Below, one piece after another: positions 1 through 64,000 of a stretch of DNA of 64,000 nucleotides; position 1 is the stretch's first letter, and each line of letters opens with the position of its first letter. Both the position numbers and the translations under genes were made by a program. A model generated the notes under the pieces. It did no database searches, was not told where the DNA came from, and saw only the letters and a list, made by a program, of their open reading frames with translations. Origin of the DNA: Sulfurovum sp. NBC37-1 (GTDB lineage: Bacteria; Campylobacterota; Campylobacteria; Campylobacterales; Sulfurovaceae); NCBI RefSeq assembly GCF_000010345.1, contig NC_009663.1:806001-870000 (forward strand), given 5' to 3'.

Positions 1-116
1 GGGAAAAACGGTAGTCCGATAGTATCAAACTGCCTAACAAGGAGGGTATTTAGTGGGTGGTGTAATATAAAATGGCCACGGAAGATTCTAAAAACCGTGA
101 CTATTGTTTAGTTTTA

Positions 117-452
117 TTATTTACCGGTATTGCATTTACCCATAGCTTTCATATTTTTCATATTGCCTTCTGAACTGCCTGGTTCTGTAGCCAATTTGTT
201 TGCATGTTCAAGCTCAAGTTCCGCTTTGGTTGGCTTTTTTGCCGGCTTTGTTGACTTGGTTTTCATTTTACCGCTCTGTCCGGCATTACATTTACCGGCA
301 GCTTTCATTTTTGACATATCTTTGTCGCTGCTTTCAATACCTGATGCTGTTTTATTCGCATGCTCCAACTCTACCGCTGCTTTATTTTCTGCCTGAGCAA
401 AACCAAATCCCAATCCGAGTGCAAGAATGCTTGCTACAACTACTTTTTTCAT
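117..452 (-). CDS. small exported Met/Cys/His-containing repeat protein, copy 1
   Basis: A 111-residue protein with a Sec signal peptide (residues 1-21, ending FAQA). The mature part contains two diverged copies of one unit of about 35-40 residues: LEHANK, a short linker, then an M-x2-MKA-x-GKCN core. One His, one Cys and several Met per unit suggest soft-metal binding in the periplasm; this is inference, as I recognise no named family. It is nearly identical at the N-terminus and in the last 35 residues to the protein at 933-1268. The promoter carries the tandem boxes shared with the multicopper-oxidase genes, which supports a copper-related role. Start chosen at MKKVVVAS, preceded by AAAGGACA. 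Confidence 0.75.
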   Translation of the reverse strand: MKKVVVASILALGLGFGFAQAENKAAVELEHANKTASGIESSDKDMSKMKAAGKCNAGQSGKMKTKSTKPAKKPTKAELELEHANKLATEPGSSEGNMKNMKAMGKCNTGK

Positions 453-502
453 GTTGTGTCCTTTAAAGTGTTTTTCAGAGGTTTTACTCTCTGTACATCC
501 GC

Positions 503-560
503 ATTATAAAAGAACAGTGTGCATGGAGTGTGCATAATGCCTGCACATTTCGTGCACATT
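503..560 (-). promoter_or_regulatory. metal-regulon promoter, copy 1
   Basis: On the minus strand two ATGCACACT boxes (516-524 and 527-535, 11 bp apart) end 7 bp before a TATAAT -10 (503-508), so they overlay the -35 position. Facing the other way are CTGCACATT (541-549) and GTGCACATT (552-560), also 11 bp apart, with no good -10 after them. The same double set occurs at 1588-1658. The direct-repeat spacing is what OmpR-type response regulators use; no such regulator lies in the window. Confidence 0.6.
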
Positions 561-878
561 CAGTCAATCTCTTTTGCAGGTTTCAATTTATTGTACCAGG
601 CATATAAGAGAACTAAAACCGTGAAGCAGACCAAATAGTGTATGTTATTACTCACCCAACGAATAATCTGAACTTTTGAGAGACCGAGAAGAGGCAAGAT
701 GTGAACTGAGAAATGTGAAAAGCTATCCGTAGGTAACTTGAGCATTGAGTAAGAAGGTGTCAACCAGGAAAATGAGGATGCTACGTACTGGAACGGCCCA
801 ATACTACTAAAACAAGTGTAATGCAACATAAAGATGTTGCGATCATTGCTCCAATAGTTTTATTTGATGGAATATGTT
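560..878 (-). pseudogene. MerT-like pseudogene, interrupted
   Basis: Degraded copy of the N-terminal membrane domain of the gene at 5016-6014. Reading on the minus strand from about 878 the frame gives KTIGAMIATSLCCITLVL, matching KILATIVATIAASLCCVVPV of the intact gene, then meets a stop and frameshift. The second transmembrane part (YLVCFTVLVLLYAWYNKLKP) resumes after a 105-bp insertion. The rhodanese part is absent; the remnant ends near the KEID that precedes the CDCD motif in the intact gene, where it abuts the duplicated promoter region. It is debris of a second merT-type locus. Confidence 0.75.
648..752. mobile_element. 105-bp insertion with TTACTCA / TGAGTAA ends
   Basis: Comparing the MerT-like pseudogene with the intact copy at 5016-6014 shows about 105 extra bases here. 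The insert begins TTACTCA (648-654) and ends TGAGTAA (746-752), a 7-bp perfect terminal inverted repeat. It has no coding capacity. It may be a very small non-autonomous element; no target duplication is clear. Confidence 0.4.
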
Positions 879-932
879 TAGAGAAGACAACCTTAGATCA
901 GGCTGCCTTTAGGAGGAGATTACTGGAGAAAA

Positions 933-1268
933 TTATTTACCGGTATTGCATTTACCCATAGCTTTCATATTTTTCATATTGCCTTCTGAACTGCCTGGTT
1001 CTGTAGCCAATTTGTTTGCATGTTCAAGCTCCAACTCAGCTTTTGTCGGTTTTTTTTCCGATTTTTCCATTTTTGATTTCATTTTTCCGCTTTGGTCAGC
1101 ATTACACTTTCCGGCAGCTTTCATTTTAGACATATCACCTGCAAAACTGTCAGGTCCTGTAGCTGTTTTATTCGCATGTTCCAACTCTACCGCTGCTTTA
1201 TTTTCTGCCTGAGCAAAACCAAATCCCAATCCGAGTGCAAGAATGCTTGCTACAACTACTTTTTTCAT
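933..1268 (-). CDS. small exported Met/Cys/His-containing repeat protein, copy 2
   Basis: A 111-residue paralogue of 117-452 with identical signal peptide and identical last unit; differences concentrate in the middle (residues 35-75). It has the same two-unit layout with LEHANK and MKA-x-GKCN motifs. The frame stays open for 62 codons upstream, but the start is set at MKKVVVAS because AAAGGACA precedes it exactly as in copy 1. Its promoter (-10 at 1588-1593) is now about 320 bp away because a 268-bp MITE-like element sits in the leader, 23 bp upstream of the start codon. Function unknown, probably a periplasmic metal binder. Confidence 0.75.
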   Translation of the reverse strand: MKKVVVASILALGLGFGFAQAENKAAVELEHANKTATGPDSFAGDMSKMKAAGKCNADQSGKMKSKMEKSEKKPTKAELELEHANKLATEPGSSEGNMKNMKAMGKCNTGK

Positions 1269-1291
1269 GTTGTGTCCTTTAAAGTTTTTAT

Positions 1292-1559
1292 AGGGCGACT
1301 CTGACAATAGACGGTATCCACAACATCTCCAGCTTTTGTTCATACAAGGCACTCTTTTGAAGGCCTGGCTGGAGCCAAGTCGAAAAAGAGTAACGCAGTA
1401 TGGGCGAAAGCTGGTGATGCCCGAAGGGTGGGCTTTACAAATGCAATCTTGCACAAGATATTCACTTCGTCTTGACTACGGCCAGGACTTGAGAATCTCT
1501 TGCACAATTTCACATCTGTAAAGCCCATTGTGGAAACCGTCTATTGTTAGAGGCGCCCT
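1292..1559. mobile_element. MITE-like element with 32-bp terminal inverted repeats
   Basis: The 268-bp segment starts AGGGCGACTCTGACAATAG (1292) and ends with the complement (1528-1559); the two 32-bp ends match at 29 positions. The corresponding leader of copy 1 lacks the segment, so this is an insertion. Inside there is a second dyad: 1429-1457 and 1499-1527 both contain the GGGCTTTACA arm in opposite orientation. No open frame of note and no evident target duplication. It was presumably moved by a transposase encoded elsewhere. Confidence 0.75.
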
Positions 1560-1587
1560 CCAGAGGTTTCACTCTCTGTACATCCGC

Positions 1588-1658
1588 ATTATAAGAGAAC
1601 AGTGTGTATGGAGTGTGCATATTGTCTGCACATTTCGTGCACATAAAATAATTAAGAT
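1588..1658. promoter_or_regulatory. divergent metal-regulon promoters, copy 2
   Basis: Leftward: boxes at 1601-1609 and 1612-1620 (complement ATACACACT and ATGCACACT) lie 7 bp from TATAAT at 1588-1593 and would drive 933-1268 through the MITE-like element. Rightward: CTGCACATT (1626-1634) and GTGCACATA (1637-1645), 11 bp apart, are followed after 7 bp by TAAGAT (1653-1658) and would drive the multicopper oxidase at 1729, with a leader of about 64 nt. Confidence 0.6.
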
Positions 1659-1728
1659 TCATTCTTACATGTGGGCGTGATTTATTATTCTAAGTGCCCA
1701 GATTATAAAAACAAAACAAGGACAAAGT

Positions 1729-3240
1729 ATGATGAAAAGAAGAAAGTTTATTACAATCAGTTCTGCAGCAGCAGTATGGGTACTCACTGGATGCGGTAGT
1801 TCCAACTCAACTGCCGGAGGAGGCAATAACCCTGGTGGAAATAATCCGGGAGATGGTAACCCCGGTGGAGGCAATCCTTCAAGTGGTTCATTGCCTATCC
1901 CGGAACTGAAGACGCCCACAGATATTAATGGAATAAAGCATTATAATCTTGATATCATAGAAACACAGCATACTTTTTTTGAAGGAATTCAAACAAAGAC
2001 ATGGGCTCTGAACAGTACTTATCTTGGACCGACGCTTCTGTTGAAGAACGGAGATAACGTTTCCATCAACTATACAAATAATCTTCCAGTTGAAACAACA
2101 ATGCATGGACATGGTATGCATGTTCCCGGTGAAATGGATGGAACGGCTCATCAGCCTATAGCAGTAAACGGAACCTGGTCGGCACGATATACCGTCAATC
2201 AAAACGCCTGTACCAACTGGTACCATCCGCACTACCTTCATAAAACCGCACCGCATGTCTATCAGGGATTGGCGGGACTTATCATTATTGAGGATGACGA
2301 GATTAAGAATCTGGATCTGCCTAACCGGTATGGTATCGATGACATCCCTTTGGTACTTCAGGACCGCTTCTTTTCCGCAGATAAAACAAGGATCGACTAT
2401 TCTCCAAGTATGATGCAGCTTGATATGGGATATATAGGAGATACTTTCATTACCAATGGAGCCATCGAACCTACATTTGAAGCGGAAGCCAAAGAGGTTC
2501 GTTTCCGTTTGCTTAACGGTTCGAATTCAACAGTGTATGATCTTGGTTTCAGTAATGGGAAAAATTTCAGACAGATCGCTTCGGATAATGCACTGCTGGA
2601 AGAGCCAGTAGAGATGGATCGCCTGATACTTTCTCCCGGCGAACGTGCCGAGATCATTGTTGACTTTACTGATGATATGAATGCAATATTTTCACTTCAG
2701 GAATATCGCTATGGTAAAACATTTTTAAAGATCGATGTAAGTAAAACTGCTACAGAAGTGACAGAATTACCGGCTGAGTTGACAACACTCGCTCCTGTTC
2801 CGACACCGACCAGTCAAAGACAGTTCATACTGGGTATGAGAGAAATGGGTGGTATGAATGGCGGTATGAACGGTTCTGGAGGGGGGATGGAGTTTACTAT
2901 CAATGGTAAAACAATGGATATGAACCGTATCGATGCGGCACTTGAACAGGGTGATGTGGAAGAGTGGGAGATCGTGAACAGTACCGGTATGAACCACAAT
3001 TTCCATATACACGGAACACACTTCAGGGTGGTCTCACGCAATGATGATCCGAATCAGGTACATGAAAATGAAAAGGGATACAAAGATGTGGTCTATCTTC
3101 CGCCGCATACAACACTCAAGTTCATCGTAGAGATCCCGGCGGACGGAGTGACTGCAGACAGCAACAATCCCTATATGTTCCACTGCCACTTCCTCGAACA
3201 TGAAGACAACGGGATGATGGGACAGTTCACTGTTTCATAG
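1729..3240 (+). CDS. exported multicopper oxidase (probable lipoprotein)
   Basis: 503 residues. The N-terminus combines a twin-arginine-like KRRKF motif with a lipobox (VLTGC), so export folded and lipid anchoring are both possible. A Gly/Asn/Pro-rich linker (about 27-62) precedes three cupredoxin domains. Copper ligands are all visible: HGHGMH (126-131), WYHPH (164-168), HNFHIHG (423-429) and HCHFLEHEDNGMM (485-497) with axial Met496. A short Met/Gly-rich loop (about 368-385) resembles the Met-rich insert of CueO. Probably oxidises Cu(I) or another substrate in the periplasm. It is transcribed divergently from the small metal-binding protein and shares its tandem-box promoter. Confidence 0.88.
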   Translation: MMKRRKFITISSAAAVWVLTGCGSSNSTAGGGNNPGGNNPGDGNPGGGNPSSGSLPIPELKTPTDINGIKHYNLDIIETQHTFFEGIQTKTWALNSTYLGPTLLLKNGDNVSINYTNNLPVETTMHGHGMHVPGEMDGTAHQPIAVNGTWSARYTVNQNACTNWYHPHYLHKTAPHVYQGLAGLIIIEDDEIKNLDLPNRYGIDDIPLVLQDRFFSADKTRIDYSPSMMQLDMGYIGDTFITNGAIEPTFEAEAKEVRFRLLNGSNSTVYDLGFSNGKNFRQIASDNALLEEPVEMDRLILSPGERAEIIVDFTDDMNAIFSLQEYRYGKTFLKIDVSKTATEVTELPAELTTLAPVPTPTSQRQFILGMREMGGMNGGMNGSGGGMEFTINGKTMDMNRIDAALEQGDVEEWEIVNSTGMNHNFHIHGTHFRVVSRNDDPNQVHENEKGYKDVVYLPPHTTLKFIVEIPADGVTADSNNPYMFHCHFLEHEDNGMMGQFTVS

Positions 3241-3244
3241 TTGA

Positions 3245-3418
3245 TCAGTCTACACGTCTGACGAGAAAGAACCTGAAGGACTGTTCCGTCTCTTTGGGTG
3301 TTTGATGGATGATCTCCATATTCTCAACAAGCGTCAATCCTTCTATCAGTTCCGACCTCAGTTTCTCTTCGTCGTACTGGGCGACATCCAGCCCACTGCA
3401 CTGTGTCAGTACAATCTC
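3245..3418 (-). pseudogene. 3-prime fragment of a second ArsM-like methyltransferase gene
   Basis: Minus-strand reading gives TQCSGLDVAQYDEEKLRSEL and ends at a stop at 3245-3247. This aligns with the last ~58 residues of the intact protein at 3635-5023 (LQCSGLDIVQYDDKKLKSEL and TPKETEQSFRFF in both). All upstream coding sequence is missing; the fragment abuts an arsR fragment on the other strand. It is a remnant of a duplicated locus after an internal deletion. Confidence 0.8.
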
Positions 3419-3420
3419 GG

Positions 3421-3628
3421 AACATTGTGATTTTTCTTTGCCTACTATTCTTAAACACTTGAAAGAATTAAGAGAAGCAAATATCGTTACTATGGAAAAA
3501 AAGGCAACAAAATTTACATAGAACCGAACATAGAGACAGTTCGGGAACTGGGAGGGTGCTTCACCACTTTGGTCAATAACTTTGAGGAGAACCGTGAACT
3601 GTTTTTTGGTGAAGTTGCTATTAATTGA
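3421..3628 (+). pseudogene. 3-prime fragment of a second ArsR-family regulator, frameshifted
   Basis: Encodes CDFSLPTILKHLKELREANI, matching FDFALPTISRHLKEMKDAKI of the intact ArsR at 6156-6524. After an A7 run (3496-3502) the frame is lost; one more A restores GNKIYIEPNIETVRELGGCF down to the stop at 3626-3628. The dimerisation and first metal-site part is missing. Together with the preceding fragment it mirrors the arsM...arsR order of the intact locus with the middle deleted. Confidence 0.8.
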
Positions 3629-3634
3629 GAGGAA

Positions 3635-5023
3635 TCAGACCTTCCCGATCATAAAAAACCGAAACGACTGCTCTGTCTCTTTCGGTGTTGTATGGATGAC
3701 TTCTATACTGTCAAGCAATTCCAATCCGTCTATTAACTCCGATTTTAATTTCTTATCATCATACTGAACAATATCCAGTCCGCTGCACTGCAATGGACCT
3801 GTTTCACTAAACGTTCCAATAAGTGCAGTTCCGTGTTCTTCCAATGAATCGTGCAAGACTTCAAAATATTTCTTTCTGTCTTTAGCGTCCAGTAAAAAAT
3901 GAAAAACGGCTCTGTCATGCCAAAATGTATAACGTTTGGAAGTTTCAAAAGTTGTAATGTCTGAACAGACATACGTCACTTTATCAGCCAATGCACCTAA
4001 TCTTTCTTTCACAATTTCAAGTGCCTGACCTGAAACATCAAGCAAGGTTATATTGCTGTACCCCTCTTGTAACAACTCATCAACTAGGAAAGATGCACCA
4101 CAACCAATATCAATAATGGCATCTTCCCTGGAATTTATATGTGATTTAATCTGTGCTATGGAAAATTCCGGTGAATTTTGGTGCCATAAAACCTGGGTGT
4201 AGTCTTTGGTTTTAAAAATCTTATTCCAGTGTTTTTCTCTTATTTTTACAGCAGGAATCTTGTCGGCTTTAAATGTAGCCCCTTGTGTCGTTTCAGCAGT
4301 AGTATAATGGGTAAGTCCTGTACATACAACATCTTCAAATCCTGCTTTTTCAATGATCTCTATCAGTTCATCCTGACGAAGGGTACCTGCCACACAGTTT
4401 GCCCAGTCTTCTTCACCTTCATTACTATTTTCACTGTCACAACAGGCACTTTGTTCCACAGAACAGCAGGTACCTTCTTCTGCAGAAATATCTATCATAT
4501 CGGCAAAATAGATCTTCCCGTCAGGTTTGAGTACCCTGTATATTTCTGCAAAGACAGACTCTTTGCAGGAAGTCAGGTTGATAGCACCGTTGGAGATGAC
4601 AATATCGATCGATTCATCTTCAATATCCAACGCATCAAAACTGTTCTCTAAGACTTCTACATTGTCAAAACCTGCCTCTTTTGCATGTTCTCTTGCCCTC
4701 TCTACCATCTTGGGAGTGATGTCCACACCTGTGACCCGCCCACTTTCACCCACGAGGGTTGCAGCAACAAGCAGATCAACACCCGCACCACAACCAAGGT
4801 CTAAAATGCTTGCCCCTTCAGGTATGTCTCCTACAGAAAAAGGGTTGCCTACAGCAGCACAGTACTCCCAGACTTCATCTGGAAGCTTTTCGATCCACTC
4901 TTCTTTGTAGTTATGCGCCCTTGCATTCCCCAAACCTTTTTCCCAACCAAAATCTTTCTTGGGATTTTCAGCCAACTCCGAATAGAGTTCAATGATCTGT
5001 CTGTTGTCTGCCATTTTATTCAT
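3635..5023 (-). CDS. ArsM-like SAM methyltransferase fused to a second methyltransferase domain
   Basis: 462 residues with two class I SAM-dependent methyltransferase domains: LDLGCGAG at 74-81 and DIGCGAS at 305-311. The first resembles arsenite methyltransferase ArsM (GNPF, INL, YRVLKPDG and CVAGTL motifs), but ArsM's usual NCVINL cysteine is replaced by Gly (NGAINL, 145-150). A Cys-rich loop (CC186-187, CC194-195) and Cys210 could bind a thiophilic element. The substrate is therefore uncertain: arsenic, another metalloid or mercury-type element. The start overlaps the stop of the MerT-rhodanese gene by 8 bp, indicating coupled translation; an ATG three codons in is an alternative. Confidence 0.8.
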   Translation of the reverse strand: MNKMADNRQIIELYSELAENPKKDFGWEKGLGNARAHNYKEEWIEKLPDEVWEYCAAVGNPFSVGDIPEGASILDLGCGAGVDLLVAATLVGESGRVTGVDITPKMVERAREHAKEAGFDNVEVLENSFDALDIEDESIDIVISNGAINLTSCKESVFAEIYRVLKPDGKIYFADMIDISAEEGTCCSVEQSACCDSENSNEGEEDWANCVAGTLRQDELIEIIEKAGFEDVVCTGLTHYTTAETTQGATFKADKIPAVKIREKHWNKIFKTKDYTQVLWHQNSPEFSIAQIKSHINSREDAIIDIGCGASFLVDELLQEGYSNITLLDVSGQALEIVKERLGALADKVTYVCSDITTFETSKRYTFWHDRAVFHFLLDAKDRKKYFEVLHDSLEEHGTALIGTFSETGPLQCSGLDIVQYDDKKLKSELIDGLELLDSIEVIHTTPKETEQSFRFFMIGKV

Positions 5024-6014
5024 CCTCCACTTTGACTACAATACCCAAACCGGAATCAAAAGGCAAACCTGCTTTTGCCCATGCTTTAAGACCGCCTTTG
5101 AGCGTATAGATATTGTCGTAACCCAGTTTTTTCAAAGTCTCGGCAGCCAAGAGTCCTCTTCCTCCTGTACGACAGTAAGTCACAATGACCGCATCTTTAT
5201 TTTTGATCTTGTTCATGATCATAAATTCAAGATCACCCCGTGTCATTTGTACCGTATCATCTGCATAAATTTCACCTTCAGAACGTTGTGCCACTTCTCT
5301 GACATCAAGCAGTATGAATTCGTCTTCATTGTCTATCATCTTTTTCAGTACAATAGGAGACATCTCTTCCACTTTTCTTCTGGCATCAGCCATCATTCCG
5401 TCAATTGCCGGACGGCCATAACCTGTACAGGCTTTTTGTTTATAAGGTGTAGGATGAAGTTTCTCATTTTGCATATACTTAAAGACCGTCAATGCCTTTT
5501 CATCTGTCGGCTTTTTCACTATAGGTCTCTTTATAGCTTGTTTAAACGGCTTGGCATTACAGTCTGATTTTGTTTTGCAGGCTGATCCTGTACTTGCAGG
5601 TGCGGCATTGGCCGTTTTTACTTCACTCTTTTTACTTACTTCACTTTCACAGGCACCTGTCGCACAACTTTCTGCACTTGGTGCTCCATCAAATACCTCG
5701 TTACCCCACTGAGGGAATGAAAGCATGATAACAGAGAAGACCGTTACAATAGCCAAAAACTTTTTACTTGAAAAGAAACCTGTTTTTGCATCGCAGTCAC
5801 AATCGATCTCTTTTGACGGTTTCAATTTGTCGTACCAGGCATACAGCAGAACTAAAACCGTGAACCATACCAAATAATTGTGGTAGGGTGCAAGCCATGA
5901 GAATGAAGAAGCGAGAGAGCTTGATCCCGCCAAAACTGCTAAAACCGGTACGACACAACAGAGTGATGCCGCGATTGTTGCTACGATAGTTGCCAATATT
6001 TTTTTATTTGCCAA
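5016..6014 (-). CDS. MerT-like membrane protein fused to a rhodanese domain
   Basis: 332 residues. The first ~104 resemble mercuric transporter MerT: three membrane segments (about 5-27, 46-62, 84-104) with a CC pair at 19-20 inside the first and a CDC motif at 72-74. A Cys-containing linker (Cys117, 122, 146, 152) follows. Residues about 215-325 form a rhodanese domain with active-site loop CRTGGRG (Cys281). MerT is normally paired with a heavy-metal-associated domain; a sulfurtransferase domain is unusual and suggests the imported or bound ion is thiolated. Operon with the downstream methyltransferase; divergent from arsR. Confidence 0.8.
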   Translation of the reverse strand: MANKKILATIVATIAASLCCVVPVLAVLAGSSSLASSFSWLAPYHNYLVWFTVLVLLYAWYDKLKPSKEIDCDCDAKTGFFSSKKFLAIVTVFSVIMLSFPQWGNEVFDGAPSAESCATGACESEVSKKSEVKTANAAPASTGSACKTKSDCNAKPFKQAIKRPIVKKPTDEKALTVFKYMQNEKLHPTPYKQKACTGYGRPAIDGMMADARRKVEEMSPIVLKKMIDNEDEFILLDVREVAQRSEGEIYADDTVQMTRGDLEFMIMNKIKNKDAVIVTYCRTGGRGLLAAETLKKLGYDNIYTLKGGLKAWAKAGLPFDSGLGIVVKVEDE

Positions 6015-6029
6015 TGAGAGTTCCTTTTA

Positions 6030-6127
6030 TTTAGCTAATATGCTAAATTGCTTCAGTATTGTACATTTTCAAAGCTTACTATAAAGTTAATTGTCTAAAT
6101 AACTAAATAGTCTTATTGTGCTATAAT
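6030..6127. promoter_or_regulatory. probable ArsR operator and arsR promoter
   Basis: The intergenic region between the divergent transporter and arsR contains an inverted repeat TTTAGC-N6-GCTAAA (6030-6047) and a tandem CTAAATA repeat 8 bp apart (6095-6110). A TATAAT -10 at 6122-6127 fits arsR transcription. AT-rich dyads of this type are usual ArsR/SmtB binding sites; assignment is inferred from position. Confidence 0.5.
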
Positions 6128-6155
6128 CATACAAAATTACTTAGAGGGCAACACT

Positions 6156-6524
6156 ATGCTGAATATGGAAGATAAGATCAAAATTTTTAAAGCATTGGGA
6201 AATGAGACACGATTTAAAATATTTAAAAACATTTTTACCGGTGGCTATGCCTGCTCCATAGACGACAAGAATCCTGATGATGACATCATTGCGCAGGCCA
6301 CGTGTGTAACAAGCATTGCCAAACAGTTTGACTTCGCTTTGCCGACGATCTCCCGTCACCTCAAAGAGATGAAAGATGCCAAGATCATCACTATGACAAA
6401 AAGCAAGAATAAGATATACATTGAACCCAATATCGAAACTATGAAAGAAATAGCGGAGTGTTTCGCAACACTGGTTGATGAATATGAAAAGGGTGTGGTC
6501 TATCAGTATGACAATACCAAATAG
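6156..6524 (+). CDS. ArsR/SmtB-family transcriptional repressor
   Basis: 122 residues with the ArsR winged-helix fold: an N-terminal helix with LGNETRFKIF (14-24), recognition helix region FALPTISRHLKEM (60-72) and a beta-wing KSKNKIYIE. Candidate metal-sensing cysteines are Cys33 and Cys50, not the classical ELCVCDL motif, so the inducer cannot be read directly. It is divergent from the MerT-rhodanese / methyltransferase operon, which it probably represses. A frameshifted partial copy lies at 3421-3628. Confidence 0.88.
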   Translation: MLNMEDKIKIFKALGNETRFKIFKNIFTGGYACSIDDKNPDDDIIAQATCVTSIAKQFDFALPTISRHLKEMKDAKIITMTKSKNKIYIEPNIETMKEIAECFATLVDEYEKGVVYQYDNTK

Positions 6525-6797
6525 CATGACTGCCTAAAAGATAAACTTTATGGGAACAAACAAATTTGTTACCCACAGGGAAATAAATAAGAGTAAAAAA
6601 CTTCCAAACAGTATAGATGCACTTTCCCATAATGATAAGCAGAATATTATGCCAAAATCTAGAAATAGAAATTCACCATTCTTCGCAATCATCGCACCTA
6701 TGGGCTTCGCTTCATGTTCACTACCACGCGTCTCAAACAACAAAATGAGATCAATGATTACGCTCTTTACAGTGTATTCTCATGCAGAGAAAAAGAA
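6525..6797. other. gap without recognisable gene
   Basis: Between arsR and the cytochrome gene no convincing coding sequence is seen. A 69-codon minus-strand frame (6534-6743) is hydrophobic but has no recognisable start signal or family features. Confidence 0.5.
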
Positions 6798-6830
6798 GTG
6801 CACATTGTATACACAGAAATGGTGTATACT
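6798..6830 (+). promoter_or_regulatory. metal-regulon promoter of the Met-rich cytochrome
   Basis: GTGCACATT (6798-6806) and ATACACAGA (6809-6817) are 11 bp apart and followed after 7 bp by TATACT (6825-6830): the same geometry as the boxes at 8253 and 516, with weaker match in the second box. A perfect 8-bp inverted repeat GTATACAC/GTGTATAC (6807-6829) overlaps it and could be a separate operator. Confidence 0.5.
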
Positions 6831-6872
6831 AATACATCTTATTTATAAAAATTTTCAAAAAAAGGATATACC

Positions 6873-7460
6873 ATGAAAAAAACACTGATCGTAGCCGCAG
6901 GGCTACTCTTTTCAACCCTGACACTCAGCGCAGGCAATAACGGCAATGCCGTTTATGAAACAAACTGTAAAGCCTGCCATATGCTCAAACCGATGATGGA
7001 CAAGCAAAAGATGATGAACATGAGCATGCAGGACCGCATGTCGATGAAAGAGAAGATGATGAAGAACATGAAAGCGCCGCCTATGGCCAAGGTTTCTGCA
7101 AAGCTGAAACATGATTTTAAAGGTGACAAGGCACAGATTGTTGCTTTCGTCAAAGACTACATCGTTAACCCAAGTGTGGATAAAGCGCACTGTATGCCTA
7201 TGGCACTGAAACGGTTCGGTGTGATGCCTCCCATCGGCAAATCACTCTCTGCAGAAGACCTCGATACGATCGCGAACTGGGTCGTGGACAACTTCAATGA
7301 GAAGTGGGATGAAGATGCCATGAATATGATGTGCAATGCCGGCAAAGGAAAAGGTATGGGCATGGGTAAAGGCATGATGAAGTGCGGCGGCGGCATGGCA
7401 CCAAAGCCAAAAGCAGGCGGTGCCATGAAATGTGCTGCAGGCAAATGCGGCGGCAAGTAG
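6873..7460 (+). CDS. Met- and Cys-rich periplasmic c-type cytochrome
   Basis: 195 residues with signal peptide (1-20) and one haem c site CKACH (32-36). A Met-rich insert (about 42-70: MMDKQKMMNMSM and similar) sits between the haem motif and the rest of the domain, and VMPPIGKSLSAEDL (about 114-127) looks like the axial-Met region of a class I cytochrome. The C-terminal 40 residues are Gly/Met/Cys-rich (KGMGMGKGMM, KCGGGM, KCGGK), typical of Cu(I)-binding tails. It shares its promoter boxes with the multicopper oxidases, so it may bind copper and pass electrons from copper oxidation; that link is inference. Confidence 0.75.
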   Translation: MKKTLIVAAGLLFSTLTLSAGNNGNAVYETNCKACHMLKPMMDKQKMMNMSMQDRMSMKEKMMKNMKAPPMAKVSAKLKHDFKGDKAQIVAFVKDYIVNPSVDKAHCMPMALKRFGVMPPIGKSLSAEDLDTIANWVVDNFNEKWDEDAMNMMCNAGKGKGMGMGKGMMKCGGGMAPKPKAGGAMKCAAGKCGGK

Positions 7461-7573
7461 TATTCGTTAAACCGGAAATTTCAGCCCGGAAATGCAGTGC
7501 AGTAGGGCACCTGCTGCCGAAACAGCTGGTTTTCCGTTAGGAAAGACCGGCATATGCGCTACTATGACATAAA

Positions 7574-8092
7574 TTATTTCGCCGCATAGAGTTTGACTTC
7601 GCCTTTGCCGAGTTTTTCCAGTACCTCTTTCGCTGTTTCGGCACTTTTTTCTCCGCTTTTTACGATCAGGAGGACTTTGCCTTCTTTCATCAGGTCTGTG
7701 TAGCGGTGTGCCTCAGCCTCTTCTATGCCGATATCGACGAACCATGCGGTCAGTGCGGCGACACTGCCTATGGTGGCAGCACCTCCCAGTGCCCCGGCAA
7801 GTGAAGAAATAACCGAACCGGCAGCGACAAGCGGTCCAAACCCCGGTACCCAGAAGAAAAATGCACCGGTCATAGATCCCAGAACGGCACCCCAGAATAC
7901 ACCCTCTTTCCCCCATCGTACGATATCTTCATTCTCACGTTCTATCTCAAACTCGACTTTGGGTTCATCATGGTCGCCTTTCCCGATAACGGAAATATCA
8001 TCTTTCGAGATCTTGGCCTCCTGAAGTGCCTTCAGCGCTTCCATTGCATCATGCTCACTGTCATATACGGCTACTATTTTTTCTTTCGTCAT
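7574..8092 (-). CDS. DUF1269/YflT-like stress membrane protein
   Basis: 172 residues from MTKEKIVAVYDSE; the frame is open five codons further, but AGGAGAAAGAGA precedes this ATG. The N-terminal ~60 residues resemble the YflT/general-stress domain (VAVYDSEHDAMEALKAL...ISVIGKG), followed by a Gly/Ala-rich hydrophobic hairpin (about 75-115, GAVLGSMTGAFFFWVPG) and a C-terminal domain (EAEAHRYTDLMKEGKVLLIV). Family function is not established. It is convergent with the cytochrome gene and unlikely to share its promoter. Confidence 0.65.
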   Translation of the reverse strand: MTKEKIVAVYDSEHDAMEALKALQEAKISKDDISVIGKGDHDEPKVEFEIERENEDIVRWGKEGVFWGAVLGSMTGAFFFWVPGFGPLVAAGSVISSLAGALGGAATIGSVAALTAWFVDIGIEEAEAHRYTDLMKEGKVLLIVKSGEKSAETAKEVLEKLGKGEVKLYAAK

Positions 8093-8252
8093 TCTCTTTC
8101 TCCTCATCTGTTAACGTAATGTCCCAGTCACATTTTGCATAGTTACTTAAGCAGGGAATGCTTTCTCTTTGCGATGTGACACTTTCTTACTGTAATCCTT
8201 TTGTAATGATATACTTTTTTCGTAACTCCAACGTTAACAGAGGCAGATAGAT

Positions 8253-8285
8253 ATGCACACTACATGCACACTCTCCCGATATACT
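8253..8285 (+). promoter_or_regulatory. metal-regulon promoter of the pcoA-type operon
   Basis: Two perfect ATGCACACT boxes (8253-8261 and 8264-8272), 11 bp apart, followed after exactly 7 bp by TATACT (8280-8285). The geometry is identical to the promoter of 117-452. It precedes the DUF302 gene at 8315 by about 30 bp. Confidence 0.65.
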
Positions 8286-8314
8286 TCATACAATATAACA
8301 CCAAAGGATAACAT

Positions 8315-8701
8315 ATGATCTACAAAGTTCAGACATCAAAACCCATTGCACAGGTTAAAGAAGAGATCGCTGAGAAAGCGAAGGCAGTCAGTTTCGGCGT
8401 ATTGCAGCGCTATGAATTCAGGAAGATCCTGGAGGAGAAAGGTTTCCCGATCGAGAGGGACATCACCGTTTTTGAACTCTGCAACCCATCGGGGGCGCAG
8501 CAGGCTTTGACACAGCTTCCGGAGATCGCAGCCTATCTGCCATGCCGGATCGCGGTCTATGAAGAGAATTACGCAACCAAACTCTCGACCATCGGCCTTG
8601 AAGAGATGCTTGCAGCGGTAGAGGTAAACGATGAATTCAGATCGTTTATGACCATGTTGTTTACGAACCTGAAACAGGTCATGCACAGCTGGGATGATTA
8701 A
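8315..8701 (+). CDS. DUF302-domain protein
   Basis: 128 residues, no signal peptide, consistent with a DUF302 domain (SFGVLQRYEFRKILEEKG, VFELCNPSGAQQAL, LPCRIAVYEE). The conserved Cys in the ELCNP motif is present. DUF302 proteins are small dimers of unknown function often found beside metal and redox genes. It is the first gene of a unit with a SHOCT protein, a PcoA-type oxidase and a PcoB-type outer-membrane protein, under a metal-regulon promoter. Confidence 0.75.
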   Translation: MIYKVQTSKPIAQVKEEIAEKAKAVSFGVLQRYEFRKILEEKGFPIERDITVFELCNPSGAQQALTQLPEIAAYLPCRIAVYEENYATKLSTIGLEEMLAAVEVNDEFRSFMTMLFTNLKQVMHSWDD

Positions 8702-8719
8702 GGTATGAAAGGAGACATC

Positions 8720-8929
8720 ATGTACGGATTCGGACACGGATGGGGAATGGGCTTTGGATGGCTCGTTCCTTTACTGATCATCGGTATTTTATTTTATCTG
8801 TTTCAGGATAAAACTAAAAATAAAAGCAGAAGCGAAGCGCAGGGTATACTTGACAAAAGGTATGCCAGCGGAGGCATCAGCAAAGAAGAGTATGAAGAGA
8901 AATCAAAACTCTTAAGAGAAAATGCATAA
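8720..8929 (+). CDS. short membrane protein with SHOCT domain
   Basis: 69 residues from MYGFGHGWGMG; this ATG is chosen over one 15 bp upstream because AAAGGAGA precedes it. A Gly/His/Trp/Met-rich N-terminus leads into one membrane segment (LVPLLIIGILFYLF), then a C-terminal SHOCT motif (ILDKRYASGGISKEEYEEKSKLL). SHOCT proteins of this kind commonly accompany copper-resistance genes; role unknown. Confidence 0.75.
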   Translation: MYGFGHGWGMGFGWLVPLLIIGILFYLFQDKTKNKSRSEAQGILDKRYASGGISKEEYEEKSKLLRENA

Positions 8930-8941
8930 AAGGGGATAGTC

Positions 8942-10657
8942 GTGCAGAGGAGAACATTTATAAAGGGAGTGGCTGCAAGCTCTTTCATGGGTATTGCAGC
9001 AACGGACCTGCAGGCGGAATCGCCCAAAAGATCGTCAGACAAGAGGCGTACACTGACGGGCAAAGAGTTTTTTCTTGATATTGACTATACACCTGTCAAC
9101 ATTACCGGAAAGAGATCGGTCGCGACGACTATCAACGGTCAGATACCCGGTCCGACTCTGGTGTGGCAGGAGGGCGATACCGTTACGATCCATGTGACAA
9201 ACCACCTGAAAAAATCCTCTTCCATACACTGGCACGGCATCATACTGCCCTATCAGATGGACGGTGTACCGGGTATCAGTTACAAAGGGATCGCGCCGGG
9301 CGAAACATTCACCTATCGTTTCAAGGTACGGCAGCACGGTACCTACTGGTACCACAGCCATTCGGGTTACCAGGAGCAGACGGGGATGTACGGCGCCATC
9401 GTCATCAAGCCGCGGAAGAGAGAACCCTTTCGTTATGACAAAGACTATGTGGTCCTTCTCTCGGACTGGAGCGACGAAAAACCGACAAGCATCTACAGAA
9501 AGCTCAAACTTTCAAGCGATTACTACAACTTCAACCGTCGAACTGTAGGCGACTTCTTCTCTGAAGTGAAGAAAAAGGGCTTTGGCAAGGCATTCGATGA
9601 CCGAAAGATGTGGAATCAGATGCGTATGAGCGACAGGGATCTTTCTGATGTCACAGGGTATACCTATACCTACCTGATGAACGGGCAGAATCCTGCCACG
9701 CAGTTCAAAGCGCTGTTCAAAAAAGGCGAGAAGATCCGTCTGCGTTTCATCAACGGTGCGGCAATGAGCTTTTTCGATGTACGGATACCCGGGCTGAAGA
9801 TGACCGTGGTCGCAGCGGACGGGAACCACATCAAGCCCGTCAGGGTCGATGAGTTCCGCATAGGGGTGGCCGAGACCTACGATGTCATTGTCGAGCCGAC
9901 ATCGAACAGAGCCTATGCCATTTTTGCCCAAAGTATCGAACGAAGCGGGTATGCACTCGGTTCACTGACCCCGTCGGCCTCCAAACTGGCAAGCGCACCG
10001 AAAATGGACAAACCTCAAGCGTTGACCATGGCGGATATGGGGATGGGTATGTCCAAAATGGGCAAGGACAAAGGTATGAAAATGCCGATGAAGAAAAGTA
10101 TGAAAAAGTACAGATGGAGCGCTATGGAAGCAGAGAAATATCCGATTACGAAATTGCCTATAGCGACAGGCCCGCAGAGTACGATGAAAGCGATGGCCCC
10201 GAAATACCGTCTTGAAGACCCGGGGGTAGGGCTTCGCAATAACGGACGACGTGTTCTGACCTATGCCGATATGAAGAACCGCTATTCGACACGCAGAGCA
10301 AAAAAACCGGACAGAGAGATCGTCCTGCATCTTACCGGCAATATGGAACGCTATATGTGGTCGATCAACGGGATCAAATATGCCGATGCAAAACCGCTGG
10401 TATTTCACTATGGTGAACGGCTTCGTATCACCTTTATCAACGATACAATGATGAACCACCCCATGCACCTGCACGGAATGTGGAGCGACCTCGAAACCGG
10501 TGACGACAACCATCTGGTACGCAAGCATACGATCGTCGTACAGCCCGGAGCGAAGATCAGCTACCGTGTGACCGTCGATGCCAAAGGTGGCTGGGCGTAT
10601 CACTGCCACCTGCTGTACCATATGGCGGGCATGTTCAGAAAAGTAGAAGTGGTATAG
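8942..10657 (+). CDS. pcoA: PcoA/CopA-type periplasmic multicopper oxidase
   Basis: 571 residues with a Tat signal (RRTFIKG), GTG start preceded by AGGGGA. Copper-site motifs: HWHG (96-99), YHSHSG (137-142), HPMHLHG (506-512), HCHLLYHMAGMF (554-565). A Met-rich segment (about 360-385: MADMGMGMSKMG and KMPMKKSMKK) is the Cu(I)-binding hallmark of the copper-resistance CopA/PcoA family. The last motif is one residue shorter than the usual HCHx3Hx4M, which puts Phe565 at the axial position or shifts Met564 into it. Followed 4 bp later by a PcoB-type gene, the usual partner. Confidence 0.88.
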   Translation: MQRRTFIKGVAASSFMGIAATDLQAESPKRSSDKRRTLTGKEFFLDIDYTPVNITGKRSVATTINGQIPGPTLVWQEGDTVTIHVTNHLKKSSSIHWHGIILPYQMDGVPGISYKGIAPGETFTYRFKVRQHGTYWYHSHSGYQEQTGMYGAIVIKPRKREPFRYDKDYVVLLSDWSDEKPTSIYRKLKLSSDYYNFNRRTVGDFFSEVKKKGFGKAFDDRKMWNQMRMSDRDLSDVTGYTYTYLMNGQNPATQFKALFKKGEKIRLRFINGAAMSFFDVRIPGLKMTVVAADGNHIKPVRVDEFRIGVAETYDVIVEPTSNRAYAIFAQSIERSGYALGSLTPSASKLASAPKMDKPQALTMADMGMGMSKMGKDKGMKMPMKKSMKKYRWSAMEAEKYPITKLPIATGPQSTMKAMAPKYRLEDPGVGLRNNGRRVLTYADMKNRYSTRRAKKPDREIVLHLTGNMERYMWSINGIKYADAKPLVFHYGERLRITFINDTMMNHPMHLHGMWSDLETGDDNHLVRKHTIVVQPGAKISYRVTVDAKGGWAYHCHLLYHMAGMFRKVEVV

Positions 10658-10661
10658 GGGG

Positions 10662-11372
10662 ATGAAAATGAAAACGATAACAATGAACTTGAAAAAGAGT
10701 CTGCTGTTTGCAGGCGGCCTCCTGCTTGCAGGACAAAGCCTTCAGGCCGCAGGAGCAGACGACCCCATACGCACCATGCTCCTTATGGATAAATTTGAAA
10801 TACTGGATAATGACGATAACAGCAGGGAGTGGGAAGGCAGTTTCTATGTCGGGTATGACCTGGACAAACTCTACATCTATTCCCAGGGAGCAGCGACTTC
10901 CGACGGACTGGAGCGGAGCCAGAACGATCTTGTATATTCCCGGGCTATCGCACCCTTTTGGGACATACAGGCAGGAATCGCCTATGATAAGAATAGCGAT
11001 GCATCCAAAACATGGGGTGAGATAGCCATCGCAGGTCTGGCCCCTTATTTCTTCGAGACAAGGGCTGCACTGCTTTTGAATGGTGACGGCAATGTCGGCC
11101 TGCGCCTTGAGGGGGAATATGAAGCATTGATCACACAGAAGCTTATATTGACCCCGTCCATAGAGGCGGATTTTTACACCAAAGACGATCCGGTTATGCA
11201 GATCGGATCGGGACTGTCCGCCATGGAAGCGGGACTGCGCCTGCGGTACGAGTTCGTTCGTGAATTCGCTCCCTACATCGGCGTGACATGGGAAAAGACA
11301 TTCGGAAATACCCGAGACTTCAACCCCGTTGATGAAACATCACTGCTCGCAGGTATACGCTTCTGGTTTTAG
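10662..11372 (+). CDS. pcoB: PcoB/CopB-type outer-membrane copper resistance protein
   Basis: 236 residues with signal peptide (to about residue 29, LQAAG). The barrel features match the CopB family: WEGSFYVGYDLDKLYIYSQG, alternating beta-strands, and a C-terminal RFWF ending typical of outer-membrane proteins. It lacks the long His/Met-rich N-terminal region of many CopB proteins, so it is a short form. Last gene of the copper unit; it overlaps the convergent porin gene by 4 bp. Confidence 0.8.
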   Translation: MKMKTITMNLKKSLLFAGGLLLAGQSLQAAGADDPIRTMLLMDKFEILDNDDNSREWEGSFYVGYDLDKLYIYSQGAATSDGLERSQNDLVYSRAIAPFWDIQAGIAYDKNSDASKTWGEIAIAGLAPYFFETRAALLLNGDGNVGLRLEGEYEALITQKLILTPSIEADFYTKDDPVMQIGSGLSAMEAGLRLRYEFVREFAPYIGVTWEKTFGNTRDFNPVDETSLLAGIRFWF

Positions 11373-12670
11373 AAGTTGTAGTTGGCAACAAGGCGGAACT
11401 GATCAAAGTCATTGAGAGGATCGTTGTTCTCATCAACCCCGGCATCGAAACTGACAGAAGCAAAGGCGGCGGTCAGCGTAAGTTTTTCATTCCAGCTGTA
11501 TTCGATGACGATATCTGTTTCTTCAGATTCGTATAATGAATCTTTGTCAGCTTCGAAATGCCCGTAAGCTATAGCGGCGACAAGACCGTCGATCCCTATG
11601 GCATCAAAGTGGTATCCGGCACCGATCATCCATGCTTTGCCTGCCGAACCTATGGCATCGAAGGTCTGGTCTTCCATGGAGGTAAAGAACGGCCCGCCGC
11701 CAAGGCTCAGCCCAGTTGCACCGGTGTTTCCGTTGTCGAGGTTGTAGGCAGTGAGAATATGCAATCCGATGTCTTCAGCGGCAAACTCCATACTCACGCC
11801 GTAAGTGTTTGCATCCTGCTCTCCGAGAAGCGCGCTGCCCGTCTGGCGGCTTCCATCATACTGCAGACCGAAGGTCAGGCTCCTGTTCTCCGTGAATGCA
11901 TAGGCATATCCCGCTTCGGCATATACGACATTGGCGACATTGTTGTAATTGTAGTACCAGAGGCTCAGTGTCAGATCCTTGATGCCTTCATAGACGGCGG
12001 AAACATAGGCGATACCGTCCATTTCATTATCGGTTCCCATGGTCTCGTAAATCTTTACGAATTTGGATGCATCCACACCATTCTCCCAGCCCGCCATTCT
12101 GTTGATGAATCCGGCTGAGAGCATCAAGTTGTCAATGTCTGTATTGGTGAGGGTATAGGCTTCGAAATAGTTGGGGATCATTCTGATGTCGTCACTGTCG
12201 GCATGCGGTGTGTCGAGCAGCTGCCGTCCGAGTTTGATCTCCGTCTTTCCCCATTTTCCGTCGAGGTAGGCTTCGGTCAGCTGAATGAAACTGTTCCCTT
12301 CGGCATTGAAAAAATCTGGGTTGATATCATTCCTGTCCTGATTTATCCCGAGATTGAGTACTGTGTAGGCGGAAAGTCCGACCTTTAACCCGTTCCAACG
12401 TTTGCTGTCAATATGGTAGTGTCCGCCGAGTGCATAAGCGCTGTTTCTTTCATTGCCATTCTCGTTAAAGGTGATATACCCGGCACGAAGCTGGCCTTTT
12501 TCATGTTCCAGCGGATAGTTCTCTCCAAGGACTCCCCTGAGGGTTTTGACCTTGACCGGCTGCTGCGCGCTGCCGTTAATGTCAAAAGTGTCTACAGTCT
12601 GGTTGTGCTCTGCATAAATATCAATACTCATTATCATTAAAGAAAGTATGACTAACCCTATCGTTTTCAT
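11369..12670 (-). CDS. OprD-family outer-membrane porin
   Basis: 433 residues, signal peptide to about residue 20 (IYA), amphipathic beta-strands throughout, and a C-terminal LVANYNF. The LTEAYLDGKWGKTEIKLGRQLLDTP segment is the signature of Campylobacterota OprD-like porins, as in the protein at 15304-16533. It lies 32 bp downstream of feoA with its own Shine-Dalgarno (AAGGGGA), so a feoB-feoA-porin operon is likely; a role in ferrous iron passage across the outer membrane is an inference. Confidence 0.8.
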   Translation of the reverse strand: MKTIGLVILSLMIMSIDIYAEHNQTVDTFDINGSAQQPVKVKTLRGVLGENYPLEHEKGQLRAGYITFNENGNERNSAYALGGHYHIDSKRWNGLKVGLSAYTVLNLGINQDRNDINPDFFNAEGNSFIQLTEAYLDGKWGKTEIKLGRQLLDTPHADSDDIRMIPNYFEAYTLTNTDIDNLMLSAGFINRMAGWENGVDASKFVKIYETMGTDNEMDGIAYVSAVYEGIKDLTLSLWYYNYNNVANVVYAEAGYAYAFTENRSLTFGLQYDGSRQTGSALLGEQDANTYGVSMEFAAEDIGLHILTAYNLDNGNTGATGLSLGGGPFFTSMEDQTFDAIGSAGKAWMIGAGYHFDAIGIDGLVAAIAYGHFEADKDSLYESEETDIVIEYSWNEKLTLTAAFASVSFDAGVDENNDPLNDFDQFRLVANYNF

Positions 12671-12702
12671 TGTTGTTTTCCCCTTATTGATCTGTTTTTA
12701 GT

Positions 12703-12927
12703 TTATATTTTTTTGACTTCAATCTTTTCGGCTTCTTCTTTTCGAAGGGCGATTAGCGTAGCGCCAACCTCTATCTCTATGGTCTGTTTGGCGAGGGAAC
12801 ATCCTTTGACAGTGAGTTCCTCCCCGCGCATAACACCAAACGAATTCAAGCGGTCTTTGAGAGGTTTATCAGCATGGATCTTTACGATCTCAGCTTTGTC
12901 ACCTTTTGTAAGTTCTGTCAGTTTCAT
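12703..12927 (-). CDS. feoA: FeoA, ferrous iron transport accessory protein
   Basis: 74 residues with the SH3-like FeoA pattern: LTELTKGDKAEIVKI, RLNSFGVMRGEELTV, EVGATLIALRKEEAEKI. It is required with FeoB for Fe(II) uptake at the inner membrane. The gene starts 1 bp after the feoB stop, so the two are translationally linked. Confidence 0.93.
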   Translation of the reverse strand: MKLTELTKGDKAEIVKIHADKPLKDRLNSFGVMRGEELTVKGCSLAKQTIEIEVGATLIALRKEEAEKIEVKKI

Positions 12928-12928
12928 A

Positions 12929-15052
12929 TCATCCTCCTGCGATCAGTAATGTGACTCTGTATACCAGGAAACTCAGTATCCATGCACTTGCCGTTGTCAT
13001 GAAGAAGAGATAGGCCAGATACTTCCATCCGCCCGCCTCTTTGGCAAAGACAGCCGATGCTGCAAAACAGGGCAGGTAAACCATGACAAAGACAATGAAG
13101 GCGATGGCGGAAGCAAAAGGTATCTGTGCGCGTATCTGTGCGATGAGGCTGTTGCTCTCCTGATCGACCTGGTCGCCCAGTGAATAGAGGACCCCGAGAG
13201 TTGATACGACCACCTCCTTGGCTGCCAGTCCTGCTTCCAGCGCTACGGACATACGCCAGTCCATACCAAGCGGTTCAAAGAACGCTTCACTTGCATGGCC
13301 TATCTTTCCAAGGTAGCTTTGCTCAAGAAGTTTTGACTGAAGCTCGTTGTTCAGTTCGGCTTTTTTGGCACTGTTCTGTACCTGTTCTATTTTTGTCTGG
13401 TACTGTGTTTCCAGTGTCGGGTCTTTAGGATAGTTGCTTGCAAACCAGACAAGCACTGAAGCTGCAAGAATGAATGTACCCGCTTTATTCAGGTAGCTCT
13501 TTGCCTGACCATAGACTGTATGCCAGATGAGTTTTAAAGAGGGCATACGGTATTTCGGCATTTCCATAACAAACGGTTCATCATCTCCTTTGAAAACGAA
13601 TGTTTTCAGTGCTTTTGCCATGAACAGCCCGAGCATCGCCCCGGAAATATAGATGATGAAAAGAATATTACCGGCATGCTCCTGTCCGAAGAAAGCACCG
13701 GCAAAGAGTACATAAATGGGCAGTCGCGCGCCACAGCTCATGAAACCGATGATGAAAAGTGTGATAAGCCTGTCTTTTTCATTTTTCAGCGTTCTTGCCG
13801 CCATATAGGCAGGTACGGAACATCCGAACCCTGTTACAAGGGGGATGAAACTTTTGCCGTGCAGTCCGAATTTGTGGAAAAAACCGTCAAGCAGGAAGGC
13901 GACACGGCTCATGTACCCTGTAGTTTCCAGCAAAGCGATCCCCAGAAAGAGGATGATGATGTTCGGAAGGAACATAATGACCGCACCTACACCGCCTATG
14001 ATTCCATCTGCAATGAGTGAAGCCATCTCACCGTTTCCGAGCAGCGTTCTTGCCTGGTCGGCAAGCCATACAAATCCGGCATCTATCCAGTCCATCGGTA
14101 TGGCACCCAGTTCAAATGTGAGTTGAAACAAGGCCCACATGAAGAAAAGGAAAAGGGGGATACCCAGAATTTTGTTGATGAGCAGATTGTCTATTTTCTG
14201 TGTAAGATTCTTTGCCTTCATGGATTTGACGGACATGACCTCCATCTTTGCACCTTTTGCAAAAGCGAAGTGTTCATCGGCAAAGATCTCTTCCAGGTTT
14301 TTGGTTCCCGTGTGGAGGTAAATATGCTGAAGTGCTTCCCTGATGATGGGAAGCAGTTCGATCCAGATGGGTTCATCATGCATCTTTTTGTATACATCTT
14401 CATCTTCCTGAAGCAGTTTGACGGCTAGATGACGGTAGGGAAGATCGCTTTTGTAGTTTTTTTCTTTCATAAAGGTAACGATACGGTCGATCTCTTCTTC
14501 TATGGGGTCGGAGTAGATGACCTTTGAAGTCGTCTCCTCTTTCTCGTAGACTTCCACAATGGCTTTTTTGAGTTCCTCGATACCCTCTTTTGTATTGGCT
14601 GAAGTCTTGATACAGGGGACGCCGAGAATGGCAGAGAGCTGTTTTTCATCTATCTCTATGCCCTCTTTTTCCGCTTCGTCACTCATATTGAGCGCTACGA
14701 CGACCTTTTTGCCCGTTTCAAGCAACTGGGTGGTAAAAAGGAGGTTTCTTTGCAGATTGGTGGAGTCCACCACATTGACGATGATGTCATATTCATCGCT
14801 CTGAAGGAAACTTTTGGTCACTTTCTCTTCAATAGTATATTCGGTCAGCGAATAGGCACCGGGAAGGTCGATAATGTGTACCTCATAATCTTCACATGAC
14901 TGTTCGTGGCACATTTTGAAGACCACTTCCGTCTTGTCTACAGTGACCCCTGAAAAGTTGCCGACTTTGAGCTTGGCATTGGAGATCGCATTGATAAGAG
15001 AGGACTTTCCTACATTGGGCTGCCCCGCAAGTGCTACGACTATTTGCTTCAT
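12929..15052 (-). CDS. feoB: FeoB, ferrous iron transporter
   Basis: 707 residues. The N-terminal G domain has G1 GQPNVGKS (10-17), a switch I/G2 Thr in GNFSGVTVDK (32-41), G3 DLPGAYS and G4 NMSD, followed by a helical GDI-like domain. The membrane part contains the conserved Gate motifs with cysteines (GFGCSVPAYMAAR, SCGARLPIYVLFAG). It imports Fe(II) across the inner membrane. Length is typical. First gene of the feoB-feoA-porin unit, with two Fur-like sites upstream. Confidence 0.95.
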   Translation of the reverse strand: MKQIVVALAGQPNVGKSSLINAISNAKLKVGNFSGVTVDKTEVVFKMCHEQSCEDYEVHIIDLPGAYSLTEYTIEEKVTKSFLQSDEYDIIVNVVDSTNLQRNLLFTTQLLETGKKVVVALNMSDEAEKEGIEIDEKQLSAILGVPCIKTSANTKEGIEELKKAIVEVYEKEETTSKVIYSDPIEEEIDRIVTFMKEKNYKSDLPYRHLAVKLLQEDEDVYKKMHDEPIWIELLPIIREALQHIYLHTGTKNLEEIFADEHFAFAKGAKMEVMSVKSMKAKNLTQKIDNLLINKILGIPLFLFFMWALFQLTFELGAIPMDWIDAGFVWLADQARTLLGNGEMASLIADGIIGGVGAVIMFLPNIIILFLGIALLETTGYMSRVAFLLDGFFHKFGLHGKSFIPLVTGFGCSVPAYMAARTLKNEKDRLITLFIIGFMSCGARLPIYVLFAGAFFGQEHAGNILFIIYISGAMLGLFMAKALKTFVFKGDDEPFVMEMPKYRMPSLKLIWHTVYGQAKSYLNKAGTFILAASVLVWFASNYPKDPTLETQYQTKIEQVQNSAKKAELNNELQSKLLEQSYLGKIGHASEAFFEPLGMDWRMSVALEAGLAAKEVVVSTLGVLYSLGDQVDQESNSLIAQIRAQIPFASAIAFIVFVMVYLPCFAASAVFAKEAGGWKYLAYLFFMTTASAWILSFLVYRVTLLIAGG

Positions 15053-15087
15053 GGATTATGATTCCTTATGTTTATTTAAAAGTAAAA

Positions 15088-15172
15088 TTGAAAACTGTTA
15101 TCATTTTGTTTTTCTAAGTGTAATTTACTCTTTTTATTCTTAAGTAAAGTTAAAATTGACAGTCGTTATCAA
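15088..15172 (-). promoter_or_regulatory. two Fur-like sites upstream of feoB
   Basis: Related dyads TTGAAAACTGTTATCAT (15088-15104) and TTGACAGTCGTTATCAA (15156-15172) occur in the 250-bp AT-rich region before feoB. The complements read ATGATAACAG... and TTGATAACGA..., close to Fur-box halves. Iron-dependent repression of feoAB is common; assignment rests on sequence similarity and position. Confidence 0.4.
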
Positions 15173-15235
15173 TAAAAAGTTTTTAATTTTGGAAAAGTTT
15201 GTTCTTGAAGGGAACTTTGGAAAAGTTTTGAAAGT

Positions 15236-15290
15236 AAAAAGCCCAAACACTCTCCCAGAGGAGAGTGGTGTATTCAAAATGTTTGGGAGA
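15236..15290 (-). terminator. intrinsic terminator of the porin gene
   Basis: Just after the porin stop, on the minus strand, CCCAAACA pairs with TGTTTGGG (15280-15287 and 15242-15249) and is followed by CTTTTTAC. An inner perfect 8-bp hairpin CACTCTCC/GGAGAGTG (15248-15267) strengthens or competes with it. Confidence 0.7.
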
Positions 15291-15303
15291 TTACAGAGTA
15301 GGA

Positions 15304-16533
15304 TTAAAACTTGTAGTTTGCATAAATTTCAAGTGCGTTGGTGTCACCACCAAGTCCATAGTCAGTATTTGTATAGACAACATTGAGGTCCATATCTTTG
15401 ATCACAACGATATCTGTGCTTTTGAAGTCATAACCAAGGATTACATCTACTTCATAACCGTCATCTTCTGTACCGGCAATTGAGTTTTGATCATACTCAT
15501 AGTATGCATAGCTTGCAGATGCAGTCAGGCCAGCAAACTCAGTTGCAGCTTTAACTTTGAAGTTGTTCCCTTCTGAACCACCTGATGCAGTATTCCATGA
15601 ACTTGTGTAAAGACCATCCATTACACCAACCCAACCGGCAACGTTGTCAGAAATGTTAGTATATGCAGCCATAAGATTAAAAGAACCAAGCGTAGCTGTT
15701 GCTTTTACACCAATTACATTAGAAGCATCTTCATTATCCCAGTCAGTGTATACATATTGTGCTGCAAGTTTAGCAACATCAAAATCATAACCACCGTCTA
15801 CATAGAACTGAGTATAATTCATGGCATCAACATTGTAGTACCAGATGCTTCCGGAAAGTTTTTCATTATCGTATGCAGCACTTACAGTCCAGTTATTACC
15901 ACCTTCTGCCAATGGATCTCCGGTTACAGCTTGCATATCGCTATCTGATGTGAAGTCGATCCAGTTGTTACCAGCATTGTTCGGTCTCCATGTTCTTACA
16001 TATGAACCCAACAAAGTCACATTTTCGATAGAATGGTTTGCAACAGTATACGCTTCAAATGAACCTGGTGCGAGCAACCAGTCAAAACCGGCCAACATTG
16101 GTGTGTTAAGAAGCTGACGACCAAGAATGAACGTAGTGTCCATGAAAGTAGCCGTAATGTTTGCTACGTTGATGAATGCGCCTTGAGGTTCACCTTCAAA
16201 ATATTCGCCAATATAGTCAAAAGGAATGTCTCTGTTTGTGTTCACATAACCGATAGCACTTAAGTTCATTGCAATATTATCAGTAAATTTATGGTTTACA
16301 TCCAGTGTTGCTGCCAAACCAAGCTGTGACCAGTCTTTGTCGAACATATCGTATGACTGAGTAGGAGAATAGTCTTTTCCATTATCAGCAGTAATGTAGT
16401 ACCCTGTCAATTTACCGTCGATCGTTGTTTGTGGAGCTTCTTCTACTGGTGCCGGAGCTGGAGCGATGTCACCACCTGCTACTGCAGCACTTACAGCCAA
16501 TGCTGCGATTAAACTAAGTTTTGTAAACTTCAT
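15304..16533 (-). CDS. major OprD-family outer-membrane porin
   Basis: 409 residues from MKFTKLSLIAALAVS, with signal peptide ending AVAG and a short Ala/Pro linker (APAPAPVEEAP). Beta-barrel strands throughout, FILGRQLLNTPMLAGFDWL porin signature and a C-terminal YANYKF. The start is set 13 codons inside the open frame because the signal peptide and GGAA lie there. A strong terminator suggests a highly expressed single gene. It is a paralogue of 11369-12670; substrate unknown. Confidence 0.85.
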   Translation of the reverse strand: MKFTKLSLIAALAVSAAVAGGDIAPAPAPVEEAPQTTIDGKLTGYYITADNGKDYSPTQSYDMFDKDWSQLGLAATLDVNHKFTDNIAMNLSAIGYVNTNRDIPFDYIGEYFEGEPQGAFINVANITATFMDTTFILGRQLLNTPMLAGFDWLLAPGSFEAYTVANHSIENVTLLGSYVRTWRPNNAGNNWIDFTSDSDMQAVTGDPLAEGGNNWTVSAAYDNEKLSGSIWYYNVDAMNYTQFYVDGGYDFDVAKLAAQYVYTDWDNEDASNVIGVKATATLGSFNLMAAYTNISDNVAGWVGVMDGLYTSSWNTASGGSEGNNFKVKAATEFAGLTASASYAYYEYDQNSIAGTEDDGYEVDVILGYDFKSTDIVVIKDMDLNVVYTNTDYGLGGDTNALEIYANYKF

Positions 16534-16609
16534 TCTGTTTCCTTGTTTTGTTTTGTGAGTGTATGATAACAAAAATGAATGGAAAGTAAATGAGAAAAGT
16601 GATTAATTT

Positions 16610-17182
16610 TTAATCAATTGGCTGATGGGACATTTTTTGGAAGAAATCTCTGACATATTCATAGCCGGAGTAGAGTGTAAGTACGACGGCAATCCATAAA
16701 AGAACTGTACCTCCGGGCCACTGCATCAGTAAAAACCCAATGGCAATCATCTGCACCACTGTTTTAACCTTGCCCATCCAGGAGGCGGAAATATCCATTC
16801 CCTGGCTCATGGCAGAGACACGAAGGCCGGTAATGAAAAGTTCACGGGTGAGAATGAGAAAGATCGCCCAGGGAGATGCCCAGTCAAGCATCATCAGCCC
16901 AAGAAAACCTGCAAGGGTAAGCATTTTATCCGCCAGAGGGTCGAGAATGGCACCCAGAACGGTTACCTGGTTGAAAGTACGGGCTATGTAGCCGTCGAAG
17001 AAGTCCGTAGCCGAGGCGACCACAAAGATGAAGGCAGCAAAATAGTTCAGCCATGATCTGTCGATACCTTCAAAGATACTGGCATCCTGATTGACGAGGA
17101 AAAGGAACATGAGGGGTGCGAGGAGGAGGCGGATGAAGGCGAGGATGTTAGGGATATTGAAAATTTGTGATGATGCCATCAT
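16610..17182 (-). CDS. pgsA: PgsA, CDP-diacylglycerol-glycerol-3-phosphate phosphatidyltransferase
   Basis: 190 residues, several membrane helices, and the complete CDP-alcohol phosphotransferase motif D-x2-DG-x2-AR-x8-G-x3-D-x3-D (DFFDGYIARTF...GAILDPLADK). It makes phosphatidylglycerol phosphate, first committed step to phosphatidylglycerol and cardiolipin, at the inner membrane. AAAGGAGC precedes the start. Confidence 0.93.
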   Translation of the reverse strand: MMASSQIFNIPNILAFIRLLLAPLMFLFLVNQDASIFEGIDRSWLNYFAAFIFVVASATDFFDGYIARTFNQVTVLGAILDPLADKMLTLAGFLGLMMLDWASPWAIFLILTRELFITGLRVSAMSQGMDISASWMGKVKTVVQMIAIGFLLMQWPGGTVLLWIAVVLTLYSGYEYVRDFFQKMSHQPID

Positions 17183-17508
17183 CTGCTCCTTTATTATTAA
17201 AATCTAGATATTAAATATGTTTACTATGATTGCCTATTGCTATGACTTGAGGCGATGTTACTCTCTTCTACCCCAAGGGCACTTCTTCACTTTGTTCACG
17301 GCGTTTTTTTAGAAAAAACGAAGCAAAAAATCGTCATCTCTCTCGAATCGCTTCGCTTTCAAGGTCGTTCGAGATGACAGGTACACTTTGTGTGATTAAT
17401 GTAGGGTGCGTAATCACGCACCTTTGGGTAAATTTTGCATAGATCAAAAAGAAGGAGAGGAAACTCATTCTCCACTTTTCATCATGCATCCTCCATTCAT
17501 TCCACTAA
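17183..17508. repeat. 326-bp intergenic region with hairpin repeats
   Basis: No gene seen. It holds a CGTTTTTT/AAAAAACG hairpin (17302-17320), a REP-like imperfect hairpin GTCATCTC...GAGATGAC (17333-17378) and GGTGCGTAATCACGCACC (17405-17422). The last is closely related to the pair of 18-bp repeats at 20551-20597. These repeats flank the fabL-like/dapA/M16 gene block. Confidence 0.6.
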
Positions 17509-18288
17509 TTAGCGGAATGTCGTTCCACCGTCCACTACAATGGTCTGTCCGGTGATCCAGCTGGCGTCGTCCGTACAGAGGAAATAGACGGAACCGGCGA
17601 GGTCTTCGGGGCTTCCCATTCTGTTTATGGCTGAACGTTTGATGGTCTCGGCTTTGACCTCTTCGTAATTGGTGAATGCTTTGAGGGCATCTGTGTCGAT
17701 AGGCCCGCCGGAGACGGCATTGACCCTGATGCCCATTTCGCCAAGTTCCACGGCTGCATAGCGTGCCATGGCTTCCACTGCGGCTTTATTGGTACCGTGG
17801 CCGGCATAGTTCTCAATGTAGATGAGGTTACCTGTAGAACTGAGTGTCACGATGGCACCGCCACCTACTTTTTCCATGCGTTTGGCTGCTTCCTGTGAAC
17901 CGGCTACAAAGGCACCGACCGTGGCGGTATAGATATTCGCCAGACCTTTTTTGGGTCTGAGTTTCATGAATTTTCCGTAGCCGCCGACAACAGGGCGTCC
18001 GTAGATCATCGCGTTGGAAACGAAGAAATCTACTCTGTCAAAATCTTCGTCGATGGAAGCAAAAAGCGGTTTGAACTGATCGGTATCGAGGATATCGAGG
18101 GGATATGCTTTGGCTTTGATACCGTAACTATCCATGAGTTCCTGAGCGATTACATCTGCTGCATCTTTGTTGCTGTTGTAGGTGAATGCGACATTCACTC
18201 CGTTCTGAGCGAACTTTTCGGCACAGGCTTTACCTATTCCCTTCGTCGCTCCCGTAATAACAACGGTCTTCCCTTTCATTTCACCCAT
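17509..18288 (-). CDS. fabL: FabL-type enoyl-ACP reductase (SDR family)
   Basis: 259 residues, Rossmann fold with TGATKGIG (12-19). The active site is Tyr161-x6-Lys168 (YAGHGTNK) rather than the Y-x3-K of ordinary SDRs; Y-x6-K is the enoyl-ACP-reductase arrangement and the surrounding residues (ENYAGHGTNKAAVEAMARY) resemble Bacillus FabL. Probable last step of fatty-acid elongation, NADPH-dependent in FabL. The gene begins 1 bp after dapA ends. A general SDR oxidoreductase is the alternative. Confidence 0.75.
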   Translation of the reverse strand: MGEMKGKTVVITGATKGIGKACAEKFAQNGVNVAFTYNSNKDAADVIAQELMDSYGIKAKAYPLDILDTDQFKPLFASIDEDFDRVDFFVSNAMIYGRPVVGGYGKFMKLRPKKGLANIYTATVGAFVAGSQEAAKRMEKVGGGAIVTLSSTGNLIYIENYAGHGTNKAAVEAMARYAAVELGEMGIRVNAVSGGPIDTDALKAFTNYEEVKAETIKRSAINRMGSPEDLAGSVYFLCTDDASWITGQTIVVDGGTTFR

Positions 18289-18289
18289 T

Positions 18290-19183
18290 TCACGCTCCTA
18301 CGATTTTATATTTTTTCATAACGTTTTCGATCTTCTTCATATTTTCGCTGCTTGGCGGGACAAGAGGCAGTCTGTATTCCAGGGTATCGATGAGACCGGC
18401 GATGTACATCGCCGCCTTGATCGGAATAGGATTGCTTTCACAGAAGAGAACTTTATTGATCTCGAAAAGTTCATCGTTGATTGCTTTGGAAGTTTTGAAA
18501 TCACCTCTAAGTGCTGCGTGTGTCAGATCTGCTTTCATGTCAGGAAGCAAATTGGCTGTCACGGAAGTGATCCCTTTCCCACCGCTTGCCAGAATGGGAA
18601 AGTCGATCGAATCGTCTCCGGAGAAGACATAGAGGTCAGGTACTTTTGCCAAAAGTTCCACTGTTCTCTCGATGGAACCTGTCGCTTCTTTGATCCCCAT
18701 GATATTCCACACATCATCAAAAAGTCTTTTGACCGTATCGGGGAGGATGTCCACACCTGTCCGTCCGGGAACATTGTAAAGCATAAAGGGGACTTCGACT
18801 GCCGAGGCGATCGCTTTGTAGTGCTGGTAGAGTCCTTCCTGGCTTGGTTTGTTGTAGTAGGGGCTGACGGAGAAGAGGGCATCGACACCGCAGGCTTCGG
18901 CATGTTTGGCGATGTCAATGGCTTCATGTGTTGCATTGCTTCCCGCACCTGCAAGGACTTTCGCATTGCTGCCTTTGCATACTTCTACAGCAATCTCGAT
19001 ACATCTTTTATGTTCATCATGACTGAGTGTTGCGCTCTCTCCTGTTGTTCCCACAGGACAGATAGCATCGATATTGTTATCGATCTGTCTCTGGATGAGG
19101 TTGGCATAGGTCGCTTCATCGAGTGTACCGTTCTTAAATGGCGTAATAATCGCAGTAGTCGCACCGCTAATGTAGTTATTCAT
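18290..19183 (-). CDS. dapA: DapA, 4-hydroxy-tetrahydrodipicolinate synthase
   Basis: 297 residues, TIM-barrel lyase. Catalytic Lys165 (GIKEATG), Tyr136 (YNVPGRTG) and substrate-binding GTTGES (45-50) are all present. It condenses pyruvate with aspartate semialdehyde in lysine and diaminopimelate synthesis. Between the M16 peptidase and the FabL-type gene in a tightly spaced unit; this order is also known from C. jejuni. Confidence 0.95.
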
Positions 19184-19202
19184 TTTTTGTCCTAATGTGT
19201 AC

Positions 19203-20537
19203 TTACTGTTTCTTGTCCTCGTTTTTTTTGAGGATCACAGTGGTCGAATAGTCATGGTCAAAATATTTTTTTGCTACCCGACTGATCTCTTTGAGTGTAA
19301 TTTTATCCAATTTCTCTTCATATTCAAGTAAAGGTTTTAGATTTCCCTTGACGATGTAGTCTCCGTAAAGGCTTGTTACCGAGTCGGAACTCTCAAGCGA
19401 GTAGATGAATTCAGCCTTGGTGTTGATCTTTACTTTGTCGAGTTCTGCCTGTGTGACATCACCGTTCTTGAACTTTTCAAGTTCGGAGAGTATCTCTTTT
19501 TCAACTGTTTCAGGCTCGACACCTGGAGAGACGAGTGCCATAATGAGGAAAACGCCAGGGTCTTTCATTTCCATATTGTAACCGTAGATCTGGTTGACAA
19601 GCTGTTTTTCATGGATCAGTTTTTTCTCGAAACGGCTGCTTTTACCGTTACTCAGGATGTGGCTGATAGCGGAAAGGACCACCTGGTCGTCATCTTCGAA
19701 ATTTGGGATGGAGTAGAGGATGGCAAGGGTGTCCACCTGATTGCTCTCTTTGTGCAGAATGGCTCTTTTAGCTCCGTCCACTTTGGGTTCCACGGCTGTA
19801 ACCTTGGGGATCGTGTGTTTATTCTTGATCTTTCCGAAATATTTTTTGGCTTCACTGAAGACCGTTTCGGGCTTGATATCTCCGGCAACGACAAGGACAG
19901 CGTTTTCGGGCTGGTAGTAACGGTGGTAGAACGCTCTGATATCTTCGATTTTCCACGACTGTATATCTTCCATAAAACCGATAGGCAGCCAGTGGTAGGG
20001 ATGGTAGACATAATGTGTGTTGAATGCCCTGAAATAGAGGTATCCCATAGGATTGTTGTCCGTTCTGAGGCGTCTCTCCTCGGCTACGACCTGACGCTCT
20101 TTCTGAAACTCCTCATCCGTGAGTTTGAGGTTGTGCATCAATTCTGAAAAAAGATCCAGCGTCATGGGGAGGTTTTTGCTGGCAGTTTTAATAAAGTAGT
20201 GTGTTTTGTCAAATCCTGTCGCAGCATTATTTACACCACCGTGACCTTTGACAATGACATCGAATTCACCCTCTTTGAGCTTTTTGGTCGATTTGAAACT
20301 CAAATGCTCAAGCATATGTGCCATACCGCTTTTACCCATAACTTCGTTCCTGCTCCCGACCTTGTAGTAGATATCGGTCGTAATGACGCCTGAATCGTTG
20401 TCCATAGGAATGACAACGATCTGCAGACCGTTGTCAAGGGTTTTTGTATAGTGTTTTGGCAGTGAATTGGCCATGAGTGCTCCTGATAACAGTATCAGTC
20501 CCAATACTGTTCTTTTAATGATTGTTTTTAAATTCAT
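19203..20537 (-). CDS. M16-family zinc metallopeptidase (exported)
   Basis: 444 residues from [14 protein letters not shown] with a signal peptide (to LMAN). The inverted zinc motif HMLEH (74-78) and a downstream Glu in VVAEERR mark an active M16A/B subunit; the C-terminal half is the second M16 domain. The start is taken 26 codons inside the open frame, where GGAG precedes ATG. A perfect 18-bp inverted repeat lies in its leader (20551-20597). Substrate unknown; adjacent to pyrD and dapA as in C. jejuni. Confidence 0.88.
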
Positions 20538-20550
20538 ATGATCTCCGTGG

Positions 20551-20597
20551 GGTGCGAAATCACGCACCGTTGAACATGTGGTGCGTGATTTCGCACC
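20551..20597. repeat. perfect 18-bp inverted repeat in the M16 leader
   Basis: GGTGCGAAATCACGCACC (20551-20568) and its exact complement (20580-20597) are separated by 11 bp. The hairpin would end 7-8 nt before the GGAG of the peptidase gene. Each arm is itself nearly palindromic and resembles 17405-17422. It could be a repeat element or a leader structure between pyrD and the peptidase gene. Confidence 0.7.
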
Positions 20598-20605
20598 TTG
20601 TGCGC

Positions 20606-21682
20606 TTATTTCCAATCGGCTCCGATAGCTTCTGAAATATGAGTATACCCGTCTTTTTTTAACAATTTTATAAGTCCCTCGTTAATCTCTCTAATGAGCG
20701 CAGGGCCTTTGTATATGAGCATACTGTATACCTGTACAAGCGAAGCACCTGCTTTGATACGCCTGTAGGCTTCTTCAGCCGAGTCGATACCGCCTACGGA
20801 GATCAGCAGGGTTTTACCATACAGTTCTTTGCCTATGGCTTTGAAGAGCTGGTATGATTTCTCTGTAAGCAACGCTCCAGAAATCCCGCCAAAATCCTTT
20901 GCATGCGGCGTAAGGCTGTAGTCTATGGTCGTGTTAGTCGCGATGATCCCTGCTGCACCGGCATCTACGGCAGTGTTGCAAAGTGCAATGGCATCTTCGT
21001 GGGTCATATCCGGTGCGATCTTGAGCAGTACGGGCTGCTCGGTAATACGTTTTGCCATGGCAAAAATGTCTTTGATGAACTGTTCGTTCTGCAGGTCTCT
21101 CAGGCCCGGAGTGTTGGGGGAAGAGATGTTGATGACGATGTAGTCACCGTAGTCTTTGAATGCATGGAAAAGTGTTTCATAGTCCTCTAATGCTTTTTCT
21201 TCGGAGGTTACCTTGTTCTTTCCGATGTTGATGCCGATGGGATAGTCGAAGAAGTAGAGCTTGTTAAGCTGCTCAAGCATATAGCCCATCCCTCTGTTGT
21301 TGAAGCCCATGGCATTCTGAATGGACCGGTCTTCAAGAAGTCTGAAAAGCCTCGGTTTGGGGTTGCCGGGTTGTGGTTTTGGGGTAACTGTTCCTATTTC
21401 CGTAAAACCGAAGCCCAGTGCCGGCATGGAGGTGATGTACTGTCCGTTCTTGTCAAAACCGGCACCCAGTCCGACGGGATTTTTGAAGGTTCTTCCAAAG
21501 AATTCCTGCTCGATCATCGGATCGGTCACGAAATACTGTTTTGTTATGAAGTGCAGAAGCGGGGGACAGCAGGGCAGTGCTCTCAGGCCGATACCTGCAA
21601 GAGTGTGTGCAGTTTCAGGGTCGAAGTTAAAAAGTATTTTTTTGACGGTATCGTATGAAAAGAATGGCACGGTGTTCTCCAT
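20606..21682 (-). CDS. pyrD: PyrD, quinone-dependent dihydroorotate dehydrogenase (class 2)
   Basis: 358 residues from MENTVPFFSYDTVKK; the frame is open far upstream, but homology begins here. FMN barrel with NPVGLGAGFDKNG, the class 2 Ser base in NISSPNTPGLRDLQ, IKIAPD-type LLKIAPD and C-terminal GGIDSAEEAYRRIKAGASLVQVY. It oxidises dihydroorotate and reduces quinone at the inner membrane in pyrimidine synthesis. First gene of the pyrD - M16 - dapA - fabL block. Confidence 0.93.
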   Translation of the reverse strand: MENTVPFFSYDTVKKILFNFDPETAHTLAGIGLRALPCCPPLLHFITKQYFVTDPMIEQEFFGRTFKNPVGLGAGFDKNGQYITSMPALGFGFTEIGTVTPKPQPGNPKPRLFRLLEDRSIQNAMGFNNRGMGYMLEQLNKLYFFDYPIGINIGKNKVTSEEKALEDYETLFHAFKDYGDYIVINISSPNTPGLRDLQNEQFIKDIFAMAKRITEQPVLLKIAPDMTHEDAIALCNTAVDAGAAGIIATNTTIDYSLTPHAKDFGGISGALLTEKSYQLFKAIGKELYGKTLLISVGGIDSAEEAYRRIKAGASLVQVYSMLIYKGPALIREINEGLIKLLKKDGYTHISEAIGADWK

Positions 21683-21796
21683 GGTAATATTGGATGATAT
21701 TATAGCTAAATAAGTTGATAGTAGGTGATTGGATATGGTTTTTTCAGGGGCAAAATACCTAAAATATTTTAGAAAAGATTGTGCTATAATAAATCT

Positions 21797-22111
21797 ATGA
21801 AAATGACACAAGAAAAGATACTTCACTATTTGAAAGAACTCAAACCGGAACTTGAAGCTAAGGGAATAGCCGATATTGCATTGTTTGGCTCTTATGCAAC
21901 TCAAAAAGAGAACCTTTATAGTGACATAGATATTGCTATTCGTAAAAAAGAGGATTTTTTAGATAAGTATAGTGCCTATGATTATTTTAATTTAATTTCA
22001 AATCTAAAAACCAAACTCCTAAAAGAACTGCATAGAAGCAGCGATGTATTCGACTTAGACAGTCACTCCAGTTTTAAACAACAGATAGAAAAAGAGCTTA
22101 TCTATGTATAG
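21797..22111 (+). CDS. mntA: MntA-type antitoxin nucleotidyltransferase
   Basis: 104 residues with the minimal nucleotidyltransferase motif GSYATQ...YSDIDIAI (GS-x10-DxD). In the HepT-MntA system this enzyme adenylylates the toxin. It overlaps the HEPN partner by 8 bp. TATAAT at 21785-21790 lies only 6 bp before the ATG and no Shine-Dalgarno is visible, so the mRNA may be leaderless. A TTG 18 bp upstream is a weaker alternative start. Confidence 0.82.
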   Translation: MKMTQEKILHYLKELKPELEAKGIADIALFGSYATQKENLYSDIDIAIRKKEDFLDKYSAYDYFNLISNLKTKLLKELHRSSDVFDLDSHSSFKQQIEKELIYV

Positions 22112-22457
22112 TCAAAGGGCAATGGGACGTGTGGAGATTATACGTAAGAAGATAGAATTTATCAATAATATCGTAGATGAAAAGGGCTCGGTGACAGAGG
22201 CATTGGAAGATGAACAAAATGCAAGAGCTGCCATACTGATGCACCTCACTGTGATAGCAGAGCAGTTTGATAAGCTTCTGCATAGTGGGGAGTTGGATAT
22301 ACTCTCAAATTTTGAAAAAGAAGATATCAAAGGCAGTTATGAACTGCGTAATTTTATAGCCCATGATTATGAGGGAATAGACTTTTATATCGTTGAAGAG
22401 GTGATTAATGAAAGATTACCTATTATTTATAATGGTGCTATTGAAGCTTTAAAATAA
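22104..22457 (+). CDS. hepT: HepT-type HEPN toxin
   Basis: 117 residues, helical, with the HepT signature RNFIAHDY, i.e. R-x4-H-x-Y: Arg and His form the HEPN RNase site and Tyr is the adenylylation target in characterised pairs. It starts 8 bp inside mntA (ATGTATAG), so the two proteins are co-translated. Expected to be an RNA-cleaving toxin neutralised by MntA. Confidence 0.85.
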   Translation: MYSQRAMGRVEIIRKKIEFINNIVDEKGSVTEALEDEQNARAAILMHLTVIAEQFDKLLHSGELDILSNFEKEDIKGSYELRNFIAHDYEGIDFYIVEEVINERLPIIYNGAIEALK

Positions 22458-22545
22458 ATGTATACTCTCCGGTTGTATTGACGAGTTGAGTTGTTGTTAT
22501 CACCAGACCCCCTTTTCTCTTTTTCTGATAGACCCTTGATGTGTG

Positions 22546-22575
22546 TTGATAATCAAAACACTTTGTAGATATAAT
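22546..22575 (+). promoter_or_regulatory. sigma70-type promoter
   Basis: TTGATA (22546-22551), 18-bp spacer, TATAAT (22570-22575), about 30 bp before the gene at 22605. Confidence 0.6.
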
Positions 22576-22604
22576 AGGTAAAAACGTTTTGCAAAGGATG
22601 CTCA

Positions 22605-23576
22605 ATGGCGAAAGTGTTGATGTTGTTTCTTTTTCTGTTTAGTTTTTTGTCAGCGTCCCCTATCACATCGATCGATGATATCAAAGAGGCTTATCGGGAT
22701 ATCAACAGTCGGCAAGCATCGTTAGCAACGGCACAGAAGGAGATAGAGGATATCTCCAGCGAAGGGGCGGTGGCAAGGTATTTTTTTGAGTCCGATGACT
22801 CCATCGCGCTGATCCAGCTCAATATCTATGGTGAAACAGGCAGGGTGGAGGAGGCATATTACTTCCAAAATAGCACGCTCTTCTTTGTCTACAGCATCGA
22901 TTATCGCTACAATGCGCCACTGACATCCGGTGGATACAATCCCGGCAAGACGCAGATCCGAAAAAACAGATACTATTTTCTCCGGGGCACGATGGTCAAA
23001 TGGCTGGATAATACCCTTCGAAACATACCTAAAATATCTTTCCAATTCAAAAACAAATCGAAGGACGTAGTCCGTTTTACGAAGAAGTATCTGCTTGCGA
23101 ATGTGCCTAAAGTGCCCAGTCAAAACCGTCTCCAATCTCTGACCTTGAAGGATGGGAGCAAAGTCGCTTTGTATTATGCCGAGGAAGAGGGGCGGGTCAC
23201 TGTCACGGTAAAACAGTTTGTAAACGGCACAATAACATGGCAAAAAGTGGTCGCGCAGGCTTTGCCGGGGGCGGTGGAAGTCGGCGGGCTGATCGGTCTG
23301 GGTGAGAGTGTCATTGTTGCGGGGCATACGACGATTTCGGGAACCGGCAAGAGCTATTTTTGGCTCACACGTTTGGGCATAGACAGTCAAACGCTGTGGC
23401 AGAAAAAGATAGAAGCCTATCCCCAGGATACGATAACCAATGTGTTGAAACTCACTAAAGGATTTTTTGAAACGGTGACGATCGAAGATGAGGCAGGCCA
23501 CAGCCAATACGTGATCACGGTATATAAGAATACGGGGGAGACAGTGTGGAAAAAGGCATTTGCCAACACAGATTAA
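22605..23576 (+). CDS. exported protein of unknown function
   Basis: 323 residues with signal peptide (MAKVLMLFLFLFSFLSAS). Residues 20-150 contain DDIKEAYRDINSRQ followed by beta-rich sequence (YFFESDDSIALIQLNIYGETG, RNRYYFLRGTMVKW); the C-terminal ~150 residues look like repeated beta-strands (LKDGSKVALYYAEEEG, GLIGLGESVIVAGHTT). I do not recognise a family. It starts an exported-protein cluster with the LprI-like gene and a frameshifted gene. Confidence 0.7.
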   Translation: MAKVLMLFLFLFSFLSASPITSIDDIKEAYRDINSRQASLATAQKEIEDISSEGAVARYFFESDDSIALIQLNIYGETGRVEEAYYFQNSTLFFVYSIDYRYNAPLTSGGYNPGKTQIRKNRYYFLRGTMVKWLDNTLRNIPKISFQFKNKSKDVVRFTKKYLLANVPKVPSQNRLQSLTLKDGSKVALYYAEEEGRVTVTVKQFVNGTITWQKVVAQALPGAVEVGGLIGLGESVIVAGHTTISGTGKSYFWLTRLGIDSQTLWQKKIEAYPQDTITNVLKLTKGFFETVTIEDEAGHSQYVITVYKNTGETVWKKAFANTD

Positions 23577-23586
23577 GGAGGATACC

Positions 23587-23949
23587 ATGCGCGTCGTATT
23601 GTTGATTTTATTGAGCGTGAATGTGCTTATGTCTCAGGAGCCCGATTTCCAAAAATGCTATGACAGCCATCCGGCGACCAACGACTGGATGCAGTGTGCA
23701 TACCACGAGTATGATTACCGGGACAAACAACTCAATGCCGTCTATCGACACGTCAAAAACCATCTCCCAAAAGAGGAGATCCCCAACCTGATCAAAGCCC
23801 AGAGAGCCTGGATCACATTTCGGGATAGAGAGTGCTGCTTCGAAGCGTATGAGATGCGGGGCGGTTCGGCAGAAAAACAGTTCACAATCGGCTGTAAGAT
23901 CGCGTTGACCCGAGAGCGGGTTCAATCTCTGCGCACCCTGCTTCCATAA
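23587..23949 (+). CDS. exported LprI/DUF1311-like protein
   Basis: 120 residues from MRVVLLILLSVNVLMS, chosen because a strong AAGGAGGA precedes it; the preceding gene ends 11 bp upstream. Four features match the lysozyme-inhibitor LprI N-terminal (DUF1311) domain: CYDSHPATNDWMQCAYHEYDY, LNAVYRHV, LIKAQRAWITFRDREC, and a final Cys before TRERVQSLR. Cysteines would form periplasmic disulfides. Inhibition of host or rival lysozyme is known for some relatives, not shown here. Confidence 0.75.
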   Translation: MRVVLLILLSVNVLMSQEPDFQKCYDSHPATNDWMQCAYHEYDYRDKQLNAVYRHVKNHLPKEEIPNLIKAQRAWITFRDRECCFEAYEMRGGSAEKQFTIGCKIALTRERVQSLRTLLP

Positions 23950-23959
23950 AGGATCTACC

Positions 23960-24441
23960 GTGAAAACGATTATTGTGTCTGTGATTTTGACGACAGCTGT
24001 CTTGGCGGGCGATCATGTCAAAAAGGGAGAAAAACTGCTCTATGGCTTCACGACCGAAAAGGGCAAGATCATCACCATAGCGGTGGATAGCCATGCTCGC
24101 TATCTGGTTTACCGCTATGGCAAAGAGGGAAAAATAGAGCTGGAATACCCGAAGCACCATAAAAACGCGTTTAAACGTTTCACCTTCTCACACTATTTTC
24201 GGGGCGGCGGTGCTCAGAATGAAGGCTTGGATCTGAATACCCTGTTCTTCACGAATCGGGGCTATACGTATCGTATCTTTGATAACTACAGCGCGGCAGA
24301 TGACCATCGGGAGATCGGGATCAGGATTACAAAAAAGGAAAGAAGATCGCCACAATACTCGGGCGGGTCGGAAGCATCAAAGGTTCACTCTCCAGTCTGG
24401 AGGATTATCCGGTCCACGCTGTTGCTGAAAGTACGGAATAG
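23960..24441 (+). pseudogene. exported protein gene with a frameshift in an A run
   Basis: GTG start preceded by AAGGATC; signal peptide MKTIIVSVILTTAVLAG. The reading frame is coherent to about residue 127 (REIGIRITKK), then at the A6 run 24331-24336 it switches; adding one A restores GKKIATILGRVGSIKGSLSS and a natural stop at 24439-24441, about 161 residues. Without correction the frame runs on to 24529 through repeated DNA. Function unknown. Either a recent pseudogene, a slippage site or a sequence error. Confidence 0.6.
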
Positions 24442-24447
24442 AATCTG

Positions 24448-24503
24448 TCACGATTACGATCACCCCTTTTCTTCACGATTACGATCACCTGACCCCTTTT
24501 CTT
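24448..24503. repeat. tandem repeat of about 28 bp, two units
   Basis: TCACGATTACGATCACC occurs at 24448 and again at 24473, each followed by CCCCTTTTCT, the second unit with a 4-5 bp insertion. It lies just after the corrected stop of the frameshifted gene. Confidence 0.6.
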
Positions 24504-24644
24504 CCTTTTCCCTTGAGCACTGTCTGTGAAATCACCACGATAAATAGTACTAAAGTTGCCCCGCCATCTCCCTACTTTTGGTTATAATAATATATTCTTC
24601 AAATTATTCAGGGGGAAGTTTTAGGTGAGTAGGAGGATGGAACA

Positions 24645-25754
24645 ATGAATAAATTTTGGGCAACGTTGACAATCTGTACGATGCTGGGATGGGGCAATGA
24701 TGGTGTATTTTATGGCTCAGGCAATCAATTAATTCCGATTGTTGAATCAGATATATCCATTAGTTGGGAGGTATTGGAGATCAAGCGTATCGACCGGTGG
24801 ACACTTGATGTAAACGTACAGTATCACTTTTACAACCCTGGGTCGGCCAAGCAGCTCCATGTGGGCTTTGAGGCGCCTTCGCCCTTGGGTCCTGATGTCG
24901 AAGCAGCACCCAAAAACGGGCAACACCCCTACATAACGCACTTTAGCGTAGAGGTGAATGACAAACCCGTTTCCTACCAATGCGTTACCGTTGCCGACAA
25001 AAACTATCTAAAAGATGGAAAAATTCAGGCTAAAAGTATGTATGAGATTGCTGGCAATTCTGATCTGTCTGAACTTCCTTTCTTGTATGTCTATCATTTT
25101 AATGCCGATTTTGCGCAGGGAGACAATACAGTTACCCACCACTACCGCTACAGTCTCTCCGGAACTACTGATGATGCCTACTACTTCGACTACATTTTGA
25201 CCGCTGCGAAACGCTGGGCCAATAAGCATATCGACAATTTTACCCTCTCAATCGACCTTGGACTCTACCAAAATTTTGTGATGAAGCAAAGCTTTTTCAG
25301 CAATCCTTCCGAGTGGAACGTTAATGGCATCGTCCAGAAGGGAAAGTGTACACCTTACGAGAAGATGAAAGAGTGTGCAGAGTTTTTTGTAATTGGCGGA
25401 CCGATCGTCTACCAGAAAAAAAACTTTAAAATCAGGGGTGACCTCTCAATCGTGGCACCCCTCAAAAATTTAGTGGATGGGATACCTAACTATGACTTTG
25501 ATTATCGTAACAACCGGCTTCCTTTTGGAATCGACCAGTCCTTAAACATCACCAACTCACACGACAAAACATCGTATAGGATTCTCAGAAACCTCCCCTA
25601 TGCGCGGCGGGGTTATGTTTTCAAAACTCCCGAAATTCGGCGTTATTATGAAGCGCAGCCTTGGTACCGTCCGAACCCCTCCTATAAAGCAGCGCTAAAC
25701 AAACTGACACCTCAGGAAAAAGAATGGCTCAAAAAGCTGACCATAGGTGACTAA
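24645..25754 (+). CDS. exported YARHG-domain protein
   Basis: 369 residues. A short hydrophobic N-terminus (MNKFWATLTICTMLGWGN) is a probable signal peptide. The long middle region, beta-rich with ISWEVLEIKRIDRWTLDVNVQYHFYNPG, resembles DUF4424-type domains. The C-terminus (about 315-355) has YARRGYVFKTPEIRRYYEAQ followed by PWYRPNP, a YARHG domain, which is extracellular and often cell-envelope associated. GGAGG precedes the start. Specific function unknown. Confidence 0.7.
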   Translation: MNKFWATLTICTMLGWGNDGVFYGSGNQLIPIVESDISISWEVLEIKRIDRWTLDVNVQYHFYNPGSAKQLHVGFEAPSPLGPDVEAAPKNGQHPYITHFSVEVNDKPVSYQCVTVADKNYLKDGKIQAKSMYEIAGNSDLSELPFLYVYHFNADFAQGDNTVTHHYRYSLSGTTDDAYYFDYILTAAKRWANKHIDNFTLSIDLGLYQNFVMKQSFFSNPSEWNVNGIVQKGKCTPYEKMKECAEFFVIGGPIVYQKKNFKIRGDLSIVAPLKNLVDGIPNYDFDYRNNRLPFGIDQSLNITNSHDKTSYRILRNLPYARRGYVFKTPEIRRYYEAQPWYRPNPSYKAALNKLTPQEKEWLKKLTIGD

Positions 25755-25879
25755 AACTTTTGGCGGACCAGTTAAGGCACTGGGGTCGATGCTTCCTGAT
25801 TTTTTAGCATAAAGTAGAGCCAGAGTGTGAAGCCAGGGGTATAGGCAGTATAGGGGCCAAAGTATAGAAGTATAGGGGC

Positions 25880-26073
25880 GAGGTGACAACAACAAATGCC
25901 CAACTGAACAACATGATACTCTCACTTTCTCATGATATAAAAACACCTTTAACCATCATAGAAGGGTACTTGGAAGAGTTAGAGGGCGGTATAGTCACAG
26001 AAGAGCAGAAACCAGAAGTACTTGTAACACTTAAAAAAGAGACAGCATACATCAATGAGCTAAGTTCAGAATT
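25880..26073 (+). pseudogene. histidine-kinase fragment (HisKA H-box)
   Basis: An open stretch encodes QLNNMILSLSHDIKTPLTII and a following helix (EEQKPEVLVTLKKETAYINEL), the phosphoacceptor H-box of a sensor kinase. There is no upstream sensor and no ATPase domain; after about 26073 the sequence is unrelated and the frame ends at 26113. The region before it carries AGTATAGGGGC twice. Remnant of a lost two-component gene. Confidence 0.65.
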
Positions 26074-26098
26074 GTCACCTGGTACCTTTTCCAAATTA

Positions 26099-26982
26099 TT
26101 ATTCTTCATTTAGTAGAATCTCAAAAATAGGTTCTAATGCAAGTGTTAAATCAAGAAACAATAATAATCTTGTTGCATTTTCTTTAGTCCAAATGTTTTG
26201 ATTACCAGCACCATGTATTATTGCATGTCGATTAATTAATCCAAGAGGTTCATTATCTTTTCTATACTCAGAATAGTAGTTATTAGCAAAACTCAGAAAA
26301 GATCCTAAAACTATGCCAACAAGCCTCAAATCATTTTCTGTAGCCTTTTCTACATCTTCCCCTTTTTCTTTTGCAACTTCCCATGCAATATGTCCTGGCA
26401 TTACATCTCTGGGTCCGATACCAGCTTTTCTAAACATAGGTAATATAAATGTCATATATCGGCCAATTTTATCTGTTTTTAAGTATTTTCTACATAAAAA
26501 ATCCAATAATGGAAGAGTGGAAACCATACATGAGTACCAGTAACCTTTTGTATAATTATGATAAATATTGTCAATAGCATAGTGTCTATCAATAAAAATA
26601 GGATTTTTTTTCCAACTTGAAAATATTTCTCTTCTACTCCAATAAAAATTTCTAACATATATATATTTATAAATTTCTCAGCAAATTCTGCTGTTTGTTT
26701 ACGATGTAGTATATTTAACTTAAAATAAATAGGTATCCCTACAATAATTTCTTTTATAATTGCATAGTTAGACCTATCACCTTCCATGTAAACAGGGTAT
26801 GGCCATTCAAACTTAATTAGTACATCATTTAATGATGCTATAAAATTTACTTTACTTGTTCTTGTATACTTATTAAATGATTCAGTGAAAGTACTTGCAT
26901 AATCAGATGTATATTTTGATGGTTTTCTTGCAATCTTATCTTTTAGTTTTTGGAGATTAATTTTAAATTTTTCTTCTGTCAT
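26099..26982 (-). pseudogene. HEPN-like (Rx4H) gene broken by a frameshift in an A8 run
   Basis: Two overlapping frames together make one protein of about 293 residues: the first from 26982 (MTEEKFKINLQKLKDKI), the second to the stop at 26099. Joining them at the minus-strand A8 run (about 26604-26611) by one extra A gives a continuous KYFQVGKKNPIFIDRHYAID...KGYWYSCMVSTLPLLDFL. The C-terminal part contains NRHAIIHG (R-x4-H) followed by a helix-rich end, a pattern of HEPN-type RNase/abortive-infection proteins. AT-rich compared with neighbours, suggesting transfer. Confidence 0.6.
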
Positions 26983-27341
26983 TTTAATTTATTCAAACAA
27001 TTCTTTTATCAATTCTATGAACCTATCTATCAAAGGTCACTGGTTAGCCTGGAATGACCCCAAAACAATAGATACTTTTTTATTTCCCAATTAGGCCAAT
27101 TGGTCTTCACCCAATCATAGAATATCTCAATTATAGAGATTTTTCTGTTAAAACAAGATCTATGAATTATATCGAAACAGCAGAGCATTTTGCAAAAAAG
27201 GGTCTGGTGATAATGATAACCCTTCAAAAACTTCTTACTCCTGCAACTCTTCTACCCCTTGATCTACCTACGGTCGATCATTAATGATCCAAAACCAATC
27301 AGAACCATTTGTCGAAATTTGACATAGTAAAGAAAAGTTAT
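26983..27341. other. AT-rich gap, no recognisable gene
   Basis: A 65-codon minus-strand frame (27030-27227) contains FYDWVKTNWPNWEIKKY, which looks protein-like but has no start signal and no family I recognise. Probably decayed accessory DNA between the HEPN-like gene and cysS. Confidence 0.5.
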
Positions 27342-28739
27342 CTACGCTTTTTCCCAAACGGTGCCTTCGGCCGTATCCATGATGGAAATACCCATATCGA
27401 TGAGTTCGTTACGAATGGCGTCGGAAGTGGCGAAGTCTTTGGCTTTTTTGGCTTCGGTGCGCTCTTGAAGGAGTATTTCTATCTTTTCCTTGAGGGCTTC
27501 GTCTACCCCTATCTGGAAGTAGGAGAAAGGTTCTTTGCCTCCAAAGCCGAGCAGGGTGTCAATGAATTCGATGTTGGCAATGGTCTCTTTTTTGAGTGCT
27601 TTGTTTTTGGGGTCGGTATCAAGTTTTTCATTGGTCTCTGCGATCATTTCGTCGATGACAGCCAGCGCGATGGAAATGTTCAGGTCGTCACTCATGGCAT
27701 TGAGCAGTGCCTGCTTAAACGCTTTGTTGACAGTAGAAGCTTTGCCAGGAAGCACTCTTTTTTTGAGCCGGTAGAGCTTGTCGAGTCTTTTTTTGGCGGT
27801 CTGAAGGTCTTCTTCGTTGAAGTTAAAGTCATTTCTGTAGTGCACGGAGTTGAGGTAATAGCGCAGTACTTCGCCGCCATAGACTTCAAGTGCATCCTTG
27901 AGAAAAAAAGAGTTTCCAAGCGACTTGCTCATCTTTTCTCCGTTGATCTGTACAAAACCGTTGTGCATCCAGTATTTGGCAAGTTCATGGCCTGTGGCAC
28001 AGCGGCTCTGTGCCGCTTCGTTCTCATGATGGGGGAAGAGCAGGTCGGCACCGCCGCCGTGGATGTCGATGCTGTATTGACCGTTTCCTTTAAAGTATTT
28101 TTCTATCATTGCGGAACATTCGATATGCCAGCCTGGACGCCCGGAGGAGAAAGGGGCACCAAAACAGATATCTTCTTCTCCTTTACAGGCTTTCCAGAGG
28201 GCGAAATCTCTGGGGTTTCTTTTCTCGGAGTTGTGCTCGACACGGCTTTGGGTATCGTCGTCGCTTACCTTGTGTGAGATGTCACCGTAATGGCTGTCTT
28301 TGGAAGTGTCGAAGTAGACATCTCCGTTGGAGACGACATAGGCGAAATCTTTGTCGATCAGTGTCTGGATCATCTGTTCGATTGCATCAAGTGATTCGGT
28401 GGCTTTGGGCTCGATATCTGCACGCTGGACCCCAAGTTGTTCCATCTCATCAAGGTATCGTTGGATATAGTAAGAGGTGATCTCCTGCATGCTTTTACCT
28501 GTTTCTTCGACTTTTTTGATGATCTTGTCATCGATATCGGTGAAGTTCTTAGCCATGATCACTTTGTAGCCAAGCGCCTTTAGCGTACGTGAAAGCAGGT
28601 CGAAAGCCAGAGAAGATCTTGCATGTCCCAGGTGGGCATCGTCATAGACAGTGGGGCCGCAGACATAAATACTTGCTTCGCCTTCACGGATGGGCTCAAA
28701 GGTCACTTTTGTTTTCTGTACACTGTCGAATATCTGCAT
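27342..28739 (-). CDS. cysS: CysS, cysteinyl-tRNA synthetase
   Basis: 465 residues, class I synthetase: zinc/cysteine pocket Cys in YVCGPTVYD, HIGH-type HLGHARS, PGWHIECSAM, HGGGADLLFPHHENE and KMSKS. Typical length. Charges tRNA-Cys. First gene downstream of murJ on the minus strand with a 63-bp gap. Confidence 0.96.
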   Translation of the reverse strand: MQIFDSVQKTKVTFEPIREGEASIYVCGPTVYDDAHLGHARSSLAFDLLSRTLKALGYKVIMAKNFTDIDDKIIKKVEETGKSMQEITSYYIQRYLDEMEQLGVQRADIEPKATESLDAIEQMIQTLIDKDFAYVVSNGDVYFDTSKDSHYGDISHKVSDDDTQSRVEHNSEKRNPRDFALWKACKGEEDICFGAPFSSGRPGWHIECSAMIEKYFKGNGQYSIDIHGGGADLLFPHHENEAAQSRCATGHELAKYWMHNGFVQINGEKMSKSLGNSFFLKDALEVYGGEVLRYYLNSVHYRNDFNFNEEDLQTAKKRLDKLYRLKKRVLPGKASTVNKAFKQALLNAMSDDLNISIALAVIDEMIAETNEKLDTDPKNKALKKETIANIEFIDTLLGFGGKEPFSYFQIGVDEALKEKIEILLQERTEAKKAKDFATSDAIRNELIDMGISIMDTAEGTVWEKA

Positions 28740-28802
28740 CTTTTCGCCTTGGATTAAATTCCTGTGATTATAGCAAAAGATTTGGAAAATTGGGGTGAAG
28801 AT

Positions 28803-30209
28803 TTATTGTATGAACGTCACTATCCAGCTGTTTGCATAGTAAAATATAACAGTAAGCAGACCCATCATAATTAGAAAATAGAGCAGTTTTTTGTTTTGAA
28901 TGATCTCCACGAATCTTTCTGTCCCTACCTCTTTGACCGTAAAGATGAAAAGGACCCATCCCCCGATACTTCCTGCCAGTGCCAGACCTGATGCTCCGAG
29001 AGGATGCATGAGTATCAGGGAGGAAGTGACAGAGGCAATGAGTGAATAGACGGCGATTTTGGCCGCTTTTCGGTGGCGGTGAGAGGCATAGAGAAAGAGT
29101 GAAAAGAGTTTTGCCAGACCGAAAGGCAGCAGACCGATCATGTACATGCGCAGAACGTTAACAGTTTGCAGTGTTTCTGCCTGTGTAAATTTTCCTCTCT
29201 CGAAGAGCAGCCATACGATAGGTTCGGCAAGAAGCATTCCTCCCAGCATCGCTGCACCCAGAAGGAAACTCAGCAGCCAGAACGCCTGGTTGAGGTTTTT
29301 GTAAGCTTCGGTTTCATTTCCATTGTTGAGTGCTTTGGAAACGGCAGGAAAGAGTACGGTCGCTGTAGCAATGGCAATGATGGCAAGCGGAAGCTGGAAG
29401 ACCCTGTTGGCATAGAAGAGGAACGAGACGGAACCAGTCATCAGGAAAGTGGCAAGTATTGTATCAATGAATGCGGAGATCTGCGGGGTGGAGTTCCCGA
29501 GAATACCGGGCAGAAAGAGGGATTGGAAATGTTTCTTCTCCTCTTCTACATCTTTGAGGTTCCGGTATTTCCAGCCGCCTATGAGCAGTTTGTGCAGTTT
29601 GAAATTGTGCAGGGTAATGAGGTGCGCTACTACCTGCAGCGCACCTCCAATGAGTACGGCATAACTCACTGCGTAAGCGACAGTCTTTGGGTCTTCTTTC
29701 ATGTAGAGCCACAGTGCGGTGATCATAGAAATGTTCAGCAAGGCTGTAGACATGGCAGTGGTAGCGAAATGTTCTCTGTACTGAAGTAGTGTCGCCAAAA
29801 ATGTCACAATGAAAATGAGATCCAGGTACCAGAAGTTGATCGCAGTCATCGGTGCGGTTTTGGCTATCTGTTCACTGTCCCAGCCCCAGGCGAGCAGTTT
29901 GGTGATCGGTTCGGGGAAAAAGGTGATCACCAATGACACCGCCACAAGGAAGATAAGAAATCTCAGGAAGATCGCCGTAGCAAAGACCCCTTTGTGTTTG
30001 GATGCTACAAAAGAGGGCATGAAAGCCTGCGTGAAAGCACCTTCGGCAAAAATACGCCTGAAAAGATTGGGGAGCTTGAATGCCACGAAGAACATGTCAC
30101 TCCACACTGAAGCTCCCAGTGCAGAAGCCATCAGGACATCACGACCCAGCCCTGTTACACGTGAAAAAAGTATGCCGAAGCTGTTGGTAAATATGGAGCG
30201 TAATCGCAT
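28803..30209 (-). CDS. murJ: MurJ, lipid II flippase
   Basis: 468 residues, about 13-14 membrane helices of the MVF/MATE-like superfamily. The N-terminus (SRVTGLGRDVLMASALG, RRIFAEGAFTQAFMP) is the MurJ signature with the essential Arg and acidic residues. Moves lipid II across the inner membrane for peptidoglycan synthesis. Between a small lipoprotein gene and cysS. Confidence 0.93.
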   Translation of the reverse strand: MRLRSIFTNSFGILFSRVTGLGRDVLMASALGASVWSDMFFVAFKLPNLFRRIFAEGAFTQAFMPSFVASKHKGVFATAIFLRFLIFLVAVSLVITFFPEPITKLLAWGWDSEQIAKTAPMTAINFWYLDLIFIVTFLATLLQYREHFATTAMSTALLNISMITALWLYMKEDPKTVAYAVSYAVLIGGALQVVAHLITLHNFKLHKLLIGGWKYRNLKDVEEEKKHFQSLFLPGILGNSTPQISAFIDTILATFLMTGSVSFLFYANRVFQLPLAIIAIATATVLFPAVSKALNNGNETEAYKNLNQAFWLLSFLLGAAMLGGMLLAEPIVWLLFERGKFTQAETLQTVNVLRMYMIGLLPFGLAKLFSLFLYASHRHRKAAKIAVYSLIASVTSSLILMHPLGASGLALAGSIGGWVLFIFTVKEVGTERFVEIIQNKKLLYFLIMMGLLTVIFYYANSWIVTFIQ

Positions 30210-30230
30210 GCGTCTCTTTGTTTTTGGCTT

Positions 30231-30623
30231 CTACTGGCCGTATTGTGTTTTGTAATACTCGTATTCACTATTGCTAAGTGGTTTGGAACATCCCATTTTA
30301 TGGTCTCTGATAGCATTTTGGTAGGCGTATGAGAATGCGTCGGCACCCTTTGTACGGTAGGTTTCTTTGAGTTCTATGGCTGCTTTGGGTGAAGTCCAGG
30401 TGATATATCCTTTTTTACAGTCTTCTCTGGCCTGGCGATAGTCTTTGACTGTTACATCATTTTTGACAGGCACATTGCTGAATTCTGCTCCGTGAGGGAC
30501 CAGGTAGGGTTTGCCTTGGACAAATACGATATTTTTGTCATAACTCGGCTGGGGGAAACAGGTACAGCATCCTGTAAATAGCAAGCCAGAAGTACCGATA
30601 AGGAGAGGTTTTAAAAGTTTCAT
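30231..30623 (-). CDS. small lipoprotein of unknown function
   Basis: 130 residues with lipoprotein signal (lipobox LFTGC, Cys19). The mature part has NIVFVQGKPYLVPHGAEF and a C-terminal YAYQNAIRDHKMGC helix; paired cysteines near 69 and 111. No recognised family. It ends 21 bp before murJ, so the two may be cotranscribed. Confidence 0.7.
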   Translation of the reverse strand: MKLLKPLLIGTSGLLFTGCCTCFPQPSYDKNIVFVQGKPYLVPHGAEFSNVPVKNDVTVKDYRQAREDCKKGYITWTSPKAAIELKETYRTKGADAFSYAYQNAIRDHKMGCSKPLSNSEYEYYKTQYGQ

Positions 30624-30723
30624 AAGAAGCGTCCGTTTTTTAGTTTGAAAATTATAGCAGTTTTTTTGTGAAAGTCAGTAAAATAGAGGATAGGCTTAAA
30701 AATATGTCAATATGCCATATTTT

Positions 30724-30753
30724 TTGATAAATCATGAAAACAGTTGCTATACT
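30724..30753 (+). promoter_or_regulatory. sigma70-type promoter of ruvA
   Basis: TTGATA (30724-30729), 18-bp spacer, TATACT (30748-30753), 27 bp before the ruvA ATG, which is preceded by AAGGAGC. Confidence 0.6.
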
Positions 30754-30780
30754 TATGGAAATGGAGTATAAGGAGCAGAT

Positions 30781-31338
30781 ATGATCGTAGGTATGGAAGG
30801 AATAGTGGAGAGACGTGATCCCACATTCATTCATTTAAATGTGAACGGGATCATCTATGAAATACAGGTTTCCATCAATACCTCTAATGCCATACAGGAG
30901 AAGCGTGTAAAGCTTTTCATCACTCAGGTGATACGGGAAGATGCCGACCTGCTGTTCGGTTTTATGGATACCAATGAGAAGAAGATGTTCGATACGGTCC
31001 TGAAGATCAATGGCGTAGGGCCCAAAGTAGGGCTTGCCATCTGTTCGACCTTTACACCTGAGACCTTTGCCAAAGTAGTGGCTTCAAAAGATGTCAGTAT
31101 GCTCAAAAGAGTACCCGGTATCGGTCCGAAAGCGGCCAGCCGTATTCTGGTAGAGTTGGCGGACTTCATTGTGGACGGGAATGCAGCAGAGGGTAGCAGC
31201 GGTGCACTGGGTGAAGCGGTCATGGCACTTGAAAGCCTCGGGTTCAAGAAAGATGCCATCCAAAAGGCGCTTTCAGGGTGTTCCGGCGATACAAGTACTC
31301 TGGTGAAAGAGGGCTTGAAGAAGTTACAGAGACTATAA
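30781..31338 (+). CDS. ruvA: RuvA, Holliday junction branch-migration subunit
   Basis: 185 residues: OB-fold (1-62), two helix-hairpin-helix motifs ([12 protein letters not shown] and [12 protein letters not shown]) and a C-terminal RuvB-binding domain ([21 protein letters not shown]). It binds the four-way junction and loads RuvB. Expected length. Confidence 0.96.
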
Positions 31339-31394
31339 GGCTCACGGTTCTTGCACAATATCACGATAGAATGAAAAAACCAAGAGGAGTTTTT

Positions 31395-31877
31395 ATGATC
31401 AAAAAAATAACATTTGCATTGACAGCCTTGTCAGTAAGCATATCACTGTATGCAGCAGAGACACCCAAAGACAAATACGGTATGTTCCCTGAACCGGAAA
31501 GTGGATATGTCCGCTACATCGTTGAAGTACGCAAGACCAAAAATGACTACGACCATAAAGTGGAACTGTTGATCGGCAAAACAATGATGGTCGACTGCAA
31601 CCACCACTCTTTCTCCGGAAAGATCGAAAAACTTCCTCTTCAAGGGTGGGGATACAGTTATTATAAAGTAAGCGATATCAAAAGTGGCCCCACAACGATG
31701 ATGGCCTGTCAGGAGCCAAAGAAAGAGGCATTTGTTTCACTGCGCCTGCCCAGGGATATGGAGCTCGTACGGTACAACAGCCGCCTGGGAAGAGTGATCT
31801 ATGTGCCTAAAGGATTTGAGGTGCGTTACCGTGTATGGAGCGCTGAAGATAAGGTACATCAGGCAAAAAAGCATTAG
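31395..31877 (+). CDS. eco: ecotin, periplasmic serine-protease inhibitor
   Basis: 160 residues from MIKKITFALTALSVS (AGAGGAG upstream), with signal peptide ending YAAE. Mature sequence matches ecotin: FPEPESGYVRYIVEV, the disulfide pair Cys in MVDCNHHS and MACQ, and the protease-binding loop SGPTTMMACQ with Met at P1, as in E. coli ecotin; YNSRLGRVIYVPKGFEVRYRVW closes the fold. It blocks trypsin-like, chymotrypsin-like and elastase-like proteases in the periplasm. Confidence 0.92.
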   Translation: MIKKITFALTALSVSISLYAAETPKDKYGMFPEPESGYVRYIVEVRKTKNDYDHKVELLIGKTMMVDCNHHSFSGKIEKLPLQGWGYSYYKVSDIKSGPTTMMACQEPKKEAFVSLRLPRDMELVRYNSRLGRVIYVPKGFEVRYRVWSAEDKVHQAKKH

Positions 31878-31886
31878 AGGCTCCCA

Positions 31887-32462
31887 TTAGTTTGTCTCGG
31901 GGGTGTTCCAAAGCTCTTCAAGCAGATTCAAAAGCGGAAGATAGAGCATCTCCACTTCCGATATCTCGATGTGTCCCTGGTTTGGAAAAAAGAAATGGCT
32001 ATTTCTGTTACGCCTTGTCCGGATGATAATATAGATCATCTCCGAGATAAGTGCCGTTTTGTCGGAAGGAAAAGAGACCTTTTCAAATAATGTCTCTTCG
32101 GCACTTCTGAGCGCCGTACTAATGGTTCCTGTATTGATCTCTGCAATATAGCTTATTTGCAGCTCCTTCAGTGTCTGACTGAGCCAGGCATTGCTATGGG
32201 CCGTCACTTTGTTCCCGTATTCACCATGGGCTCTTTTCCTAAAAAAAGGAATGTGGTGTCTGAGCAGACAGGCTTTCAGGAGTATCTCCGCAGACAATGA
32301 AGCATTTCGCCAGAAATCTACCGCTTCGAATGCATTTGCATCAGGAATATCGGCAAGTCTGAAAATACCGTTTTTGTAGCTGAGTATCTGCTGTTTGGTA
32401 GCAAGATGAACGGCATAGGCATGATTGCCTTCATCCAGATAGCTGATATCTATACTTCTCAT
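31887..32462 (-). CDS. uncharacterised helical protein, possible HEPN domain
   Basis: 191 residues, no signal peptide, mostly helical. Residues about 48-65 (AVDFWRNASLSAEILLKACL) and the end IIIRTRRNRNSHFFF resemble HEPN proteins; RNRNSH fits R-x4-H. Convergent with the ecotin gene, 9 bp apart. No partner nucleotidyltransferase lies next to it, so a toxin role is unproven. Confidence 0.5.
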   Translation of the reverse strand: MRSIDISYLDEGNHAYAVHLATKQQILSYKNGIFRLADIPDANAFEAVDFWRNASLSAEILLKACLLRHHIPFFRKRAHGEYGNKVTAHSNAWLSQTLKELQISYIAEINTGTISTALRSAEETLFEKVSFPSDKTALISEMIYIIIRTRRNRNSHFFFPNQGHIEISEVEMLYLPLLNLLEELWNTPETN

Positions 32463-32498
32463 GCTTTTACCTGGGTGTGGAATTGTGTCTGATACAGA

Positions 32499-33197
32499 TC
32501 ACAGGGAAGATATACTTTGTCTATGCGGTTCGATCACACGACGTGCCGAGACGAATTTCTGGGCATAATATCCGTGATCTATGGGGGAGATGATGATCCC
32601 TTTCTTTCTTGAAGCGGCATGAATGAATTTTCCGTTACCAAGATAGATACCGACATGTGTTACGGGAATACCACGCTTTTTATCGGTAAGGAAGAAGAGC
32701 AGGTCACCTTTCTGCAAATCATGTATATCGACGGGTTCACCTTTTTTCGACTGTGCCCATGCCGTGCGGGGAAGGTTGACATTGTGTTTCCTGTAGAGGT
32801 ACTGTACATAGCCGGAACAGTCGAAGCCTTTGGGTGAAGTACCACCCCAGACATATTTTCCACCTTTGAAGAATTTGGCATCTTCAAGAAGCTTCTGCCT
32901 GTCGATGGCTGACATATGATATTCTTTGCCCGCTTTTTTGGCTGCGACCATTTCTCTGGCGATACGGTTGGCCCTCAGTCTTGCAGCCTCAGCCCTGTGT
33001 GCGAGATTCTCTTCACGGTGCAGCTCATCATAGATCGCCTGAAGGGAATACTCCGTCTCTTTCTGGTTGAGGCAGTCATTTTCTTTATGTTCAAGTGTTT
33101 TGCTGATGATGACATTATGATTGGTATCAGTAATAGTAAAGAGATTTGCATTGGATACACTAAAGAGAAATATAGATAATATAAATGTTTTATTCAT
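32499..33197 (-). CDS. NlpC/P60 peptidoglycan hydrolase (exported)
   Basis: 232 residues from MNKTFILSIFLFSVSNA (signal peptide); ATGs 15 and 33 bp upstream are possible. A charged helical linker (about 50-90) leads to an NlpC/P60 domain with catalytic Cys in FDCSGYVQYLY and His in VTHVGIYLGNGKFIHA. It cleaves D-gamma-glutamyl-diaminopimelate bonds in peptidoglycan stem peptides. Confidence 0.85.
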   Translation of the reverse strand: MNKTFILSIFLFSVSNANLFTITDTNHNVIISKTLEHKENDCLNQKETEYSLQAIYDELHREENLAHRAEAARLRANRIAREMVAAKKAGKEYHMSAIDRQKLLEDAKFFKGGKYVWGGTSPKGFDCSGYVQYLYRKHNVNLPRTAWAQSKKGEPVDIHDLQKGDLLFFLTDKKRGIPVTHVGIYLGNGKFIHAASRKKGIIISPIDHGYYAQKFVSARRVIEPHRQSISSL

Positions 33198-33320
33198 TCC
33201 TGTTCTCTTCATACTGCATGTTTTTATCAATACCTTTTACTCGTATATTTTACTGTTCGAATATACTTTTGATATTTAATCATATCAAAATGAACTTTAA
33301 GAGGAAATAAAATGGTTTTT

Positions 33321-33674
33321 TTAGTGATGTGTTCCACAAAAGTTCGCATCGCATCCGTGTACAACTCCGGAATCTTTGGAATTCTTGACAAAAAATTTCT
33401 TCAATCGCTTTTTATGGTTCAAGAAGAGTTTGTTTTTTAGACTGGCCATTCCCTTGGGTTTGTTCTTATGGATCTTTATCATCTTTTTTTCATTGTCAAA
33501 AAAGTAAGCCCAGTCGTCACTGTCGAGCTGCTTTGCCATATAAAAGGGGGTACCGTGACAAGGGGTACAGAGCTTTGTGACGATCCTGAATGCTCTGGTA
33601 TCGTATTTTTCGGATGCATGCGTAAGTGTTAAAGTCCCTCCGATGATCAATGTAGCTGCGATTGCTTTTTTCAT
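33321..33674 (-). CDS. small monohaem c-type cytochrome
   Basis: 117 residues from MKKAIAATLIIGG, with signal peptide ending THAS; the open frame extends 16 codons upstream but lacks signals. One haem site CTPCH (36-40), followed by GTPFYMAKQLDSDDWAYFF. The C-terminus has CDANFCGTHH, which could hold a disulfide or metal. Periplasmic electron carrier of unknown partner. Confidence 0.75.
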   Translation of the reverse strand: MKKAIAATLIIGGTLTLTHASEKYDTRAFRIVTKLCTPCHGTPFYMAKQLDSDDWAYFFDNEKKMIKIHKNKPKGMASLKNKLFLNHKKRLKKFFVKNSKDSGVVHGCDANFCGTHH

Positions 33675-33749
33675 AGGTTTTCTCTCCATTCTTTTTGGAA
33701 ATGATAATATAAACTTGTGCATTGTTTGTGTAGCAGATATAATACCGTT

Positions 33750-34889
33750 ATGAATATCATTATTATAGGGGGAGGAGCAAGTGCATTGATGCTGGCTTCT
33801 CTGCTTCCCAAAAAGTCCGCAACCATCATTGAAAAGAACGCAGCATCCGGAGCGAAGATTTTAATTTCGGGTGGAGGAAAGTGCAACATCACCAATGCAG
33901 TGATGGGTACGGACTTTTTTCTGGCAGATAAATCATTTGTCATACCTTCACTCGAAGCATTTGACGAGAAAGAACTGTTGGGATGGCTGAAGAAGCGCGG
34001 ACTTGAACCGGTGCTGAAAAAAGATAGCCAGTATTTCTGTAAAGAGTCGTCACGCGAACTCCTCTCCCTTTTGCAAAAGGAGAGTAGGAAACAGACCTTT
34101 CTTTACAATGAAACAGTTCTTTCTGTCAGCAAAAGAGAAGGGCATTTTTATGTTAAAACCAACAAAAGAACGCTCACTGCCGATGCTGTGGTGGTTGCAT
34201 CGGGTGGCCTGAGTTTTCCGAAACTTGGGGCCAGCGGTATCGGGTATGAGGTCGCCAAGCACTTTGGACACAGCATTGTCAGAACCGCTCCGGCACTGGT
34301 AGGTTTTACGGTACAGAAAGAGCAATTTTTCTTCAAAGAGCTCAGCGGTACTTCCACGGAAGTGGTCATTAATGTAAATGGTCAGACCTGCGAGGGATCC
34401 CTTCTGTTTGCCCACAAAGGCGTCAGCGGGCCGGCAGTGCTGGATGCTTCGCTGTATTGGGAAAAAGGAAAGATGGAGATAGATTTTCTACCCGGTTTTT
34501 CCTGGGAAAGCATAAGGAAAAGTCCTAAGCAGCTCTCGTCACTGCTGCCAATGCCCAAACGTGTTACTAAGGCATTTCTGCTACAATTAGAGCTTCATGA
34601 CAAAACAGGAAGCAAGATCACAGATAATGAACTGCTCATTTTAAAAGGCTTGAACCACTACATTTTTGCCCCTGCCGGGACATTCGGTTACTCCAAAGCG
34701 GAAGTGACAAAAGGCGGAGTGGATACAGCCGAGGTGGACAGGCAAACGATGATGAGCAAAAAAACAGAAGGGCTTTTTTTCACGGGGGAAGTACTGGATG
34801 TAACAGGCCGACTGGGAGGGTATAACTTCCAATGGGCATTTTCAAGCGCAGCGAACTGTGCACGATTCTTTACTGGGAGGAAAAGATGA
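33750..34889 (+). CDS. HI0933/YhiN-family flavoprotein
   Basis: 379 residues from MNIIIIGGGASALMLASL. FAD-binding GGGASA at the N-terminus, KILISGGGKCNITN (characteristic of the family), VVASGGLSFPKLGASGIGY and the C-terminal GEVLDVTGRLGGYNFQWAFSSA. An NAD(P)/FAD-dependent oxidoreductase of the HI0933-like family; substrate unknown. Its stop overlaps the next gene's start by 4 bp. Confidence 0.85.
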   Translation: MNIIIIGGGASALMLASLLPKKSATIIEKNAASGAKILISGGGKCNITNAVMGTDFFLADKSFVIPSLEAFDEKELLGWLKKRGLEPVLKKDSQYFCKESSRELLSLLQKESRKQTFLYNETVLSVSKREGHFYVKTNKRTLTADAVVVASGGLSFPKLGASGIGYEVAKHFGHSIVRTAPALVGFTVQKEQFFFKELSGTSTEVVINVNGQTCEGSLLFAHKGVSGPAVLDASLYWEKGKMEIDFLPGFSWESIRKSPKQLSSLLPMPKRVTKAFLLQLELHDKTGSKITDNELLILKGLNHYIFAPAGTFGYSKAEVTKGGVDTAEVDRQTMMSKKTEGLFFTGEVLDVTGRLGGYNFQWAFSSAANCARFFTGRKR

Positions 34890-36103
34890 ACATAGGGATG
34901 AGAACGAAGATAGTATTGGCGGTGGTATTTGCGGTTATAGTGAGTGGATGTGTCGGTCCGCAGGATGCCGAAGGATGGAGCTCATCGCAGAAGAGCCAGT
35001 TCATAAAGATACTCGCATCGGACAAGTATGTATCTTTATGCAACCAGAAATCGCTCTACGAAAAGGTCAGACAGAGTCAGAACTCCAGACTAATGACCAA
35101 ACTTCTTGTCGGTTACACGTACAACCTTGCCAACAGCTGCATAGACAGAAGTACGATTGGGAAAGAGTATGATGCCTACTGGCAGAAGGTGAGTACCTCT
35201 GACATTCAGAGGAAACTCAGAGCGGGAGAAAGCATCGAGAATATCCTCAAACCCTATGTACCGGAGTACAAGCAGTTCAGGCTCCTTGTGGCAAAATACA
35301 AAGCGTTGCAGAGAACACCGGGAGCCTCTCCACAGGCACTGCGTAAGGTACGTATGAGTATCGAGCGTATCAAACTGATGAAGCCGGGCCTTGGCAAGAC
35401 CTATGTCCTGGTGAATATTCCCGAGTTCCGTGTACGTGTTATCGAGAATGACAAGACTTCCATCGCCATGGGTGTGATCACAGGAAAAAAAGATCACCAG
35501 ACACCTATCTTCAGTGAAAACCTGCAGTATATCGTGCTCAACCCTACCTGGAACGTACCCGACAGCATTGCCAGGAACGAAGTGATCCCCAAACTGCTTA
35601 AAGACCCGGGGTATCTGAAAAAGCACCGTCTGGTGATGCGCAGAGACTACAATCTTGACTCACCGGCATTGAGTCCAGGCTCTGTGAATCTCAGAGCATA
35701 TAAGGGTGGCAAGGGCGATGTTCCGTTTAAATTCATCGAAGTACCATCAGACAAGAATGCGCTTGGACGCGTGAAGTTCATCTTCCCGAACCATCATTCT
35801 GTCTATATGCATGATACGCCGACCAAGTACCTTTTCAAAAGAAACGTGCGTGCTTACAGCCATGGATGTGTAAGGCTGCAGAATCCGAAGCTCATGCTGA
35901 AGTATCTGACAGAACACTACACCAACTACAGCTTCGAAGAGGCGATGGAAAAATATAACAGTTACAAGACACAGTACATGAAGATCATCAAACCGCTTCC
36001 TGTGCATACGGCCTACTTGACTGCCTATGTTGAAGAGGATGGTACATTGAAAGTGTTCCCTGACATTTATGGTCTTGACGCAATGCAGAAACTGAATTTC
36101 TAA
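34886..36103 (+). CDS. YkuD-type L,D-transpeptidase (lipoprotein)
   Basis: 405 residues from MNIGMRTKIVLAVVFAV with lipobox VSGC (Cys22). N-terminal helical region (about 30-165), then a YkuD catalytic domain: YVLVNIPEFRVRVIE, ITGKKDHQTPIF, LNPTWNVPDSI, MHDTPTKYLF and SHGCVRL with catalytic Cys. Layout resembles YcbB-like murein L,D-transpeptidases, which form 3-3 crosslinks or attach proteins. Followed 12 bp later by a second L,D-transpeptidase-fold gene. Confidence 0.88.
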   Translation: MNIGMRTKIVLAVVFAVIVSGCVGPQDAEGWSSSQKSQFIKILASDKYVSLCNQKSLYEKVRQSQNSRLMTKLLVGYTYNLANSCIDRSTIGKEYDAYWQKVSTSDIQRKLRAGESIENILKPYVPEYKQFRLLVAKYKALQRTPGASPQALRKVRMSIERIKLMKPGLGKTYVLVNIPEFRVRVIENDKTSIAMGVITGKKDHQTPIFSENLQYIVLNPTWNVPDSIARNEVIPKLLKDPGYLKKHRLVMRRDYNLDSPALSPGSVNLRAYKGGKGDVPFKFIEVPSDKNALGRVKFIFPNHHSVYMHDTPTKYLFKRNVRAYSHGCVRLQNPKLMLKYLTEHYTNYSFEEAMEKYNSYKTQYMKIIKPLPVHTAYLTAYVEEDGTLKVFPDIYGLDAMQKLNF

Positions 36104-36115
36104 TCGAATGAGCAA

Positions 36116-37000
36116 ATGACAAGGGCATGGCTGATACTGGGCGATATCCTTGTTACGCTTCTTCTTCTTGTCTCTTTCATACTTTTTTATCTTTATCCGC
36201 CCGCGTCAGAACCCAAAGTGGTTGAGATCCATCCCCTGGAACAGAATATTACGATAGAACAGAACCTTACATTTCCGGATTACGGACTGAACATTCCGGA
36301 GATCAACTACACCATGACCGTAGAGGACCTTATGCGTATGGCACAGGAAGAAAATAAAACGGAGTTCGTACCCATAGAGACCTTCAGGGACGTCCCACTG
36401 AAAGAAGCACTCTCTCATGCCGGTGCCAGGGTCGGCGATGCGGTGTTCATCCGTATCTTCAAGCGTGAAGCCCTTCTTGAGGTCTGGATCAAAAAGGATG
36501 GAGAGTACAAACTCCTCAAAGAGTACAAGATCTGCGCCTACTCGGGCAGACTCGGCCCCAAGCTCAAAGAGGGGGACAGGCAGGCCCCCGAAGGTTTCTA
36601 CAGCGTGAACAGAGGCAGGCTCAATCCGCACAGCAAATTTCACCTTTCGTTCAATCTCGGTTACCCCAATGCCTACGACCGGGCGTACGGACGGACCGGT
36701 GCCTACCTGATGGTACATGGCAACTGTGTCTCCATAGGCTGCTACGCGATGACGGATGCGAAGATAGAAGAGATCTACATGCTGGTGGAAGAGGCATTGA
36801 AAAAGGGTCAGAAAAGAGTGCAGGTGCACATTTACCCTTTCCGTATGACACCAGAAAATATGGCGGCCTACAGTCATTACCGGTGGTACAGCTTCTGGCA
36901 GAACCTCAAAGAGGGCTACGACTACTTCGAAGCTGAACACCTGCCGCCGAAGATCAGCGTGGAGAACAAACGTTATATTATTGGTGAGTCAGAAGAGTAG
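36116..37000 (+). CDS. YafK-type L,D-transpeptidase/carboxypeptidase-fold protein
   Basis: 294 residues with one N-terminal membrane segment (5-28). The catalytic domain has YSGRLGPKLKEGDRQAPEG and HGNCVSIGCYAMTD (from about 201), the YafK pattern of His and Cys. In related Campylobacterota, Csd6 of H. pylori and Pgp2 of C. jejuni have this fold and trim tetrapeptides to shape the cell; assignment to that activity is inference. Operon with the YkuD protein. Confidence 0.8.
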   Translation: MTRAWLILGDILVTLLLLVSFILFYLYPPASEPKVVEIHPLEQNITIEQNLTFPDYGLNIPEINYTMTVEDLMRMAQEENKTEFVPIETFRDVPLKEALSHAGARVGDAVFIRIFKREALLEVWIKKDGEYKLLKEYKICAYSGRLGPKLKEGDRQAPEGFYSVNRGRLNPHSKFHLSFNLGYPNAYDRAYGRTGAYLMVHGNCVSIGCYAMTDAKIEEIYMLVEEALKKGQKRVQVHIYPFRMTPENMAAYSHYRWYSFWQNLKEGYDYFEAEHLPPKISVENKRYIIGESEE

Positions 37001-37123
37001 AACAGATAGTGATTTATCAAAAATTTTGACTGTATGGATGGCCGGTGATGCTTAATATAAAGGCATTAGAAGATAAAACATTCGATTAATATGTTAAAAT
37101 ACTTTAAAAAACAATGGTGAACC

Positions 37124-37855
37124 ATGGCATCAAAAGAGATAAGCTACAAAGAACACACTTTTCAACTTGCATATGAACTGGTCAATCCTTCGCAGGAGGA
37201 AGTGCTGCTCGTACTGCACGGCTGGGGGAGTAACAAAGAGATTATGAAGCAGGCATTCGGCAAAGAGTTGCCTGGGTACAAACACATTTACCTCGATATG
37301 CCCGGGTTTGGGAAAAGCAGCAATGACATAGTGCTTACGACGCAGGATTATGCCGCTGTCGTGCAGCTTTTTCTCGATGCCCTGAATGTAAAAGCGAAGA
37401 TCGCCATGGGGCACTCTTTCGGGGGGAAGGTATCGACACTGCTCAATCCTCCCTGTCTGGTGCTGCTCTCCTCGTCGGGCATACTCGTACCCAAGCCGAT
37501 GGATGTCAAGGTCAAGATCGCTCTGACCAAACTGCTCAAGCCTTTCAAATTCGCGTGGATACGCAAACTTTTCGCTTCCAAAGATGTGGAGGGTATGAGC
37601 CACGAGATGTATGAGACGTTCAAAAATGTGGTCAACGAGGCGTTCGAACATAATTTTTCAAATGTTTCGGGCAAAGCACTACTCTTCTGGGGCAAATCAG
37701 ATACGGCGACACCGCTCTGGACGGCGGAGAAGATACAAGGTATGATCCCCGGCGCACAGCTCTATCCGCTCGAAGGTGACCACTTCTTCTTTCTGAAACA
37801 TGCACCGTTCATCGCTCAGACCATTACAGACCAATGCAAGGACGGCAACTCATGA
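37124..37855 (+). CDS. alpha/beta hydrolase
   Basis: 243 residues: oxyanion HGWGSNKE, nucleophile elbow GHSFGG, and a C-terminal GDHFFFLKHAP with the catalytic His; Asp in WGKSDTATP. Soluble esterase-like enzyme, substrate unknown. Its stop overlaps the murF start by 4 bp; a hydrolase beside murF is a known Campylobacterota arrangement. Confidence 0.85.
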   Translation: MASKEISYKEHTFQLAYELVNPSQEEVLLVLHGWGSNKEIMKQAFGKELPGYKHIYLDMPGFGKSSNDIVLTTQDYAAVVQLFLDALNVKAKIAMGHSFGGKVSTLLNPPCLVLLSSSGILVPKPMDVKVKIALTKLLKPFKFAWIRKLFASKDVEGMSHEMYETFKNVVNEAFEHNFSNVSGKALLFWGKSDTATPLWTAEKIQGMIPGAQLYPLEGDHFFFLKHAPFIAQTITDQCKDGNS

Positions 37856-39309
37856 TCATCGTAAACTATCTTTTTTATGCACTTTTTCTTCTGGCGATGG
37901 GTTACTACGCCATCATCAACCTTCAGTGGTACAGTTACAAGCTTGAACGTGTGATGTTCCACCATACCAAGACCTGGTGGCATTTTGTCTATTTCCTGAT
38001 TCCTTATGTTCTTTATGTGCTGGTGAACTATGCTCTGCCGCAGTTCGGTTTCGTGGTCGTTATCGCCTACCTGGCGTTTTTCTACCAGTGGTACAAAGGG
38101 CTGGACAAGCCGCTGGTATGGACGGGAAGAGTGAAACGTTTCTATGCACTGATGGTGTTTCTGGCCCTCTTCATCACTTTTGCCTTCAACCATTTTGCAG
38201 TGGTCATTCCCATCTTCCTGGCCTATTTTATTTCTCTCTTCATCGAAAAGATGCTTTTTCACGGTTTCAAGACCAAAGCGCAGAAGAAGATAGACGACAT
38301 GAAAGACCTCACCGTGGTTGGGATCACGGCGAGTTACGGGAAGACCAGCATCAAGAACTATATCGAACACTTGCTCAAAGCGAAGTACAGGACGTATGCT
38401 ACGCCGCGTTCGGTCAATACGCTTGGCGGTGTGATGAAAGATATCAATGACGACCTGCCTGAAGATACGGAAGTCTATGTGGTCGAGATGGGGGCAAGAG
38501 GCGAGGGTGACATTGCCGAGATCACCACGTTCGTCAACCCGCAGTATGTCGTGGTTGGCAAGATAGGCCCAGCGCATATCGAATACTTCAAGACCATGGA
38601 GAACATCCGAAACACCAAAATGGAGATACTCCAAAGCCACCGTCTTAAAGAAGCATGGATCCACGAAAGCGCGATGGTAAAACCTGAAAAGAACATCCAT
38701 ATATTCGGCACCGGAGAGAACCTGGATATGAAAACCGGGCTTCCTGCTCCCGAGTATCTCATAAAAGATATTGAAGCGACACTGGATGCTACCTCTTTCA
38801 CACTGGACGGCGTACGCTACTCGGCAAGTATACTGGGTGCCTTCAATGCCATGAACCTGGCTGCTGCCGTACTGGTGGCCAAAAAGCTCGGCCTCAGCGA
38901 TGAAGAGATACAGCAGGGTCTTTCCACGCTCAAAGCGGTCGATCACAGGCTACAGCGTATCGATGCGGGAGGAAAGGTCATTCTTGATGACTCTTTCAAC
39001 GGGAATATTGACGGAATGATGGCATCCTTCGACCTTGCTTCGACCTATGCCGGAAGAAAAGTGGTCATCACACCGGGCCTGGTCGAAGTGGACGACGAAC
39101 TGAACATGCAGGTAGCAAAAAGGGCCAATGAGGTCTTTGACCTGGTAGTGGTAACGGGAGACCTGAACTATGCCATCTTCAAAGAGCATGTCGACCCGGA
39201 GAAACTGGTGAAGCTTGCGAGTAAGTCAGAGATGGAGAGTATGCTGGTGGAGCAGACGTTGCCGGGGGATTTGATCCTCTTCGCCAACGACGCCCCTTCT
39301 TTCGTGTAA
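37852..39309 (+). CDS. murF: MurF, UDP-MurNAc-tripeptide:D-Ala-D-Ala ligase, with membrane N-terminus
   Basis: 485 residues from MIIVNYLFYALFLLAMG. Residues 1-130 contain about four membrane helices, an extension seen in Campylobacterota MurF. The ligase follows: ATP loop GITASYGKTS (about 158-167), VEMGARGEGDIAEIT, AFNAMNLAAAVLVAKKLG, DHRLQRID, DDSFNGNIDG. Adds D-Ala-D-Ala to the muropeptide precursor; the membrane part may localise it with lipid-linked steps. Confidence 0.9.
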   Translation: MIIVNYLFYALFLLAMGYYAIINLQWYSYKLERVMFHHTKTWWHFVYFLIPYVLYVLVNYALPQFGFVVVIAYLAFFYQWYKGLDKPLVWTGRVKRFYALMVFLALFITFAFNHFAVVIPIFLAYFISLFIEKMLFHGFKTKAQKKIDDMKDLTVVGITASYGKTSIKNYIEHLLKAKYRTYATPRSVNTLGGVMKDINDDLPEDTEVYVVEMGARGEGDIAEITTFVNPQYVVVGKIGPAHIEYFKTMENIRNTKMEILQSHRLKEAWIHESAMVKPEKNIHIFGTGENLDMKTGLPAPEYLIKDIEATLDATSFTLDGVRYSASILGAFNAMNLAAAVLVAKKLGLSDEEIQQGLSTLKAVDHRLQRIDAGGKVILDDSFNGNIDGMMASFDLASTYAGRKVVITPGLVEVDDELNMQVAKRANEVFDLVVVTGDLNYAIFKEHVDPEKLVKLASKSEMESMLVEQTLPGDLILFANDAPSFV

Positions 39310-39332
39310 TTTTACTGCATCTTCGGCCGAAC

Positions 39333-39546
39333 GGCTTCGTTTTGTTCGGTCACATACTGAAATGTATGCTTCCTCTCTCCACTCATGCCGTTTGGCCAAA
39401 TCTACAGCAAACTTACACGAAAGGGCTTTTGTTGATGTTTAAAGTATTGATTCTTGGGCTTCGTTCAACTCGGTCACTTACTACATAGTAAGCTTCGTCG
39501 TTTCACTCAGGACGATCATCCAAACCTACCTCAAACTTACACGAAA
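39333..39546. repeat. diverged 90-bp direct repeats
   Basis: Unit 1 (39333-39422) and unit 2 (39457-39546) share GGCTTCGTT, CTCGGTCAC/TTCGGTCAC, a centre of variable short dyads, and AAACTTACACGAAA at the end. Both lie between murF and a convergent gene. ACACGAAA also resembles the end of murF. No open frame. Probably an intergenic repeat family. Confidence 0.65.
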
Positions 39547-39562
39547 CTTTTGAATATATCTC

Positions 39563-40006
39563 TTACTTAAGAAAATCAGTAATGGAGCTTTTGCCGAGTT
39601 TTTTGAAAAAGAGTGTATGGTTTTTGCTTTTGAGAACGATACCCTCTTCATCTTTCATTTTGCCTTTTTGGATGGTGAAGCCTTCACCTATGGCTTGGTG
39701 GAGGCGTGCGCTGACGAAGCGTTTGGTAGAGTTGAGGCATTCATATCGGTAGGTTTTGAGCTTTGAGGAGTACATGTCGTTGGTATGTAGGTTGAGTTTG
39801 CCTTCTATGCGGTTGCATCCGTCGTAACCGTCTATCTTTTTGTGTTTTGAATTGAAGTCGAGTATGGCCCTGGCACTTGAAACTTTGTGTCCGTCCATTG
39901 TACGGAGGATCCAGCTTCCGTCAAGGCTGCTGAGCGAGACAGATCCTGCCGAACCGAAGAGCAGTGTCGATGTCAAAGAGATAAAAAGCAGTTTTTTTGA
40001 GATCAT
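39563..40006 (-). CDS. exported META-domain (HslJ-like) protein
   Basis: 147 residues from MISKKLLFISLTSTLLFGSAG with signal peptide; GAGGT upstream supports this start over one five codons earlier. The META/HslJ pattern is clear: LDGSWILRTMDG, DGYDGCNRIEGKLNL and C-terminal NHTLFFKKL. Role unknown; relatives are envelope proteins linked to stress or novobiocin tolerance. Confidence 0.75.
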   Translation of the reverse strand: MISKKLLFISLTSTLLFGSAGSVSLSSLDGSWILRTMDGHKVSSARAILDFNSKHKKIDGYDGCNRIEGKLNLHTNDMYSSKLKTYRYECLNSTKRFVSARLHQAIGEGFTIQKGKMKDEEGIVLKSKNHTLFFKKLGKSSITDFLK

Positions 40007-40063
40007 AAGTACCTCTCTCAATTTTTTTCGATAGTATAATAAATATCGATTAACGGAGGATGT

Positions 40064-40858
40064 ATGAGAACGGTATTGTTTATCTATATATTAACCATGA
40101 CACTTTTTTCTGCCGAGATAAATCTGACAAGGCAGCAGGCGAACTATATCGCCAAAAAGGTATGGCAGAACGAGGGGGCGGGGAAAGACAAGTACCTGGT
40201 CTGGTGGAACAAAGGTGAGGATTTCGCTTCGGTCGGCATAGGGCATTTCATCTGGTTTCCCAAGGGGCACACGGAGCGTTTCCGCGAAGTCTTTCCCATG
40301 GTCGTTGCATTCATGCAAAAGAAGGGTGTGGAGATGCCCAAATGGCTCACACCCCAAACCGATCTCCCCTGGCAGACGAAAGCGGAATTCTTTGCCGCCA
40401 AAAAGCAAAAGAGCAAACACTACATGGAGCTTTTCAGCTTTCTCAAGCGAACCATGCCCCAGCAGGCAGAGTTCATGGCGGAACGTCTCAGGCAGGCGCT
40501 TCCCCAGATACTGGATACAATAAAAGACCCGAAAAAAGCAGCCATGATCGAACGACGTTTCAACCATATGCTCTATAAAAAGAACGGAAAGATAGATGAA
40601 AGAGGGCTTTACATCCTGCTTGACTACACCAATTTCAAAGGAGAAGGAACGCTCAAGAGCGAACGTTACAAAGGGCAGGGGTGGGGACTGCTTCAGGTGT
40701 TGGAACATCTTGACGAGAAGAACCCCAACAAATATAAAGCATTTGCCGACTCCGCCAAAGCGATGCTCTCCCGCCGTATAAAGAACTCTCCTCCTGCGCG
40801 GGGTGAAGAACGCTGGAGAAGAGGGTGGAACGTTCGTTTGGATACGTACTGGAAATAG
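40064..40858 (+). CDS. exported protein, possible lysozyme-like fold
   Basis: 264 residues with signal peptide (MRTVLFIYILTMTLFSA). The N-terminal domain IAKKVWQNEGAGKDKYLVWW followed by GEDFASVGIGHFIWFP has a Glu then a GIGH motif, reminiscent of phage-lysozyme-like folds (Glu and GxGH). The rest is helical, ending RRGWNVRLDTYW. No named family recognised; a murein-degrading role is a structural guess. Confidence 0.6.
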   Translation: MRTVLFIYILTMTLFSAEINLTRQQANYIAKKVWQNEGAGKDKYLVWWNKGEDFASVGIGHFIWFPKGHTERFREVFPMVVAFMQKKGVEMPKWLTPQTDLPWQTKAEFFAAKKQKSKHYMELFSFLKRTMPQQAEFMAERLRQALPQILDTIKDPKKAAMIERRFNHMLYKKNGKIDERGLYILLDYTNFKGEGTLKSERYKGQGWGLLQVLEHLDEKNPNKYKAFADSAKAMLSRRIKNSPPARGEERWRRGWNVRLDTYWK

Positions 40859-40936
40859 TGTGAAAATGAAAATAAGCTTACCCTTATATGGAAAAGAATA
40901 AAATTTATCAATTATTTTTTAAGGATAGTGATCATA

Positions 40937-41488
40937 ATGTCAGAAAAACAAGCAAACAACGTAGATCAAATAAGGGATTTGATCTTTGGGTCCCAAATCA
41001 AAGAGTTCGATGAAAAATTCAGTCAGATGGATGCACGCATCAAAAAAATGCATGAAGAGATCAAAAATAACTTTGTAGAATCTCATGAAAAACTTAAAAA
41101 AGAGACTGATCGTGCTATGGAAATGCTGGAAAAAAAGATAGATAACCTCTCAACTCTTACACAGAAAGAGAGACAGAAGCTCAAAGAACTTATCGATACA
41201 ACAGATGAGGCACTTCAGGACAAAATGGCAATGCAAAAGGATGAATTTGACAGCAAGTTGAAACTAACCAAAGAGAACATTGGCGATGACCAGCAGAAGA
41301 TCAAAGAAATTATTGCTTCAACCAGAAAGGAACTCAATGATATTTTGCAAAATAGATTTGCGGCACTTTCTGATGATAAACTCTCACGGGACAGTATGGC
41401 CCAGATGCTTCTGGATGTAGCAATGAAAATTCAGGGCACTAATATGGAAACTATATTGACAGAAGGTAAAGAAGCTGAAAAAAAGTGA
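40937..41488 (+). CDS. coiled-coil protein, first gene of the GTPase module
   Basis: 183 residues from MSEKQANNVDQIRDL (AAGGA upstream), no signal peptide. Almost wholly charged coiled coil: KEFDEKFSQMDARIKKMHEE, repeated heptads to about residue 145, ending AMKIQGTNMETILTEGKEAEKK. The stop directly follows an A7 run (41478-41484). The next frame is coding from this point with no usual start codon until 41571, so the two may be one protein joined by a +1 shift or slippage. Likely a cytoplasmic scaffold for the downstream membrane protein and GTPase. Confidence 0.7.
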   Translation: MSEKQANNVDQIRDLIFGSQIKEFDEKFSQMDARIKKMHEEIKNNFVESHEKLKKETDRAMEMLEKKIDNLSTLTQKERQKLKELIDTTDEALQDKMAMQKDEFDSKLKLTKENIGDDQQKIKEIIASTRKELNDILQNRFAALSDDKLSRDSMAQMLLDVAMKIQGTNMETILTEGKEAEKK

Positions 41489-41570
41489 TTCAAACCTTGA
41501 CAAGCTCAAAGAACTTCTTTTAAGTGATGAACTTAAAAAACTGGAAGAACTAGAGTCAGAACTCAGGAAA

Positions 41571-43445
41571 TTGAGAATTGAATCAAACGACCAGAAGATC
41601 ATAGCAAAAAAAATCCTTCCACTGTTTGATAAGATGCTGCTTGAACGTCTTCAGAGTAAAGATCAGGTAACGATAGCGATACTTTCAGACCATCTTGCCG
41701 ATATTATTGCCAAATCTTCACAAAACAATACCGAAGCGCTGAGCCATTCTTTGCAAAATATCCTGGCAGTTGCTATCAAGCGGGAGATCGCTTCGAACAA
41801 AGATGCAATGATAGATTCCCTTTATCCCATTATGGGTGGAATGATCAGTAAATACGTTACGTCGGCTATCCGGGAATTGATGGAAAACATCAACAGAAAA
41901 GTAGACGAAGGTCTCTCTTTTGATCGTATCAAACGTAAAATCAAATCGAAAATGACTGGTGTCAGTGAAACGGAACTCCTACTTGAAGAGAGTGGAGATG
42001 TGCTGATATCTTCTCTTTTTGTGATCCATAAAAAGAGCGGACTCCTTATCAGTGAAGCCCATTTGACAGAAAAGGCGATCAGTGATCCGCATCTGGTCGC
42101 TTCCATGGCCAGTGCCATCAAAGATTTTATCAATGACTGGATACAAAGTGATCAAAGGCATGATGAAATACAACTGCTCAGTTACGGAAACGCTACACTG
42201 TATATTGAGAGTGCCGGCAGTGTTTATATGATCGCTTTCATGGATGCTGAGCCAGACAGGGAACAACGAATGGAGATTAACCGTTTTTTTGCCTCTCTGG
42301 TCAAAGAGTATATGGATATTTTTCAGGATTTTAATGGAGATGACAGCAGTGGTGAGATCCACTCCCTTTCCCAGAAATTACAGCACTATCTTGATAAACA
42401 GGAAAATATTTCAGACCGATCCGGAAAAAGGATTCAGTCAAAAACCGGACAATATCTTCTTGTTTTGCTTCTTCTTATTTTTCTGATACCGGCATTTTAC
42501 TGGAGTAAAGACCGATATGAGGAGTATCATATTAGATCTGAGATCATGCAGAAAACGGGATATCCGATACAGATTGAAATCAAAGATCAGACTCTCTTTG
42601 CAAAAGGAAGTGTCGATACTTTCCGTGCGCTTCATGATATTGATAAAATCATCCGGAAAAACAGCAAAGGCAAGATTGTCAATGATATTACCATTCCCAT
42701 GGTACAGGTTGAAAAACTATATGAGGAACAGAAAATCTATATAGAACGTAATGTAAGTGCACTTTCAGGGTATATTAAAATTTTGGATCATGAATTAAAA
42801 TCGGCTGACAAATCCATTGTCAAGCTTACAGAAAAGCTTAAGGAGCAGGTACTTCAGAATAAAAAGATAATAAATGAACTGACCGCAAAGAGTGATAGAC
42901 TTTTGAAAATGTCGAAAAAAGAAAAACAGATCAGCAGGTTGTTGAATCTCAAAAAGAACATTGACAAACATCTTGCGGCAGCTTTTGCAGATAGCATTTA
43001 CTACAATCCGAAGAAAAACGTACTTGTTTTTTCAGGTCCTCAATTTTTCCCAAAAGGAAGTGTTGCCCTTCAGGGTAATGCAAAAAAGATTTTGGAAGAG
43101 ACTTCGATAAAATATTTTTCTGTTCTTTTGAGTATTCCCGAAGCAAAAAAATATATTGATCGTATTTCTGTATCTGCCTATACCGATAGTGATGGAACTT
43201 TACAGTATAATACTCAACTTTCTTTCAAAAGAGCCCAGGTAGTCACTGAAAGTCTTGCTTCTCTGCAATACCTAAAAGGCAAAGGTCTGTTGAAATATTT
43301 GAAATTCAAGGGATATGCGGGCAGAGATGTGATCATGGTGAACGGGATAGAAGATAAAAATGCTTCCAGAAGAGTAGAGATAGGATATGGTCTGGATGAG
43401 AGACGGATCAGTGATGATTTGGTAAGACTTACAGAACAGAATTAG
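41571..43445 (+). CDS. membrane-anchored OmpA-domain protein with longin-like cytoplasmic domain
   Basis: At least 624 residues from a TTG; coding character extends upstream in frame to about 41489 (DKLKELLLSDELKKLEELE). Layout: helical region (1-135, with YPIMGGMISKYVTSAIRELM), a domain at about 143-258 starting VIHKKSGLLISEAHL and ending in FNGDD that resembles longin/roadblock regulators of small GTPases, one membrane helix (295-311), a BON-like domain (325-378), coiled coil (380-468) and an OmpA peptidoglycan-binding domain (470-612; NTQLSFKRAQVV and NASRRVEI). Probably spans the inner membrane and grips peptidoglycan. It is in an operon with a Ras-like GTPase. Confidence 0.75.
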   Translation: MRIESNDQKIIAKKILPLFDKMLLERLQSKDQVTIAILSDHLADIIAKSSQNNTEALSHSLQNILAVAIKREIASNKDAMIDSLYPIMGGMISKYVTSAIRELMENINRKVDEGLSFDRIKRKIKSKMTGVSETELLLEESGDVLISSLFVIHKKSGLLISEAHLTEKAISDPHLVASMASAIKDFINDWIQSDQRHDEIQLLSYGNATLYIESAGSVYMIAFMDAEPDREQRMEINRFFASLVKEYMDIFQDFNGDDSSGEIHSLSQKLQHYLDKQENISDRSGKRIQSKTGQYLLVLLLLIFLIPAFYWSKDRYEEYHIRSEIMQKTGYPIQIEIKDQTLFAKGSVDTFRALHDIDKIIRKNSKGKIVNDITIPMVQVEKLYEEQKIYIERNVSALSGYIKILDHELKSADKSIVKLTEKLKEQVLQNKKIINELTAKSDRLLKMSKKEKQISRLLNLKKNIDKHLAAAFADSIYYNPKKNVLVFSGPQFFPKGSVALQGNAKKILEETSIKYFSVLLSIPEAKKYIDRISVSAYTDSDGTLQYNTQLSFKRAQVVTESLASLQYLKGKGLLKYLKFKGYAGRDVIMVNGIEDKNASRRVEIGYGLDERRISDDLVRLTEQN

Positions 43446-43468
43446 ATTCAGAAAGATAAAAATAAGCA

Positions 43469-43945
43469 ATGATACGAAAGAAGATTCTTTTACTGGGTGA
43501 TTTCAATGTAGGAAAGACAAGTCTGATAAGGCGCTATATTGAAAACACATTCGAGGACAAATATCTTACTACCATTGGAGTAAAGATATCAAAAAAAACT
43601 TTATCTATTGATGAAAAAGAATATGAACTTATTATCTGGGACGTAGAAGGAAGAACCCCGCAAAAAAAAGTACCTGAAAGTTATTTGCTTGGTGCCAGCG
43701 GTGCGATCTTTGTGGCTGATTGTAACAGGGAAGAGACGGTGAAGGACCTGAAAGAGCATATTGAAAGGTTTTTGAGCCTCAACCCGGATGCAAAATATGT
43801 CAAGGCTTACAATAAGTCTGACCTGTTGACAGATCAGCAACAAGAGCTGTTTGTTCTTGACGGGAGCAGTTTTTTTACATCTGCAAAAGATGGTCTTAAT
43901 GTAAACTGCTTATTCAGTACACTCGCAAAGGAGATGCTTCTATGA
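43469..43945 (+). CDS. Ras/Rab-like small GTPase
   Basis: 158 residues, a complete prokaryotic Ras-superfamily G domain: G1 GDFNVGKT (10-17), G2 Thr in YLTTIG (32-37), G3 DVEG (58-61, normally DTAG), G4 NKSD (115-118) and G5 TSAK (137-140). There is no C-terminal lipidation cysteine and no membrane segment, so localisation must come from partners, presumably the longin-like domain upstream. Its stop overlaps the diguanylate cyclase start by 4 bp (ATGA). Confidence 0.9.
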   Translation: MIRKKILLLGDFNVGKTSLIRRYIENTFEDKYLTTIGVKISKKTLSIDEKEYELIIWDVEGRTPQKKVPESYLLGASGAIFVADCNREETVKDLKEHIERFLSLNPDAKYVKAYNKSDLLTDQQQELFVLDGSSFFTSAKDGLNVNCLFSTLAKEMLL

Positions 43946-45120
43946 AAAATATACAGATTATCCTCAATGCCATTTTGTCTCAGGATGTTTTTGAATACAT
44001 TTTAATAAACCGTAAATACCACATAACCGACTTTTCTGAAGGTGTGGAAAGCTACATAGGGAAAAATGTACAAAGAGGGGATGAAATATATGATTACCTA
44101 CCTGAGATCGTCGGATATGAAGACAGGGTAGCTTCAGTTTTTGAGGATGCAAATAACAGGTATATCCTTGAAACTGTCTATAAGAACGATCACTACATCA
44201 ATATCCATCTTGAGCACTATAGTCACGATATCGTATTGATTCTTTTGCATAATACAACAGAGATTACTCTGTCCAAGCTGGAATTGCTACAATATAGTAA
44301 TGAAAATATTCTGCTTTACAATACGATTAAAAAGATCCTTGACAGTCAGAATAATCTACTGGTAGTGACCAGCAACAACAGGATAGAATATGCAAACAAG
44401 CAGTTCCTTGAATACTTCAGCATCCGGGACCTGTACCATCTCAAGGAAAGGGAAGCGTACAATTTTGCGCTGACTTCTCTTCCTGTAGAGAGTTTTGAGG
44501 AACTCTATGAATACGCTAAAGAAAAAGAAAGAACATTGATGGTGGGGAAAGACACTTTCCTTGTCAAGGCAACGCCTCTGGAAAAAGCATACAAGCTGTT
44601 TACTTTTTCCAAAGTTACACAACTCAATGAAGTAAACCAGACGCTGAAAAACAAAATCGATCATGATCCCCTGACAGGCCTATACAGAAAATCATTCTTT
44701 GACATAAAGCTTCATGAGAAGTTAGACGAAAGGAAAGAAGCAGTGCTAGCCATTATTGACATAGATGATTTTAAAAAGATCAACGATAACTATGGGCATT
44801 TGGTTGGGGACATGGTACTTCTGGAGTTTACCGATCTCATTCGAAAGAATATGCGTGCCAATGATCTTTTTGCCAGATGGGGAGGTGAAGAGTTTTTGAT
44901 ACTTTTTGAGTGTACAGATACAGGGAAGATCGTAAAAAAAATAGAGCAGATACGACAGATCATAGAGAAGCACCCGTTCAAGACGATTGGACACTTGACT
45001 GCAAGTTTCGGTCTTTCGACCTCTTTAAAAAATGATACGCTGGAATCTTTGCTTGAAAGGGCGGACAGTGCACTCTATATTGCTAAAAAAACAGGAAAGA
45101 ACAAACTGGTTGTTAAATGA
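43942..45120 (+). CDS. PAS-GGDEF diguanylate cyclase
   Basis: 392 residues, soluble. Two PAS-like regions (about 12-110 with FEYILINRKYHITDF, and 125-225 with NNLLVVTSNNRIEYANKQFL), a short coiled linker, then GGDEF domain: DHDPLTGLYRK, IDIDDFKKINDNYGH and active site GGEEF (314-318). The inhibitory I-site RAND (305-308) sits five residues before it, so product feedback is expected. Makes c-di-GMP. Translationally coupled to the small GTPase. Confidence 0.92.
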   Translation: MKNIQIILNAILSQDVFEYILINRKYHITDFSEGVESYIGKNVQRGDEIYDYLPEIVGYEDRVASVFEDANNRYILETVYKNDHYINIHLEHYSHDIVLILLHNTTEITLSKLELLQYSNENILLYNTIKKILDSQNNLLVVTSNNRIEYANKQFLEYFSIRDLYHLKEREAYNFALTSLPVESFEELYEYAKEKERTLMVGKDTFLVKATPLEKAYKLFTFSKVTQLNEVNQTLKNKIDHDPLTGLYRKSFFDIKLHEKLDERKEAVLAIIDIDDFKKINDNYGHLVGDMVLLEFTDLIRKNMRANDLFARWGGEEFLILFECTDTGKIVKKIEQIRQIIEKHPFKTIGHLTASFGLSTSLKNDTLESLLERADSALYIAKKTGKNKLVVK

Positions 45121-45142
45121 TATAGTGACGGGAGGATCCTAA

Positions 45143-47014
45143 ATGCACTTTTCCTATTATCTTGACCGTATTTCCAAATACGCAGGACTTATAGCAGCGG
45201 TTCTTGTTGTAGCGCTCTCTCTGCTGGTCGCTTACGATGCCGGGATGCGCTATCTTTTCTCTGCCGGTTCCATTGCCCTGCAGGAAGTGGAGTGGCATCT
45301 TTTCGATATTGTTTTCCTGCTGGGACTCTCCTATGCACTGAAACACGACAAGCATGTACGGGTGGACATCTTCTTTGAGCGCTATTCACATGATACCAAG
45401 GTGATCGTGCAGATACTTTCCATGTTACTGCTGGTCATTCCCTTCTCCCTCCTGTTCGTCTCCGATGCCTTCGATATGGCCTATCAGAGCTTTTTGCAGC
45501 ATGAAGTCTCGCCGGACCCGGGAGGTCTGGGCAGCCGATGGGTAATCAAAGCGGTACTGGTTCTCGCATTTGTTCTGCTCATTTTGCAGGCTGTCAGTGA
45601 AGTGCTTAAAGCCTACCATCAGCTGGAGAACAAAAGAAAACTATGGCGTATCCTTGGTATGGTGGCTCTGTTGGGAGCTATGGTCTATCTTGCCTGGTTC
45701 AACCGTATGGCATTCTGGTTCGACCCGGTCTTTTTGATGTTCGCACTGGCGCTTGTTCTGCTGCTTCTCGGTTTCCAGGTGGCTTTCGTCTTTGGCGGTG
45801 TGGCGCTCTTCTTTGCGCTGATCTCCGATGAGGTGGGGCTGCACGTACTTGAGATGCTGCCGTACCGTACCTATGGGATCATGGGGAACGTGACGTTGAT
45901 GGCAGTACCGCTCTTCATCCTGATGGGACTGATACTGGAAAAGTCAAAAATGGCAGAGAACCTGCTGAGCTCGATGGGAAAACTGTTTGGTTCCGTACGC
46001 GGCGGCTTGGTGATCTCCGTGGTCCTTGTGGGGGCGATACTTGCTGCGAGTACCGGTATCGTTGGGGCATCGGTGGTAATGATGAGTCTCATCGCTTTAC
46101 CGCTGATGCTGAAGCACAACTACTCCCCTGCGCTTGCTTCGGGGAGTATCGCCGCATCGGGAACATTGGGACAGCTGATACCGCCTTCGATCGTGCTCAT
46201 CGTCCTGGGTGACCAGATGCATCTGAGCGTGGGTGACCTGTTCAAGGCAGCCGTCGTTCCGGGTATTCTGCTGATTATTCTCTACATCCTGTACATCCTG
46301 GTCTTTGCTTTCTTCAAAAAGGAGGCTGCACCGGCCATCGTTTCGAATGAATCCTACGGAAAAGTAGCCAAAGCAGCCTTTAAAGCCATCCTCCCGCCGC
46401 TGCTGCTCATCGCGGCAGTACTCGGTTCCATCTTTGCAGGTATCGCTTCGCCTACGGAATCCGCAGCCATCGGTGTGCTGGGTGCCTTTGCACTGGCAGC
46501 CTATAACCGTGTGCTAGATTTCGAGCTGGTGCGCTATGCGGCTGTAGAAACGGTGAAGCTTACGGCAATGATTTTCATGATCCTCATCGGTGCAACGGCT
46601 TTTTCTCTGGTCTTCAATGAACTGGGCGGTGGTGATATGGCGCTGCAGTTCTTTACTGGCGATATCGGTGACAAATGGACCTTCATCCTCATTGCGATGC
46701 TGGTGATCTTCCTACTGGGTTTTTTCATCGATTTTATCGAGATCGCTTTCGTGGTCGTGCCGATACTGGTACCGATCGTGGCAAGTTTCGGCATAGACCC
46801 TGTCTGGTTCGCTATTCTCATCGCGATGAACCTGCAGGCATCCTTCCTGACCCCGCCGTTCGGTTTCGCGCTCTTCTATCTCAAAGGTGCGGCCGGTGAT
46901 AAAGTAACGACAGGTGCCATCTACCGGGGTGTGATCCCATTCATCCTTCTACAGGTCGTAGCTCTGGGGATCATCGTGCTTTTTCCGGAATTGATCTATC
47001 TTTTGGGTAAATAG
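45143..47014 (+). CDS. dctQM: fused TRAP transporter small and large membrane subunits (DctQM)
   Basis: 623 residues. Residues 1-165 are a DctQ-type four-helix subunit (EVEWHLFDIVFLLGLSYALKHDKHVRVD); 190-623 are DctM (GNVTLMAVPLFILMGLILEKS, AAS-GTLGQLIPPSIVLI, ASPTESAAIGVLGAF, ASFLTPPFGFALFYLKG). Fusion of Q and M is common. No DctP-type binding protein is in the window, so the substrate is unknown. GGGAGGA precedes the start, 22 bp after the cyclase gene. Confidence 0.9.
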   Translation: MHFSYYLDRISKYAGLIAAVLVVALSLLVAYDAGMRYLFSAGSIALQEVEWHLFDIVFLLGLSYALKHDKHVRVDIFFERYSHDTKVIVQILSMLLLVIPFSLLFVSDAFDMAYQSFLQHEVSPDPGGLGSRWVIKAVLVLAFVLLILQAVSEVLKAYHQLENKRKLWRILGMVALLGAMVYLAWFNRMAFWFDPVFLMFALALVLLLLGFQVAFVFGGVALFFALISDEVGLHVLEMLPYRTYGIMGNVTLMAVPLFILMGLILEKSKMAENLLSSMGKLFGSVRGGLVISVVLVGAILAASTGIVGASVVMMSLIALPLMLKHNYSPALASGSIAASGTLGQLIPPSIVLIVLGDQMHLSVGDLFKAAVVPGILLIILYILYILVFAFFKKEAAPAIVSNESYGKVAKAAFKAILPPLLLIAAVLGSIFAGIASPTESAAIGVLGAFALAAYNRVLDFELVRYAAVETVKLTAMIFMILIGATAFSLVFNELGGGDMALQFFTGDIGDKWTFILIAMLVIFLLGFFIDFIEIAFVVVPILVPIVASFGIDPVWFAILIAMNLQASFLTPPFGFALFYLKGAAGDKVTTGAIYRGVIPFILLQVVALGIIVLFPELIYLLGK

Positions 47015-47017
47015 TGT

Positions 47018-47914
47018 TTAGATGAGGCAGGGCGCACTTTTTGGTATAACAAGATCGATGGCGGAAGGGATGATCTCAAAACGTATGGTACTTGAATGGT
47101 AGGGTTCGCCGTCGAGGTTGACGGGTATCTGGCTGTGGGCGCTGCTTTCCAGCCATGGGGTTTGAAGGTATTTGACGAACTCGCCGTTCATGGAAGGGTT
47201 CTGTATCTCCCATAGGACCTGCGGGATGTCGATGAGTTTGAACTGCATGATACTGACGACATCGAGCAGTCCATCGTTGATCATGGCGTGGGGAGCGAGC
47301 ATCTGCCCGCCACCTGCCTGCCTGCCGTTGCAGATGGCACCGACAAAGATGTTGTGAAGATCCAGTTCGTGGTAGGGAGTAACGATCTTGCTGCGATAAG
47401 GAACAAAATTGAGCGCTTTGAGTACACCTGTGAGGGTGTAGGCCCCTCCGCCAAGAAAGTTTTTTAATTCTACAGGAGTCTGTGCTGTAACCTGTGCACC
47501 GAAACCTGCCGTGGCCATATTGACGAAATGGTGTTCATTGGCCTGGGCGATATCGATAGAGGCTACATGTCCTTTTACGGCAAAATGCAGCGCTTCAAGG
47601 CAGGTGAGGGGAATGGTGCATGCTGTTGCGAAATCATTGGCAGTTCCCAAAGGCATGATGGCAAGGACGGGGCGTTTCTCTCTGGGCAGTTTTGCCAGGG
47701 CATCCACGGCTTCATTGACCGAACCGTCGCCGCCGCCTATGACAAAGCGGTCTGTACCGATTTCCACGGCTTCATTTAGAAAACGTGCTATATCACCGTA
47801 TTCGTAGGTGACACGGACATGCACATCTTCATATTCTGAACGAAAGACCGCTATGGCGGAGCGCACTTCCGGCAGCTGGGCTTTTTTCCCGTTGAGGACG
47901 ATAAAGACTTTCAT
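47018..47914 (-). CDS. YegS/DagK-like lipid kinase
   Basis: 298 residues of the diacylglycerol-kinase catalytic family: VIGGGDGSVNEAVDAL, MPLGTANDFATA, GFGAQV and C-terminal NLDGEPYHSSTIRFEI with the phosphate-binding DGE. Probably phosphorylates a membrane lipid such as diacylglycerol. Convergent with the TRAP gene. Confidence 0.85.
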   Translation of the reverse strand: MKVFIVLNGKKAQLPEVRSAIAVFRSEYEDVHVRVTYEYGDIARFLNEAVEIGTDRFVIGGGDGSVNEAVDALAKLPREKRPVLAIMPLGTANDFATACTIPLTCLEALHFAVKGHVASIDIAQANEHHFVNMATAGFGAQVTAQTPVELKNFLGGGAYTLTGVLKALNFVPYRSKIVTPYHELDLHNIFVGAICNGRQAGGGQMLAPHAMINDGLLDVVSIMQFKLIDIPQVLWEIQNPSMNGEFVKYLQTPWLESSAHSQIPVNLDGEPYHSSTIRFEIIPSAIDLVIPKSAPCLI

Positions 47915-47924
47915 CGTAACCCTT

Positions 47925-48410
47925 CTACGACTTCTTTTTATTCAGTTCGATGAGCGTCGTGATGACAGGCATGACCTTGTTGAGGCCGAATGCCGTTCCG
48001 TTGGTGAAGGAGTCCACGCTCTTTTTGACCTTGACCACACTCTCTTTGAATTCGGAGACATTCTGTTTGACATCATCGAGGTCTGTAGAGAGCTGCTCCC
48101 AGGCAAAGTCACGTATCTCTTCTATGGCTTGTGCTTCAGCCGTGTTCTCCTGTCTCGAAGAGATAAAGAAAAAGAGGGCGGCGACAGTAAGGTTGATACC
48201 AGAGAGTATGGCAGCAGCCTGCAGAGTGGTATATCTTTCTGCCAGGTAGAGATAGACAGTGACGTTGAGCAAAACAAGGCTCACCAGCACCGCCAGGAGT
48301 CCGAGTGTGATCCAGAAGGTCTGGCGGCTCTTTTTTTTCATCTCGAGGCGTAGCATTGCCTTTTCACTTTTGATCAGCAGTTTCATTTTTGCGTTGAAAT
48401 CTTCACTCAT
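47925..48410 (-). CDS. holin-like/DUF1469-type two-helix membrane protein
   Basis: 161 residues from MSEDFNAKMKLLIKSEKAML, chosen because AAAGGAACGG precedes it. Two membrane helices (about 32-56 and 64-84) separated by ERYTTLQ, then an amphipathic helical tail. This pattern fits the superfamily III holin-like / DUF1469 proteins of unknown role. It ends 10 bp before the lipid kinase gene. Confidence 0.6.
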   Translation of the reverse strand: MSEDFNAKMKLLIKSEKAMLRLEMKKKSRQTFWITLGLLAVLVSLVLLNVTVYLYLAERYTTLQAAAILSGINLTVAALFFFISSRQENTAEAQAIEEIRDFAWEQLSTDLDDVKQNVSEFKESVVKVKKSVDSFTNGTAFGLNKVMPVITTLIELNKKKS

Positions 48411-48420
48411 GTCCGTTCCT

Positions 48421-48744
48421 TTATTTTGATGAGAGGGCATGCCCGAAAGCGGTACCCAGTGCGAAGAGTACGATGGCCGAGGTGGGCGAAAGGTTTTCGT
48501 AATCTTTCCTGATGGTCTGCAGCAGGTCGTTGAAAACCTCTTTGGCATCGGTCTTCCCCTCCTCAATGCTCTCCATGATCTCTTTGGCTTTTTCCTCAGC
48601 TTCTTTCTGCTCTGCTTCCCTTGCCTTTTCAGCTTCAAGGGCCTCTGCCTTTTTTCTCTTTTCCTCTTCTTCTTTCTCTTTGCGAAGTGCTTCGACTTCT
48701 TTTCGGAGCATTTCAAGCTCCTGATGCATGGTCATTTTTGCCAT
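48421..48744 (-). CDS. coiled-coil protein with C-terminal membrane helix
   Basis: 107 residues from MAKMTMHQELEML (AAGGAA upstream). Residues 5-60 are a highly charged Glu/Lys/Ala coiled coil, then a small domain (DAKEVFNDLLQTIRKDYENL) and a C-terminal hydrophobic stretch (TSAIVLFALGTAFG). Starts 1 bp after the AI-2E transporter gene ends; unknown function. Confidence 0.65.
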   Translation of the reverse strand: MAKMTMHQELEMLRKEVEALRKEKEEEEKRKKAEALEAEKAREAEQKEAEEKAKEIMESIEEGKTDAKEVFNDLLQTIRKDYENLSPTSAIVLFALGTAFGHALSSK

Positions 48745-48745
48745 T

Positions 48746-49804
48746 TCATATTCCTTTGTTTTCAGTTTCGTAATCACTCAGAAGCAGTGCGATCCACTCT
48801 GTCTCCTGGTACTGTCCGAACAGATACTGTACTGTCATCGTCAACGGTACGGAAAGTATCATCCCCGCAGGGCCGAAGACCCATCCCCAGAAGGTCATGG
48901 AGAGGAAGATCACCAGTGCGGAAAGCCCCAGTCCCTTTCCCATAATCTTCGGTTCGAGGATGTTTCCGACCACCATGTTGATGATGACATACCAGAGCGC
49001 CACCCAGAGGGTTGTGCCTATGCCGTGGCTGATCAGGGCAAAGACAATCGCAGGGATGGCGGCAAGAATGGAACCGATGACAGGGATGAAGTTCAGCGCA
49101 AAGGCCAGTACAGCCCAGAGGTAGTAGTAGGGTATCTCGTAGTACCACAGTACAGTAAAAGCCCATACCGCCGTAAGCAGGCTGGTTTTGACCTTAATGC
49201 TGAAATAGGACTTGATCTTTTCGAGGAGTTCAAGCATGACGTTGCCGTCAACCTGATAGTCTTTGGCGATCTTCATCATTTTGTTATAGAAATAGGTCGA
49301 TTCCATGAGCATGAACGCCACCATGAAAAAGATGAGGAAGATATTGGAGAACTGTTCGTTCGCCTGTGCGGCAAGATTTTTCAGTATACCCGCGATATTG
49401 CTTTTTTCAAGCACAGCGTTGAGCTTGGCATCGTCGATATGTATGCCGTAATGGCCGAGCTGGGCGATGAATGCCTGCAGGCTTTGCATGAAGTTCGCTT
49501 TGATGCTCTGGTAGTTGGCGGCAAACTCCCCGGCCTGCTCCGCAACGTAGCCGCCGAGCAGAATAATGGGGAGGAGCGAGAGCAGAATGACGACAATCAG
49601 TGAGACAGGTTTGGGTATGTGTTTCGACTCGAGGCGTGTGAACAGCGGGGCCAGTATGATGGAAACGGCAACAGCTATCAGGAATGGTACGATGACTGCC
49701 GATGCCGCTTTCAGCAGAAAAATAGTGATGAGCATAGTCGCCGTCAGCAAAAAGAGCTGGTTGACAGGCCACATTCCCTGCGTATTGTTTTCGTTCATGG
49801 ACAT
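48746..49804 (-). CDS. AI-2E/PerM-family transporter
   Basis: 352 residues with about eight membrane helices in the AI-2E exporter family arrangement; conserved VPFLIAVAVSIILAPL, FMLMESTYFYNKM, NFIPVIGSILAAIPAI and GNILEPKIMGKGLGLSALVI. Members export small molecules or act as Na+/H+ antiporters; specificity unknown. First of a run with the coiled-coil and holin-like genes. A 13-codon upstream frame ends 2 bp before its start. Confidence 0.85.
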   Translation of the reverse strand: MSMNENNTQGMWPVNQLFLLTATMLITIFLLKAASAVIVPFLIAVAVSIILAPLFTRLESKHIPKPVSLIVVILLSLLPIILLGGYVAEQAGEFAANYQSIKANFMQSLQAFIAQLGHYGIHIDDAKLNAVLEKSNIAGILKNLAAQANEQFSNIFLIFFMVAFMLMESTYFYNKMMKIAKDYQVDGNVMLELLEKIKSYFSIKVKTSLLTAVWAFTVLWYYEIPYYYLWAVLAFALNFIPVIGSILAAIPAIVFALISHGIGTTLWVALWYVIINMVVGNILEPKIMGKGLGLSALVIFLSMTFWGWVFGPAGMILSVPLTMTVQYLFGQYQETEWIALLLSDYETENKGI

Positions 49805-49806
49805 GC

Positions 49807-49848
49807 TCAGGAGAGTATCTCTTTGATCTTGTCGGTATTGATATCCAT
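49807..49848 (-). CDS. 13-codon upstream mini-ORF
   Basis: MDINTDKIKEILS, preceded by GAAGAGGAAAAAG as a fair Shine-Dalgarno, ends 2 bp before the AI-2E transporter start (TGAGCATG). It may couple translation or be a leader peptide; it may also be the relic of a longer gene. Confidence 0.35.
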   Translation of the reverse strand: MDINTDKIKEILS

Positions 49849-50187
49849 CTTTTTCCTCTTCAGTCTAAGTGATTTGGATGATTATAGCATAAAGTAGTAT
49901 ATTGCTTTCTATCCGAAAATTAAAATTGACAGTACCGTGTGCCCATACTCACCATACCGAAAATGAAAGGTATCAATACGTTCCATAGAACAGAAAAGAA
50001 TGTAAATAGTACATATTCAAGTAGTAGCAGTTAAAGAAGATGATTACGTGAAACGGGCAGTCTTTTCTTCTATAAATTATCACTTTGGTCTATACACTGT
50101 GATCGATATGATAAACATATTTTTTAATGGAAATAGTATAAACATAAACAAGTATAATGGTTCAACATATTTTGGAGGAGAATCATT
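49849..50187 (+). promoter_or_regulatory. intergenic region with promoter for 50188
   Basis: No gene seen. TATAAT at 50153-50158 lies 30 bp before the ATG at 50188, and GGAGGAG (50174-50180) is its Shine-Dalgarno. The remaining AT-rich sequence shows no RNA gene. Confidence 0.5.
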
Positions 50188-51099
50188 ATGCGAAACATTA
50201 TTACAAAAGCGATACTGCCACTGTTTATCCTGGGTGCCGTATCGCTCTTCGGGGCGGACCATCCGCTCTACAAAAGTAAACCAACACTCACAGAGCAACT
50301 TCCGTACCCTAACTCTCTGATCGTTGCCTATTACGGAAGGCCTGGAGTGAAGGCGCTTGGAGTACTCGGTCAGCACCCGATCAGTGAGCTTAAACGTCTT
50401 GTCAGAAAAAAAGCGCAGGAGTATGAAAAGATCACGGGGAAACATGTCATCCCGGGATTTGATGTTATCTACGGTCTTGCTTCGGCAGAACCGGGTGCAC
50501 ATAAAGACTACATTATCCACCTCGGAAGCAAGAAACTGCAGCCCTATATCGAAGCGGCGGAGAAAGAGGGGTTCGTATTGTTCGTCGATATACAGCTTGG
50601 CAAGCATACACCACAGCAGGCAGTGAAGCATGTACTCAAGTATCTCAAATATCACAATGTGCATCTCGCGATCGATCCGGAATTTGAAGTAAGCAACCTC
50701 AATGTACGTCCGGGAAAAAAGATCGGGCATATCAAAGCGGAATGGGTCAACGAGGTACAGGCGATCATGGAAAAATACATGAAAGAAAACGGTATTACCG
50801 AAAAGAAGATACTGGTGGTACATATGTTCAGACACTCGATGGTGCAGGACAAGGTGAAAGTGAGATACTATGACAATGTCAAGCTTGTCATGAACCTGGA
50901 CGGCCACGGTTCTCCGAGACTGAAGATAGATATCTACAACGGTATCTATTCAAAGGCCTATGCAAAGAGGGTCGCAGGCGGTTTCAAACTCTTTTTCAAA
51001 GAAGACCATCCGATCATGACACCAAGACAGGTTATGGGTATGGAAAGTGTGCAGGGAGGAAGGGTCAAATATCCGCCTAAATATATTAATTATCAGTAA
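50188..51099 (+). CDS. exported protein of unknown function
   Basis: 303 residues with signal peptide (MRNIITKAILPLFILGAVSLFGAD). The sequence alternates strands and helices, with NSLIVAYYGRPGVKALGVLG, FDVIYGLASAEPG, GFVLFVDIQLGKHTP, LAIDPEFEV and KILVVHMFRHSM, which suggests a TIM-barrel-like periplasmic enzyme. Asp/Glu in DPEFEV and the DGHG motif might be catalytic. No family recognised. Confidence 0.65.
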   Translation: MRNIITKAILPLFILGAVSLFGADHPLYKSKPTLTEQLPYPNSLIVAYYGRPGVKALGVLGQHPISELKRLVRKKAQEYEKITGKHVIPGFDVIYGLASAEPGAHKDYIIHLGSKKLQPYIEAAEKEGFVLFVDIQLGKHTPQQAVKHVLKYLKYHNVHLAIDPEFEVSNLNVRPGKKIGHIKAEWVNEVQAIMEKYMKENGITEKKILVVHMFRHSMVQDKVKVRYYDNVKLVMNLDGHGSPRLKIDIYNGIYSKAYAKRVAGGFKLFFKEDHPIMTPRQVMGMESVQGGRVKYPPKYINYQ

Positions 51100-51135
51100 T
51101 ATGTTTTGTTTACTCATATGTAATTATAGAAGCAG

Positions 51136-51141
51136 TATAAT
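51136..51141 (+). promoter_or_regulatory. -10 element of the nuo cluster
   Basis: TATAAT 31 bp before the nuoA ATG, with no good -35, as is usual in Campylobacterota. No convincing Shine-Dalgarno precedes nuoA. Confidence 0.45.
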
Positions 51142-51172
51142 AGATTACAAATAAACTCTAAAAGTACATTTC

Positions 51173-51511
51173 ATGGAAACTTTTCTCCTCTATGCCGCCG
51201 GTGTCACGCTGGCGGTTTTTCTCCTCTATTTCATCGGTATCGCGCTGGCCCCCTATGCGCCGAGCAGTGTCAAGAACGACCATTTTGAGTGCGGGCTTCC
51301 CGCAAGTTCTTCCGTTCCCAAAAAGGCGAACTTCGGTTTCTTTGTCTATGCCATTATGTTCATTGTGGCCGATATGACGGGGCTTTTCTTTACACTTTTT
51401 GTCTATGCCGACAACAAACATGCCTCTCTGATCGCAGCGATATTCGCTTTGATCATGGCTCTGGCGATCACCGTTGCAATGAAGGAGCACCGATATGCTG
51501 AAAATTCTTGA
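51173..51511 (+). CDS. nuoA: NuoA, complex I membrane subunit
   Basis: 112 residues, three membrane helices, with the FECGLPASSS loop characteristic of NuoA near the quinone channel. First gene of an overlapping nuo cluster; it overlaps nuoB by 17 bp. Confidence 0.93.
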   Translation: METFLLYAAGVTLAVFLLYFIGIALAPYAPSSVKNDHFECGLPASSSVPKKANFGFFVYAIMFIVADMTGLFFTLFVYADNKHASLIAAIFALIMALAITVAMKEHRYAENS

Positions 51512-51968
51512 CTTTTTTGATTATGCGAAGAGTGAAAGCCTCTGGATGGCACATTTCTGTACGGGATGCTGTTCACTTGAAATGGCAGCTGCCATGGGGC
51601 CGAGGTATGACTGGGAACGTTACGGCTATATGCCTACACCCACACCCAGACAGGCGGATGTTCTGATGATCACCGGGCTGGTGAGCAAAAAGATCCTTCC
51701 CGCACTGCTTCGTACCTATGCGCAGATGCCCGAACCCAAATATGTGGTTGCACTGGGAGCCTGCTCCTTTGACGGAGGGCCCTACAACGATTCACTCTCT
51801 GTCATCAAGAATCCGACGGAGATACTGCCTGCGGATGTCTTCATCGCCGGCTGCCCTCCCAAACCCGAAGCGATCATAGAGGGGCTGGAGCAGGTCAAGC
51901 AGAAGATCAAGAACAAGGAACCCAGTGCGGCAAGTCAGGGCGGACTCTGGAAAGAGATGGAGTTTTAG
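51495..51968 (+). CDS. nuoB: NuoB, [4Fe-4S] N2-cluster subunit
   Basis: 157 residues. N2 ligands are present: CTGCCSLE (tandem Cys), GACSFDGG and GCPPKPEAI. It passes electrons to quinone from the peripheral chain. The N-terminal FDYAKSESLWMAHF is typical. Immediately precedes the nuoCD fusion. Confidence 0.95.
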   Translation: MLKILDFFDYAKSESLWMAHFCTGCCSLEMAAAMGPRYDWERYGYMPTPTPRQADVLMITGLVSKKILPALLRTYAQMPEPKYVVALGACSFDGGPYNDSLSVIKNPTEILPADVFIAGCPPKPEAIIEGLEQVKQKIKNKEPSAASQGGLWKEMEF

Positions 51969-53612
51969 ATGGAAGTGCTCAAAGCAGACCTTGAACAGTT
52001 CGATATAGAATATGTCGAACACTACAAACCCATATGGCTCAAAGCAAAACTCAACGACAGTGACGACCTTGTGAGCGTCGCAAATGCTTTGAAAGAGAAA
52101 GGGCTGAAAACGCTGAGTACGGTTTCGCCCACGGACTTCCCCGATGAGAATCGCATCGAGATGAATTACTTCTTTGAAGACCTGAGAAGCAAACGCAACG
52201 TCTGGCTCAAATGTAACATTCCCCGCGAAGTGGAAGCGTGCAGGATCGCTTCACTGACGGAAGCGTTTCCCGCGGCCAACTGGCACGAGAGGGAAGCCTA
52301 CTCGATGTTCGGTGTGACCTTTGTCGGGCATCCCGATCTGCGGCCCATCATCGTGTCGGAAGATTTTGTGGGCAAGACCCCATTCCGTCGTGATTTCGAC
52401 TGGGACAAGCATGAACAGGATGTCGTACAGAACATCAAAACGATCGTAGAGGGTTTCAAGAGCGAACAGGCGAACAATGAGATCAATCTCGACACGGAGA
52501 GTTCGGAGACCGTACTCAACTGGGGACCAACACACCCTGCGAGCGGCCCTATCCGTCTGCGTATCCACTGCGACGGCGAGGAGATCATCAGTATCGACCC
52601 CGATATCGGATATGTCTGGAGAGCCCTGGAGCATCTGGTGACAAAAAAGGATTTTGTGGGTGCTATCGTTGCGGTGGAACGTCTCTGTTTTATGGACAAC
52701 ATCAACTCCATGACGGGTTACTGTATGGCAGTTGAGGAGATCGCCGGTACGGAGATCACAGAGTTTGCCAAGTGGATGCGTGTCCTTCTGGGTGAGGTGG
52801 CACGGGTCTCTTCCCACTTCATGGGGCTGGGAGGGTTCTTTAACAACCTCGGCCTGCATACCCTGGGGCTTTGGAACATGGATGTGCGCGAGTACTTCCT
52901 TGACTTCCTGGAATCCTACAGCGGTGCGCGAATCGCTACGGCTGCCATAGAACCCGGAGGGGTACGTTACGGACTCGACATGGCGATGCTGGATGAATTG
53001 CAGAAAGCCCTGGACAAATTCGATGCCACCGTGGAAGACACTTACATGATCTTCGTCAACAACCCGACCATGAAGATGCGTGCCAAAGAGGTCGGCATAC
53101 TGACTGACGAGGAGGTCGAAGCGTACGGGCTCTGCGGTATCGTTGCAAGAGCAAGCGGTGTGAGGACCGACATACGCATCGATGAGCCGTATGCCGCCTA
53201 TGACCAGGTGGAGATGGAGTATGTGACCAAAGAAGGCGGCGCGGCGGTCGACAGGTTCACCGTGATCTTCGAGGAGCTGAAACAGTCCATTGATATTATC
53301 AAGCAGGCGAAAAAGCGCATAGAAGAGGGAGTGGCGTCGGGTGAGTTCAACCCGACGAAAGACCATATGGTCAAAGTACCCAAGAAACTCCCCAAAGGCG
53401 AAGCGCTCAGCCGTGTAGAGTGGGCCAGGGGGGAGGTCCTGATGCACTTTGTGACCGAGGAGAAGGCCAAATCGCCTTACCGCCTCAAGATGAAAGCCCC
53501 CAGTTTCAACCATACGATGATGCTCAACCACCTTCTGGCAGGTGAGACATTGTCAGATGTCCCTCTGGTCTTCGGCAGTCTGTATGTCTGCCAGGGCGAC
53601 CTGGACCGATAA
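51969..53612 (+). CDS. nuoCD: NuoCD fusion subunit
   Basis: 547 residues. NuoC part (1-150) has WHEREAYSMFGVTFVGHPDL (105-124). The NuoD part starts around 180 with NWGPTHPASGPIRLRI: His189 corresponds to the quinone-site His, but the second His of the usual HPxxHG is absent. The core continues through AVERLCFMDNINSMTGYCMAVE to a final GSLYVCQGDLDR. C and D are separate genes in many Campylobacterota; here they are one. Forms the quinone pocket with NuoB. Confidence 0.93.
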   Translation: MEVLKADLEQFDIEYVEHYKPIWLKAKLNDSDDLVSVANALKEKGLKTLSTVSPTDFPDENRIEMNYFFEDLRSKRNVWLKCNIPREVEACRIASLTEAFPAANWHEREAYSMFGVTFVGHPDLRPIIVSEDFVGKTPFRRDFDWDKHEQDVVQNIKTIVEGFKSEQANNEINLDTESSETVLNWGPTHPASGPIRLRIHCDGEEIISIDPDIGYVWRALEHLVTKKDFVGAIVAVERLCFMDNINSMTGYCMAVEEIAGTEITEFAKWMRVLLGEVARVSSHFMGLGGFFNNLGLHTLGLWNMDVREYFLDFLESYSGARIATAAIEPGGVRYGLDMAMLDELQKALDKFDATVEDTYMIFVNNPTMKMRAKEVGILTDEEVEAYGLCGIVARASGVRTDIRIDEPYAAYDQVEMEYVTKEGGAAVDRFTVIFEELKQSIDIIKQAKKRIEEGVASGEFNPTKDHMVKVPKKLPKGEALSRVEWARGEVLMHFVTEEKAKSPYRLKMKAPSFNHTMMLNHLLAGETLSDVPLVFGSLYVCQGDLDR

Positions 53613-53622
53613 GGAGTAGATA

Positions 53623-54576
53623 ATGAATACACTGTTTCAAGCCTTCGTTTTTCCCGGGCTGCTTTATGTGATCGCCTGGACCGTGGGGCTTTTCTGGTTC
53701 TTCAGAAAGTTCATGGCACCGCTGCACAAGAGGGTGGGGCCGCATTTCAACGGGCTGGCCGGAAGTTACCAGACCCTTTTTGACCTGAGCAAACTTTTGA
53801 GTAAGGAGAGCATCACCCCGGAGGGTGTGAACCCCTATCTTTTTTCCATGATGCCGCTGATAGCACTCATCGTTGCGATGCTTCCGGCAGCATTCATTCC
53901 CTGGACAGCTTCCTATCCGGCTATTCCGAGTGCTTTCGGCCTGCTGGCGCTGATCGTACTGATAGGCATAGAGCCTTTCCTGCTCTTTCTGACAGGTTTT
54001 GGTTCGGATAACAAATACTCTTTTCTGGGAGGGATACGTGTACTGACGCAGGCGATCTCTATGGAGACGGCTTTCTTTCTGGCAGCGCTCTCTCCCGCAC
54101 TGCTCTTCGGTACGATGGACCTCAAGATTATCGTGGAAGAGACAAGCTGGCTGAGCGTGCTGATACTCCTGCCGGCTTTCTTCCTCTATTTTATCGCACT
54201 CCTCGGCCTGCTGGAACAGCCTCCGTTCAATATCCCCGATGCGGAACAGGAGATCGTCTACGGTTTCTACACGGAGTACAGCGGTACCAACTATTTCCTG
54301 CTGAAAATGGCGGAATTCTCTGAATTCATGGCGGTCTTCGCCGGAGCTGCGACACTCTTTCTGGGAGCGTACAAAGGAGTATTCTTCGACGGATATTTCT
54401 GGTTCTTTCTTAAAATGCTGATGATCGCCGTGCTGATGATGACCATTCGTGCGGCTACACCGCGTATTACGATGAAGCAGATGCTCTCTTTCTCCTGGCG
54501 ATACCTGGTGCCTGTCAGTCTGCTGAATATGGCATGGATCATGCTTGCCAGAACACTTTTCTTAGGAGGTGCATAG
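53623..54576 (+). CDS. nuoH: NuoH, complex I membrane subunit
   Basis: 317 residues, eight membrane helices. KRVGPHFNGLAGSYQTLFDL and the quinone-loop EQPPFNIPDAEQEIVYGFYTEY match NuoH and related membrane-bound hydrogenase subunits; both motifs are diverged from textbook NuoH. No nuoE, nuoF or nuoG lies between nuoCD and this gene, where nuoEFG normally are. Confidence 0.92.
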   Translation: MNTLFQAFVFPGLLYVIAWTVGLFWFFRKFMAPLHKRVGPHFNGLAGSYQTLFDLSKLLSKESITPEGVNPYLFSMMPLIALIVAMLPAAFIPWTASYPAIPSAFGLLALIVLIGIEPFLLFLTGFGSDNKYSFLGGIRVLTQAISMETAFFLAALSPALLFGTMDLKIIVEETSWLSVLILLPAFFLYFIALLGLLEQPPFNIPDAEQEIVYGFYTEYSGTNYFLLKMAEFSEFMAVFAGAATLFLGAYKGVFFDGYFWFFLKMLMIAVLMMTIRAATPRITMKQMLSFSWRYLVPVSLLNMAWIMLARTLFLGGA

Positions 54577-55176
54577 ATGATACTTTTTGACATAGCCAAA
54601 AAGGTACTGCGTGTCTCCAAAGCGCTTTTTACGGAGAGCCCCGCAAAAGTGGATGTGAGATATACGGCGATGCACAGTCCCGCGCGTTACAGAGGGGAAC
54701 ACCGTATAGATTATGAAACCTGTATAGGCTGCGACTCGTGTAACAAGATCTGCCCGACGCATGCCATTACGATGAAACATCTTCCCTTCAAGAAACAGAA
54801 TATCGTCCCCGAGGTCAATCTCTCGGTCTGTATCTTCTGCGGTCTGTGTGAAGATGTCTGTCCGACCAAGCCTGAAAAGTCCATCGTACTGAGTGGTGGG
54901 CGCTACGACATGCTCAGTGGCGGATGGCACGAAGATCAGAATGATTTCTGGGTGCATGTGGACATACCGCAGAGTTACATAGACAGCCGTTTGGAAGCGG
55001 AAGAGGCTGCACGCGTCAAAAAAGAGCTGGCTGCCAAAAAGAAAGAAGCGGAAAAGAAGGCAGCAGAAGAAGCAGCAAAAAAAGCTGACGCCAAGCAAGC
55101 CTCGCCATCCGAAAAGAAAGAGGGCAGTACCGAACCTGCCGAGAAAAACGATACTGAAGAAGGAGGGAAAGAATGA
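54577..55176 (+). CDS. nuoI: NuoI, 2x[4Fe-4S] subunit with long charged tail
   Basis: 199 residues. Two ferredoxin motifs: Cys49, 52, 55, 59 (CIGCDSCNKICP) and Cys85, 88, 91, 95 (CIFCGLCEDVCP). Residues 138-199 are an added Ala/Lys/Glu-rich tail (EEAARVKKELAAKKKEAEKK and on). Since no NuoEFG is encoded here, this tail may help dock an alternative electron donor. Overlaps nuoJ by 4 bp. Confidence 0.93.
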   Translation: MILFDIAKKVLRVSKALFTESPAKVDVRYTAMHSPARYRGEHRIDYETCIGCDSCNKICPTHAITMKHLPFKKQNIVPEVNLSVCIFCGLCEDVCPTKPEKSIVLSGGRYDMLSGGWHEDQNDFWVHVDIPQSYIDSRLEAEEAARVKKELAAKKKEAEKKAAEEAAKKADAKQASPSEKKEGSTEPAEKNDTEEGGKE

Positions 55177-55646
55177 GCCTGTTACTTTTAACGGTTGTCC
55201 TGATCCTGGCGGCGGCTTCACTGATGATCAAAAAGAGTGTTCCAGCCATGATCAGTTTTGCCCTAATGATGTTTCTGCTGGGTATCTACTACGTGACGCT
55301 CGATGCCAAACTTCTGGGACTGTTCCAGATCTTCGTCTATGCAGGGGGGATCGTGGTCCTGATGCTCTTTGGCGTGACGATCATCGGGGTGGAATTTCCC
55401 AAAGCGGCTTCGCGTCCCTGGGCGGCGGTAAGTGCCTTTCTGGTCTTTGTGCTTCTGACGGTACTCTTTTTCAGAGCGGTGGATACTTTGAAGAAGGTAG
55501 CCGGCCAGCCGACAGAAAAGGTCGATCTCTTTGCGCACAGTTTCAGTGACATGGTGATCCTCTTTGCCCTGATCGGTGCGAGCCTGCTTTACGGGACCAT
55601 AAAGATGACCGGGCAGCTGAAGTCCAAAAGGAGCAAGGATGTTTGA
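55173..55646 (+). CDS. nuoJ: NuoJ, complex I membrane subunit
   Basis: 157 residues, five membrane helices, with the conserved IFVYAGGIVVLMLFGVTIIG segment (pi-bulge helix 3). Overlaps nuoK by 8 bp. Confidence 0.92.
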   Translation: MSLLLLTVVLILAAASLMIKKSVPAMISFALMMFLLGIYYVTLDAKLLGLFQIFVYAGGIVVLMLFGVTIIGVEFPKAASRPWAAVSAFLVFVLLTVLFFRAVDTLKKVAGQPTEKVDLFAHSFSDMVILFALIGASLLYGTIKMTGQLKSKRSKDV

Positions 55647-55935
55647 AACTGAAATGATTTTCGCTTTCGCACTGTTCGCCATCGGCCTCTACGGTGTCTC
55701 TTCGGGCAGGGATTTCCTGTGTATCCTCTTTTCGCTTGAAATGCTTCTCAATGCGGTCATCATGATGCTGGCGATCACGGCGCACTATCTGGGCATGACG
55801 CAGAACATTGCGCTTGCCTACATGGTCATGGTCCTGGCGACACTTGAAGCGGCAGCAGGCGTACTCATCTTCGCAGCGGCGAACAAAGTGAGCAAGTCCG
55901 TCATTCCCGATGAACTGAACGGGGATGTGGAATAA
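55639..55935 (+). CDS. nuoK: NuoK, complex I membrane subunit
   Basis: 98 residues, three helices with conserved Glu residues in SLEMLLNAVIM and ATLEAAAGVLIF used in proton transfer. Overlaps nuoJ and nuoL. Confidence 0.93.
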   Translation: MFETEMIFAFALFAIGLYGVSSGRDFLCILFSLEMLLNAVIMMLAITAHYLGMTQNIALAYMVMVLATLEAAAGVLIFAAANKVSKSVIPDELNGDVE

Positions 55936-57785
55936 TGCATTTTTCTGTATTTGCTTTACTGCTTCTGCCGTTCTTCGGTGCCATTGTTGCCTATCTGCTG
56001 GGCCTGAAAAGAACATCGCTGGCCTTCTGGACGGCTGAGGTTGCTTCGGCACTGCTCTTTGTGATCTCTCTCTATCTTCTGATCACCTATGACGGAGCGA
56101 TCGATCTGCCGATGACCTGGTTCGAGTTCGGCTCTTTGAGCATTCCTTTCGGCATCTATATTGATAAACTTTCACTGGTGATGCTGCTTATCGCAACGGG
56201 ACTGGGCTTCCTCGATGTCCATTTCGCCCATGACTATATGGCGGAAGATCCGCATCAGCCGCGCTACTATGCCAAAGTACTTTTCTTTATCGGCGGGATG
56301 ATCCTGCTGGTGAGTGCCAAAGACCTGGTCGCACTCTTTGTCGGCTGGGAGTTCATGGGGCTGGCAAGTTACCTTTTGATCTCGTTCTGGCACCAAAAGA
56401 GAGATCCGGCGGATGCAGGGGTGAGCGCTTTTCTTTTCACCCGTTTCGGAGACATCTTCCTTTTTGCGGCGATCGGGATACTCTACTACTATGCAGGAAG
56501 CATAGACATGGTACACCTTAATGAAATGGCCAAGAGCGGTACATTGAACAAGGATATGATGTTCCTTGCATCCGTGTTCATCTTTATCGCCGCCATCGGC
56601 AAATCCGGTCAGTTCCCTCTCTTCCCGTGGCTGATGCGTGCGATGGAAGGTCCAACGACGGTTTCCGCACTGATCCACGGTGCGACGATGGTCAACAGCG
56701 GTATCTACATTGTTGCCAGACTCTTTGACTTTTATATGGTGGCCGAAGCGCTGATCGTGGTCGCGAGTATCGGTGCACTTTCCGCTTTCATCGGCGCGAC
56801 CTCCGCACTGGTACAGAGCGAGTTGAAAAAAGTGCTTGCCTATTCGACGATGTCGCATCTCTCCATCGCCTTCGTGGGGCTGGGAGCCGGTTCGCTTGCA
56901 GCGGGTATGACGCACCTGGTCAATCACGCCGTCTTCAAAGCACTGCTCTTTCTCGGAGCCGGTGCGGTGATCATGTCGGCAGGCCATGTCAAGGATATGT
57001 GGCGGCTTGGCGGCCTGGGCAAAAAACTGACCTGGACAGCGCTCTTCATGGGAATGGCGGTACTCTCTCTGAGCGGCATACCTCCCTTCAGCGGCTTTTT
57101 CTCAAAAGATGCGGTGATCGTTTCGGCCATTGCCAACCCCGGAACACACGGATGGGTGAGCGTGATGGTGACCATTGCCGGCGTATTGTCCATCGCGTAC
57201 ATCGGAAGGCTCTGGCTTTTGACCTTTGCCGGAAAACCCCGTGACAAAGCGCTCTTCGAAAAGGTCAAAGCGCCTTCGAAGTTCTGGATCGTACTTCCTT
57301 TGGGTATTATGGCGGTGGTAACACTGCTGCTTGGATTCTTTCAGGAACCGCTTGCCCGTATGGTTTCGGGAGAAACACTCGAAGCGCCTCACCTCGACGG
57401 CCTCTTCATAGGATTGATGGGGTCCATTCTGGTGCTGGGGCTCATTGTCTACTACTATTACAACAGACGGCTTGACCTTACAGAGAAGATCTCTTCGCAC
57501 CCTTTGATGAAAAGCATCCACGGGGTACTCTTCAACGGCTATTACATCGAATACCTTGTCCACTGGCTGACACACAATGTCATCATCGATGCTTTTGCCG
57601 GAACTATCAACTGGATAGACCGGCACATCATCGATGCTGCGGTCAACGGTATGACAGGCCTGAGCAGACGCATTACGGGGTGGTTCACCCTGAGTTACTC
57701 AGGCAGGGCAGGGGACAATTCGGCGGCCATGACCGCAGGTTTGCTGCTTCTGCTGCTGGCAGTTTTTGTAGGAGGTAGTCTATGA
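55935..57785 (+). CDS. nuoL: NuoL, antiporter-like proton-pumping subunit
   Basis: 616 residues, about 16 helices including the C-terminal lateral extension. Conserved GWEFMGLASYLLISFWHQK (key Glu), IGKSGQFPLFPWLMRAMEGPT (key Lys) and MTHLVNHAVFKALLFLGAG. Distal proton pump of complex I. Confidence 0.94.
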   Translation: MHFSVFALLLLPFFGAIVAYLLGLKRTSLAFWTAEVASALLFVISLYLLITYDGAIDLPMTWFEFGSLSIPFGIYIDKLSLVMLLIATGLGFLDVHFAHDYMAEDPHQPRYYAKVLFFIGGMILLVSAKDLVALFVGWEFMGLASYLLISFWHQKRDPADAGVSAFLFTRFGDIFLFAAIGILYYYAGSIDMVHLNEMAKSGTLNKDMMFLASVFIFIAAIGKSGQFPLFPWLMRAMEGPTTVSALIHGATMVNSGIYIVARLFDFYMVAEALIVVASIGALSAFIGATSALVQSELKKVLAYSTMSHLSIAFVGLGAGSLAAGMTHLVNHAVFKALLFLGAGAVIMSAGHVKDMWRLGGLGKKLTWTALFMGMAVLSLSGIPPFSGFFSKDAVIVSAIANPGTHGWVSVMVTIAGVLSIAYIGRLWLLTFAGKPRDKALFEKVKAPSKFWIVLPLGIMAVVTLLLGFFQEPLARMVSGETLEAPHLDGLFIGLMGSILVLGLIVYYYYNRRLDLTEKISSHPLMKSIHGVLFNGYYIEYLVHWLTHNVIIDAFAGTINWIDRHIIDAAVNGMTGLSRRITGWFTLSYSGRAGDNSAAMTAGLLLLLLAVFVGGSL

Positions 57786-59221
57786 GTCCGCTTCTTTTTG
57801 TATTCGGCCCGATTATCTTGGGTTCTCTGATGATGCTGCTTGGCAAAAAAGAGAGTGGCATGGCAAAATACATCGCTTTGACACTGTTCGCTATCATGCT
57901 CTTCTTCTCGTTCGCACTCTTGTCCGCTTTGCCTGAGGAGGGGTATATGGACCTGGGTTCATGGTTCGCGGTCAGGGATTTTGATTTTATTCTCTCCCTT
58001 CAGGTGGATCGCCTCAGTGTGGTGATGCTGATCCTTACCTCCGCACTGCTGATCCTGGTAACCCTTTCAAGCTGGACTATGAAGGACCCTAGGAACTATT
58101 TCTCGCTTCTGGTCCTCTTCTCCGGGCCGATCTTTGGTGTGTTCATGAGTACCAATCTGCTGTGGTTCTTCATTTTCTGGGAGTTGACACTGGTACCGAT
58201 GTTTTTTCTGGTCGGTATCTGGGGTGCGGAAGGGCGCATTTACGCGGCGGTCAAATTCTTCCTCTATACCCATGTCGCTTCCATGCTGATACTGTTGGCA
58301 TTCTTTCTCATCTACAAAGAGACAGGCATCTTCGATATGACGATGGTCAAAGAAGCAATGTTGAGCACGCCGGTACTGGTCTGGTGGCTGCTTTTTATCG
58401 GTTTTGCCGTAAAGATGCCGATATTCCCTTTTCATACCTGGCTGCCGGATGCACACGTGCAGGCACCCGCACCCGTCTCTGCCCTTCTGGCGGGAGTCCT
58501 GCTGAAAATGGGTGCCTACGCGATGATCCGTATGGTCGTATTGATGCTCCCCGAACAGTCGGAGCATTTCGCCTGGGTGATCCTGGTGCTTGGACTGGTG
58601 ACGCTCTTTTATGCCGGTTTCATGGCACTCTATGAGACGCATCTCAAAAAGATGGTCGCCTACAGCTCCATTTCGCATATGGGCCTGGTCACTGTGGCCA
58701 TTGCTACCCTGAGCTATGCAGGCCTCTCTGCCGCACTCTATGAAATGATAGGACATGCGCTCATCATTTCGCCGCTCTTTCTGATCGCGGGATTCCTGCA
58801 CAGCCGAACCGGAAGCTGGCAGATGAAGGATATGGGAGGGTTGATGCAGAAAGCACCGTACCTTTCCGCCATCTTTGTACTGGCTGGCCTGGCGGCACTC
58901 GGACTTCCGGGGACCATGGGGTTCATCGGTGAACTGACTATTCTGATCGCTGCGATAGAACAGTATGGTATCGGATTGATCGTGGTGGCTCTGGGTTCCA
59001 TGATAGGCGCAGGGTATATTATCTGGACGTTCAGGCGTGTGGTGTACGGGGAGAAGTCCGCTCTGGTGGAAAAAAGTGATTTCAGAATGAACAGGGTCGA
59101 GTTCGCTGCCCTGATCATTTTTGCGCTGGGCATCATAGGTTTTGGCCTCTTCCCGTCCGTCCTGTTCGACACGATCAATGCAGCCTTCAGCATGCTGCTT
59201 ACCTCAGGAGGTGCCTTATGA
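57782..59221 (+). CDS. nuoM: NuoM, antiporter-like proton-pumping subunit
   Basis: 479 residues, about 14 helices; FWELTLVPMFFLVGIWG (key Glu), GFAVKMPIFPFHTWLPDAHV (key Lys) and a C-terminal Glu in the last channel. Overlaps nuoL and nuoN by 4 bp each. Confidence 0.94.
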   Translation: MSPLLFVFGPIILGSLMMLLGKKESGMAKYIALTLFAIMLFFSFALLSALPEEGYMDLGSWFAVRDFDFILSLQVDRLSVVMLILTSALLILVTLSSWTMKDPRNYFSLLVLFSGPIFGVFMSTNLLWFFIFWELTLVPMFFLVGIWGAEGRIYAAVKFFLYTHVASMLILLAFFLIYKETGIFDMTMVKEAMLSTPVLVWWLLFIGFAVKMPIFPFHTWLPDAHVQAPAPVSALLAGVLLKMGAYAMIRMVVLMLPEQSEHFAWVILVLGLVTLFYAGFMALYETHLKKMVAYSSISHMGLVTVAIATLSYAGLSAALYEMIGHALIISPLFLIAGFLHSRTGSWQMKDMGGLMQKAPYLSAIFVLAGLAALGLPGTMGFIGELTILIAAIEQYGIGLIVVALGSMIGAGYIIWTFRRVVYGEKSALVEKSDFRMNRVEFAALIIFALGIIGFGLFPSVLFDTINAAFSMLLTSGGAL

Positions 59222-60534
59222 TAAGTGCGTTTTCCATTTTATTTGCCGCCTCGCTGTTGAGCCTGCTGCTGCACAGAACGAAGTTCCTGCAGCCCTTTGC
59301 GCTGACAGCCTTGATAGCCGGTCTGGTATTGAGCGGCACTTCCGTTGGCTTGAACGGTTTCGAGACCTCTGCCGCAATGACGCTTTTTACGGTGGTCATG
59401 CTTATTGTACTCATCGCCTTTGTACTGCATGAAAAGAACGATACGACGATCACGCAGGCGCTCTTCCTCGCTACGGCTTCCGTGGCGCTGCTGCAGAGCC
59501 GGACGATGCTTGCGTTCATTGTCTCGTTCGAAGCGGTGAGCCTGATCTCCATTGTGCTTGTGAGCGATATCAGAACCAAAGCGCAGGCGGAAGGTGCCGT
59601 GAAGATGTTCATTGCCGGGGCCATCGCAACGGGTATGCTTCTGTTGGGTGCTGCCTTCTACCTGATGGGAGGTGGCGTGCTGGATGCACCTGTCACAAGC
59701 AACGGAAACCTCTTCTCTCTGGCAGGCATTTATGTGATGCTCTTTGCCGTGTTCTACAAGCTGACCATCGTTCCCATGCACGGATGGGCGGCAGATACCT
59801 ATGCGCTGGTACGCCATTCTCATGCGGCACTCCTGACCGGAGTGGCCAAAACGATTGTGGCTCTGGCAGCGTTCAGGCTTTTTGCACCTTCTCTCGCCCA
59901 AACAGTCGAAATGAGCGTGCCTCTACTGGCCATTCTGGCAGTTGTGACGATGACACTGGGGAATTTCATGGCACTCTACCAGAAAAAACTCGCACGCATG
60001 TTGGCCTACTCGTCTATTGCCCATGCGGGGTATATGCTGCTGGCATATGTGGCGGTCAAGAGCGGATATGCCTCCACCGGGCTGCTCTATATGGCGATCG
60101 CCTACATCTTCATGCAGACCGCTGTCTTCCTGGTACTTGACACCCTGCGCAATAAGTACGGTATGCAGACACTTGAAGATGTCAAGGGACTGGCAAAAGG
60201 GAACGGTGTACTGGCATTCTTCTTTACTGTGCAGCTCTTCTCTCTTGCGGGTATTCCGCTGCTGGCGGGTTTCCTCGGAAAAGCGGTGGTCTTCTATGCC
60301 GTTGTCGATGCGGGACTCTGGTACGTTGCGCTGATCGCACTGCTGAACTCGGCACTCTCAGTAGGGTACTATGCCTGGATCGTCAAACATCTCTATTTTG
60401 ACGAAGCTGAAGCGTCCGTGATATTCAAAGCCGAAGAGAAGTTTACCGTGATGTCTCAGCTCATACTCTTCGGGGGTACGCTCTATTTCGGTATCTTTGC
60501 CTTCGTGGTTTTCGCTGTAGGCAAGAGTTTTTAA
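59218..60534 (+). CDS. nuoN: NuoN, antiporter-like proton-pumping subunit
   Basis: 438 residues, about 14 helices; FIVSFEAVSLISIVLVSD, FYKLTIVPMHGWAADTYALV and KKLARMLAYSSIAHAGYMLL mark NuoN. Last complex I gene; the cluster thus has A, B, CD, H-N and nothing for the NADH module. Confidence 0.92.
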   Translation: MISAFSILFAASLLSLLLHRTKFLQPFALTALIAGLVLSGTSVGLNGFETSAAMTLFTVVMLIVLIAFVLHEKNDTTITQALFLATASVALLQSRTMLAFIVSFEAVSLISIVLVSDIRTKAQAEGAVKMFIAGAIATGMLLLGAAFYLMGGGVLDAPVTSNGNLFSLAGIYVMLFAVFYKLTIVPMHGWAADTYALVRHSHAALLTGVAKTIVALAAFRLFAPSLAQTVEMSVPLLAILAVVTMTLGNFMALYQKKLARMLAYSSIAHAGYMLLAYVAVKSGYASTGLLYMAIAYIFMQTAVFLVLDTLRNKYGMQTLEDVKGLAKGNGVLAFFFTVQLFSLAGIPLLAGFLGKAVVFYAVVDAGLWYVALIALLNSALSVGYYAWIVKHLYFDEAEASVIFKAEEKFTVMSQLILFGGTLYFGIFAFVVFAVGKSF

Positions 60535-60570
60535 ATCGGAAGGAAACAGTATGAACATAAAAGGAATACA

Positions 60571-61941
60571 ATGGAAACGATAACATGCGATGTACTCATC
60601 ATCGGCGGGGGTCCTGCCGGTGGTGTGTGTGCCGTAACGGCAAAGATGAACTACCCGCAGAAAAAAGTGCTGGTAGTGCGGGAGATGGAAGTACAGATGG
60701 TTCCTTGTGCGATCCCTTATGTCTTCGGCACTACGCTTGGAAGCAGTGAAAAGAATGTCGCTTCCTGTGCGAAAGCTGAAGAGATGGGCATAGAGACCAT
60801 CATAGCCAAAGTGGAAGAGGTGAATACCGAAGCCAAAATGGCACGTACGTCTGCACATGAGATCCATTTTGACAAGTTGGTGTTCGCGACAGGCTCCGTT
60901 CCTTTTGTCCATGCTTCCCTGCAGCCTTCTTTAGCATTTGAAGGAGTCTTTACTGTTCCAAAGAACAAACAGCTCATAGACAAGGCGAAAACCTATATCG
61001 ATAATGTTAAAAACATTGTTGTAGTGGGTACCGGGTTTATCGGTATCGAGATGGCGATGGAACTCAAAGAGAGTGGCAAAAACGTAACCGTCATAGGCGG
61101 AAGCAAACATATTCTCAAAGGAACCTTTGACTCGGAAGTCGCCATGCAGGCTGAAGAGATCCTGCTGGCACATGATGTTGCCTTTATCAGTGAAGACAGA
61201 GTCAGCGGTGTACTGGACGACAATGGCAGCAAGATCGTCCGTGGCGTACAGCTGAAAAGTGGAAGGGTCGTCCCTGCACAGGCAGTCATTCTGGCAACAG
61301 GATACAAGCCCAACACCCAACTGGCGAAAGAGGCAGGTCTTTTCCTGGGACATTACGGCGGTATCTGGGTCGATGAATATATGCGTACAGCCAATCATGA
61401 TGTTTTTGCTGTAGGTGACTGTTGTGCCAGAAGAGGCTTCATTAGTAAAGTGCCCTCGAAGGTTATGCTGGCATCTACTTCTGCTGCAGAAGGCCGTATG
61501 GCAGGGAGTTCTCTGTTCGGTTTTAAGTACCTTAAGGGATTCAGCGGTACCATTGCCATCTTCTCGACCATGGTAGGGACTACGGCATTCTCTTCCGCCG
61601 GGATCACGGAAGAGGAAGCACGCAAGTCAGGTGCTGATATCGTGGTGGGAAGCTTTACCGGTATGAACAGACACCCCGGAAGCATTCCCGGTGCACATAA
61701 ACAGTTCGTCAAACTGGTTGCCATGCGACATAGCGGACAGATCATAGGTGGTCAGATCGTCGGCGGGAACGAAACGGGAGAAATGATCAATATCATCGGA
61801 GTGATGATAGAAACCAAGATGACCATTTACCAGGTGATGTCCATGCAGGTAGCTACTCAGCCTATGCTGACGGCTGCACCGACCAATTATCCCATTGTGA
61901 TGGCTGCGGCCATGATCGCCCAGAAAATCGAAAATCACTAA
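60571..61941 (+). CDS. CoA-disulfide-reductase / NADH-oxidase-like flavoprotein
   Basis: 456 residues, two-dinucleotide-binding flavoprotein: FAD loop IGGGPAGG (11-18), redox Cys46 in MVPCAIPYVFG as in CoA-disulfide reductases and NADH oxidases or peroxidases, NAD(P)H loop VVVGTGFIGIEMAMEL, ATG motif VILATGYKPN and FAD-binding VFAVGDCC. C-terminal dimerisation domain present. Relatives reduce CoA disulfide, persulfide or polysulfide with NAD(P)H. It lies 36 bp after nuoN on the same strand, probably cotranscribed, and might supply or receive electrons tied to complex I; this is inference. Confidence 0.82.
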   Translation: METITCDVLIIGGGPAGGVCAVTAKMNYPQKKVLVVREMEVQMVPCAIPYVFGTTLGSSEKNVASCAKAEEMGIETIIAKVEEVNTEAKMARTSAHEIHFDKLVFATGSVPFVHASLQPSLAFEGVFTVPKNKQLIDKAKTYIDNVKNIVVVGTGFIGIEMAMELKESGKNVTVIGGSKHILKGTFDSEVAMQAEEILLAHDVAFISEDRVSGVLDDNGSKIVRGVQLKSGRVVPAQAVILATGYKPNTQLAKEAGLFLGHYGGIWVDEYMRTANHDVFAVGDCCARRGFISKVPSKVMLASTSAAEGRMAGSSLFGFKYLKGFSGTIAIFSTMVGTTAFSSAGITEEEARKSGADIVVGSFTGMNRHPGSIPGAHKQFVKLVAMRHSGQIIGGQIVGGNETGEMINIIGVMIETKMTIYQVMSMQVATQPMLTAAPTNYPIVMAAAMIAQKIENH

Positions 61942-61946
61942 AAAAA

Positions 61947-62021
61947 GGTAACTATACGGATGGTGCCAACATCACCGGTTTCACGCATGTAGCCGATGCT
62001 AAGATCGTGGAGGGGATCTAA
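61947..62021 (+). pseudogene. gdhA: 3-prime relic of a glutamate dehydrogenase gene
   Basis: Twenty-four codons and a stop read GNYTDGANITGFTHVADAKI then VEGI, matching the conserved C-terminus of hexameric NADP-glutamate dehydrogenase (...GANIAGFVKVADAM...). No upstream part of gdhA exists; it follows the flavoprotein stop by 5 bp. A deletion seems to have removed the rest. Confidence 0.6.
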
Positions 62022-62074
62022 CCACTAAAACAGAGTGGGGATAGTGCTTTCCCTCTCCCTCCCGGAAAGCCCCT

Positions 62075-62428
62075 CTATGAAAAGAGCCTGCTGAAGAACG
62101 ATCCTTTTCCTGCAAGCTTATCTATCAGTTCGAAATAGTATGTTTCATTCTTCAGCCCCAGTTCGGGGTATTTCAGCTTTCCGTCCGGCATCACCGCTAT
62201 GGTGAAGGGGACGGACTGTATCTTGAACGCCGAAGCGAGTTTCGGATTTCGGCTGACATCGCACTTCACTACAGGGATACCGTTCTCCTCTCCGTATTTT
62301 TCCAATCTTTCGTCTATCAGCTGCATCAGCATCTGGCATGGGCCGCAGGTAGGGGAGTAAAAGTCTATAAAGACAGGCGTGTCATTGTTCTTGATGATCG
62401 TTTCGTAGTTTTTATCTGTAAGTTCCAT
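62075..62428 (-). CDS. thioredoxin-like protein
   Basis: 117 residues, thioredoxin fold with active site CGPC (FYSPTCGPCQML) and cis-Pro in VPFTIAVMPDG. No signal peptide, hence cytoplasmic disulfide reductase. Divergent from adenine deaminase. Confidence 0.88.
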   Translation of the reverse strand: MELTDKNYETIIKNNDTPVFIDFYSPTCGPCQMLMQLIDERLEKYGEENGIPVVKCDVSRNPKLASAFKIQSVPFTIAVMPDGKLKYPELGLKNETYYFELIDKLAGKGSFFSRLFS

Positions 62429-62489
62429 GGTAAAAGTATAGCTTTCTTTTCATTACATGCTATAATTTATTAAAAGAGAAGGAGAGAAG

Positions 62490-64000
62490 ATGGAAATGAA
62501 AAGCAATTATGTAGATATTTTCAAACGGGAGATATTCCCTGCAAAGGTCAGAGTTGAAAAAGGAAAGATCGCTTCTATAGAAAGAATTGATACACCTTGT
62601 GATACCTACATACTCCCCGGATTTGTTGATGCGCATATCCACATTGAGAGTTCCATGCTCCCGCCCAGTGAGTTCGCCCGTCTCGCCGTCTGCCACGGTA
62701 CGGTTGCTACCGTGTCAGACCCGCACGAGATAGCCAATGTTCTGGGAATACCCGGTGTTGGGTATATGCTGGACAACAGTGAAATGACACCGTTCAAATT
62801 CTACTTTGGGGCTTCTCCCTGCGTTCCTGCCACTACGTTCGAGACCAGTGGTGCGACACTGGGGCCCGACGAGATAGAAAGCCTGTTGAAAATGCCGCAG
62901 ATCAAATACCTTTCTGAAGTGATGAATTTTCCCGGTGTGATCAATGGTGACCCTGACATGCTGGCGAAGATTGCAAAAGCCAAAGCATTACACAAACGTA
63001 TCGATGGGCATGCCCCCGGGCTCAGAGGAGATGAGCTGACAAAATATATCGAGGCGGGTATCGAGACCGACCATGAAGCTTTCACCTACGAAGAGGGGTT
63101 GGAAAAGCTGCAGAAGGGTATGAAAATACTCATACGTGAAGGCTCGGCTGCCAAGAATTTCGAAGCGCTTGCACCGCTCATTCCTGCCTATCCGAACAAA
63201 CTGATGTTCTGTTCGGACGACCGGCATCCCAATGATCTTGCCAGAGAGCACATTGACGGACATGTCAGACGGGCGATCGCCAAAGGGTATGATCTCTTTG
63301 ATGTACTCAGGATCGCCTCGGTCAATCCGGTTGAGCATTATGGGCTTGAAGTTGGGTTGCTGAGGGTAGGGGACCCGGCTGATTTTATTGTAGTAGAAGA
63401 CCTGAAAGATTTTAAAGTCCTTCAAACGGTCATCGATGGAGAGATCGTTGCCAGAGGAAAGAAACCGCTGATCGATTCCGTTACGGTGGAAACCCCCAAC
63501 CATTTTCATACCGGAATAAAAAAAGAGGAAGATTTTATATTGGAGCGCTGTGTCCATACGGAGATCATTCATGCCCTCGACCATTCTTTGATCACGGAAG
63601 AGGAGATCATGGATCTTTCCTCCGGGAAAGCGAAAGATGTGCTGAAGATCACGGTGGTGAACCGTTATGAAGATGTAAAGCCGGCTGTAGCGTACGTGCA
63701 TGGGTTTGGCCTCAAGAAAGGTGCCATTGCTTCGAGTGTCGCGCATGATTCGCATAATATCATTGCGGTAGGGTGCAGTGATGCCTTGATTGCCAAAGCG
63801 GTCAATACGATCATCGGGAACCGGGGCGGGATCTGTGCAGTAACAGAAGAAGAAATCGAAGTCCTGAGTCTTCCGATTGCGGGGTTAATGAGTGACAAAG
63901 ACGGTTTTGAAGTGGCAAATCGTTACGCTGATCTCGACAGGATGGTACGGGAATATTTTACTTCACTACTAAGCGCACCTTTCATGACACTCTCTTTCAT
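62490..64000 (+). CDS. ade: adenine deaminase, 3-prime end outside the window
   Basis: Open from ATG 62490 (AAGGAGAG upstream) to the window edge, 503 codons without a stop; the family is usually 550-600 residues, so perhaps 50-90 are missing. The amidohydrolase metal site DAHIHIESS is at about 49-57. Further motifs are HGTVATVSDPHEIANVLG, IDGHAPGL, CSDDRHPND and the family-specific C-terminal domain starting near VLKITVVNRY, with VAHDSHNIIAVG. Converts adenine to hypoxanthine and ammonia in purine salvage. Confidence 0.93.
   Translation, partial: MEMKSNYVDIFKREIFPAKVRVEKGKIASIERIDTPCDTYILPGFVDAHIHIESSMLPPSEFARLAVCHGTVATVSDPHEIANVLGIPGVGYMLDNSEMTPFKFYFGASPCVPATTFETSGATLGPDEIESLLKMPQIKYLSEVMNFPGVINGDPDMLAKIAKAKALHKRIDGHAPGLRGDELTKYIEAGIETDHEAFTYEEGLEKLQKGMKILIREGSAAKNFEALAPLIPAYPNKLMFCSDDRHPNDLAREHIDGHVRRAIAKGYDLFDVLRIASVNPVEHYGLEVGLLRVGDPADFIVVEDLKDFKVLQTVIDGEIVARGKKPLIDSVTVETPNHFHTGIKKEEDFILERCVHTEIIHALDHSLITEEEIMDLSSGKAKDVLKITVVNRYEDVKPAVAYVHGFGLKKGAIASSVAHDSHNIIAVGCSDALIAKAVNTIIGNRGGICAVTEEEIEVLSLPIAGLMSDKDGFEVANRYADLDRMVREYFTSLLSAPFMTLSF

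What the first reader, a model, noticed from the sequence alone, without database searches (positions are those of the whole stretch)
40937..45120. Envelope-anchored small-GTPase module coupled to c-di-GMP synthesis
Seen: four consecutive same-strand genes encoding a coiled-coil protein, a membrane protein with a cytoplasmic longin-like domain and periplasmic OmpA domain, a complete Ras/Rab-like GTPase (DVEG in place of DTAG, no lipidation Cys) and a PAS-GGEEF cyclase with I-site; GTPase and cyclase overlap by ATGA. Known: longin/roadblock folds regulate small GTPases (MglA-MglB is the bacterial example); OmpA domains bind peptidoglycan. Inference: the membrane protein recruits or regulates the GTPase at fixed envelope sites, and GTP state tunes local c-di-GMP. 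I know of no described pathway with this set.
Basis: partly seen in the sequence, partly recalled or inferred. Interest (0 to 1): 0.85.

Follow-up and report, generated by a model that had tools for sequence, protein, structure and literature searches.

The report
Rab-like GTPase with envelope longin partner
A four-gene bacterial operon carries a Rab-like molecular switch, a wall-anchored membrane protein whose cytoplasmic part is predicted to fold like the longin domains that control Rab proteins in our own cells, and a c-di-GMP-making enzyme; the gene set was described in 2014, but the longin fold appears not to have been recognised and the function is untested.

Summary
In detail: four same-strand genes at 40937-45120 encode a coiled-coil protein, a longin-TM-OmpA protein, a Rab-like GTPase (DVEG, no lipidation Cys) and a tandem-PAS GGEEF cyclase with an I-site, the last two overlapping by ATGA. 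One correction: the membrane protein most likely starts at a conserved CTG (41475), not TTG 41571. The claim 'no described pathway with this set' is wrong: Wuichet and Søgaard-Andersen (PMC4316618) described it as the Group 1 'Rup' GTPase neighbourhood (coiled coil, unknown domain-TM-OmpA, GTPase, c-di-GMP or histidine-kinase output). What I add is computed. Their unknown domain is predicted to be a longin domain (VIA Z 13.0 to VAMP7, 12.9 to TRAPP, 10.9 to MglB), beside a GTPase whose closest solved relatives are all Rabs. Of 59 loci with full flanks, 49 keep all four genes and 57 have a same-strand gene directly after the GTPase. Eight lack a longin gene just upstream; one locus has two GTPase-output pairs behind one longin gene. 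Best reading: an envelope-anchored longin platform sets the GTPase, which gates its own PAS-linked output enzyme. I found no biochemistry; interface and direction are inferred.

The parts
40937..41488 (+). coiled-coil protein, 183 aa; conserved N-terminal motif (QIRDLIFGSQ)
   Evidence: upstream of the longin gene in 50 of 59 loci
41463..41466 (+). SD-like AAGG, 8 nt before the proposed CTG start
   Evidence: SD-like match of 4 nt or more at 15 of 15 CTG loci against 10.8% of background positions
41475..43445 (+). longin-TM-OmpA protein, 656 aa from the proposed CTG start
   Evidence: frame open from 41460 with no ATG/GTG/TTG before 41571; CTG at the same position in 15 of 16 loci, ATG in the other
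41997..42416 (+). predicted longin domain (residues 172-311 of the 41484 frame), b-b-a-b-b-b-a-a
   Evidence: AF2 model, Foldseek and VIA matches
42444..42500 (+). single transmembrane helix
   Evidence: hydropathy peak 2.02 over 19 residues starting at residue 321
43044..43364 (+). OmpA domain, presumed peptidoglycan-binding
   Evidence: Pfam PF00691, 30.6 bits against a cut-off of 27.2
43469..43945 (+). Rab-like small GTPase, 158 aa
   Evidence: Pfam Ras 85.5 bits; profile closest to Rab1/Sec4/Rab23 among solved structures
43640..43651 (+). G3 motif DVEG, in place of DTAG; next residue Arg, not Gln
   Evidence: sequence; alignment A1
43942..45120 (+). PAS-PAS-GGDEF protein, 392 aa, overlapping the GTPase gene by ATGA
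44290..44292 (+). Q117, on the helix joining the two PAS domains; candidate for the 'invariant Gln' of PMC4316618
   Evidence: Gln in 45 of 61 output proteins
44854..44865 (+). I-site RxxD (RAND)
   Evidence: sequence
44881..44895 (+). GGEEF active-site motif
   Evidence: sequence

Best explanation
This is a Group 1 Rup signalling module that works like a bacterial Rab/longin switch. The coiled-coil and longin-TM-OmpA proteins form an inner-membrane platform that the OmpA domain ties to the cell wall; its cytoplasmic longin domain binds the Rab-like GTPase and controls its nucleotide state, as an exchange factor or scaffold in the manner of TRAPP and Mon1-Ccz1. The loaded GTPase then binds the PAS-PAS sensor part of the enzyme encoded with it and switches the output, here c-di-GMP synthesis. 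Shown by computation: the gene set, its conservation, the Rab-like GTPase, the predicted longin and PAS folds, and the GTPase-output pairing. Inferred: the physical contacts, the direction of control, the signal and the GEF role.
For: Gene set and order kept in 49 of 59 loci with full flanks, across several phyla. Longin-class fold predicted for residues 172-311: VIA Z 13.0 VAMP7, 12.9 TRAPP, 11.0 Mon1-Ccz1, 10.9 MglB. GTPase profile closest to Rabs. The GTPase-output pair persists without a longin gene just upstream in several loci, and L038 has two such pairs behind one coiled-coil-longin pair. ATGA overlap of GTPase and cyclase. Two PAS domains ahead of GGDEF. Outputs vary (GGDEF, GGDEF-EAL, histidine kinase, adenylate/guanylate cyclase) while the N-terminal region and the GTPase stay. 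The published Group 1 Rup model is similar.
Against: No contact between any two of the proteins was tested. The most conserved helix of the longin model (202-223) has pLDDT only 66-69, and no sequence-level link to PDB longins was found. A shared fold does not show a shared function. Seven loci run without a nearby longin gene. The Gln proposed to act in trans is not invariant.
Confidence: 0.45

Rival explanations
1. The longin domain is a GTPase-activating or sequestering partner (MglB-like) that keeps the GTPase off at the envelope; release from it permits output. Anatomy as above, opposite sign.
For: MglB, the GAP of MglA, is the top Foldseek match (E 1e-4) and scores VIA Z 10.9. The GTPase lacks the G3 Gln, so an external catalytic helper is plausible.
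Against: VIA matches to longins cover one more helix (to about residue 310) than those to MglB (to about 278). The GTPase keeps the G3 Asp that MglA lacks (PMC3000849 abstract).
Confidence: 0.2
2. The output protein is the GTPase's regulator: its N-terminal region, with the conserved Gln, acts as a GAP in trans, and the GTPase reports back to the envelope complex (the speculation of PMC4316618 on the Gln).
For: Group 1 Rup GTPases lack the G3 Gln, and a conserved Gln sits in the output N-terminal region. Window Q117 fits, and 45 of 61 outputs have Gln there.
Against: 16 of 61 outputs have K, N, R, G or T at that position, while aligned GTPases of such loci still lack Gln61.
Confidence: 0.15
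3. The coiled-coil and longin-OmpA proteins are a separate envelope complex that does not act on this GTPase; only GTPase and cyclase form a pathway, and the four genes merely share an operon.
For: Three Sulfurovum loci (L034, L035, L037) keep GTPase and cyclase between similar flanking genes but lack the first two genes there.
Against: The four genes stay together across several phyla, the membrane protein has a GTPase-binder-type fold, and the genome bins of L034, L035 and L037 each hold a second module on another contig (L061, L096, L065; L065 is cut by its contig end), so the longin protein could act in trans.
Confidence: 0.13

Closest known systems
Group 1 Rup GTPase neighbourhood (Wuichet and Søgaard-Andersen 2014, PMC4316618)
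   Same: Same four components: coiled-coil protein, domain-TM-OmpA protein, Rup GTPase without G3 Gln, c-di-GMP or kinase output protein with a conserved N-terminal region
   Different: The paper calls the domain unknown; here it is predicted to be longin. The Gln called invariant there is not invariant in this wider set, if Q117 is the same residue
Eukaryotic Rab with longin-type regulators (TRAPP, Mon1-Ccz1, Fuzzy-Inturned)
   Same: Rab-like GTPase beside a predicted longin domain
   Different: Bacterial, no lipidation Cys on the GTPase, longin domain fused to a TM helix and OmpA, enzyme output instead of membrane traffic; no exchange activity shown
MglA-MglB of Myxococcus and Thermus
   Same: Small GTPase with a partner of longin/roadblock-class fold
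   Different: MglA lacks the G3 Asp that this GTPase has; the match to MglB stops before the last helix; the partner here is membrane- and wall-anchored
Actinobacterial conservon (Cvn)
   Same: Small GTPase operon with a roadblock-class partner and a signalling enzyme
   Different: Conservon GTPases are of the MglA family; the partner is MglB-type and the GTPase, not the kinase, is the proposed output (PMC4316618)

Membership tests
Group 1 Rup system | Ras-superfamily GTPase of 240 aa or less with Asp in G3 but no G3 Gln | tested here: met
   158 aa, DVEGR
Group 1 Rup system | neighbouring coiled-coil protein | tested here: met
   40937-41488; homologues at most other loci
Group 1 Rup system | neighbouring protein with a conserved domain, TM helix and OmpA | tested here: met
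Group 1 Rup system | neighbouring c-di-GMP or histidine-kinase output protein | tested here: met
   GGDEF 129.7 bits
Group 1 Rup system | invariant Gln in the N-terminal region of the output protein | tested here: inconclusive
   Q117 fits, but the paper's figure could not be seen and the position is Gln in only 45 of 61 relatives
Group 1 Rup system | placement of the GTPase in the Group 1 clade of a tree | not tested
   no tree with the published sequences was built
Longin domain | b-b-a-b-b-b-a-a topology and structural match to solved longins | tested here: met
   AF2 model; VIA Z 13.0 over 119 residues at 2.8 A to VAMP7; a prediction, not a solved structure
Longin domain | sequence-level similarity to known longins | tested here: inconclusive
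   profile search of PDB sequences gave no hit at E up to 10
Longin domain | binding to a small GTPase | not testable with these tools
   no multimer prediction, no assay
MglA-MglB | GTPase lacking the otherwise conserved G3 Asp (Thr in MglA) | tested here: not met
   G3 Asp present: DVEG; MglA feature from the abstract of PMC3000849
MglA-MglB | MglB (Robl_LC7) partner in the neighbourhood | tested here: inconclusive
   no Pfam Robl_LC7 match in the longin protein, but its model resembles MglB; a separate Robl_LC7 protein lies elsewhere in the genome
Zorya defence (ZorAB) | ZorA MotA/ExbB-type membrane stator beside ZorB | tested here: not met
   only the OmpA part matches ZorB1 (PADLOC E 1.2e-23); the neighbouring coiled-coil protein gives only weak ZorA hits (E 0.0037 or worse)

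The most novel reading that the evidence does not exclude
A bacterial Rab-longin pair in which a wall-anchored transmembrane longin protein is the exchange factor for a Rab-like GTPase: a membrane-spanning receptor coupled to a Rab-type switch with interchangeable output enzymes, implying that the Rab-longin partnership exists outside eukaryotes and Asgard archaea.
Probability: 0.3. Interest if true: 0.8.

Novelty: new member of a known kind. Interest (0 to 1): 0.5.

Why it matters
Group 1 Rup GTPases group close to Rab/Ran/Ras/Rho in the tree of PMC4316618. If their usual operon partner is a longin protein, the Rab-longin partnership central to eukaryotic membrane traffic has a bacterial counterpart that can be tested with two purified proteins, and envelope state could be wired to c-di-GMP or kinase output through a GTPase. 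I found no experimental study of the module in the library searched.

Tried and rejected
(a) Testing a GTPase-PAS interface with in-frame read-through chains (L054, L072, L106, L107, L098, L100): the mixed alignments A7 and A8 were misaligned, so no job was sent; the tool also reports no PAE. (b) Longin-GTPase chains: the Flavobacterium pairs are out of frame; nine pairs at other loci are in frame but carry the TM and OmpA parts between the two domains, so were not tried. (c) Sequence-level longin homologue in PDB: none. (d) A Zorya system: rejected, no ZorA. (e) A +1 frameshift joining the coiled-coil and longin genes instead of a CTG start: disfavoured, because a CTG with an SD-like site, or an ATG in L047, stands at the same position. 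(f) Phage origin: no PHROG hit for the longin region or the GTPase. (g) Four literature searches for experimental work on Rup or on this combination gave nothing relevant beyond PMC4316618; most subscription papers are not in that library.

Full report
What is there. The window is G000:C1:806001-870000 of a complete 2,562,277-base genome. The size is that of Sulfurovum sp. NBC37-1 from memory, and the closest relatives found are Sulfurovum. Four genes run in one direction: a coiled-coil protein (40937-41488), a membrane protein ending at 43445, a small GTPase (43469-43945) and a GGDEF protein (43942-45120). Pfam gives OmpA, Ras and GGDEF above cut-off; a PAS match in the cyclase is just below it. 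The GTPase has the usual motifs, DVEG at G3 and no terminal Cys; the cyclase has GGEEF and an RxxD I-site. Genes three and four overlap by ATGA.

The gene set is not new. Wuichet and Søgaard-Andersen (PMC4316618) defined the Rup family and reported that Group 1 Rup genes lie with a coiled-coil gene, a gene for an unknown domain often followed by a TM helix and OmpA, and a gene for a c-di-GMP enzyme or histidine kinase whose N-terminal region has an invariant Gln; they proposed a membrane signalling system. The window fits the features I could test. I found no experimental follow-up.

The unknown domain. I aligned 48 homologues and folded residues 1-324 of the 41484 frame. Residues 172-311 form b-b-a-b-b-b-a-a, mostly with pLDDT above 80, weaker (66-69) in and around the helix 202-223. 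Foldseek's best PDB hits are MglB (E 1e-4), followed by MglB, TRAPP, AP-complex and Mon1-Ccz1 chains. VIA-align 2 puts longin domains first: VAMP7 Z 13.0, TRAPP 12.9, Fuzzy 12.8, Sec22b 11.9, Mon1-Ccz1 11.0, MglB 10.9; rows within 1 of each other are ties. Matches to longins run to about residue 310 through the last helix, those to MglB stop near 278, which favours longin over roadblock topology. No sequence-level link to PDB was found, so this rests on the model. The GTPase profile's 60 best solved relatives are all Rab/Sec4/Ypt proteins. A Rab-like GTPase therefore sits beside a predicted longin domain.

Conservation. A search of 200 genomes of the order with the longin part alone found 13 genomes besides the window's own; 12 have the GTPase and cyclase adjacent, and the exception (L031) lies near a contig end. 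A GTPase-pattern scan of GTDB genomes gave 76 loci, in Campylobacterota and in records named Flavobacterium, Oscillatoriales, Bdellovibrionales, Oleiphilus, Vibrio, Desulfobulbus, Desulfarculales, Treponema, Dehalococcoidales and others. Of 59 GTPase loci with full flanks, 49 hold all four genes, and 57 have a same-strand gene right after the GTPase. Eight have a downstream gene but no longin or coiled-coil gene detected just upstream; in one of them, the Treponema locus L099, the gene after the GTPase is itself the longin type, so seven are clean GTPase-output cases. In the Sulfurovum loci L034, L035 and L037 the GTPase and cyclase are followed by the same transporter gene, but the first two genes are absent; other contigs of the same bins carry a second module (L061, L096, L065). 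L038 has one coiled-coil-longin pair followed by two GTPase-output pairs. I read the GTPase and its output as the unit and the longin pair as shared input. One study reports that unidirectional pairs with overlaps or very short gaps often encode subunits of heteromeric complexes (title of PMC10666635).

The outputs. Among 61 proteins encoded after the GTPase, 47 match GGDEF, 8 histidine kinase, 4 EAL and 1 adenylate/guanylate cyclase; one matches FAD-oxidase families and is probably not an output. Many Sulfurimonas outputs lack the GG[DE]EF signature. The N-terminal part of the window cyclase folds as two PAS domains joined by a helix 106-135. The likely 'invariant Gln' is Q117 on that helix: Gln in 45 of 61 but K, N, R, G or T elsewhere, while aligned GTPases from such loci still lack Gln61. 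It is therefore not a universal trans-acting catalytic residue; the paper's figure could not be seen to confirm that it is the same residue.

Gene start. The longin gene has no ATG, GTG or TTG at its conserved N-terminus. Among 16 loci examined where its frame begins inside the coiled-coil gene in the +1 frame, 15 have CTG at one position (window 41475) and one (L047) has ATG there; DNA identity around the site between these loci is mostly 30-70%. All 15 CTG sites have an SD-like match of at least 4 nt, against 10.8% of background positions. A CTG start is the simplest reading; the protein is then 656 aa. The loci are related, so these are not 15 independent events.

Mechanism. Best supported: the wall-anchored longin platform binds and sets the GTPase, which gates the PAS-linked enzyme encoded with it. 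Shown by computation: genes, conservation, predicted folds and pairing pattern. Inferred: contacts, sign (GEF, GAP or scaffold), signal and timing. Rivals are listed with their tests.

Verdict. An uncharacterised member of a known kind, with a useful new prediction about the unknown partner.

Noticed in passing
window 41463-41477 and loci L036, L038-L041, L043, L044, L046, L049-L052, L061, L096: Conserved CTG start codon with an SD-like site for the longin-OmpA gene, inside the end of the coiled-coil gene. Automatic annotation is likely to misplace this start.
   Followed up: yes
G000:C1:1446472-1446738 (-), locus L110: The only Robl_LC7 (MglB-type) match in the genome, a 125-aa protein upstream of an ABC-type ATPase gene; no MglA-like partner was seen near it.
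   Followed up: partly
L058:4157-4546: A 129-aa protein that looks roadblock-like by eye lies about 4 kb upstream of a GTPase-output pair that lacks a longin gene.
   Followed up: no
window 42906-43427: The periplasmic OmpA part is closer to ZorB1 of Zorya (PADLOC E 1.2e-23) than to the general Pfam OmpA model.
   Followed up: partly
L070, L077, L079, L081-L086, L107 (Sulfurimonas-type loci): The output proteins lack a GG[DE]EF signature, so they may be degenerate cyclases or receptors.
   Followed up: no
G000 whole genome: 18 GGDEF and 13 EAL matches but no PilZ match, so other c-di-GMP receptors would be needed if the pathway is active.
   Followed up: no
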